Below are positions 1 through 32,444 of a DNA stretch of 32,444 bases, piece by piece. A program made the translations under genes and the position numbers. The notes below the pieces were generated by a model. That model saw nothing but the letters and a program-made list of their open reading frames with translations. It was not told the DNA's origin and ran no database searches. This DNA is from Lachnospiraceae bacterium (lineage in GTDB: Bacteria; Bacillota; Clostridia; Lachnospirales; Lachnospiraceae): NCBI GenBank assembly GCA_015057445.1, contig SVEI01000021.1, forward strand, positions 1 to 32,444, written 5' to 3'. Numbering within the stretch: position 1 is the stretch's first letter; every line of letters starts with the position of its first letter.

Positions 1-2
1 TT

Positions 3-578
3 CTTCGTGAGGCTATGGCTATGGGTGCAGACAAGGGAATCCTTGTTACAGATAGAGTTCTTGGTGGTGCTGATACTTGGGCTACATCAACTACTCTTGC
101 AGGTGCAATTAGAAACTTAGAGTATGATTTAATCATCACTGGTCGTCAGGCTATCGATGGTGATACTGCTCAGGTTGGACCACAGATTTCAGAGCATCTT
201 AACATCCCAGTTATCTCATATGCTGAGGATATTAAGGTTGAGGGTAACAGCGTAATCGTTAAGAGACAGTATGAGGACAGATACCATATGGTAAAGGCTC
301 AGATGCCATGTCTTATCACTGCTCTTGCAGAGTTAAATGAGCCACGTTACATGACTCCAGGTGGAATCTTCGATGCATGTGATGCAGAGATTACAGTATG
401 GGGCAGAGCAAATCTTGTTGATGTAGATGATGCTAACCTTGGTCTCAAGGGATCACCTACAAAGATTGCTAAGGCTTCTGATAAGGTAAGAAAGGGTAGC
501 GGAGAGAAGGTTACTCTTGATCCAGCCGAGGCTGTTGATTACATCGTAGGCAAGCTTAAAGATAAGCACGTAATATAA
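3..578 (+). CDS. etfB: Electron transfer flavoprotein beta subunit, 5'-truncated
   Basis: The frame is open to the left edge, so the gene begins outside the window; codons before the first visible ATG (15) read L-R-E-A and continue the protein. The segment GADTWATS, the run GRQAIDGDTAQVGPQ and the C-terminal region match clostridial EtfB, which forms a heterodimer with EtfA carrying FAD and AMP/FAD. In butyrate producers EtfAB passes electrons with butyryl-CoA dehydrogenase (bcd), usually encoded just upstream (crt-hbd-bcd order); that part is not visible here. etfA follows after 24 nt, so the two are co-transcribed. Codon use is richer in GAG, CTT and C-ending codons than the genes from 1768 to 9042, which fits high expression. 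Identification is by recognised family motifs. Confidence 0.95.
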   Translation, partial: LREAMAMGADKGILVTDRVLGGADTWATSTTLAGAIRNLEYDLIITGRQAIDGDTAQVGPQISEHLNIPVISYAEDIKVEGNSVIVKRQYEDRYHMVKAQMPCLITALAELNEPRYMTPGGIFDACDAEITVWGRANLVDVDDANLGLKGSPTKIAKASDKVRKGSGEKVTLDPAEAVDYIVGKLKDKHVI

Positions 579-602
579 TAAAAAGGAAAAGTGGTGAATA
601 AA

Positions 603-1646
603 ATGGGTTTAGAACAATATAAGGGAGTATATGTCTTTGCACAGCAGGTTGATAACGAGTTAAGCGGAATCGCATTCGAGCTTCTCGGTAAGGCTAAGGA
701 TCTTGCAAAGGACTTAGATACAGATGTTACAGCAATTCTTATCGGATACCAGGTTAAGAATCTTGCTGACGAGCTTGCAGCATATGGTGCTGACAAGGTT
801 ATCGTTGTAGACGATCCAGAGTTAAAGGAGTACAGAACAGAGCCTTATACACACGCTATGGCTTCTGTAATTAACGAGTATAAGCCAGATATCGTATTAG
901 TTGGTGCTACAGCTATTGGTAGAGATCTTGGCCCTCGTGTTTCAGCAAGAGTTGCTACAGGTCTTACTGCAGACTGTACAGTTCTTGAGATTGGTGATTT
1001 CCCAATCAACCCAATCCCTAATCAGGAGCAGAAGCACAATCAGCTTCTTATGACTCGTCCTGCATTCGGTGGTAACACAATTGCTACAATCGCATGTCCA
1101 GACAACAGACCACAGATGGCTACTGTACGTCCTGGTGTTATGCAGAAGATTGATAGAATCGATGGTGCTAAGGCAGAGGTTATCGAGTTCAATCCTGGAT
1201 TTACTCCAGACAACAAGTACGTTGAAATTCTTGAGATCGTAAAGTCAGTTAAGGATACAGTAGATATCATGGACGCTAAGATTCTTGTATCAGGTGGACG
1301 TGGTGTTGGTTCAGCTGAGAACTTCAAGATTCTTCAGGATCTTGCAGATGTTCTTGGTGGAACAGTAAGCTGTTCAAGAGCAGTTGTTGACTCAGGCTGG
1401 ATGGAGAGAGATTATCAGGTAGGACAGACTGGTAAGACTGTAAGACCAAATCTCTACTTCGCAATCGGTATCTCAGGTGCTATTCAGCACGTTGCAGGTA
1501 TGGAGGAGTCAGATATCATCATCGCTATTAATAAGGATGCAGATGCACCTATCTTTGATGTAGCTGATTACGGTATCGTTGGAGATTTAAATAAGATCGT
1601 TCCAGCTCTTACTGCAGCTCTTAAGAATGAGATTGCTAACAAGTAA
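603..1646 (+). CDS. etfA: Electron transfer flavoprotein alpha subunit
   Basis: 347 residues from ATG 603. I prefer this start to the in-frame GTG at 591, because GGTGA at 593-597 lies five bases before the ATG and the protein then begins MGLEQYKGVYVF. The N-terminal half is the alpha/beta ETF domain. The C-terminal FAD-binding domain shows GGRGVG at about 231-236, followed by the GQTGKTVRPNLYFAIGISG region that contacts FAD. The protein partners EtfB encoded immediately upstream; in this operon type the complex serves butyryl-CoA dehydrogenase. A perfect hairpin terminator begins 24 bases after the stop, so etfA is the last gene of its operon. Confidence 0.95.
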   Translation: MGLEQYKGVYVFAQQVDNELSGIAFELLGKAKDLAKDLDTDVTAILIGYQVKNLADELAAYGADKVIVVDDPELKEYRTEPYTHAMASVINEYKPDIVLVGATAIGRDLGPRVSARVATGLTADCTVLEIGDFPINPIPNQEQKHNQLLMTRPAFGGNTIATIACPDNRPQMATVRPGVMQKIDRIDGAKAEVIEFNPGFTPDNKYVEILEIVKSVKDTVDIMDAKILVSGGRGVGSAENFKILQDLADVLGGTVSCSRAVVDSGWMERDYQVGQTGKTVRPNLYFAIGISGAIQHVAGMEESDIIIAINKDADAPIFDVADYGIVGDLNKIVPALTAALKNEIANK

Positions 1647-1670
1647 TTTATAAAAGAATTTTAATTTTTT

Positions 1671-1709
1671 AGAGGTTATTATTCCTTTGTGAATAATAAC
1701 CTCTTTTTT
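1671..1709 (+). terminator. Intrinsic terminator of the etf operon
   Basis: A perfect 14-bp stem, AGAGGTTATTATTC (1671-1684) with GAATAATAACCTCT (1691-1704), has a six-base loop and is followed by a T-run ending at 1709. Confidence 0.95.
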
Positions 1710-1767
1710 CTCCATAAATCATCATCATAGAAACGTATAATGAATATAAATAAAAAGGAGAATAAAG

Positions 1768-2199
1768 ATGAAAAAGGTATTAGTGGTATTGTTATTATGT
1801 GGTGTTATATTGGTATGCGGATGTAAAAAAGAAGATAGTACTGTTATTTCAACAACTGAAATGTCAAATAATGAGTTGGTTGTTGTATGCAGTAGTTGGA
1901 GTGGTTGGAGCGAAGATTATGAGCCTGTAGAAAAAACTTTTGTTTATCCGGCAATAGAGGGGGAGGTTATTTGCCCGGATTACAAGGAAACAGTGGACGA
2001 TTTTGAATTTGAAATATTAAGTGTTAATCCAAACTCTGTAACTATTAAAACTAATCAGTGTATGTCGTGCAGTGAGGTTGGAGAAAGTGGTATTAATTTA
2101 AATAGCAAAGAGACTGTATTTGAAATAAAAAAGGGCGAGAAAATAGAGTTGACTACATTAAGTATGGACGCTGGTGATATATATGTTTTTGAATATTAG
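1768..2199 (+). CDS. Small predicted lipoprotein, function unknown
   Basis: 143 residues with a textbook lipoprotein signal: MKK, a hydrophobic stretch (4-16) and a lipobox V-C-G-C with Cys19 as the predicted lipidated residue. The mature part is short, Ser/Thr-rich at first, then beta-rich (alternating hydrophobic residues from about 90 to the end). It has two further cysteines in a C-x2-C pair near residue 95 and ends in EY. AAGGAG at 1755-1760 is a good ribosome binding site. A TATAAT sits at 1736-1741 but with no convincing -35. The gene stands alone between the etf terminator and a separate promoter at 2320. I do not recognise the family; a surface-exposed or ligand-binding role is only a guess from its location. 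Confidence 0.75.
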   Translation: MKKVLVVLLLCGVILVCGCKKEDSTVISTTEMSNNELVVVCSSWSGWSEDYEPVEKTFVYPAIEGEVICPDYKETVDDFEFEILSVNPNSVTIKTNQCMSCSEVGESGINLNSKETVFEIKKGEKIELTTLSMDAGDIYVFEY

Positions 2200-2319
2200 A
2201 ATAAAAACTTGCATAAAAGTTATGTAGATAAAAAAGATATTGTTGAATTTTTCTATTAAATATTAATACATGCGTAGGATATTTACTACATTAGAGTAGT
2301 TACATTTTGATTTTTGTTG

Positions 2320-2328
2320 TGCTATAAT
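2320..2328 (+). promoter_or_regulatory. Extended -10 promoter for the DUF3592-like gene
   Basis: TGCTATAAT gives a perfect -10 (2323-2328) with the extended TG. The -35 area (TTACAT, 2300-2305, 17-bp spacer) is poor, as expected for an extended -10 promoter. Start of transcription would be near 2335, just upstream of the ribosome binding site. Confidence 0.6.
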
Positions 2329-2356
2329 TCCACTATAAATATATGGAGGGGATTTT

Positions 2357-3109
2357 ATGGCACTAAAGTTAAAAGAAGATCCTGTAAATACAGTTCAAAA
2401 AACCGGTTCTGATTACATAAACAGGGATTATTCACAATTAGCTGACGATATATTAAAAGGTGAGGAAGAACTTCCTGAGAGTAGGTATTCATCAAGTAAC
2501 ACATATCAGTCAATGCATAATAATATAAGAGGGTTGGATGCTCAGTTTGAGATAGACAAATACAAGAATCAATATGAAAAAGATCCATACACAGGACTTA
2601 CCAAAAGAAGTGGATTTGGAACAGGTGGTAATTCTTCGGGATTTAACTGGTTTGGTGGAAGGGATAGAATAGATAATACTACAAGCATATATGCGGGAAT
2701 TATTGTGTGCGCAATTATATTTATAATGTTTTTCCATAGAGGTATGTCAGCATTGGTGGACTTGAATCGTGATACTGTCGAGGTTGAGGGGACTGTAATT
2801 TCAGTTGTTCATAAGGAAGAATATGTTAAAAGGGGCAGAAGGCATGGTCGTTGGGTTGATAGATACAGAACTACATATGAATGGGTTGGTGAGAATGGCG
2901 AAATACAAACCAATACCAGGACTTATGATGAAAGACTGTTTTCTGTAGGTGATAATGTTATTGTTACCGTTTCTGAATATAACTTAAATGAGGAAATAGA
3001 TTCAAAAACTACCGCTAAAGCTAAAGCAGTTTCTAGTTTGTTTCTTTGTATTGGAGCAGGGGCTTTTATTGCATATTACGTTATTCGCCTAAAGAAACTT
3101 AAAGAATAA
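2357..3109 (+). CDS. DUF3592-like membrane protein
   Basis: 250 residues. Residues 1-105 are hydrophilic, Asn/Ser/Gly-rich and probably cytoplasmic and disordered. A transmembrane segment follows at about 114-130 (GIIVCAIIFIMFF), then a compact extracytoplasmic domain, and a second transmembrane segment at about 222-243 followed by the basic end RLKKLKE. The middle domain has the DUF3592 pattern: VEGTVISVV, an aromatic-rich TTYEWVGENGEIQTN hairpin and GDNVIVTV. GGAGGGG at 2345-2351 is the ribosome binding site. DUF3592 has no established function; the long soluble N-terminal extension is unusual to my knowledge. The gene is bounded by its own extended -10 promoter and a terminator, so it looks monocistronic. 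Confidence 0.7.
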   Translation: MALKLKEDPVNTVQKTGSDYINRDYSQLADDILKGEEELPESRYSSSNTYQSMHNNIRGLDAQFEIDKYKNQYEKDPYTGLTKRSGFGTGGNSSGFNWFGGRDRIDNTTSIYAGIIVCAIIFIMFFHRGMSALVDLNRDTVEVEGTVISVVHKEEYVKRGRRHGRWVDRYRTTYEWVGENGEIQTNTRTYDERLFSVGDNVIVTVSEYNLNEEIDSKTTAKAKAVSSLFLCIGAGAFIAYYVIRLKKLKE

Positions 3110-3134
3110 TGTTCTAGGTTTTGTTATTAAAAGA

Positions 3135-3143
3135 TGTTATAAT
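3135..3143 (+). promoter_or_regulatory. Extended -10 promoter for the hybrid kinase gene
   Basis: TGTTATAAT with TATAAT at 3138-3143; no good -35. The expected start (about 3150) falls inside the hairpin at 3143-3170, so its own transcript would lack the 5' arm. Confidence 0.5.
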
Positions 3144-3178
3144 ATAGTGTAGATGATTGTCTACACTATATTTTTTTT
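3143..3178 (+). terminator. Terminator after the DUF3592-like gene
   Basis: An 11-bp perfect stem, TATAGTGTAGA (3143-3153) with TCTACACTATA (3160-3170), has a six-base loop and is followed by eight T (3171-3178). It overlaps the -10 box of the next promoter by one base. Confidence 0.85.
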
Positions 3179-3192
3179 AAAGAGAGGATTGT

Positions 3193-5988
3193 ATGGAACG
3201 AAGAACAAATGTTGGAATGCGAACTATACAGTGTTTGTCGGGGATTTTTCTTGCTGTTGCAATATTATATTTTGTTATAGGAGAACTGTCTTCGGAAAAA
3301 GAGGTGTACTTTAAGGTGGGTGGAAGTGTGCCTTTTAATGATGATTGGGAGATGGTAACTCCTGAAGGGTTGAGAGTTCCAATAACAGTTCCTGGTGCAA
3401 ATGATGTAAAAAGTGGTGACGTGTTAAGAATTGAAAAAAAGCTACCTAATGATATGGATAATGTATGGTTGTGTATTAGAAGTACACAACAAGATATAAC
3501 AATAAGTGTAGATGGCCAAGTTAGGAAATTTTATAGTACAAAAGGAACTAGAAACTTTGGAAAAAATAGTGTTAGTGTTTATGTGTTTGCTGAGTTGTAT
3601 GCTGAGGATGCTGGAAAGATTCTTAGCATAGACATAGTGAGCTATTCTCCATATTCGGGATATGTTAATAATATGGTTATTGGGGATAGAGAACAAATAT
3701 GGACAGGTTTAGTGAAGAAGTATCTACCTGTAACTATTCTTGCTATGTTTATGTTAGTGCTTAGTGTAATGCTTGTTTTTTATTGTGTGATAGTACATGT
3801 GATTTACAAAAAGAATATGGATATAGCTTATCTAGGCTTAGCTCTCTTGGTAGCATCGGTATGGATTATTGCCGAATCAAAACTAAGACAGATATTTTTG
3901 CCTAATAGTACGATAGCAAGCGATGTTGGCTTTTTTATGATAATGTTATTACCATTTCCTTTCGTATCATATATTAATAAAATACAAAAAAACCGTTATG
4001 AAAAAGGTTATATGCTAGTTTGTTTTTGTGCTGTTATTAATTTTGTTATTTCAACACTTTTGCAGTTTGCGGATATTAAAGACTTTTCTGAAACAATGAC
4101 AGTGTCCCATGTGATTATTGTTGCATTTATAGTTATGTTGTTTGTAAATGTGATTATCGATATAAAGAAAAAACATATTCTAGAATATAAAGAGGTGGCT
4201 TTGGGATTTGCCGGACTTATGCTAGCTGGAATAGTGGAAATATATCAGGTATATGATGAAGCGGCAGTAAATAACGGAATTGCACTATGTATTGGTTTGG
4301 TGTTTTTGTTCTTTATGGCTGTAATTCAGACAGGACGAGATTTGTTGCAATTAGAAAAAGACAAACAGATTGCAGTGGCAGCTAGTGAGTCAAGAACTAT
4401 GTTTTTGGCAAATATGTCACATGAGATAAGAACGCCTATTAATACCATAGTAGGTATGAATGAGATGATACTGCGCGAGAACCAGAATAATGACACCAAA
4501 GAATATGCAAAGAATATAGATAATGCTAGTAAACTTCTTATGGGTCTTATAGATGATATATTAGATTTTTCTAAGCTTGACGCAGGAAAGCTTGAAATAT
4601 GCGAAAATCCATATACAGTAGCTGCCATGCTTAAGGATGTATTTCTAGGTGCCAGTGTCAGGATGGAAGATAAGGAGTTGGAAGTAAAAATAGATGTAGA
4701 CGAAAAACTACCTTCAGTGCTAAGAGGAGATGAAATTAGAATAAAGCAGATATTTAATAATTTGCTATCTAATGCCATAAAATATACAGTAGAAGGAAGC
4801 ATTTCTATATCTATGAAAGGCAGTTTTAATAAGGACAATTATTATCTAGTGTTTAAGGTAGCCGATACAGGAGTGGGTATTAGAGAAGAAGATTTGCCTA
4901 CAATATTTGACAGTTTTCGTAGAATGGAACTTAAGAGAAATAAATACATACAAGGAACTGGCTTAGGATTAAGTATTACAAAACAACTTGTTGAGAATAT
5001 GCAAGGAACCATAGAAGTAGAAAGCACATATGGTAAGGGAAGTTGCTTTACTGTGACTATTCCACAGGAAATAGTTGATTCAACTCCTATGGGAGATATT
5101 AAGGATGCATTTTTTGCTGTAGAGACTGGTGAAGAAGAGAAAGAAATTATGAGATTTTCTTCTGAAAGATCAGTATTAATAGTTGATGACAATGATATGA
5201 ATTTAAAAGTTATGAAAGCTTTGTTGGGCAAATCAGGATTGTCATTGGACTTTGCATCAAGTGGGACAGAATGTATTGATAAATGCAAGAGAAAAAAATA
5301 CGATCTAATATTTATGGATCATATGATGCCATATCCCGATGGAATTGAGACCTTACATTTGATTAAAGAAGATAATGATGGAATGAATAAAGATACCATA
5401 GTAGTTGTGCTAACGGCAAATGCTATAAAAGGAGCATCAGATCAATACGAAAAAGAAGGGTTTGCAGATTACGTTACTAAACCTGTTGAATATATAAAAC
5501 TAGAGGAAGTGTTGGTGAAGTATCTAGGAGATTCAACTATAGAAGGCAAGAGTGGTGCTAGTGCTTGGTTGAAGGATGAACCTTTTGATGCAGAAAAGCA
5601 AATAAAGGTAGATGTTTTAACGCCAGAAGTAAAAGGTATGGATATAACACCGTCATATAAACTTGATAGAGAAGAAGGGTTGAAATACTGTGGTGGGTTA
5701 GATGATTTGTATCAAGAAGTGTTGGAACATTATGTTAAGAATGCCACAAACTACAAGGAAGAGCTTGCGAAGTGTTATGAAGATAAAAATTGGCAAGAAT
5801 ATGCAAGAATTTCTCATACACTAAAAAGTAATTCTCTGACTATTGGATTGAAGGATTTTTCTGAGTTGGCCAAACAACATGAATACGCTGCTAAATCAGG
5901 TGATGAAGATTTTGTTAATAATCATTATGAGTATTTTATAAAATGTCTTATTGAATCAATAAAAGTTGTTGGGAAAGAAATAGGTTGA
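3193..5988 (+). CDS. Hybrid sensor histidine kinase with receiver and HPt domains
   Basis: 931 residues. Domain order: an N-terminal transmembrane helix (about 10-29); an extracytoplasmic beta-rich domain (about 30-175); a seven-helix membrane region resembling 7TM-DISM sensors (about 175-390); a HisKA dimerisation helix with the H-box SHEIRTP, phosphoacceptor His410; an HATPase with N-box around Asn522/523/526, G1 box DTGVGI (558-563) and G2 box GTGLGL (588-593); a receiver with acidic pair Asp665/666, phospho-Asp709, Thr741 and Lys763; and a C-terminal HPt domain with His875 in SHTLKS. The chain therefore holds a complete His-Asp-His phosphorelay. All catalytic residues are present. No response regulator lies nearby, so the final acceptor is encoded elsewhere. 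AGAGG at 3183-3187 sets the ATG start. Confidence 0.93.
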   Translation: MERRTNVGMRTIQCLSGIFLAVAILYFVIGELSSEKEVYFKVGGSVPFNDDWEMVTPEGLRVPITVPGANDVKSGDVLRIEKKLPNDMDNVWLCIRSTQQDITISVDGQVRKFYSTKGTRNFGKNSVSVYVFAELYAEDAGKILSIDIVSYSPYSGYVNNMVIGDREQIWTGLVKKYLPVTILAMFMLVLSVMLVFYCVIVHVIYKKNMDIAYLGLALLVASVWIIAESKLRQIFLPNSTIASDVGFFMIMLLPFPFVSYINKIQKNRYEKGYMLVCFCAVINFVISTLLQFADIKDFSETMTVSHVIIVAFIVMLFVNVIIDIKKKHILEYKEVALGFAGLMLAGIVEIYQVYDEAAVNNGIALCIGLVFLFFMAVIQTGRDLLQLEKDKQIAVAASESRTMFLANMSHEIRTPINTIVGMNEMILRENQNNDTKEYAKNIDNASKLLMGLIDDILDFSKLDAGKLEICENPYTVAAMLKDVFLGASVRMEDKELEVKIDVDEKLPSVLRGDEIRIKQIFNNLLSNAIKYTVEGSISISMKGSFNKDNYYLVFKVADTGVGIREEDLPTIFDSFRRMELKRNKYIQGTGLGLSITKQLVENMQGTIEVESTYGKGSCFTVTIPQEIVDSTPMGDIKDAFFAVETGEEEKEIMRFSSERSVLIVDDNDMNLKVMKALLGKSGLSLDFASSGTECIDKCKRKKYDLIFMDHMMPYPDGIETLHLIKEDNDGMNKDTIVVVLTANAIKGASDQYEKEGFADYVTKPVEYIKLEEVLVKYLGDSTIEGKSGASAWLKDEPFDAEKQIKVDVLTPEVKGMDITPSYKLDREEGLKYCGGLDDLYQEVLEHYVKNATNYKEELAKCYEDKNWQEYARISHTLKSNSLTIGLKDFSELAKQHEYAAKSGDEDFVNNHYEYFIKCLIESIKVVGKEIG

Positions 5989-6014
5989 TTTGATGTTCGA
6001 AGGTAGGATAATAT

Positions 6015-6683
6015 TTGACAACTATTAGGAATAAAAATTTCATAAAGATTGTGAAGCACAATGATTTTTATTATGGTGGCAATCAGTCGTGGTGGAAGAA
6101 TGAAAATCAAACCATGAAAGAATTTGGTTGCGGAGTAATAGCAATGTGTGATTATGAGTTATATGTTGGTGGGCTTGGGAAAAGTGGAATAGCATATGAG
6201 GATTATATAGATTATGTAAACAAAAGACGAAACCAGGTTTATAAGTTATCAGATAATAGAAATCTTAGAAAACTAGGCTTGTTACCTACGATAATGGAAA
6301 AGGGATTGGATGAGTTTTATAATGCAAATAACATTAATCCCACTATTTCATGGGCGCCAACACTAAGAAAGAATCGTGTTAAGAAACTGATATATAATAT
6401 GCTGTCTAATAATATGCCTGTAGTTGCTTCATATTATGTCTTTAATAAGAAGAATAAACTAGATTTGTACACATATGATGATGTGGAAAATGAGTTTAAG
6501 AAAGCGGATGATATAAGAAGACATTACTTCAATATAGTAGGAATAACTAAGCGAGATAATCAAGAGCTTTTGATTGTTTCAACTTGGGGAAGAAAATATT
6601 ATATATTATTCCAACAGTGGTTGGAGAAACTGAGCTTGTTCTCTAATATATTGTATGTGGAGTTGGAAAAGGAGAAAATATGA
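6015..6683 (+). CDS. Putative C39-like (papain-fold) cysteine peptidase
   Basis: 222 residues starting at TTG 6015. AGGTAGGA (6001-6008) is well placed before it, and the next in-frame ATG would remove the catalytic region. The pattern fits a papain-fold/C39-like peptidase: Gln24 in GGNQSWW (oxyanion Gln), then FGCG with candidate nucleophile Cys39 at the start of a helix, then late in the chain HYFNIVGI with His170, followed by a beta-hairpin and STWG (189-192), where C39-like enzymes usually have an Asp/Asn before Trp-Gly. There is no signal peptide or membrane helix, so it would act in the cytoplasm. It follows the kinase gene by 26 bases and overlaps the next gene by ATGA (6680-6683), implying coupled translation with the DUF3137 protein. 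Activity is inferred from residue pattern only. Confidence 0.6.
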   Translation: MTTIRNKNFIKIVKHNDFYYGGNQSWWKNENQTMKEFGCGVIAMCDYELYVGGLGKSGIAYEDYIDYVNKRRNQVYKLSDNRNLRKLGLLPTIMEKGLDEFYNANNINPTISWAPTLRKNRVKKLIYNMLSNNMPVVASYYVFNKKNKLDLYTYDDVENEFKKADDIRRHYFNIVGITKRDNQELLIVSTWGRKYYILFQQWLEKLSLFSNILYVELEKEKI

Positions 6684-7549
6684 GTAGAAAGACTAAAGCA
6701 AGATTCTTAATGCTAGGATTAGGAATATTTAAAATAATTAATTGGTTAACTGTAGTAGGTGCGGTTGTTTTTGGATGCTATGGTTTTGTAAAGATGGTGA
6801 TTAAATCAGCTGAGGGCGAGAGCGATGGTACATTTATTGTTGTGGCCATAGTTTGTTTGGTAGTAAGCCTAATTACAGGTGGATTATTTAAATTATTATA
6901 TAAAAAATGTATAGTGATGGATGTATTAAATCAAGAATTGCAGGGCTGCAAATGGTCTGCAAATGATGGATTTGGACAAGGTTTTATTGATTCAACTATC
7001 AGACTTGTTGAGGCTGGAAATAGATACAAGTCAGAGGATATGCTCATTGGTGAATACAAAGGATGTCATTTTGAGCAAGCAGATGTTTCTATTAATAATG
7101 TTATATATGAAAAAGTTGGGTATGGTAGACACAGACACACTAAGGTCAGAGTTTATAAACATTTTAAGGGTAGAATGATTGTTATGGATAGTCCGGTTGC
7201 GGTGAAGAAACCTGTGTATGTATATTCATATACCTTTGAACATAGGTATACAGGTCTTTATGACCAATTGACATCAGATGGAACTAAGGATAAGGTTTTT
7301 GATGATTTATTGGATGTAAAGGTACAAAGAGGTGGAAGTGCAAGGACAATATTAGATGATAAGATGAAAAAGGCTTTGCTTACAACATACAATAAGTATA
7401 ATGATATGGCTGTACATTTTGAAGAAAGTAGAATGTATATTGCAATTAATACAAAGGAAGATGTATTTGATTGGAGATGGATTAGAGGCTTAAGTTTAGA
7501 AAAGAAATTGAGGCTAATAGAAATCAAATTCGTGTTATTAAAGATATAA
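6680..7549 (+). CDS. DUF3137-family membrane protein, 3' end frameshifted
   Basis: 289 residues as read. Two transmembrane segments (about 15-37 and 51-72) are followed by a soluble DUF3137-type domain: GEYKGCHFEQADV, a KPVYVYSYTFEHRYTGLYD stretch and a late HFEESRMYIAINTKEDVFDW block. The last residues (after about 273) look unnatural, while the -1 frame from 7486 encodes a typical charged helical tail that ends exactly at the next gene's start. Inserting one A into the run at 7500-7507 would restore one continuous reading frame of 313 to 315 residues. The ATG overlaps the stop of the peptidase gene (ATGA), so the two are probably coupled. Function of DUF3137 is not established. Whether this is a pseudogene, a programmed shift or a sequence error cannot be told here. 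Confidence 0.75.
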   Translation: MSRKTKARFLMLGLGIFKIINWLTVVGAVVFGCYGFVKMVIKSAEGESDGTFIVVAIVCLVVSLITGGLFKLLYKKCIVMDVLNQELQGCKWSANDGFGQGFIDSTIRLVEAGNRYKSEDMLIGEYKGCHFEQADVSINNVIYEKVGYGRHRHTKVRVYKHFKGRMIVMDSPVAVKKPVYVYSYTFEHRYTGLYDQLTSDGTKDKVFDDLLDVKVQRGGSARTILDDKMKKALLTTYNKYNDMAVHFEESRMYIAINTKEDVFDWRWIRGLSLEKKLRLIEIKFVLLKI

Positions 7550-7623
7550 TAGATATACTTGATCAGCAGATTGAAAATGAGAAATCAAGTAATATAGAAT
7601 CTAAACAGATAGAGGAAATGTAA
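7486..7623 (+). pseudogene. Out-of-frame C-terminal tail of the DUF3137 gene
   Basis: The -1 frame is open from just after a TAG at 7483-7485 to a TAA at 7621-7623. It encodes a charged, helix-prone tail (FRKEIEANRNQIRVIKDI and onward). It has no start codon or ribosome binding site of its own. Its stop shares the A of the following ATG (TAATG, 7621-7625), the arrangement expected of an intact upstream gene in a coupled operon. It is best read as the natural C-terminus of the preceding gene. Confidence 0.7.
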
Positions 7624-8327
7624 TGATTAGAGAAGTTTCATTAAAAGATATATCGGATGGCAGAACCTATGGGTTAAATGATATGGTGAAAGTTGATACA
7701 AATGGTTGTCAAGGTTGCCACAAATGTTGTACAGGGATGGGTAATTCTATAGTTTTAGACCCTTATGATGTATGGCAGATTAAGATGGGATTGAATAAGC
7801 AATTCCAAGAGTTGCTTAATGAAGGTTGTATAGAACTTAATATGGTAGATGGTCTGATACTTCCTAATTTAAAGATGGGAGAAGATGAAAGGTGTGCTTT
7901 TTTAAATGAAGATGGAAGGTGTTCCATACATAGACTTAGACCTGGGATTTGTAGAATATTTCCTTTGGGAAGAATATATGAAGAAGGCGATTTTAAATAT
8001 TTCTTGCAAAAAGACCAGTGTGTTAAAGAAAATCGAGCTAAGGTAAAGATAAAAAAGTGGATTGATATAATGCATATATCAGAAAATAGGGAGTTTATAA
8101 ATGCTTGGCATGGTTTTATAAAAAATGTAGGTGAGAAGAATATTGACCTGAGAAATTCGGGGCGTGGAGAGAGTATTAATGACATTGCAATGTATGTTTT
8201 AAATGAATTTTTTGTAGTTGATATAATAGACACTAAGCAAATAAATGAAGCCAGAGAGGAAAATTTTTATAAGACTGCAATAGAAAGAATTAGCATTGCT
8301 AAAGAAGTTATTAATAAATTAAATTAA
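7623..8327 (+). CDS. YkgJ-family cysteine-cluster protein
   Basis: 234 residues. The signature is C-x2-C-x2-C-C (Cys29, 32, 35, 36) near the N-terminus, then RCAFL (Cys91), RCSIH (Cys100) and LRPGICRIFP (Cys110), as in YkgJ/UPF0153 proteins, which are thought to bind zinc or an Fe-S cluster. The C-terminal third is helical and unassigned. The ATG overlaps the stop of the upstream (frameshifted) frame; AGAGGA at 7611-7616 is the ribosome binding site. mtnN follows after 22 bases. The biochemical role of YkgJ proteins is unknown; electron transfer or metal handling is speculative. Confidence 0.85.
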   Translation: MIREVSLKDISDGRTYGLNDMVKVDTNGCQGCHKCCTGMGNSIVLDPYDVWQIKMGLNKQFQELLNEGCIELNMVDGLILPNLKMGEDERCAFLNEDGRCSIHRLRPGICRIFPLGRIYEEGDFKYFLQKDQCVKENRAKVKIKKWIDIMHISENREFINAWHGFIKNVGEKNIDLRNSGRGESINDIAMYVLNEFFVVDIIDTKQINEAREENFYKTAIERISIAKEVINKLN

Positions 8328-8349
8328 TATTAATTAAAGGAGATATATT

Positions 8350-9042
8350 ATGCTTGGAATTATTGGTGCAATGGATGAAGAAGTTAGTAAGCTAAAAGAA
8401 GTTATGGAAGATGTGGTGATTATGACAAAGGCTTCTATGGATTTTTACAAAGGAAAAATATGTGGTAAAGATGTAGTTGTTGTGCGTTCTGGTATCGGCA
8501 AGGTTAATGCTGGAATATGTACACAGATATTAGCAGATTGCTACAATGTAGATGCGGTGATTAATACCGGAATTGCTGGTAGTTTGAATGCTATGATAGA
8601 CATAGGAGATGTGGTGCTTGCCACTGATACTCTTCAGCATGATATGGATGCTACGGGTTTTGGGTATGAACCAGGAGTAATTCCAAGAATGGAGACTTCA
8701 ACCTTTGTTGCAGATGAAAAACTAAGAGAATTAGCAAAAGAATGTTGCGAGAGGGTTAATTCTGACATTAAGGTGTTTGAGGGAAGAGTTGTAAGTGGAG
8801 ATCAATTTATATCTGACAAGGCAGTTAAAGAAAGAATCACAACGCAGTTTGCAGGATATTGTACAGAGATGGAGGGCGCTGCCATTGCCCAAGCTGCTTA
8901 TCTTAATGGTATACCATTTCTTATTATAAGAGCTATCTCGGATAAGGCTGATGACAGTGCAACTGTTGATTATCCTACATTTGAAGCTAAAGCTATTGAA
9001 AATAGTGTTAAGCTTATGAAGGAAATGATTGCAAATTACTAA
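8350..9042 (+). CDS. mtnN: 5'-methylthioadenosine/S-adenosylhomocysteine nucleosidase
   Basis: 230 residues, the usual length. It opens with LGIIGAMDEEV, where Glu11 matches the catalytic Glu12 of the E. coli enzyme; it also has SGIGKVNAG, a NTGIAGSL phosphate-site analogue, CTEMEGAAIAQ for ribose binding and RAISDKAD with the catalytic acid Asp198. It cleaves adenine from S-adenosylhomocysteine and methylthioadenosine. The product S-ribosylhomocysteine is the substrate of LuxS, encoded next, so the pair forms the two-step detoxification and AI-2 branch of the activated methyl cycle. AAAGGAG (8336-8342) is the ribosome binding site. Confidence 0.96.
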   Translation: MLGIIGAMDEEVSKLKEVMEDVVIMTKASMDFYKGKICGKDVVVVRSGIGKVNAGICTQILADCYNVDAVINTGIAGSLNAMIDIGDVVLATDTLQHDMDATGFGYEPGVIPRMETSTFVADEKLRELAKECCERVNSDIKVFEGRVVSGDQFISDKAVKERITTQFAGYCTEMEGAAIAQAAYLNGIPFLIIRAISDKADDSATVDYPTFEAKAIENSVKLMKEMIANY

Positions 9043-9045
9043 ATA

Positions 9046-9080
9046 GAAGGGAGAGCCATAGCTTTATGGCAAATATATTA
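9046..9080 (+). promoter_or_regulatory. luxS initiation region with hairpin between SD and start
   Basis: The only good Shine-Dalgarno, GAAGGGAGA (9046-9054), lies about 27 bases before the luxS ATG. Between them is a hairpin, GCCATA (9055-9060) with TATGGC (9065-9070), loop GCTT. Looping out this stem would bring the SD to about 10 bases from the ATG. An alternative ATG at 9066, out of frame, would start only a 13-codon peptide overlapping luxS. Confidence 0.5.
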
Positions 9081-9559
9081 TGGAAAAAATTGCAAGTTTT
9101 ACAATAGATCACACAAGACTGTTGCCTGGAATATATGTTTCAAGGAAAGATAATGTTAATGGAAATGTTATAACAACATTTGACCTTAGAGTGACAAGAC
9201 CAAATTATGAGCCTGTTATGAACACTGCAGAAATTCATACTATAGAGCATCTGGCTGCAACATATCTGAGAAATCACAATGATTATAAAGAAAAAACTAT
9301 ATATTTTGGTCCTATGGGATGTAGAACAGGATTTTATCTATTGCTGGCTGGAGATTATGAGTCCAGTGATATTCTAGAGCTTATAAAAGAAATGTTTGAG
9401 TTTATAAGTGAATTTGATGGCGAGGTTCCTGGAGCAAGTGCTATGGACTGTGGAAATTATTTGGATATGAATCTTCCGATGGCTAAATATGTAGCTAAGA
9501 AATATTTGGATAATGTTTTATATAATGCTACCGAAGAAAATTTGATATATCCAAAGTAA
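9080..9559 (+). CDS. luxS: S-ribosylhomocysteine lyase (AI-2 synthase)
   Basis: 159 residues. The metal-site motif HTIEH gives His53 and His57; Cys124 in AMDCGNY is the third ligand; Cys81 in GPMGCRTGFY is the active-site cysteine. LuxS splits S-ribosylhomocysteine into homocysteine and DPD, the precursor of AI-2. It follows mtnN by 37 bases, an operon that performs consecutive steps. A strong terminator starts 33 bases after the stop. No other in-frame start exists upstream because a TAG is in frame at 9059. The initiation region is unusual (see the entry for 9046-9080). Confidence 0.97.
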   Translation: MEKIASFTIDHTRLLPGIYVSRKDNVNGNVITTFDLRVTRPNYEPVMNTAEIHTIEHLAATYLRNHNDYKEKTIYFGPMGCRTGFYLLLAGDYESSDILELIKEMFEFISEFDGEVPGASAMDCGNYLDMNLPMAKYVAKKYLDNVLYNATEENLIYPK

Positions 9560-9592
9560 TATATATAAATAAAGGAACAATGTGTGAAAATG

Positions 9593-9638
9593 AAAAATAC
9601 CATCTTTACTGAATGAACAGTAAGGATGGTATTTTTTT
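9593..9638 (+). terminator. Terminator of the mtnN-luxS operon
   Basis: A long stem with one T-G wobble: the arm ending at 9611 (CATCTTTACTG) pairs with CAGTAAGGATG starting at 9618. A-rich and T-rich flanks extend the pairing to 9593 and 9636, so it could also work on the other strand. Loop AATGAA. Confidence 0.9.
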
Positions 9639-9934
9639 GACTAAAATTTGGTAAAGATTAACCGTTATGTTATCTGTTCTTTTATCCGATAAATAATATA
9701 AGGTGTATTTTGTGATTTGGTATTAATAAAGTACAAAATAGCCTATTTGTCTAAAAAAAACAACTATATTTTGTATAAATTACTAAAAAAGTATTTTATT
9801 TTATAAAACAATGTGCTAAAATTGTAAAATAGTATGAGTAATTATGGGTAAGTGTAATTATTTGTACATTAATTATGAACTAATTTTACTAAATATAGAA
9901 GAAAGACCTTAAGAAAGGGATAAGAGGTGCGAAG
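9639..9934 (+). other. AT-rich upstream region of the surface-protein gene
   Basis: About 300 bases with no plausible gene. It is very AT-rich. A possible extended -10, TGCTAAAAT (9814-9822), lacks a convincing -35; it would give a leader of roughly 105 bases. I see no known riboswitch motif. Confidence 0.5.
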
Positions 9935-12900
9935 ATGAATTTCAAAGACAAATTAACAAGAAAACTTCTTGAAACTGGAAAAAAACATAGGTTGCTGGTA
10001 TATCCAACATTGGCATTGGTTGCAATCATAACAGCAATATCACATGCTGTATATTGGGGCAGGGGTAATGGTAAGCGTTTTGTGGCGTCTACTATGATTA
10101 TGGTTATGCTTGTTACTCAATCTTTGTTCCTCACATCATCTGCTAATGTTGAGACTGATGAAGGACAAACTGGAGAAACCACCGAGATAATTGTAGAAGT
10201 TCCGGGCACAGTTGATATGGATACTACCGAGGAGGTTCAAATAGTTACAGACGAACCAACTACTGAAAGTACGACTATAGATATTCTCACATCAGACGAT
10301 GTAGAGCAACTTGGAACTGATGATACACAGACTGATATTGAAGAGAATTCCACTGTTGCAGAGACTGATGTAATAGTTAATGAAGATCAAACGTTGACAG
10401 AGGATGGTAAACAGGAAGAAAGCAGTGATGTAGCAGAAGTAGAAAGTGAAGATGCTGTTGATACAACAGAGGCTACAAATCAAAATAATGAACTTGTTGT
10501 TAACACTCAGGTTAATTTATTAGGAGATGGAGAAACTACAACAGGGCATACTATTTATCTTTACAGAGTGGATGAAAAAGGTGCTACTTATAGAGTGCCA
10601 TACGGATTAGCCGATGATGGCTACACTGACAATGGCAATGGAACCGTATCTTTTTACATACCTACTACTGCACAGGCGATTAATTGGGCAACATCAGGAC
10701 AGGATGATACTTATTTCTCGTGCTTAGGTGTCTATGCTTCAAGTGATTGTACAGGTGTTAGTGTAGCTGGACAGAATGTAACTGTAACAAAAATTGATAA
10801 TGGTATATATTCATTTTACTTCAAGTTAACTAGAGAAAAATATCCTGTATATATATCTGTTGGTAATGAAACCTTTACTGATGAGTGTATAGTTTCAGCA
10901 GGTAGAACAGAGGGTGATATAAATCCCGTAGCAACCTATACTGTTAAGGCTGCAGATGCTAAACCATACACAGGAGGAGTTAACGGAGGAGCATATGCTT
11001 GGGGTAAGAATTATAATGGTGTAAATTATAATGGTAGCTTTTATGCTGTAGGATCAGAAATTTCAATATCAGTACCTGAAGAAAATCTGACAGGTGTAAA
11101 TATGGATGCAAGCTGGACTTCACAGATGGTTACAGTTAATTATGATTTTGTCAGTGATACTGATACTCATATTACAATAGATGGAACTGATGGTACTACA
11201 AAAACTTATTATTATGATTCAGAGATAACTCCAATCACTAAAGAAGAACTTAAGACAACTAATGAAGGATATTACCTCAGTGGTTGGACAGATGGAACAA
11301 ATAATTACAGCGCAGATGGAACTAAGATCAATTCCGCTGATATATCAGTTAAAAATACACCTGAAAATATTAAGGCAGACCCTAATATGGTTGGTAAAAC
11401 ACTTACAGGTGTGTGGACATATAAAGATAATACTTTGGTAGCTACAGGTAATGCTACAGCAACAGAAGATACTGTTAGCATAGTAGGTACATACGGAGAT
11501 GAGATTACTTGTACTATTTCAGCACAGTATAAGATGGATGGTAAGTCAAACTTTGGACTTGTTATTCCTGATAGTGAGATAACAAAGCTTAATGCTTATG
11601 GATTGTTGGTTACTGCTAATACATCGGAAGGCGGCGTGGTGACATCATATAAGATTTCAGGAAAGCTTACAAACGTAACAGAGGCTTCTGGAATAACCAT
11701 TCCGCTTACACTTACAGATTATAATAAGCCAGCTGCTGAGCAAACATTTGATAAGAGTATCGTACTTGTTTCTAATCAGAAAGAGGTATCTTTAGATCCT
11801 TCAACAATAAAGCACAATAATCATGATGGTGTGCCAAGTAAGCCATATGATGGTAATACCAATATATTGGTAAATAATCAGGCTGAGGTTTCAGGCAGAG
11901 TTGGAGCTGATCAGGTATATGTGACATTTAATGCTAGTGCCACTTTAGATGATGCAAACGCAGGAGAGGGTAAAGCAATAACTCTTAAAAATGTAGAACT
12001 TGCTGGTGCGCAAGCTTCTATGTATAAGCTAACAGATTTAACAGACGGAACTACAACAGTTAAAGTTAATGGGGTGGCTATAGTAACTAAAATCCCTGTA
12101 TCTGTTGTAACAAGTCTTGCAGAGGGATCAAGTGATTCGATTTTATTTGGACAACAAACACCTGTATATACAGTGGATTTAGTAAATCCTAGTCTTCTTG
12201 CTCCAGATGACAAAATTAGATATGACGCTTGTGATTCGGCAGCTGCCAAGGAATCATTTTTGAAGCAAGTTGTAGGCTTTACTGGAAATTGGGAAACTAC
12301 AAGAACTCTTTACAGTCCTGCAGGTTCCTATACAATAACACCAGCTTTCAGTGATTCTGATGTGAATTACTCAGTTAGTGCATCAGGAGTAACAAGCAAT
12401 TTCACAGTAGGAAGAGAGTCTGGTGAAGGAAAGTATAAGCTTAGTCCAGAACCGATTAATAATTATTATCCAAGTCTTACTATTACAGCTACTGGTGGAA
12501 CATATGACCAGATAAGACTCATTACTGATGGAGCTGATATAGCGGAGGGTTCAAATCCATCAGACGTAAACAGTAAGTTTTCAGGTTCTGTAACTATTAC
12601 TGAGGATATGACCAACGGAACTATTATGTTCCAGATGTTAGATGTAGATACAGGAGCAATAACTTATCCAGTAACTCTTACAGGTATTAATATTGATAGT
12701 ACAGGTCCTGAACTTGTAAGCTATTCAGTATCTCCTAATGTAAGTTACTTTAACGAGTTCGGATTCGGTGCTTATTACCATGCACAGAATATAGATGGAG
12801 TATTGGTAGAGAGTGTTGATATAACATTTGATTATAAGGCAGATGACAGTGCTTGCGACAAACTCATCTATTATTTTGCAGATGAGGAAGGAAATATTAA

Positions 12901-15892
12901 GAGTGAGTTTAATGGAGAAGTTAAGCTTAACAAGAATGCTATAACAGGTAACTACACAGCTACAGTTACAATTGGTACAGGAGTATCAGGTCAGCTTGTA
13001 GTATATGCATTAGATACAACTGGTAATCCATCCCCACAAAGTAAGGTTAAGCTTAATGAAGCTATTAACTTTATCAAGGAAGGACAGTCAGCAGCTAATT
13101 ATTATGAATGGATGATTGAGAATACAATTAATTCTGCAGACATTGTTGTAACAGATGCTAACGGTAATGGAACAACAACAGGTGTATGGTACAATGGACT
13201 TAACTTCAACGTACTTGCAGCTGATTCAGAAAGTGGTGTTAACAAGATAATTTGGAGTATTACTGATCCAACAGGAACTGTTACGCCAATTACAGAGAAT
13301 GCACATGATAGCGTATCTTTAGTAATTAGTCAAAATAAGAAAGGTGAAGCTACGGCATACGGAAAGCTCACTGCATATGATTTCAATACATCAGTATCAG
13401 GAGAAGATGCTTTAGTTGGCGAGTACTATGTAAGTGCAGTCTTATATGATAATGCTGGTAACAACGTAGCATTAGAAGAAAAGGGACCATTCCTCTTTGA
13501 TGGAAAAGCACCAGTTATAAGTTGTGATAACTATGAGGCAAATGGTGATGAATACCTTTCAGGTGTTGTATTTGAGTTTGAAGTTACTGAAGGTGAAAAC
13601 GAGAGTGGAGTAGCATCAGTACAGTTATATTATGGTTCTGAAAGCGAAGAGACACTTCTTGGAACTTGGGGACCACAGGAAGGATATTCTAAGGATATTA
13701 CTTCAAATGGTACATATGTTGTAGTGGCTACTGATGTGGCTGGAAATGTATCAAAGAAGGAAGTTACTTTCAGTGGAATATCAGATGTAATCCCTGAAAC
13801 ACCAATTATAAATGTTGAAGGTGTTGTTGGTAATGATGGATGGTATAAAGAAAAAATGCCAACAGTAACAATACTTTCACAAGATACAACAAGTGATGGA
13901 GTACCAGTTACAACAACATACAAGGTGGTTGTTGATGGTAATCAGTTACAATCTGTAGTTGAGAGTGAATCAGAGAAAATTGATATAACAAATGAAGGTA
14001 CAGTTGTAGTAGAAGCATGGAGTAAGAGTAAAGCGAATTGCGTAAGTGATACTGCAACAGAGACAATAAAGATAGATATTAATGGTCCTGATATTACAAT
14101 TACTGATTCTACAGTAGATTCTGATGGAAATACAGTAATCGAGTTTACAGTTACTGATGAAGTAAGTGGTGTGGACAAGGATGAGGTATATGTAAATGGA
14201 GAAAAGATTCAGGTAACTGAGGATAATGGTGTTATAACAGGTTCATTTGTTGCAAATAGTAGTCAAGGTTACAGCATAGTAGCCAAGGATATTGCAGGTA
14301 ATGAATCAGAGCCTGAGGAGTTTGTACCACTTACTCTTAAGGCTAGCCCAGTAATTAATATTACTCCTACAGGAGCATATATTGAGGCTAAGGTAATTCA
14401 GGGAACAAACCCAATATCAGATTGTTACATTGCTTACAAGAAAGCTACTGACAAGAATTACGACACAGCATTAAGTAACAAACATAATGAAGACTATGGT
14501 GTTAGTATGGATTATACATTCAGAAACCTTCAGTCTGATACAGTATATGATTATAGAATTTATGCTATAGCATCTAATTCTAATGAAGTTCAGGTGATTG
14601 AGGGAAGCTTCAAAACAGCAGATCTTTCATCAACAGCGACAGTATACGGTACTGTAACTTATGCGGATGATCTTCCTGATGCATATAGAACATATCCTGT
14701 TTATGTAGCACTATATGAAGGTAATACTGTTATTGCAGGCGTTCAGCTTAATGAAGAAGATGATAATGATTACATTTTCAAGAGTCTTGCTGATGGAAAT
14801 TATAGAATTGTTGCAACTAACGGAATGCTTAGTGAAGTTAGTACAGTAACTGTAACAGATGGCGGTATTTCATATCCTAAGGATTATGCATCTAATGGTG
14901 GAATTCATTTTGTATTAGATGGACTTAGTACAGATGTAGTTGTAGAAGATAATTCAATAAATATTACAGCTGATGGACTTGATAAGATATATAATACTGC
15001 TCTTTACAATGGTAATGTTACAGATGAAGATCTTGAAGTTGTAGCAGCTGGTGGAACAGTAAATATTACACTTTATGCTAACTACATCAATGTAAGTGAA
15101 CTTGATAATACTACAGAAAGTATATTTATTGATAAGATAGGTAAGAATGGAGTTATTGAGAGATACATTCAGCTTTATGTAGTTAAAGAAGTAAGAGATG
15201 TTGATGGAAAGCTTGTAAACGGAACACCATCTAATATTACAAGACTTGCAGAACCTGTTACTGTATCATTCCCACTTGGAGATTTGGCTGGACAGAAGAT
15301 TTATGTGGCATCAGTTCATAATAGTGGAAGTGACTACACATATATTAACTGGGCAGGATCAGATATATCATTGTCAAAGAATTATGTAACTATAACAACT
15401 GACAGATTCTCAGTATATGCACTTTATAGAATTATTGAAACTAAGAAAGAATATACAGTAAAATGGGTTGATGGTGATGGAAATATAATGAAGACTGAAA
15501 CAGTTGTTGAGGGAACTTCAGCCACACCACCAAAAGAAACACCTAAGAAGTCAGAGACTGATAAGTATACATATACTTTCTCAGGATGGGATACAGATTA
15601 CAAGTCAATTAAGAAAGATACAATTATTTCAGCTTGGTTTGTTGCTAAGGAAAAGGAGGTTAAGCCACCTACAACCGAGGCACCTTCTAATAATAACAAC
15701 AAGCCATCAGTGGATAATAAAGATGATGGTAAAGCTGAAGATATAACCAAGGAACCTACTAACTACCCATATATGGGTTCAGGTTTATCACCACAAACAG
15801 GTGATGAGGCTCCAATTATTGCACTTGGTGCTCTTATGTTGTTGTCGGCAACAGGAATGTTGTTAATAAACAAAAAAAGAAAAGAAGATTAA
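9935..15892 (+). CDS. Giant wall-anchored surface protein (sortase substrate)
   Basis: 1985 residues. The N-terminus is a long signal region with two hydrophobic segments (20-41 and 49-69) separated by GRGNGKR, ending near SSA(70). Residues 72-190 are an acidic, Thr-rich linker. Then come an InlB/Listeria-Bacteroides-type repeat (about 399-498, GYYLSGW), a YDG-type domain (about 628-715, PSKPYDGNT), a series of Ig-like bacterial repeats (about 920-1470, marked by DTTGN, DNAGN, DVAGN, DIAGN turns), a fibronectin-III-like module (about 1469-1562), a carboxypeptidase-regulatory/SdrD-like module (about 1566-1645) and an InlB B-repeat (about 1836-1903). The end is a PT/N-rich linker, sorting motif SPQTG (1952-1956), a hydrophobic helix and KKRKED. 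The domains suggest an adhesin or stalk; I see no enzyme motif. AGAGGTG at 9923-9929 sets the start. Confidence 0.88.
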   Translation: MNFKDKLTRKLLETGKKHRLLVYPTLALVAIITAISHAVYWGRGNGKRFVASTMIMVMLVTQSLFLTSSANVETDEGQTGETTEIIVEVPGTVDMDTTEEVQIVTDEPTTESTTIDILTSDDVEQLGTDDTQTDIEENSTVAETDVIVNEDQTLTEDGKQEESSDVAEVESEDAVDTTEATNQNNELVVNTQVNLLGDGETTTGHTIYLYRVDEKGATYRVPYGLADDGYTDNGNGTVSFYIPTTAQAINWATSGQDDTYFSCLGVYASSDCTGVSVAGQNVTVTKIDNGIYSFYFKLTREKYPVYISVGNETFTDECIVSAGRTEGDINPVATYTVKAADAKPYTGGVNGGAYAWGKNYNGVNYNGSFYAVGSEISISVPEENLTGVNMDASWTSQMVTVNYDFVSDTDTHITIDGTDGTTKTYYYDSEITPITKEELKTTNEGYYLSGWTDGTNNYSADGTKINSADISVKNTPENIKADPNMVGKTLTGVWTYKDNTLVATGNATATEDTVSIVGTYGDEITCTISAQYKMDGKSNFGLVIPDSEITKLNAYGLLVTANTSEGGVVTSYKISGKLTNVTEASGITIPLTLTDYNKPAAEQTFDKSIVLVSNQKEVSLDPSTIKHNNHDGVPSKPYDGNTNILVNNQAEVSGRVGADQVYVTFNASATLDDANAGEGKAITLKNVELAGAQASMYKLTDLTDGTTTVKVNGVAIVTKIPVSVVTSLAEGSSDSILFGQQTPVYTVDLVNPSLLAPDDKIRYDACDSAAAKESFLKQVVGFTGNWETTRTLYSPAGSYTITPAFSDSDVNYSVSASGVTSNFTVGRESGEGKYKLSPEPINNYYPSLTITATGGTYDQIRLITDGADIAEGSNPSDVNSKFSGSVTITEDMTNGTIMFQMLDVDTGAITYPVTLTGINIDSTGPELVSYSVSPNVSYFNEFGFGAYYHAQNIDGVLVESVDITFDYKADDSACDKLIYYFADEEGNIKSEFNGEVKLNKNAITGNYTATVTIGTGVSGQLVVYALDTTGNPSPQSKVKLNEAINFIKEGQSAANYYEWMIENTINSADIVVTDANGNGTTTGVWYNGLNFNVLAADSESGVNKIIWSITDPTGTVTPITENAHDSVSLVISQNKKGEATAYGKLTAYDFNTSVSGEDALVGEYYVSAVLYDNAGNNVALEEKGPFLFDGKAPVISCDNYEANGDEYLSGVVFEFEVTEGENESGVASVQLYYGSESEETLLGTWGPQEGYSKDITSNGTYVVVATDVAGNVSKKEVTFSGISDVIPETPIINVEGVVGNDGWYKEKMPTVTILSQDTTSDGVPVTTTYKVVVDGNQLQSVVESESEKIDITNEGTVVVEAWSKSKANCVSDTATETIKIDINGPDITITDSTVDSDGNTVIEFTVTDEVSGVDKDEVYVNGEKIQVTEDNGVITGSFVANSSQGYSIVAKDIAGNESEPEEFVPLTLKASPVINITPTGAYIEAKVIQGTNPISDCYIAYKKATDKNYDTALSNKHNEDYGVSMDYTFRNLQSDTVYDYRIYAIASNSNEVQVIEGSFKTADLSSTATVYGTVTYADDLPDAYRTYPVYVALYEGNTVIAGVQLNEEDDNDYIFKSLADGNYRIVATNGMLSEVSTVTVTDGGISYPKDYASNGGIHFVLDGLSTDVVVEDNSINITADGLDKIYNTALYNGNVTDEDLEVVAAGGTVNITLYANYINVSELDNTTESIFIDKIGKNGVIERYIQLYVVKEVRDVDGKLVNGTPSNITRLAEPVTVSFPLGDLAGQKIYVASVHNSGSDYTYINWAGSDISLSKNYVTITTDRFSVYALYRIIETKKEYTVKWVDGDGNIMKTETVVEGTSATPPKETPKKSETDKYTYTFSGWDTDYKSIKKDTIISAWFVAKEKEVKPPTTEAPSNNNNKPSVDNKDDGKAEDITKEPTNYPYMGSGLSPQTGDEAPIIALGALMLLSATGMLLINKKRKED

Positions 15893-15990
15893 ATAAATTA
15901 GGCATAAATTACCATACATAATATTTTTAGTATTTCAAATAATACTATCAAGACAACAAAGTCTTAAAAAATATTTGGAGGTAAATTAAA

Positions 15991-16197
15991 ATGTCAAACA
16001 CAAATTCAAACAATTATGCTGCACCAAATGCTAAGGAAGCAATGAATAAGTTTAAGATGGAGGTTGCTAGTGAGCTTGGCGTAAATCTTAAGCAGGGTTA
16101 CAATGGTGACTTAACTTCTCGTGAGAGTGGTTCAATTGGTGGAGAGATGGTTAGACAGATGATTAAGAGACAGCAGGAGCAGATGTCAAATAAGTAA
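15991..16197 (+). CDS. Alpha/beta-type small acid-soluble spore protein
   Basis: 68 residues. It matches the alpha/beta SASP family: KFKMEVASELGV carries the germination-protease (GPR) cleavage region, and GYNGDLTSRESGSIGGEMV is the conserved C-terminal DNA-binding segment. These proteins coat and protect DNA in dormant spores and are normally made in the forespore under sigma-G. GGAGGT at 15977-15982 is the ribosome binding site. CATAATA at 15917-15923 resembles a sigma-G -10, but I could not find a matching -35. Short inverted repeats at 15929-15946 and 15950-15965 lie in the leader. Presence of the gene implies that the organism sporulates or descends from a spore former. Confidence 0.93.
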   Translation: MSNTNSNNYAAPNAKEAMNKFKMEVASELGVNLKQGYNGDLTSRESGSIGGEMVRQMIKRQQEQMSNK

Positions 16198-16233
16198 TTT
16201 ATTTGATAAAAGCTTGATGTAATCATCATAAAT

Positions 16234-16302
16234 AAGGCTTGTTTAATTATATGTGATTTTTTTAGAGATTATTGCATATATATTAAACAAGCCTTAATTT
16301 TT
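16234..16302 (+). terminator. Long-looped terminator after the SASP gene
   Basis: AAGGCTTGTTTAAT (16234-16247) pairs perfectly with ATTAAACAAGCCTT (16282-16295). TATATG (16248-16253) continues the stem with CATATA (16275-16280) past one bulged T. The loop is 21 bases and itself contains seven T. T-rich downstream. Confidence 0.8.
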
Positions 16303-16367
16303 GTTTTTGTGTTGCTGAATTAAACTAATAGGATAGTATTTTCTAAAGTATATTTAGTGAAAAAATA

Positions 16368-16396
16368 TAGACTTGTCTTAATTCTTGTGTTATAAT
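16368..16396 (+). promoter_or_regulatory. Promoter of the tig-clpP-clpX operon
   Basis: TAGACT (16368-16373), a 17-bp spacer and TATAAT (16391-16396) preceded by TG (16388-16389). Predicted start near 16403. No CtsR or CIRCE operator is visible. Confidence 0.75.
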
Positions 16397-16437
16397 CCAA
16401 GGAATAGTGCGTTTTGCAATATAAGGAGGAAAGACAA

Positions 16438-17724
16438 ATGAGTTTATCAGTTGAAAAATTAGAAGGAAGCATGGCTAAGCTCACTATTGAGGTGCCAGCA
16501 GAAGAATTTGAAAAGGCAATGACAGCTGCTTACCACAAGCAGAAGAATCAGATTGCTATTCAGGGCTTTAGAAAGGGTAAAGTACCACAGGCTATGATCG
16601 AGAAGATGTATGGTCCAGAAGTATTTTATGATGAGGCTGCAAATAGACTTATTAATGAGTACTATCCAAAGGAATTAGAAAACTGTGAGGAAGATGTTGT
16701 TTCTAACCCAGAGATAGATGTTGAGCAGATTGGTAAGGGTAAGAGCTTTATATTTACAGCTGTAGTGGCAATTAAGCCAGAGATTAAGCTTGGTGAGTAT
16801 AAGGGCGTTGAGATTGAGAAGATTCCTACAGAGGTAACTGAGGATGACATTATGGCTGAGATTTTAAAGGCTCAGAAGGAAAACTCTAGAACAGTTCCAG
16901 TTGAAGATAGAGCTGCACAGCTTGATGATGAAGTTCTTATTAATTTTGATGGATATATGGATGGAGTTGCATTTGAAGGTGGTAAGGGTGAGAACTATAA
17001 GCTTACACTTGGCTCACATTCATTTATTGATACATTTGAGGATCAGATTGTTGGCAAGAACGTTGGTGACAGCTTTGATGTTAATGTTACATTCCCAGAG
17101 GAGTATCATGCAGCTGACCTTGCAGGTAAGCCAGCAGTATTTAAGGTTGATCTTCTTGGAATTAGTGCAATTGAGTTACCAGAGTTAGATGATGATTTTG
17201 CATCAGAGGTATCTTCATTCGATACTTTTGCTGAGTATAAGGAAGATGTTAAGAAGGTTCTTGAAGTTAAGAAGGAGAAGGAAGTAAAGTCAGAGAAGCA
17301 GGCTAAGATTCTTGAGAAGCTTGCAGAGACTGCAGAAGTTGAAATTCCAGAAGCTATGATTGAGTACAACCAGGAGAAGATGTTTGCCGAGTTTGAGCAG
17401 AGCATGATGTATCAGGGTCTTCAGATGGAGCAGTACTTAAAGCTTACTAATACTTCAAAAGAAGAGTTACTTGAGAGAATTAAGCCAGATGCAATTGCAA
17501 GAATTAAGACAGGTCTTATTCTTGAAGAGGTTGTTAAATTAGAAGGCATTACAGCTACTGATGAGGAGTTCGAGGAGCAGCTTAAGAATATGGCGAACGC
17601 TTATCAGATGGATGTTGAGAAGATTAAGGAAATCATGGGAGATAAGGAAGCTGAGTCAGTTAAGAAGGATGTATGCTCAAGAAAGGCTCTTGATTTCTTA
17701 GTTGAAAATTGCAAGGAGGTATAA
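16438..17724 (+). CDS. tig: Trigger factor (ribosome-associated chaperone, PPIase)
   Basis: 428 residues from ATG 16438, chosen because AAGGAGGA (16423-16430) sits seven bases upstream; an upstream in-frame TTG at 16414 precedes the SD and is rejected. The ribosome-binding loop GFRKGK is at 43-48. The central FKBP-type PPIase domain begins around DDEVLINFDGYMDGVAFEGG (about residues 163-182). The C-terminal chaperone arms are Lys/Glu-rich helices. It binds ribosomes at the exit tunnel and shields nascent chains. clpP follows after three bases with its SD inside the end of tig, the common tig-clpP-clpX arrangement of Firmicutes that links folding with degradation. Confidence 0.97.
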   Translation: MSLSVEKLEGSMAKLTIEVPAEEFEKAMTAAYHKQKNQIAIQGFRKGKVPQAMIEKMYGPEVFYDEAANRLINEYYPKELENCEEDVVSNPEIDVEQIGKGKSFIFTAVVAIKPEIKLGEYKGVEIEKIPTEVTEDDIMAEILKAQKENSRTVPVEDRAAQLDDEVLINFDGYMDGVAFEGGKGENYKLTLGSHSFIDTFEDQIVGKNVGDSFDVNVTFPEEYHAADLAGKPAVFKVDLLGISAIELPELDDDFASEVSSFDTFAEYKEDVKKVLEVKKEKEVKSEKQAKILEKLAETAEVEIPEAMIEYNQEKMFAEFEQSMMYQGLQMEQYLKLTNTSKEELLERIKPDAIARIKTGLILEEVVKLEGITATDEEFEEQLKNMANAYQMDVEKIKEIMGDKEAESVKKDVCSRKALDFLVENCKEV

Positions 17725-17727
17725 TCC

Positions 17728-18312
17728 ATGTCATTAGTGCCTATGGTAGTAGAGCAAACCAGTAGAGGCGAGCGCTCATATGATATTTATTCAAGATTAT
17801 TAAAAGATAGAATAATATTTTTAGGGGATCAGGTTAATGATGCTACAGCAAGTCTTGTTATAGCACAGCTTCTGTTCCTTGAATCTGAGGATCCTAATAA
17901 GGATATAAGCCTTTATATAAATAGTCCTGGTGGCTCAGTAAGTGCAGGTATGGGTATATACGATACGATGAATTATATTAAGTGTGATGTATCAACAATC
18001 TGTGTTGGTATGGCTGCAAGTATGGGAGCATTTCTTCTTGCAGGCGGAGCTAAAGGAAAGAGATATGCACTTCCTAATTCAGAGATAATGATACATCAAC
18101 CTTTAGGTGGTACAAAAGGTCAAGCTTCTGATATTAAGATTCATGCTGACCACATTATTAAGACAAGAACAAAGCTTAATACATTGCTTAGTGAAGCTAC
18201 AGGAAAGCCACTTGATATAATAGAAAGAGATACTGAAAGAGACAATTTCTTAAGTGCACAGGAAGCTTTAGAATATGGTCTTATTGATCATGTTGTAACA
18301 AACAGACAATAA
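17728..18312 (+). CDS. clpP: ATP-dependent Clp protease proteolytic subunit
   Basis: 194 residues, the family length. The catalytic Ser98 lies in GMAASMGAF and His123 in MIHQPLGG; an Asp in the ERDTERDNF region completes the triad. It forms the tetradecameric protease chamber and partners ClpX, encoded next, and probably ClpA/C elsewhere. AAGGAGGT (17713-17720) overlaps the tig 3' end, so translation is likely coupled. The N-terminus [20 protein letters not shown] is typical and needs little or no processing. Confidence 0.97.
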
Positions 18313-18331
18313 ATTTAAAGAGGTGGCTTAT

Positions 18332-19627
18332 ATGGCTAATCGTACAGACGATAGGAAGAAACCTAGATGTTCCTTTTGTAATAAAACACAGGAGCAAGTA
18401 AGAAAGTTAATAGCAGGTCACAATGTGTATATATGTGATGAGTGTGTTGATATTTGTTCTGAGATTATTCAAGATGAATTCGAAGATGATTTTATTGACA
18501 CAGATATTAATCTCTTAAAGCCAAAGGAGATTAAGGAATTCTTGGATGATTATGTTGTTGGCCAGGAAGCAGCTAAAAAGGTACTTTCTGTGGCAGTATA
18601 CAATCATTATAAGAGAATTCTTGCTGAGAAGGATTTCGATGTAGAACTTCAAAAGAGTAATATCATTATGATAGGACCAACTGGTTCAGGAAAGACTTAT
18701 CTTGCACAAACACTAGCAAAGCTACTTAATGTTCCTTTTGCTATTGCAGATGCAACAACTTTGACAGAGGCTGGATATGTTGGTGAAGATGTAGAAAACA
18801 TTCTTCTTAAGTTAATTCAGGCTGCAGACTATGATGTAGATAGAGCGCAGTGTGGAATTATATACATTGATGAAATCGATAAGATTACAAAGAAATCTGA
18901 GAATGTTTCTATTACGAGAGACGTGTCTGGAGAAGGTGTACAGCAGGCTCTTCTTAAGATTATTGAGGGAACTGTTGCTTCTGTTCCACCACAGGGCGGA
19001 CGTAAACATCCACAGCAGGAATTTATTCAGATTGATACAACTAATATTTTATTTATCTGTGGCGGTGCATTTGAAGGCATGGATAAGATAATTGAAAATC
19101 GAGTTGGTAAAAAGTCAATCGGTTTTAACGCCAATGTAATATCTAAAACAAAGGAGCAAGATAATGAACTACTTAAGCTTGTTCAGCCAGGTGATTTTAT
19201 AAAGTATGGTCTTATTCCAGAGTTTATAGGTAGAGTACCAGTGTCAGTGACTTTAGATTTACTTGACGAGGAAGCCTTGGTAAGAATCTTATCAGAGCCA
19301 AAGAGTGCAATATGTAAGCAGTACATGAAACTTTTTGAATTAGACGGAGTTGAGCTTGAGTTTGAACACAAGGCTTTACTCGCTATAGCTAAGGAAGCTA
19401 TGGAGAGAAAGACAGGTGCTAGAGGACTTAGATCAATCATCGAAAAGGTTGTTATGGACCTTATGTATGAGATTCCTACTGATGAATATATTGAGAAATG
19501 TGTTATTACAGAGGAAGTTGTGACAGATGGTGCAGATCCAATTGTTACTTATTCTGATAAACCAAGAGCTAAGAAGAATAACTTCCGTAGACATATTAGA
19601 ACAAGCAGTGCGGATAGCATAGCTTAA
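18332..19627 (+). CDS. clpX: Clp protease ATP-binding subunit ClpX
   Basis: 431 residues from ATG 18332; the in-frame GTG at 18323 lies inside the ribosome binding site AAAGAGGTGG and is rejected. The N-terminal zinc domain has Cys13, Cys16, Cys35 and Cys38. Walker A is GPTGSGKT (115-122) and Walker B IIYIDEID around Asp180-Glu181. The C-terminal D2 region carries the sensor-2 stretch [10 protein letters not shown]. It unfolds tagged substrates and feeds them to ClpP. It lies 19 bases after clpP in the same transcript. Confidence 0.97.
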
Positions 19628-19634
19628 GATTTGG

Positions 19635-19670
19635 TGGTGAATAGCATTATACAAGCTATTCACCATTAAT
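19635..19670 (+). terminator. Hairpin after clpX, weak terminator or attenuator
   Basis: A perfect 11-bp stem, TGGTGAATAGC (19635-19645) with GCTATTCACCA (19655-19665), has a nine-base loop. The following sequence is TTAATTTTAC, a poor T-run, so read-through into ysxC is likely. A second small stem (AAAGCT/AGCTTT, 19683-19699) contains a TATAAT. Confidence 0.5.
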
Positions 19671-19712
19671 TTTACAAAGAAGAAAGCTTATAATAGCTTT
19701 GGAGGATTTAAA

Positions 19713-20300
19713 ATGGTTATAAAAAGTGCCGAATTAGAAACTGTATGTGGTATAACAAGCAAGCTACCAGAGAACGAATTACCAGAGATAGCATTTGCTG
19801 GAAAATCAAATGTAGGAAAATCATCTTTAATTAACGGTCTGCTTAATCGTAAATCTCTGGCTAGAACTTCATCGTCTCCCGGAAAGACTCAAACTATCAA
19901 CTTCTATAATATCAATAAAGAATTATATTTTGTTGATTTACCGGGATATGGATATGCCAAGGTTTCTATGGAGATAAGAAATAAGTGGGGAAAGATGATA
20001 GAGAAGTATCTCAATACTTCAAAACAGCTTAAGACGGTGTTTTTGCTTATTGATATTAGACATGCTCCAGGGGAAAATGACGTGACTATGTACGACTGGA
20101 TTGTGGCAAATGGATATAGACCTGTAATTATAGCTACAAAGCTTGATAAAATTAAAAGAAGTCAGAAGGATAAGTGTATTAAGATAATAAAAGAAAAATT
20201 AAATCTTACTCCTGACACAAAAATAATCCCCTTTTCCGCAGTTTCAAAACAAGGAAAAGAGGATATATGGAATCTTATTCAGTCAACCATAGCTGATTGA
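19713..20300 (+). CDS. ysxC: Ribosome-biogenesis GTPase YsxC/EngB
   Basis: 195 residues. It has GTPase motifs GKSNVGKS (30-37), DLPGYGYA (G3) and TKLDK (G4), with the EngB-specific SSSPGKTQTINFY switch region. It is required for assembly of the large ribosomal subunit in Firmicutes. GGAGG (19701-19705) is the ribosome binding site. The position downstream of clpX (or lon) is conserved in many Firmicutes. Its last 26 bases overlap the 3' end of the convergent DUF4364 gene. Confidence 0.95.
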   Translation: MVIKSAELETVCGITSKLPENELPEIAFAGKSNVGKSSLINGLLNRKSLARTSSSPGKTQTINFYNINKELYFVDLPGYGYAKVSMEIRNKWGKMIEKYLNTSKQLKTVFLLIDIRHAPGENDVTMYDWIVANGYRPVIIATKLDKIKRSQKDKCIKIIKEKLNLTPDTKIIPFSAVSKQGKEDIWNLIQSTIAD

Positions 20301-20793
20301 TTAGATATTCGTAAATTGATGAACTTTTGCCACGCCAATTGTTGCAAATAGTTTCAGCCTGTGACTTAGTTGGTACATCGAATTTTAAATCTATAAGTGT
20401 TTCTCGACGGTCTTTAATAATACACTGAACGGTGTACCAGTTAGAGTCATTGTAAAAATAATCAGCAAATATCTCCGATTCGTTTTTTACATTTATTTTT
20501 TCCTGTGATAGATATTCCAAAATATCCTGTTTTATTGCATATGGTAAACGATTTTCAAAGTAGGAGAGCGCTTCTTCACCTTGAGTTGTAATTTTGTAAT
20601 GGATAGTATCTCTTATTGTGTCAGTGGATATGAAGTCGCTACTAATCATTTCACTAAGGGCTTCGTGAAGATTGAATAGATTAGTATATCCTTTACCAAC
20701 TACAAAGTTTGATATAAGTGTATTAGTCATTGTATAATCTGTTCTATCAAGCATAAACAGGACAATGAGTTTATATAATAGTAAACCTTCCAT
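20275..20793 (-). CDS. DUF4364 family protein
   Basis: 172 residues from the ATG at 20793, chosen because AAGGAGG lies just upstream on the minus strand (20800-20806) and the protein then begins MEGLLLYKLIVLFMLDRTD, typical of DUF4364. A longer reading to 20853 runs through the promoter and is rejected. The N-terminal 80 residues look like a winged helix (LTNTLISNFVV followed by a helix and ITTQGEEAL), so a DNA-binding regulator is plausible but unproven. It is the only minus-strand gene in the window. It converges on ysxC with a 26-base overlap and diverges from rho with a 207-base shared upstream region. Confidence 0.85.
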   Translation of the reverse strand: MEGLLLYKLIVLFMLDRTDYTMTNTLISNFVVGKGYTNLFNLHEALSEMISSDFISTDTIRDTIHYKITTQGEEALSYFENRLPYAIKQDILEYLSQEKINVKNESEIFADYFYNDSNWYTVQCIIKDRRETLIDLKFDVPTKSQAETICNNWRGKSSSIYEYLINQLWLTE

Positions 20794-20823
20794 AAGTTTC
20801 CTCCTTGGAAAAGAGATATTGTT

Positions 20824-20853
20824 ATTATAAAACAATATAATAAGTAAAATCAA
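20824..20853 (-). promoter_or_regulatory. Promoter of the DUF4364 gene
   Basis: On the minus strand: TTGATT (20853-20848), an 18-bp spacer and TATAAT (20829-20824). The start would be near 20817, giving a leader of about 25 bases. Confidence 0.65.
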
Positions 20854-20878
20854 TGTATAATGAAAATATATTTTTTGG

Positions 20879-20907
20879 TTTACCTTTTATAATTCATGTG
20901 TTATTAT
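20879..20907 (+). promoter_or_regulatory. Candidate promoter of rho
   Basis: TTTACC (20879-20884), a 17-bp spacer and TATTAT (20902-20907) with an extended TG at 20899-20900. A nearby TATAAT (20888-20893) is an alternative without a -35. Either gives a leader of 85-105 bases. Confidence 0.45.
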
Positions 20908-20953
20908 AAAACTGTTTAAATGGTTATATGAATGTTTTCTATAGATTAGTTCT

Positions 20954-20980
20954 TAATTTACCCCCCAAATGAGTAAATTA
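20954..20980 (+). promoter_or_regulatory. C-rich hairpin in the rho leader
   Basis: TAATTTAC (20954-20961) pairs perfectly with GTAAATTA (20973-20980). The loop and stem top carry a C6 run (20961-20966), striking in an otherwise A/T-rich leader. It ends ten bases before the SD. Confidence 0.4.
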
Positions 20981-21000
20981 CATATATAAAAGGAGTTATT

Positions 21001-22419
21001 ATGGATTTTAAAAATATGTCAATAGCTGACTTAAGACAATATGCCAAGGATAAGGGGATTAGAGGTGTTTCTGCACTAAAAAAACCAGAATTAGTTGACC
21101 TGCTTGAGAAGGTAGAGATGATGACTGGAAAAAACTCTACAGCAGAGAAAGATATAAAAGTTCAAGCTACAGAAGATGTTAAAAATGTAGATACTGTGGA
21201 AGAAAATGATGGTTCTAGGTCAAATCGAAGTGTAGAGTCAGATACATCCCCAATAATGGTATATGATGGACAAGAATATACTGCAGACCAAGATAGTGGT
21301 AAGATGGCATATGGTATCTTAGAAGTTATGGAAGGATATGGTTTTATAAGAAGTGATAATTACCTTCCAGGAGATAAAGATATATATGTAGGTTCCCAAC
21401 TTATTAAAAAATTTAATATGAAGAAAGGTGATATTCTAGAGGGACCAATTAAGATAAATGATCAAGGTAGCAAATTTAGCGCCCTGTTATATGTAAAGAG
21501 CATAAATGGAATGCTTCCGTCAGAGGCGGCTAAGAGAATTCCTTTTGAGCAGCTTACACCTATATTTCCAGATGAGAGAATTAGACTTGATCAGCCAGGG
21601 GCTCCAGTATCTATCAGAATAGTGGATTTACTTTCGCCTATAGGAAAGGGACAGAGAGGTATGATTGTTTCACCACCTAAGGCTGGTAAGACAACTCTTC
21701 TTAAGTCTATTGCAAAAAGTATTAGTACACAAAATAGAGATATGCATATGATAGTCCTTCTTATTGATGAGCGTCCAGAGGAAGTAACAGATATAAGAGA
21801 GTCCATAGAGGGTGAAAATGTAGAAGTAATTTATTCTACATTTGATGAGCTTCCAGAGCATCACAAAAGAGTGTCCGAGATGGTTATGGAAAGAGCCAAA
21901 AGACTTGTAGAGCATGGAAAGGACGTAGTAATACTTCTTGATAGTATCACAAGACTTGCGAGAGCGTATAATCTTACAGTTCCACCAAGTGGTAGAACAC
22001 TTTCCGGAGGACTTGATCCAGCAGCTCTTCATATGCCTAAGAAGTTTTTTGGTGCAGCTAGAAATATGAGAGAAGGCGGAAGCCTAACTATTTTAGCAAC
22101 TGCCCTTGTTGAGACAGGAAGTCGTATGGATGATGTTGTATTTGAGGAATTTAAAGGAACTGGTAATATGGAGCTTGTTCTTGATAGAAAGCTTTCTGAG
22201 AAGAGAGTGTTCCCAGCTATTGATATAGCAAAATCAGGAACAAGAAGAGATGACTTGCTTCTAGACTTGGACGAGCAAGAAGTTGTAAATGGTATGCATA
22301 AAGCATTTGCTGGAGTGAGGGCAGAAGAAGCAATAGAAGAGGTACTTAAGCTTTTTGTTAGAACTAAGGACAATAAAGAGTTTGTAAATACTGCCAAGAA
22401 GCTATTTGTTAAAAAGTAG
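21001..22419 (+). CDS. rho: Transcription termination factor Rho
   Basis: 472 residues. The Rho N-terminal SAP-like domain ([19 protein letters not shown]) is followed by a charged, low-complexity insertion (about 42-95) that makes it longer than the ~420-residue E. coli protein. Next come the RNA-binding cold-shock domain (about 101-170, [19 protein letters not shown]) and the RecA-type motor: Walker A KAGKTT (227-232) and the [13 protein letters not shown] Walker B/Q-loop region. It forms a hexamer that unwinds RNA and ends transcription. AAAGGAG (20990-20996) is the ribosome binding site. rpmE has its own promoter downstream. Rho commonly controls its own leader; see the C-rich hairpin. 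Confidence 0.96.
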
Positions 22420-22450
22420 AATAAAATATGCTATAATTTAAAAAAAGTAC

Positions 22451-22479
22451 TTGAAATGTTGGCATTGCTATGCTAAAAT
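22451..22479 (+). promoter_or_regulatory. Promoter of rpmE
   Basis: TTGAAA (22451-22456), a 17-bp spacer and TAAAAT (22474-22479) with an extended TG (22471-22472). Start near 22486. Confidence 0.8.
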
Positions 22480-22494
22480 GTCATTTGTTGTGAG

Positions 22495-22527
22495 TATGAA
22501 GAATCAAGGCGTTTGCCTGTTCTCATA
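22495..22527 (+). ncRNA. rpmE leader stem-loop, candidate L31 autoregulatory leader
   Basis: TATGA (22495-22499) pairs with TCATA (22523-22527), GAA (22501-22503) with TTC (22520-22522) and AGGC (22507-22510) with GCCT (22515-22518), loop GTTT. It begins about nine bases after the predicted transcript start and ends about 17 bases before the SD. Ribosomal-protein L31 leaders are a known class in Firmicutes; assignment to that class is inference. Confidence 0.5.
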
Positions 22528-22558
22528 GAGTAATTTTATTTGTAAAGAGGTGAAAAAC

Positions 22559-22762
22559 ATGAGAGAAGGAATCCATCCAGATTATTATCAGGCAAAGGTT
22601 GTTTGTAACTGTGGTAACGAGTTCGTAACTGGTTCAACAAAGGAAGATATCCACGTTGAAATTTGTTCAAAGTGCCACTCATTCTACACTGGTCAGCAGA
22701 AGGCTGCACAGGCTCGTGGTAGAATTGATAAGTTCAACCGTAAGTACGGTGTTCAGGCATAA
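22559..22762 (+). CDS. rpmE: 50S ribosomal protein L31, zinc-binding type
   Basis: 67 residues from ATG 22559, selected because AAAGAGGTGA (22544-22553) lies just before it; the in-frame GTG at 22550 is inside that site. It starts [10 protein letters not shown], as L31 does. Four cysteines in C-x-C and C-x2-C (CNCG and CSKC) mark the zinc-containing form; many bacteria also encode a zinc-free paralogue used under zinc shortage, not seen here. It has its own promoter, structured leader and terminator, while sitting in the conserved rho-rpmE-DUF1385-prmC-prfA block. Confidence 0.97.
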
Positions 22763-22784
22763 TTTACTGAATAATACGACATAT

Positions 22785-22817
22785 AAGGCTTGTTACGCTT
22801 ACGTAGCAAGCCTTTTT
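22785..22817 (+). terminator. Terminator of rpmE
   Basis: AAGGCTTGTTACG (22785-22797) pairs with CGTAGCAAGCCTT (22802-22814) with one T-G wobble. Loop CTTA, five T following. Read-through presumably supplies the DUF1385 gene 24 bases further on. Confidence 0.9.
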
Positions 22818-22840
22818 AACATTATTAAGGAGAATTCAAT

Positions 22841-23845
22841 TTGGGACGAGTTAGTATTGGCGGTCAGGCAGTTATAGAAGGCATAATGATGAAAAACGAT
22901 GACAAATATGCCATCGCAGTTAGAAAGCCTGACAAGGAAATCGAAGTTAAATTAGAAAGCTACACTCCTTGGGCAAAAAAAGGTGCTATATTTAGAATGC
23001 CAATTGTAAGAGGTGTGTTTAATTTTGTAGAGTCTCTGGTTATAGGAATGAAAACCCTTATGTATTCAGCAGAATTTTATGATGAGGACGAAGAGGTAAA
23101 ACCTAAGAAAGAGAAGAAAAGTAAGAAGAATAAATCGGATAAGAATTCTACAGATGGAATTGAAACAGTTGATGAAAAAGCGTTAGAATCAGATAAAGAT
23201 AATAAGAAAAAAGAGACATCTGATGATGCGCTTATGATTGGTACGGTTGCATTTTCCCTTGTTTTAGCTATAGGTTTATTTATGCTACTTCCAGCATTTA
23301 TAGCATCGCTTTTAGACGGTGTGATTAAGAATCACTTTTTGCTTGGACTTGTTGAAGGTGTAATAAGACTAATTATATTTTTAATATATGTGGTGCTTAT
23401 TTCTATGATGGAGGATATTAAGAGAACCTTTATGTATCATGGCGCAGAGCATAAATGTATTAATTGTTTGGAATCAGGCAAGGATTTAACAGTGGAAAAT
23501 GTTATGGCATCAACTAGATTTCATAAGAGATGTGGAACTAGCTTTTTGTTCATAGTTATGATAGTAAGTATTCTGGTATTTATGTGTATTAGAACCGAAA
23601 CAGTATGGCTTAGACTTGGTCTTAGAGTATTACTAGTTCCGGTTATTGCAGGAATATCATACGAATTTATCAGATTTGCGGGAAGACATGACAACTGGAT
23701 TGCAAATGTTCTTAGTAAACCAGGGTTATGGGTTCAAAAGCTTACTACTAAAGAGCCAACACCAGATATGGTTGAGGTTGCTATTATGGCGGTTGAGGGA
23801 GTTCTTGATTGGAGAGCTTATCTTGAAGAGCAAAAAAACGCATAG
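22841..23845 (+). CDS. DUF1385 (YqhQ-like) membrane protein
   Basis: 334 residues starting at TTG 22841 with AAGGAGAA (22827-22834) upstream. The first residues GRVSIGGQAVIEGIMMK are the DUF1385 hallmark and the central HGAEHKCINC block is the second. A Lys/Glu/Asp-rich loop (about 88-128) interrupts the N-terminal part. Membrane segments lie at about 132-158, 167-190, 232-252 and 256-272. It resembles B. subtilis YqhQ, whose function is not established. The DUF1385-prmC-prfA order is conserved in Clostridia, which suggests a role near translation or the envelope, but this is context only. Confidence 0.9.
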   Translation: MGRVSIGGQAVIEGIMMKNDDKYAIAVRKPDKEIEVKLESYTPWAKKGAIFRMPIVRGVFNFVESLVIGMKTLMYSAEFYDEDEEVKPKKEKKSKKNKSDKNSTDGIETVDEKALESDKDNKKKETSDDALMIGTVAFSLVLAIGLFMLLPAFIASLLDGVIKNHFLLGLVEGVIRLIIFLIYVVLISMMEDIKRTFMYHGAEHKCINCLESGKDLTVENVMASTRFHKRCGTSFLFIVMIVSILVFMCIRTETVWLRLGLRVLLVPVIAGISYEFIRFAGRHDNWIANVLSKPGLWVQKLTTKEPTPDMVEVAIMAVEGVLDWRAYLEEQKNA

Positions 23846-23911
23846 AATAGTTGAATTATGTAATCGGTGGGTAGAGCTTCAGAATTGTAGGTTTTCTACA
23901 GGGAATGATAA

Positions 23912-23943
23912 TTATAGCTGTATTAGTTTAAATTAGGCTATAA
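23912..23943 (+). promoter_or_regulatory. Hairpin abutting the prmC ribosome binding site
   Basis: TTATAGC (23912-23918) pairs with GCTATAA (23937-23943). Its 3' arm takes up the first two bases of the SD AAGGAG (23942-23947). It could moderate prmC translation. The remaining DUF1385-prmC spacer has no gene; a small GTAG/CTAC hairpin is at 23887-23899. Confidence 0.3.
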
Positions 23944-23954
23944 GGAGAATAGTT

Positions 23955-24803
23955 ATGAAGTTAAAGGATTTGATAAAATACGGCGAGGAGACCTTGAGAA
24001 ACGCAGGTATTGAAGGATATGCTAATGATGCAAAACTTCTTGCTATGTTTATATTTGACTTGGATTATACAGGGATATTTATGAAATTATATGATGATAT
24101 ATCTATTGATGACGAGGAATCATATAAAGATGTTATAGATATTAGAAGTACTCATTATCCTTGTCAATACATCCTTGGAAGTCAGGATTTTATGGGATAT
24201 ACCTTTAGATGTGCAGAGGGTGTCCTTATTCCAAGACCCGAAACTGAGATTTTAGTGGAAACAGCCTTGCAGCTTACAGAGGGCTATAAAGAGATTAAAG
24301 CCTTAGACATGTGCTGTGGAACAGGCTGCATAGGAATTAGTTATAATCTTAAGAGAATAGAAGCTGGTTATACCAATGATTTTGTTCAGCTGGCTGATAT
24401 ATCAAAGGAAGCCATAGAATTAAGTAAAGAAAATGTATTTAATCTTGGTGCAAAATGTGATATAGTAAGGACTGACTTGTTTGAAAACATAGAGGATTCA
24501 TTTGATATTATAATGTCTAATCCACCATATATTCCTACAAAGGATATAGAAGGCATTATGGAAGATGTCAGAGAATATGAGCCACGACTTGCCCTAGATG
24601 GTATGGAGGATGGTCTATACTTCTATGATAATATTATAAAAAGAACTGACAGATACCTTAGAAGAGATGGTATCTTAGTATTTGAAATAGGTTATAATCA
24701 GTACCAGGATATAAGGGAGCTGCTTATTAATAAAGGATTTACAGATGTAAGTGTTAAGAAGGATTATGCCGGACTTGACAGAGTAGTTATTGCCAGGAGG
24801 TAG
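23955..24803 (+). CDS. prmC: Release factor glutamine methyltransferase
   Basis: 282 residues. It has the PrmC helical N-terminus, the [11 protein letters not shown] motif, the AdoMet-binding loop [14 protein letters not shown] and the catalytic SNPPYIP motif that holds the glutamine amide. It methylates the Gln of the GGQ loop in release factors RF1 and RF2. Its substrate RF1 is encoded immediately downstream (stop TAG at 24801-24803, prfA ATG at 24812), with the prfA SD inside the end of prmC, giving coupled synthesis of enzyme and substrate. Confidence 0.95.
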
Positions 24804-24811
24804 GAGAGAAA

Positions 24812-25885
24812 ATGTTTGATAGATTAGAGGATTTGGTTGCAAGATTAGACGAGATACAGATTTCCCTTAGTGACCCATCAGTTATTTCGGATCAGGATAA
24901 GTTTAGAAGACTTATGAAGGAACAGGCTGAGCTTGCACCTATAGTTGAGAAGTACTTAGAGTACAAGAATGCAAAACAGACTATAGAGGATAGTCTTATG
25001 CTACTTGATGAGGAAAGTGATGAGGAGCTTAGAGAGCTTGCTAAGGAAGAGTTAAATGATGCTAAGGCACAGGTAGAGACTTGTGAGCAGGAGTTAAAGA
25101 TTCTTCTTCTCCCTAAGGACCCTAATGACGACAAGAACGTTATCGTGGAAATCAGAGCAGGTGCAGGTGGAGATGAGTCAGCACTTTTCGCTGCTGAGAT
25201 TTATCGTATGTATGTACACTACTGTGAGGGTAGACGTTGGAAGATAGAGACCATGGAAGTGGAGGAAATCGGTATCGGTGGTATGAAGTCAGTATCATTT
25301 ATGGTTACTGGTAATGGCGCATACTCAGTGCTTAAGTATGAGAGTGGTGTACACCGTGTACAGAGAGTTCCAGAGACAGAGTCAGGTGGACGTATCCATA
25401 CATCAACAATAAGTGTTGCAGTGCTTCCAGAGGCAGAAGAGGTTGATGTTCAGATCGATGAGAAGGATATCCGTATCGATGTAATGCGTGCATCAGGAAA
25501 TGGTGGTCAGTGCGTCAATACAACTGACTCAGCCGTACGTCTTACTCACTATCCTTCAGGAATTGTAGTTTATAGCCAGACCGAAAAGTCACAGCTTCAG
25601 AATAAGGCAAAGGCATTTGCGCTTCTTCGTGCAAAGCTTTATGATATCGAACAGCAGAAGGCTCATGACGCAGAGGCTGAGCTTCGTAAGAGCCAGGTAG
25701 GAACAGGTGACAGATCTGAGAAGATTAGAACCTACAACTTCCCACAGGGCCGTGTTACAGACCATAGAATCGGTCTTACACTTTATAAGCTTGATAAGAT
25801 AATGGATGGAGATATCCAGGAGATAATTGATGCTTGTATCGCAGCAGATCAGGCTGCTAAGCTAGCAAAGATGAATGAAGAGTAA
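24812..25885 (+). CDS. prfA: Peptide chain release factor 1
   Basis: 357 residues, the usual RF1 length. The helical N-terminal domain is rich in Glu/Leu. The stop-codon recognition tripeptide is P-E-T in [14 protein letters not shown] (PxT class, reading UAA/UAG). The GGQ loop is at 231-233 within SGNGGQCVN; its Gln is the PrmC methylation target. It hydrolyses peptidyl-tRNA at stop codons. AGGAG at 24802-24806 precedes the ATG. Codon use is richer in GAG and CGT than its accessory neighbours. Confidence 0.96.
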
Positions 25886-25902
25886 TTAAATAATGTTGTC
25901 CA

Positions 25903-25946
25903 GTAAACTGCCACCGGGTAGTGTAATGCAAAAAGCATTCGTTTAC
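25903..25946 (+). ncRNA. Candidate three-way-junction leader RNA upstream of pnuC
   Basis: Three helices can form together: P1 GTAAA (25903-25907) with TTTAC (25942-25946); P2 CTGCC (25908-25912) with GGTAG (25917-25921), loop ACCG, one G-T pair; P3 AATGC (25925-25929) with GCATT (25935-25939), loop A5. P1 and P3 use bases (25935-25946) that are also needed for the terminator at 25930-25988, so the two folds exclude each other. I know no riboswitch class with this pattern; this is inference from complementarity alone. Confidence 0.4.
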
Positions 25947-25988
25947 ACATCGTTAGGTCTTAGAAGATGTGTTGATGAATGCTTTTTT
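25930..25988 (+). terminator. Two-part terminator between prfA and pnuC
   Basis: GCATTC (25935-25940) pairs with GAATGC (25977-25982), extended by A/T flanks. Inside, ACACATC (25945-25951) pairs with GATGTGT (25966-25972). Six T follow (25983-25988). It lies 29 bases before the pnuC SD and may act as an attenuator. Confidence 0.85.
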
Positions 25989-26029
25989 GTTTGAATAGTA
26001 AATAGATTAGTAAAAAAAGGAGTTAATAT

Positions 26030-26722
26030 ATGAAACTAAAAAATCCATTTAAAGATCTAACAAAATTTGAACTAAGTTTATGGTTAACATCAATAATTGT
26101 AATTGTAGTATCTTTCGCCATATCAGGTGGTGATGATATACTTACCATAATAGCCTCCCTTATAGGAGTAACCGCTCTTATATTTGTAGCCAAGGGTTAC
26201 GTTATAGGTCAAGTTCTTACAGTTGTATTTGCAGTGTTTTATGGAATAATTTCATACTTCTTCAGATATTATGGAGAGATGATAACCTACCTTTGTATGA
26301 CAGCCCCTATAGCGGTTATGGCGGTTATATCCTGGATTAAAAATCCATATGAGGGAACTAAGGAGGTAAAGGTTAGCCATGTGACCAAGAAACAGGTATT
26401 AGTAATGACCACATTAGCTATTGTTACAACCATAATATTCTATTTTATATTAAAGGCTATGAATAATGCTAATCTATTGTTTAGCACCATATCCATAACC
26501 ACAAGTTTTTTGGCGTCATACCTTACATTTCTTAGAAGTCCATACTATGCAGTTGCTTATTCTGCCAATGATGTAGTGCTTATAGTATTATGGACAATGG
26601 CCACTTTAGAGGATAAATCATATCTGCCTATGATACTTTGCTTTATAATGTTCTTAATTAATGACATGTATGGTTTCTTTAATTGGAGAAGGATGAGAAT
26701 CCGCCAGGAAGAAAAAATATGA
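26030..26722 (+). CDS. pnuC: PnuC-family vitamin (nicotinamide riboside-like) transporter
   Basis: 230 residues with about seven membrane segments. WIKNPY and the late YYAVAYSANDVVLIVLW block, with the conserved Asn-Asp, fit PnuC transporters, facilitators that bring in nicotinamide riboside for NAD synthesis. Relatives PnuT and PnuX carry thiamine and riboflavin, and substrate cannot be assigned from sequence here. AAGGAG (26017-26022) is the ribosome binding site. Expression probably passes through the terminator region at 25930-25988, since no clear promoter lies between it and the gene. No NAD-synthesis gene is adjacent. Confidence 0.85.
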   Translation: MKLKNPFKDLTKFELSLWLTSIIVIVVSFAISGGDDILTIIASLIGVTALIFVAKGYVIGQVLTVVFAVFYGIISYFFRYYGEMITYLCMTAPIAVMAVISWIKNPYEGTKEVKVSHVTKKQVLVMTTLAIVTTIIFYFILKAMNNANLLFSTISITTSFLASYLTFLRSPYYAVAYSANDVVLIVLWTMATLEDKSYLPMILCFIMFLINDMYGFFNWRRMRIRQEEKI

Positions 26723-26792
26723 TAAAACAATTAAAGATTTGACAAAATATTGCATATTTAAACAAGTTACTATTCAAATTATCTATGATAAA

Positions 26793-26801
26793 TGTTATAA
26801 T
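26793..26801 (+). promoter_or_regulatory. Extended -10 promoter for the metallophosphatase gene
   Basis: TGTTATAAT with TATAAT at 26796-26801. A TTGACA at 26739-26744 is too far away to be its -35. Confidence 0.5.
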
Positions 26802-26857
26802 AGTAATTGGCGCGACAAACATATAACAAAGGACAAGGTCCTGTGAGGTAAAATAAT

Positions 26858-27676
26858 TTGAGTACTTACGTTATAGCAGATGTTCATGGTTGTTATTCAG
26901 AATTTATAGAACTTCTAAAAAAGGTTAGATTTTCTGAAAATGACCGACTTATTGTAGCGGGGGATATCATTGATAGGGGAAAAGAAAGCTATGCCATGCT
27001 CCAATGGATGGAGAAGAAATTTGACAATGTAGATTTTATCATGGGGAATCACGATAGAATGTTTGTTGAATCGGTGGCAAAGCTAGCAGATTTTTCAAAG
27101 GTTTCTGCAAATATTAAGGAAGCATACAGAGAAGTGAAGATGTATGATCCTAATTTTGACAGATATAAGACTATAAGAGATTTGATTAGAGACCATGGTG
27201 TTGGTCTTGCGACTCTTATAAAATGGGCAAAGATAATAAAGAATTTTCCATATACTATAGATTTAAATATCAATGGTAGAGATTATATTGTAGTACATGC
27301 AGGATATATGGAAGAAGGGGATTTAAAGGATACAGATATAGATTTAAGTCCTATACTTTCTAGTATGGAAAAGCCTATGAGTGAGCAGAAGTATTTTTAT
27401 TTGTGGGCTAGAGAAGAAGCCTTGGTTGTGGGAGGTAAAGAGAACACAACTATTATTGCAGGTCATACTCCTACTATTGCGGATAGTGTATTCTTTACTG
27501 GTGGTACGGTATTTAAGTATGAAAACAAGGAAAAGAATAGTGTGATATATGATATTGACTGCGGATGTGTATTTAATGGTAAAATACCAGGGGCTAATTT
27601 GGCCTGTATAAGACTAGAGGATGAGCAGGTATTTTACTTATATGAGAAAAAACCAGATACATATTATTACGAATAA
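26858..27676 (+). CDS. Calcineurin-like metallophosphatase (PP1-type serine/threonine phosphatase family)
   Basis: 272 residues from TTG 26858, with TGAGGTAA (26843-26850) upstream and protein start STYVIADVHGCYSEF. The binuclear metal-site motifs are all present: D-x-H (ADVHG), GD-x2-DRG (AGDIIDRGKES), GNHD (MGNHDRMF), then HAGYM and GHTP. This is the PPP-type layout of bacterial serine/threonine or bis(5'-nucleosyl)-tetraphosphate phosphatases; which substrate it uses cannot be told. A clean terminator follows, so it is monocistronic. Confidence 0.92.
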   Translation: MSTYVIADVHGCYSEFIELLKKVRFSENDRLIVAGDIIDRGKESYAMLQWMEKKFDNVDFIMGNHDRMFVESVAKLADFSKVSANIKEAYREVKMYDPNFDRYKTIRDLIRDHGVGLATLIKWAKIIKNFPYTIDLNINGRDYIVVHAGYMEEGDLKDTDIDLSPILSSMEKPMSEQKYFYLWAREEALVVGGKENTTIIAGHTPTIADSVFFTGGTVFKYENKEKNSVIYDIDCGCVFNGKIPGANLACIRLEDEQVFYLYEKKPDTYYYE

Positions 27677-27680
27677 AAAT

Positions 27681-27708
27681 GCGCCGGGATTATTTCCGGC
27701 GTTTTTTT
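27681..27708 (+). terminator. Terminator of the metallophosphatase gene
   Basis: CGCCGG (27682-27687) pairs with CCGGCG (27696-27701), loop of eight bases, then seven T (27702-27708). Confidence 0.95.
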
Positions 27709-27844
27709 GTTTGTATAAGCTATGGAAATATGAGCAAGTTTGCGTGCTAACCTGTCGGTATGGCGAAAAAAAAGAAAAATTTTTTTGGGGATTTAGGATA
27801 TTTTTATATTTTCATTCGTGTATTAAGTGAAGGAGGAATGAGAG

Positions 27845-28318
27845 ATGAACTTAAGAGAAGTATTTGAACGTCAACACAAGCGAATATATCGTATAGCTAT
27901 GTTGATGCTAAACAATGAAGCGGATGCAGAGGATGCAGTGCAAAATATTTTCATAAAATATTATGAAAAAGGCATAGAATTTACTGACGATGAACATGAG
28001 AACGCATGGTTTATTACAGTGACTAGAAATTACTGCACTGATATCCTTAGAAGCTATTGGAAGAAACAGGTGGATTTTGGGGATATTCCTGATACACCAG
28101 TGGAAGATGGTGAGGAAGAAGGGGAACTTCTATCACACATACGAAAGCTGCCTGATAAGTATCGGGATGTGATTTACCTGTATTATTATGAAGAATACTC
28201 TGTTAGGGAAATCTCAAAGATGTTGGATAGAAAAGAAAGCACTATCCAAACTCAGCTTTCAACTGCAAGAGAAAAGCTGAAAAAAATATTAGAGAAGGAG
28301 GGAAAGGTATATGCATAA
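27845..28318 (+). CDS. ECF-type RNA polymerase sigma factor
   Basis: 157 residues. Region 2 is at about 8-75 (IYRIAMLMLNNEADAEDAVQ followed by AWFITVTRNYCTDILRS). An acidic linker lies at about 80-95. Region 4 is at about 98-150 (LPDKYRDVIYLYYYEEYSVREISKML, then the recognition helix ESTIQTQLSTAREKL). AAGGAGGA (27830-27837) is the ribosome binding site. The gene overlaps the next by eight bases (28311-28318), the usual sigma/anti-sigma arrangement. The 168 bases upstream hold no clear housekeeping promoter. Auto-control by the sigma factor itself is possible; I could not identify its promoter motif. Confidence 0.93.
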   Translation: MNLREVFERQHKRIYRIAMLMLNNEADAEDAVQNIFIKYYEKGIEFTDDEHENAWFITVTRNYCTDILRSYWKKQVDFGDIPDTPVEDGEEEGELLSHIRKLPDKYRDVIYLYYYEEYSVREISKMLDRKESTIQTQLSTAREKLKKILEKEGKVYA

Positions 28319-29828
28319 GGACGGATATGATAATGATATTAAGAACAGTTTAGATAAATTAAATCCTACTGCAGAACAGTCAATTGCTATGTGGGAACGA
28401 CTGGAAAAAACTATAGCCGAGAGAGAAACTTCAAATGTAGCAGATAAAACCACAGATAATGTCACAAAAAGCGAAGCTGCTGTATCCGATGACAAAAACT
28501 CAAAAGTTGTTTCTTTTGATTCCTTTGAAAGCAAGAAAAAGCCAAAGAAAGCTGGTAAAATACTTACCAGAGTTGCTGCAGCAATTATGGTGATTTTTGT
28601 AGCATTTGGTATAGACAAGGTAACTGGTGGACATGTATATGCGGCAATCAAGGATTTGCTTAATATAGACCAGGGTAGACAGGATGTTGTTGGTAATATA
28701 GATGATGATATAGATGAACACTATAATATCTACGCACCAAATATCTACCATATGGACGGTGAAATGCTAGTTTTTGGAGGTCTTAGGGGCTTAATTATTT
28801 ATGACCTTAATAATAATGTGGTAGCGGGTACAATTGATACTCAGAAAATAGGCTGTGTGTATTTTAATAGTGATACCAAGGAGACACATATAGTTAAGGA
28901 TGAAGATAAGCTTGTTGTGTTTAATTCTGAGAATGATAAGCCTTATGGTGAGTATTACATTTATAGTCTTGATAATCTTAGTGGTGGTGGATTAGAGCCT
29001 GTAGAAACTGGAAATGATACAGAGCTTCTTAATGATTATTATTCTAAATGGATGAACGTATATGAAACCTATGTTGATACATTTGACATGGCACAAGGTA
29101 ATGATGAGCTAAGAGCTGTTGCTAATGTTGACCACACATATGGTGAATTAAGCTTTTCGTGGGTAGGTTCTTCTGGGGAAAATTGTAATTCATTCCTTGT
29201 TGAAGGTGATGAGGTTTATGTATTATACACTTATAATAATGGGGATGGTTCTGTAACTACACAGGATATAGATTTATCAAATACTATGACCGAAGCTACA
29301 ACAGAATCTGCTACAAACACTGAAAATGTAGTATTAACAGAATATGTTTACACGGGTGACAATAAGGCAGTTGAAGCAATATATAATTATATGCGACCTG
29401 AATATATGAAGATGTTTGGAGATGAAGGTCAAATTTATATTCCAGCGTATATTATATATCAAGAGGTAGATGCAGGTGATGAATATCTTGTATTTGGTAA
29501 TTTCTATATACATGGATATAAACTAACTGGAAATATACTGGAGTCTGAAAGTGGTGCATCTATGCCAGGATGTGCACACCTTAAGCGAAATGGGGATGGC
29601 TTTGAGGTGATTAATATAGAATTTGCTGGTGATGGTGAATACTACGATTTGGACATCAAGGAGTTTACAAAGGATTATCCTGAGGTTTATGATATGTATT
29701 TTGATTATCAGCCAGAGAGAGATGAAGAGATAAGAAAAGAATATATAAGAATGTATGTTACAGATAATAATCTAGCTGTTGAGTATTATAAGGATTATGG
29801 CTGGGATCCTATACAATTATTTGATTAA
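28311..29828 (+). CDS. Putative membrane anti-sigma factor with large extracytoplasmic domain
   Basis: 505 residues. A cytoplasmic N-terminal part (1-82) begins with a short helical segment and continues as a charged linker ending in KKKPKKAGK. One transmembrane helix follows (about 84-103, LTRVAAAIMVIFVAFGI). The rest is a roughly 400-residue outer domain, acidic, Tyr-rich and beta-rich, with a Thr/Glu linker near residues 325-345. There is no zinc-binding HxxxCxxC anti-sigma motif. The role is inferred from overlap with the ECF sigma gene and membrane topology; the large outer domain would be the sensor. Its ligand is unknown and I recognise no named domain in it. Confidence 0.75.
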   Translation: MHKDGYDNDIKNSLDKLNPTAEQSIAMWERLEKTIAERETSNVADKTTDNVTKSEAAVSDDKNSKVVSFDSFESKKKPKKAGKILTRVAAAIMVIFVAFGIDKVTGGHVYAAIKDLLNIDQGRQDVVGNIDDDIDEHYNIYAPNIYHMDGEMLVFGGLRGLIIYDLNNNVVAGTIDTQKIGCVYFNSDTKETHIVKDEDKLVVFNSENDKPYGEYYIYSLDNLSGGGLEPVETGNDTELLNDYYSKWMNVYETYVDTFDMAQGNDELRAVANVDHTYGELSFSWVGSSGENCNSFLVEGDEVYVLYTYNNGDGSVTTQDIDLSNTMTEATTESATNTENVVLTEYVYTGDNKAVEAIYNYMRPEYMKMFGDEGQIYIPAYIIYQEVDAGDEYLVFGNFYIHGYKLTGNILESESGASMPGCAHLKRNGDGFEVINIEFAGDGEYYDLDIKEFTKDYPEVYDMYFDYQPERDEEIRKEYIRMYVTDNNLAVEYYKDYGWDPIQLFD

Positions 29829-29845
29829 TAATATTTTATAAATAT

Positions 29846-29913
29846 AAGAACTGTGAATGATGATGTATCCATATTGAGAAACTGGTCAAATATCATAATT
29901 CACAGTTCTTTGT
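29846..29913 (+). terminator. Terminator of the sigma/anti-sigma operon
   Basis: A perfect 13-bp stem, AAGAACTGTGAAT (29846-29858) with ATTCACAGTTCTT (29898-29910). A further five pairs follow past one mismatch, and the loop is about 27 bases. The T-run is interrupted, so efficiency is uncertain. Confidence 0.7.
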
Positions 29914-29967
29914 TGTTGACCATGTTCTGTGAATTGTTAGATGAGTATTATATTTTGTATAGGAATA

Positions 29968-29996
29968 TTGCGAATTAATGATAAAAATTATATAAT
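29968..29996 (+). promoter_or_regulatory. Promoter of the C_GCAxxG_C_C gene
   Basis: TTGCGA (29968-29973), a 17-bp spacer and TATAAT (29991-29996). Start near 30003. Confidence 0.6.
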
Positions 29997-30048
29997 ATGT
30001 GAATATAATTAGTCAGTAATAATAGGCTACGAATTAGGAGTGAATAAT

Positions 30049-30465
30049 ATGGAATCAAGAGTTGAGAAAACCATAGAATTACATAGTAAAGGATATAATT
30101 GCGCTCAGGCTGTAGCATGTGCATACTGTGACCTTGTAGGTGTAGACGAGGAAACTATGTTTAAAATGACTGAAGGTCTAGGCCTTGGTATGGGTGGCAT
30201 GGAAGGAACCTGTGGAGCTGTTACCGGAGCCTGTATATTAGCAGGGATGATGAATAGTACAGGAAATTTACAGTCACCTAATAGTAAGGTGAACACATAT
30301 AAGTTATCCAGAGAATTAGTTGAGAGCTTTAAGGTGAAAAATGGTAGTGTGGTGTGTAAGGAACTTAAGGGAATTAATACTGGAAAGGTACTAAGACCAT
30401 GTCCTGGATGCATTGTGGATGCTGCTGAGTTAGTAGAGAAGATATTGTTCTCAGAAGACATTTAA
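30049..30465 (+). CDS. C_GCAxxG_C_C family redox-type protein
   Basis: 138 residues from ATG 30049, chosen for AGGAGTGA (30035-30042) just upstream; the in-frame GTG at 30040 lies within that site. The family signature is complete: YNCAQAV, then EGTCGAVTGA (the G-C-A-x2-G core), a VCKEL cysteine and the C-terminal CPGCI pair. Such proteins are thought to bind a metal or Fe-S cluster and are often seen near oxidoreductases; the exact role is unknown. The stop overlaps the SD of the acyltransferase gene, so both are in one transcript. Confidence 0.88.
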   Translation: MESRVEKTIELHSKGYNCAQAVACAYCDLVGVDEETMFKMTEGLGLGMGGMEGTCGAVTGACILAGMMNSTGNLQSPNSKVNTYKLSRELVESFKVKNGSVVCKELKGINTGKVLRPCPGCIVDAAELVEKILFSEDI

Positions 30466-30477
30466 GGAGTTAATCTA

Positions 30478-31593
30478 ATGGCAGAAAAAAGTATTAAAAA
30501 AAGAGACTCTGGTATTGAACTTCTTCGAATAATTTCAATTATGATGGTTATAGGTATTCATATATTTTTATATGGAAATTATTATGAATGTGCCAGTAAC
30601 CAGGGTGGATTTGTAAAGCTTTGTTCTGGGGCTATGAAGCTGATGTTTAGACCAGCAGTGAATATTTTTATTCTGATTACAGGATATTTTATGGTTAAGA
30701 TGAGATTTGATCTAAAAAAGGCTTACAAGAGAGTTCTAAAAATATACTTGTCAGTGTTGTTTTACTCCGTTGTACTAAGTCTTATTACCTTAGCAGCTGG
30801 TTCTAAGTTTTATACCATAGATGGGGAAGTGGCAGAAGTTAAAATCATTATTCTTAAGATGATATTTCCTATAATATCTCAAAATTGGTATTTTATTACT
30901 GATTATATTTTGCTGTGCTTGCTGGCACCATTTGTTAACATAGTACTTCAAAATATTAAGAAAAAGGACTACCATGTATTGCTTATAGTAACATCATTTA
31001 TCATGAGTATATGGTTCCTTTTGTCGGATATAAGAGTAATGGATGAGGTAGTCAGGACCTATGGTTTTGGAGATATTCAGCAAGGGAAGAATGTGTTTTC
31101 TTTTGTGTATATTTATATTATAGGTGGATATATTAGACTTCATACTGAGAAAAGAGAAAAGGCTAATCCTACGTATCTGATAGGTGCCTTAGTGTGTTTG
31201 ATATTTAATGGATTATTAGCTACAAAACTTGATAGTGTATTTGAGCTTGGTGAAATGGTGACATTTTACACTAATCCATTGGTGATTTTAATGGCTGTAT
31301 GCTTGGTAATGTATTTTAAAGATTTACATTTCCATAGCAAGATAATCAATGCTTTAGCTTCAACTACGTTGGGCGTTTATGCTATTCATGAATTCAAATA
31401 TATAAGAGAATTAATATGGAATATGTTTGATTTTAGAAAAATAGATTGTTCTAATATGTTTATGAATCTTGTGTATATTGGCAGCATAATTTTTATGGTA
31501 TTTATGGTGTGTGCGGCTATTGATTTAATGAGACAAGAAATGTTTAAAATGTTTGAGAAAAAAGATAGTAAGACAACAAATGTCATGAGTTAA
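30478..31593 (+). CDS. Membrane acyltransferase, acyltransferase-3 family
   Basis: 371 residues. It starts near the family motif GIELLRIISIMMVIGIHIF, with His at the usual position in the first membrane helix, and has about ten hydrophobic segments. The late block TTLGVYAIHEF is also characteristic. Enzymes of this family O-acetylate or succinylate cell-surface sugars, exopolysaccharide or peptidoglycan; the acceptor here is unknown. AAGGAG (30464-30469) overlaps the preceding stop. No glycosyltransferase genes are nearby, so it is not in a recognisable polysaccharide cluster. Confidence 0.88.
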   Translation: MAEKSIKKRDSGIELLRIISIMMVIGIHIFLYGNYYECASNQGGFVKLCSGAMKLMFRPAVNIFILITGYFMVKMRFDLKKAYKRVLKIYLSVLFYSVVLSLITLAAGSKFYTIDGEVAEVKIIILKMIFPIISQNWYFITDYILLCLLAPFVNIVLQNIKKKDYHVLLIVTSFIMSIWFLLSDIRVMDEVVRTYGFGDIQQGKNVFSFVYIYIIGGYIRLHTEKREKANPTYLIGALVCLIFNGLLATKLDSVFELGEMVTFYTNPLVILMAVCLVMYFKDLHFHSKIINALASTTLGVYAIHEFKYIRELIWNMFDFRKIDCSNMFMNLVYIGSIIFMVFMVCAAIDLMRQEMFKMFEKKDSKTTNVMS

Positions 31594-31605
31594 ATGGAGG
31601 AAAAT

Positions 31606-31776
31606 ATGGAAACAATATATTATATAGTTAAAAGTATAGATGGTGATTATGCCAACTTGGTTAAGGAGGATGAGCCAGGAGGAGAGCCAAAGCTTGTAGC
31701 AAGAGCCCTGCTACCAGACAGTATTAGTGAAGGTTGTAGATTAAAATACGAGTTTTTACAGTATGAGATATGTTAG
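31606..31776 (+). CDS. Small DUF3006-like protein
   Basis: 56 residues from ATG 31606, preferred because GGAGG (31596-31600) stands five bases before it, whereas the in-frame ATG at 31594 has no SD. The sequence YIVKSIDGDYANLV followed by ARALLPDSISEGCRLKYEF resembles DUF3006 proteins, small beta-barrel proteins of unknown function. It follows the acyltransferase gene directly and is presumably co-transcribed. Confidence 0.7.
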   Translation: METIYYIVKSIDGDYANLVKEDEPGGEPKLVARALLPDSISEGCRLKYEFLQYEIC

Positions 31777-31835
31777 TGTTTAGAAAATTATGTCGTAACA
31801 AAACACAAACGTATGAGCAAGTATTAAAATGATGC

Positions 31836-31864
31836 TTGACATTTTATTTTTTTCGTGCTATTAT
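31836..31864 (+). promoter_or_regulatory. Strong promoter driving the Mn riboswitch leader
   Basis: Consensus TTGACA (31836-31841), a 17-bp spacer and TATTAT (31859-31864) with an extended TG (31856-31857). It is the best promoter in the window. Start near 31871. Confidence 0.88.
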
Positions 31865-31867
31865 TCT

Positions 31868-31887
31868 CTCATAGAAATTCCTATGAG
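31868..31887 (+). promoter_or_regulatory. Palindrome at the transcription start, possible operator
   Basis: CTCATAG (31868-31874), six bases, CTATGAG (31881-31887), a perfect 7-bp inverted repeat centred at about 31877. The 5' arm begins before the predicted start, so it should not fold fully in RNA. The 3' arm is also the 5' strand of riboswitch helix P1. It could be a DNA operator. Confidence 0.4.
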
Positions 31888-31967
31888 GGAGTAGCAGACG
31901 TCAAGGGCGTAATAAGTCAACATCCTGGCCGAAAGGTCTGGCTTATTTTAAATTGCGAGACTCATGT
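31881..31967 (+). ncRNA. yybP-ykoY (manganese) riboswitch aptamer
   Basis: The conserved blocks are GAGGGAGTAGC at the 5' side, GTCAACATC in the middle and GCGAGACTCAT at the 3' side. P1 is ATGAG (31883-31887) with CTCAT (31961-31965). Other helices: ACGTC/GGCGT (31898-31910), AATAAG/CTTATT (31911-31916 with 31942-31947) and a GAAA-capped stem (31924-31941). Known members sense Mn2+ and switch on metal exporters. The next gene here encodes an ABC-transporter ATPase. Confidence 0.92.
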
Positions 31968-31979
31968 ATTGCTAATAAA

Positions 31980-32023
31980 GCTATACGTGTGTCTTATTTT
32001 TTATGATTTTAACCGGGTATAGC
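31980..32023 (+). promoter_or_regulatory. Predicted antiterminator of the riboswitch
   Basis: GCTATAC (31980-31986) is perfectly complementary to GTATAGC (32017-32023), which overlaps the 5' arm and loop of the terminator. The two structures are mutually exclusive. Confidence 0.5.
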
Positions 32024-32045
32024 AGTTAGCGTACCCGGTCTTTTT
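32011..32045 (+). terminator. Riboswitch-controlled terminator
   Basis: ACCGGGTA (32012-32019) pairs with TACCCGGT (32032-32039), followed by C and five T (32041-32045). It lies about 45 bases after the aptamer. Confidence 0.9.
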
Positions 32046-32081
32046 GCGCGTTGCAATGAGCCGTGCACAGATGAGCTGAAT

Positions 32082-32112
32082 TGTTTGCTGGGAGCTTGCT
32101 CGTAAGCAAACA
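32082..32112 (+). repeat. Perfect two-tier inverted repeat in the ABC gene leader
   Basis: TGTTTGCT (32082-32089) pairs with AGCAAACA (32105-32112). Inside, GAGC (32092-32095) pairs with GCTC (32098-32101). There is no T-run after it, so it is not a terminator. It could be an RNA stabiliser or a protein site. Confidence 0.6.
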
Positions 32113-32143
32113 TATTCAAGCGAAGATGTATGCGGCGAATGCC

Positions 32144-32331
32144 GCGACACTGAGCGACACGAAGTGTTGCGATGTGTCAGCACGGCGAGGAGTGACACTG
32201 GGCGACACTGAGCGACACTGAGCGACACGAAGTGTTGCGATGTGTCAGCACGGCGAGGAGTGACACTGGGCGACACTGAGCGACACTGAGCACCACGAAG
32301 TGTTGCGATGTGTCAGCACGGCGAGGAGTGA
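32144..32331 (+). repeat. GC-rich tandem repeat, 68-bp period, about 2.8 copies
   Basis: The landmark CACGAAGTGTTGCG recurs at 32158, 32226 and 32294, exactly 68 bases apart. Copy 3 stops at GAGTGA (32331). Only two adjacent changes (GA to AC) precede copy 3. Each unit contains 10-bp subrepeats GCGACACTGA and a hairpin GCGACAC-GAA-GTGTTGC. The period is not a multiple of three, so no protein repeat is encoded. GC content is far above the surrounding DNA. Between the terminator and the repeat I see no gene. Confidence 0.92.
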
Positions 32332-32363
32332 ATTTCATAAGATAAGAAAGGATGGTAAAAATT

Positions 32364-32444
32364 ATGTTTCTTGAAATCAGCGGAATTAAAAAGCACTTTG
32401 GAGAGGGCGATAGCAGAGTAGATGTACTTAAGGGTATCGACCTT
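32364..32444 (+). CDS. ABC transporter ATP-binding protein, 3'-truncated
   Basis: The first 27 residues are visible before the window ends: MFLEISGIKKHFGEGDSR followed by VDVLKGIDL. This is the opening of a MacB/LolD-type ATPase (the beta-strand and aromatic A-loop region before Walker A), usually paired with an FtsX-like permease in efflux or lipoprotein-release systems. AAAGGATGG (32347-32355) is the ribosome binding site. The gene is preceded by the Mn riboswitch, its terminator and the tandem repeat, so its expression may depend on manganese. Permease and substrate are outside the window. Confidence 0.85.
   Translation, partial: MFLEISGIKKHFGEGDSRVDVLKGIDL

Follow-up and report, generated by a model that had tools for sequence, protein, structure and literature searches.

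The window analysed here is a whole contig (C50) of 32,444 nucleotides from a Lachnospiraceae bacterium whose genome (G000; 2.68 Mb) is 82% complete, and the features considered lie on its forward strand at the 3′ end. Among the best 80 of 545 matches in a permease-profile search, the closest named records sharing this operon are ruminant-gut Lachnospiraceae metagenome assemblies. The leader at 31836–32045 was borne out as originally predicted, with a promoter, an aptamer of the Mn2+ (yybP-ykoY) class and two hairpins with U tracts. It begins with a sigma-70-type promoter (31836–31864) consisting of TTGACA (31836–31841), a 17-nt spacer and TATTAT (31859–31864), with a TG before the -10 element. 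A consensus scan of 31600–32444 listed this as the sole sigma-70-like site; since shuffled sequence averages 1.8 sites, the scan proves nothing by itself. Fold prediction and leader comparison placed a 5′ hairpin competing with aptamer helix P1 at 31862–31893, which among 17 leaders is found only in five close relatives (G000, G031, G012, G018 and G003).

The aptamer (31872–31970), recognized through covariation, a partial match to Rfam model RF00080 and a purpose-built model, R1, is composed of P1 (31882–31887/31961–31966), loop L1 with the sequence GGGAGUAG (31887–31894), P2 (31897–31901/31907–31910), P3 with a UCAACAU stretch (31911–31919/31939–31947), P4 (31927–31930/31935–31938) and the junction GCGAGAC (31955–31961). 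Folding then predicts hairpin 1 (31957–31995), an anti-aptamer, terminator-like structure with a U-rich tail at 31994–32004, and a second, terminator hairpin (32012–32045) with its stem at 32012–32039 and a U tract at 32041–32045. An antiterminator (31980–32023) can be drawn between them, in which GCUAUAC (31980–31986) pairs with GUAUAGC (32017–32023). The ABC ATPase gene start was present as predicted (MFLEISGIKKHFGEGDSRVDVLKGIDL...; 32364–32444), with an ATG at 32364 and 27 codons before the contig end cuts it. About 318 bases separate terminator 2 from this gene; a separate promoter after 32045, raised in the original prediction as another way of driving it, was looked for and the consensus scan listed none in the gap. 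The gap holds, as part of the 5′ UTR, 2.8 copies of a 68-bp tandem repeat (32144–32331), a region which is shorter in one relative (L012) and absent from four (L014, L017, L022 and L024). The segment 32036–32185, before and into the repeat, resembles nine other places in the genome with 72–93% identity over parts.

The ATPase gene of this genome appears split across two separate contigs. The C-terminus of an ATPase, followed by a 749-amino acid permease (176–2422), lies at the start of a second contig (G000:C76:1–2422), and the same order of ATPase and permease is found in relatives. Pfam recognized FtsX only in the permease and no domain of MntP, GDT1 or P-type ATPases, and its profile found nothing among PDB sequences at an E-value of 0.001. 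Fold comparison, by contrast, gave the type VII fold (BceB, YbbP, LolC/E, MacB, HrtB), and by this result the transporter is a type VII (BceB/YbbP/HrtB-like) ABC system. Its earlier description as a MacB/LolD-type transporter is right in the broad sense of type VII ABC systems and not in that of the named families, since the ATPase of a relative (L027) falls below the NCBIfam cut-offs for both MacB (203.1 of 966 bits) and LolD (196.9 of 307.75 bits).

BceB is described as having ten membrane helices and one large external domain (PMC5985334), a layout from which the present permease departs, hydropathy and the model both indicating about eight membrane helices and two external domains. The ATPase family and the FtsX-type permease fold are held in common with BceAB, YbbAP, HrtBA, LolCDE and MacB; the differences are that the unit is duplicated, one chain having two external domains and about eight helices, and that the regulation is metal-linked. 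In the predicted membrane helices no conserved acidic residue was found well away from the ends, where D253 and E299 are situated, and this counts against a direct ion path.

The original prediction had named a covariance-model search with the Rfam yybP-ykoY model as its first check. Rfam at its gathering cut-offs gave no match in the window, and a search of the genome with RF00080 at an E-value of 0.001 gave none either. Relaxed settings brought up a local match between RF00080 and the P3/P4 hairpin (20.3 bits, E-value=0.0017; positions 47–85 of 177). Taken literally this outcome goes against the prediction, being below the threshold of 45 bits, a value that serves detection and describes no biological feature, and sister loci fail likewise: none of 17 scanned with E-values up to 0.05 reaches 45 bits, the only two matched scoring 26.0 and 25.8. 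Behind 11 of these 17 sub-cut-off loci stand accepted targets, namely MntP (8), a P-type ATPase (1), a CaCA antiporter (1) and GDT1 (1). The reading that no riboswitch exists here was rejected, leaders before mntP also failing Rfam and the covariation being clear. Because the sister loci miss the cut-off too, the aptamer call was built on relatives.

By DNA similarity the leader was detected in 17 of 61 genomes, including its own, and the 17 aptamers are alignable, with P1–P4 and invariant columns in L1, L3 and the junction. In this set 98.7% of the cells are paired, as against 21–48% in slid controls, and both shuffled and slid structures are far poorer on cells paired and on covariation score. 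Both-sided changes that keep the pair occur at 10 of 25 pairs, in P2, P3, P4 and a pair between L1 and the junction, whereas P1 has one-sided changes only. The excess of pairs with both-sided change over shuffled alignments is less sharp (10 versus 6.6; 6 of 500 shuffles as high), and further pair types are fewer in the real alignment than in the shuffles. R1, the covariance model constructed from the 17 aptamers, scores 107.4 bits against 31872–31970, a value obtained by construction because the window is one of its rows.

In the alignment to the RF00080 consensus the window takes part with its P3/P4 region and one sister leader over the model span, a large part of which is not displayed; core letters agree with RF00080 where aligned. 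The two share the L1 sequence, the P3/P4 hairpin with GUCAACAU, the GCGAGAC junction and the same targets (MntP, P-type ATPase, GDT1 and CaCA). They differ in that the RNA of the window is compact, has the CUCAUG of P1 in common with a terminator-like hairpin, scores below the cut-off and precedes an ABC operon. Judged by its company and its core letters the RNA is a Mn2+ riboswitch, for which Mn2+ would be the ligand. The results suggest that the Mn2+ model of Rfam misses clostridial members, even before mntP.

A second Rfam family, SSRC10 (RF02617, Streptococcus), matched the leader over its full length and weakly (23.2 bits, E-value=0.048; cut-off 56). Compared over 31883–32000, the two have their motifs in the same order, and in both a terminator overlaps GCGAGAC. 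SSRC10 is described as a Streptococcus sRNA before a "putative calcium transporter" gene (PMC3675131), whereas the RNA of the window is a leader before an ABC ATPase. SSRC10 probably corresponds to the leader of a Mn2+ riboswitch in streptococci after termination, catalogued as an sRNA family of its own.

Within the genus R1 matched at 29 places, spread over 21 of the 37 genomes and followed by an ABC ATPase (14), mntP (10) or a CaCA antiporter (4, three of them then followed by GDT1), the remaining place (G016:C34) having no clear target gene. The second copy in the same genome as the window (G000:C114; 45.6 bits with R1) precedes mntP. Across the order there were 113 places in 91 of 392 genomes, and the 112 others than the window were read. 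Their targets are MntP (65), P-type ATPases (20), CaCA antiporters (11), ABC transporters (7), GDT1 (3), OAD-beta (3) and a chemotaxis receptor (1), with no gene in two cases (L199 and L209), so that a cation exporter (MntP, P-type ATPase, CaCA or GDT1) follows the RNA in 99 of 112. These assignments were made by protein motif, apart from L225 and L229, called MntP by eye, and examples were checked with Pfam. R1 also matched in 87 of 391 genomes of the class, where 25 further loci, taken from among the best-scoring places, gave MntP (14), P-type ATPases (7) and ABC transporters (4; all targets counted with L372 and L376 assigned by eye). The concern that related genomes might keep the riboswitch beside a different gene proved partly true, mntP standing there in G023, G024, G019, G008 and G052; as an objection it did not hold, since MntP is a canonical Mn2+ target and its presence behind the RNA supports Mn2+ as ligand.

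Several arrangements seen in this survey are recorded here in their own right. In L177 (G151:C10:169778–169882) the riboswitch lies 119 nt before a gene for a methyl-accepting chemotaxis protein, and in three genomes (L218, checked, L235 and L239) before OAD_beta, the beta subunit of the Na+-transporting oxaloacetate decarboxylase. Two aptamer matches on the same strand, 39 nt apart (G434:C60:4825–4929 and 4969–5069), are possibly a tandem Mn2+ riboswitch. Two successive riboswitches occur at L206 and L213, one before mntP and the next before the P-type ATPase gene that follows mntP.

The link to the ABC genes, which was originally one of position only, now rests on conservation across relatives. 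In 12 genomes of the genus the RNA stands directly before an ATPase-permease pair of the kind found in the window, the permease of G031 containing a stop; of the two other ABC cases in the genus, G016 has a more distant pair, and in G020 the contig ends just after the beginning of the ATPase gene. The arrangement recurs in four other genera of the family and in four genomes of another order (family f66), where three loci were checked and the ATPases are 72–74%, the permeases about 42–44%, identical to those of the window's kind when the longest aligned stretch is taken. Family f5 has further FtsX-type permeases behind the RNA, those of L249 and L123 being alike and distantly related to the window's kind, and the permease of L186 is distantly similar to it.

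Among the best 80 of 545 named permease relatives, 32 carry an R1 match, once each and on the sense strand. With L282 left out, the riboswitch is directly before the ATPase in all 31 measured from this set, the distance from aptamer end to ATPase being 93–327 nt (median 121) and 93–148 nt in 23 of the 31. The other 48 of these best 80 are without a riboswitch match, including at least five in which the record ends before the upstream region (L256, L287, L296, L308 and L320). The cultivated species among the matches, Butyrivibrio hungatei for example, have the ABC genes and belong to this group with no R1 match. In a quickly built permease tree with 85 rows, 36 of which have the riboswitch, its distribution needs four changes against a shuffled mean of 27.7, with none of 500 shuffles as low; long branches are flagged in this tree, from which L252 was dropped for a stop in its permease. 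This pattern argues for inheritance of the riboswitch in one large permease clade, with a few gains or losses. Close species share the riboswitch by descent, so species cannot be counted as separate events; the tree test and the arm-swap test described below remove relatedness only partly. Judged by these loci, the pairing of this RNA with an FtsX-type ABC operon arose, or was kept, several times.

The riboswitch class is known, ordinarily switching on pumps for manganese export, and the kind of target is unusual, an ABC transporter of a type for which no role with metal ions is known. The parts of the open-licence literature covered here describe no Mn2+ riboswitch before an FtsX-type ABC operon; the class-defining target lists are outside that scope and may contain one. 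Known manganese efflux families are given as CDF, MntP, UPF0016/GDT1 and P-type ATPases (PMC13274385). The same riboswitch stands ahead of MntP, GDT1 and P-type genes here, yet none of the families so listed is an ABC transporter, and the permease belongs in Pfam to FtsX only. Among 13 genus genomes having riboswitch, ATPase and permease, mntP (PF02659) is also present in 11, and therefore the ABC system is not a simple replacement for MntP. The notion of such a replacement was dropped, mntP being absent only from G030 and G009 and many genomes being incomplete.

Free folding of the leader gave -68.5 kcal/mol, where shuffled sequences averaged -41.6 (z -6.05), and produced hairpin 1 and terminator 2 but no P1. 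Forcing P1 and the antiterminator brought the value to -41.7, and the switching must therefore occur during transcription. CUCAUG is common to P1 and hairpin 1, and the 3′ arm of hairpin 1 (31980–31986) finds its complement in the 5′ arm of terminator 2 (32017–32023). A structure like hairpin 1 is predicted in the leaders of most relatives, while a simple terminator scan of the window listed neither hairpin and gave only the P4 hairpin at 31927–31943.

The mutually exclusive antiterminator and terminator foreseen in the original prediction were supported by an arm-swap test on 26 leaders (28 of 33 after exclusion of five near-copies, minus two without a detected terminator 2), in which matched arms had a mean of -8.97 versus -7.21 (sd 0.36) for permuted ones, none of 5000 permutations being as good. 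In five of the 26 (L265, L272, L278, L280 and L266) the pairing of the script-chosen arms is weak (-1.5 to -2.8). At low Mn2+, hairpin 1 would capture the 3′ strand of P1 and terminator 2 would form, halting transcription before the ATPase gene. At high Mn2+ the aptamer would hold P1 and free the 3′ arm of hairpin 1, which could then pair with the 5′ arm of terminator 2 as antiterminator and let RNA polymerase read into the ABC genes. These complementarities are consistent with an ON switch. One review calls Mn2+ riboswitches "OFF" switches (PMC11477304), contrary to this direction; activation is described for the streptococcal mgtA switch (PMC9495176).

Permease relatives without the riboswitch bear other elements. 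Some of them have ATGAAY-N3-TGYTCATAT, a motif also found before ArsR-family genes and genes for HMA-domain/heavy-metal ATPases, and this inverted repeat resembles the 12-2-12 site of ArsR/SmtB regulators, of which an example is printed in PMC8790569. The pattern ATGAAYNNNTGYTCATAT occurred 42 times in the 37 genus genomes and its reversed control not at all; this count is the strict test, looser expressions having been used for the palindromes and dual sites mentioned below. Thirty loci with the ArsR-like site were read and gave an ArsR-family gene (9), an HMA-domain/heavy-metal ATPase (12), an ABC system of the window's kind (5, plus L358) or other genes (3), with one ArsR and one ATPase example confirmed by Pfam. 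In G032 an ArsR gene is directly upstream of the ABC genes. L332, L338, L339, L340, L355 and others show the site to be common to an ArsR gene, a heavy-metal ATPase gene and an ABC homologue in the genus. L299, L303 and L305 are ABC operons in which an ArsR-like site (loose pattern) apparently accompanies the Mn2+ riboswitch, and in the Butyrivibrio loci L319 (confirmed) and L322 a short Fur-family-like gene is directly upstream of the ABC homologue. A GTTAG-N-CTAAC palindrome (loose pattern) is present in 24 of the 85 tree rows, none of them within the riboswitch group, and upstream of the ABC homologue of L284 lies a TetR gene; these two would fit drug or peptide export and argue for a broader role.

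On the sequence comparisons above, a riboswitch of the Mn2+ (yybP-ykoY) class, acting on transcription as an ON switch, very probably controls a type VII ABC operon at this locus, a degree of confidence that applies to the regulatory part. The operon, with one LolD/MacB/BceA-like ATPase and one 749-residue FtsX-type permease, would serve metal homeostasis, and the transporter may act in divalent-metal tolerance, whether through manganese efflux or in envelope stress. Work at the outer face or in the membrane, such as the extraction of metal-laden or metal-damaged substrates, is slightly favoured over direct pumping of Mn2+; a comparable action on heme has been proposed for HrtBA. Counted against this best explanation are the targets that are not exporters, the chemotaxis receptor and OAD-beta, as well as the sub-cut-off Rfam score, the absence of both hairpins from the terminator scan and the weak arm pairing in five leaders.

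Two alternatives concern the role of the transporter under the same regulation. It is plausible, if somewhat short of an even chance, that the ABC system handles a lipid, lipoprotein, peptide or cell-wall intermediate and is needed against envelope stress under Mn2+ overload, manganese then being the signal and not the cargo; against this, cation exporters make up the majority of what the RNA otherwise precedes, and the ArsR-type site ties relatives to heavy-metal efflux. Those same observations, the 99 cation exporters among the 112 other places of the order and the site which ABC relatives share with heavy-metal ATPases, would suit a direct ABC-type manganese exporter, moving Mn2+ itself or a small Mn complex. 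We consider such an exporter unlikely, given a type VII fold whose members, according to published descriptions (PMC5985334), work on substrates in the membrane or outside the cytoplasm, the lack of a conserved acidic residue well within the predicted helices and an mntP gene that is usually still there.

Two further alternatives concern the RNA. It would be a yybP-ykoY relative with a different ligand (Ca2+, Cd2+ or another divalent ion) if its position before CaCA antiporters and cation P-type ATPases, its low Rfam score and the streptococcal member, whose affinity for Ca2+ is described as exceeding that for Mn2+ while Mn2+ is the stronger activator (PMC9495176), were given most weight; with MntP the commonest target (65 of 112) and core letters matching RF00080 where aligned, this is improbable. 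That the leader is an independent, always-terminating short RNA and the ABC genes have their own promoter, as the repeat-bearing gap of about 318 bases and the similar SSRC10 reported as an sRNA (PMC3675131) might suggest, has very little probability, the gap being without a listed promoter-like site, the aptamer-ATPase distance staying within 93–148 nt in 23 of the 31 measured from the best 80 of 545, and the linkage being kept across many species.

The probable control of the type VII operon by a Mn2+-class riboswitch ties a widespread riboswitch class, repeatedly and across orders, to ABC machinery outside the usual list of manganese exporters, and the same ABC family is linked to heavy-metal efflux through another control element. 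A wider proposal, tentative and at present doubtful, is that one clade of clostridial type VII ABC systems is a new class of metal-ion detoxification systems, under a Mn2+ riboswitch in some lineages and an ArsR/SmtB-type heavy-metal repressor in others; if true, it would add a fifth type of Mn2+ efflux to CDF, MntP, GDT1 and P-type ATPases. The single operon makes the question of metal export versus envelope repair testable: if the transporter moves metal it would be a new exporter type, and if it repairs the envelope it would reveal manganese-overload damage in Gram-positive anaerobes. A Mn2+-class riboswitch with so unusual a target possibly marks a new kind of metal-handling ABC system and, in these uncultured gut bacteria, a possible new way to cope with excess metal.
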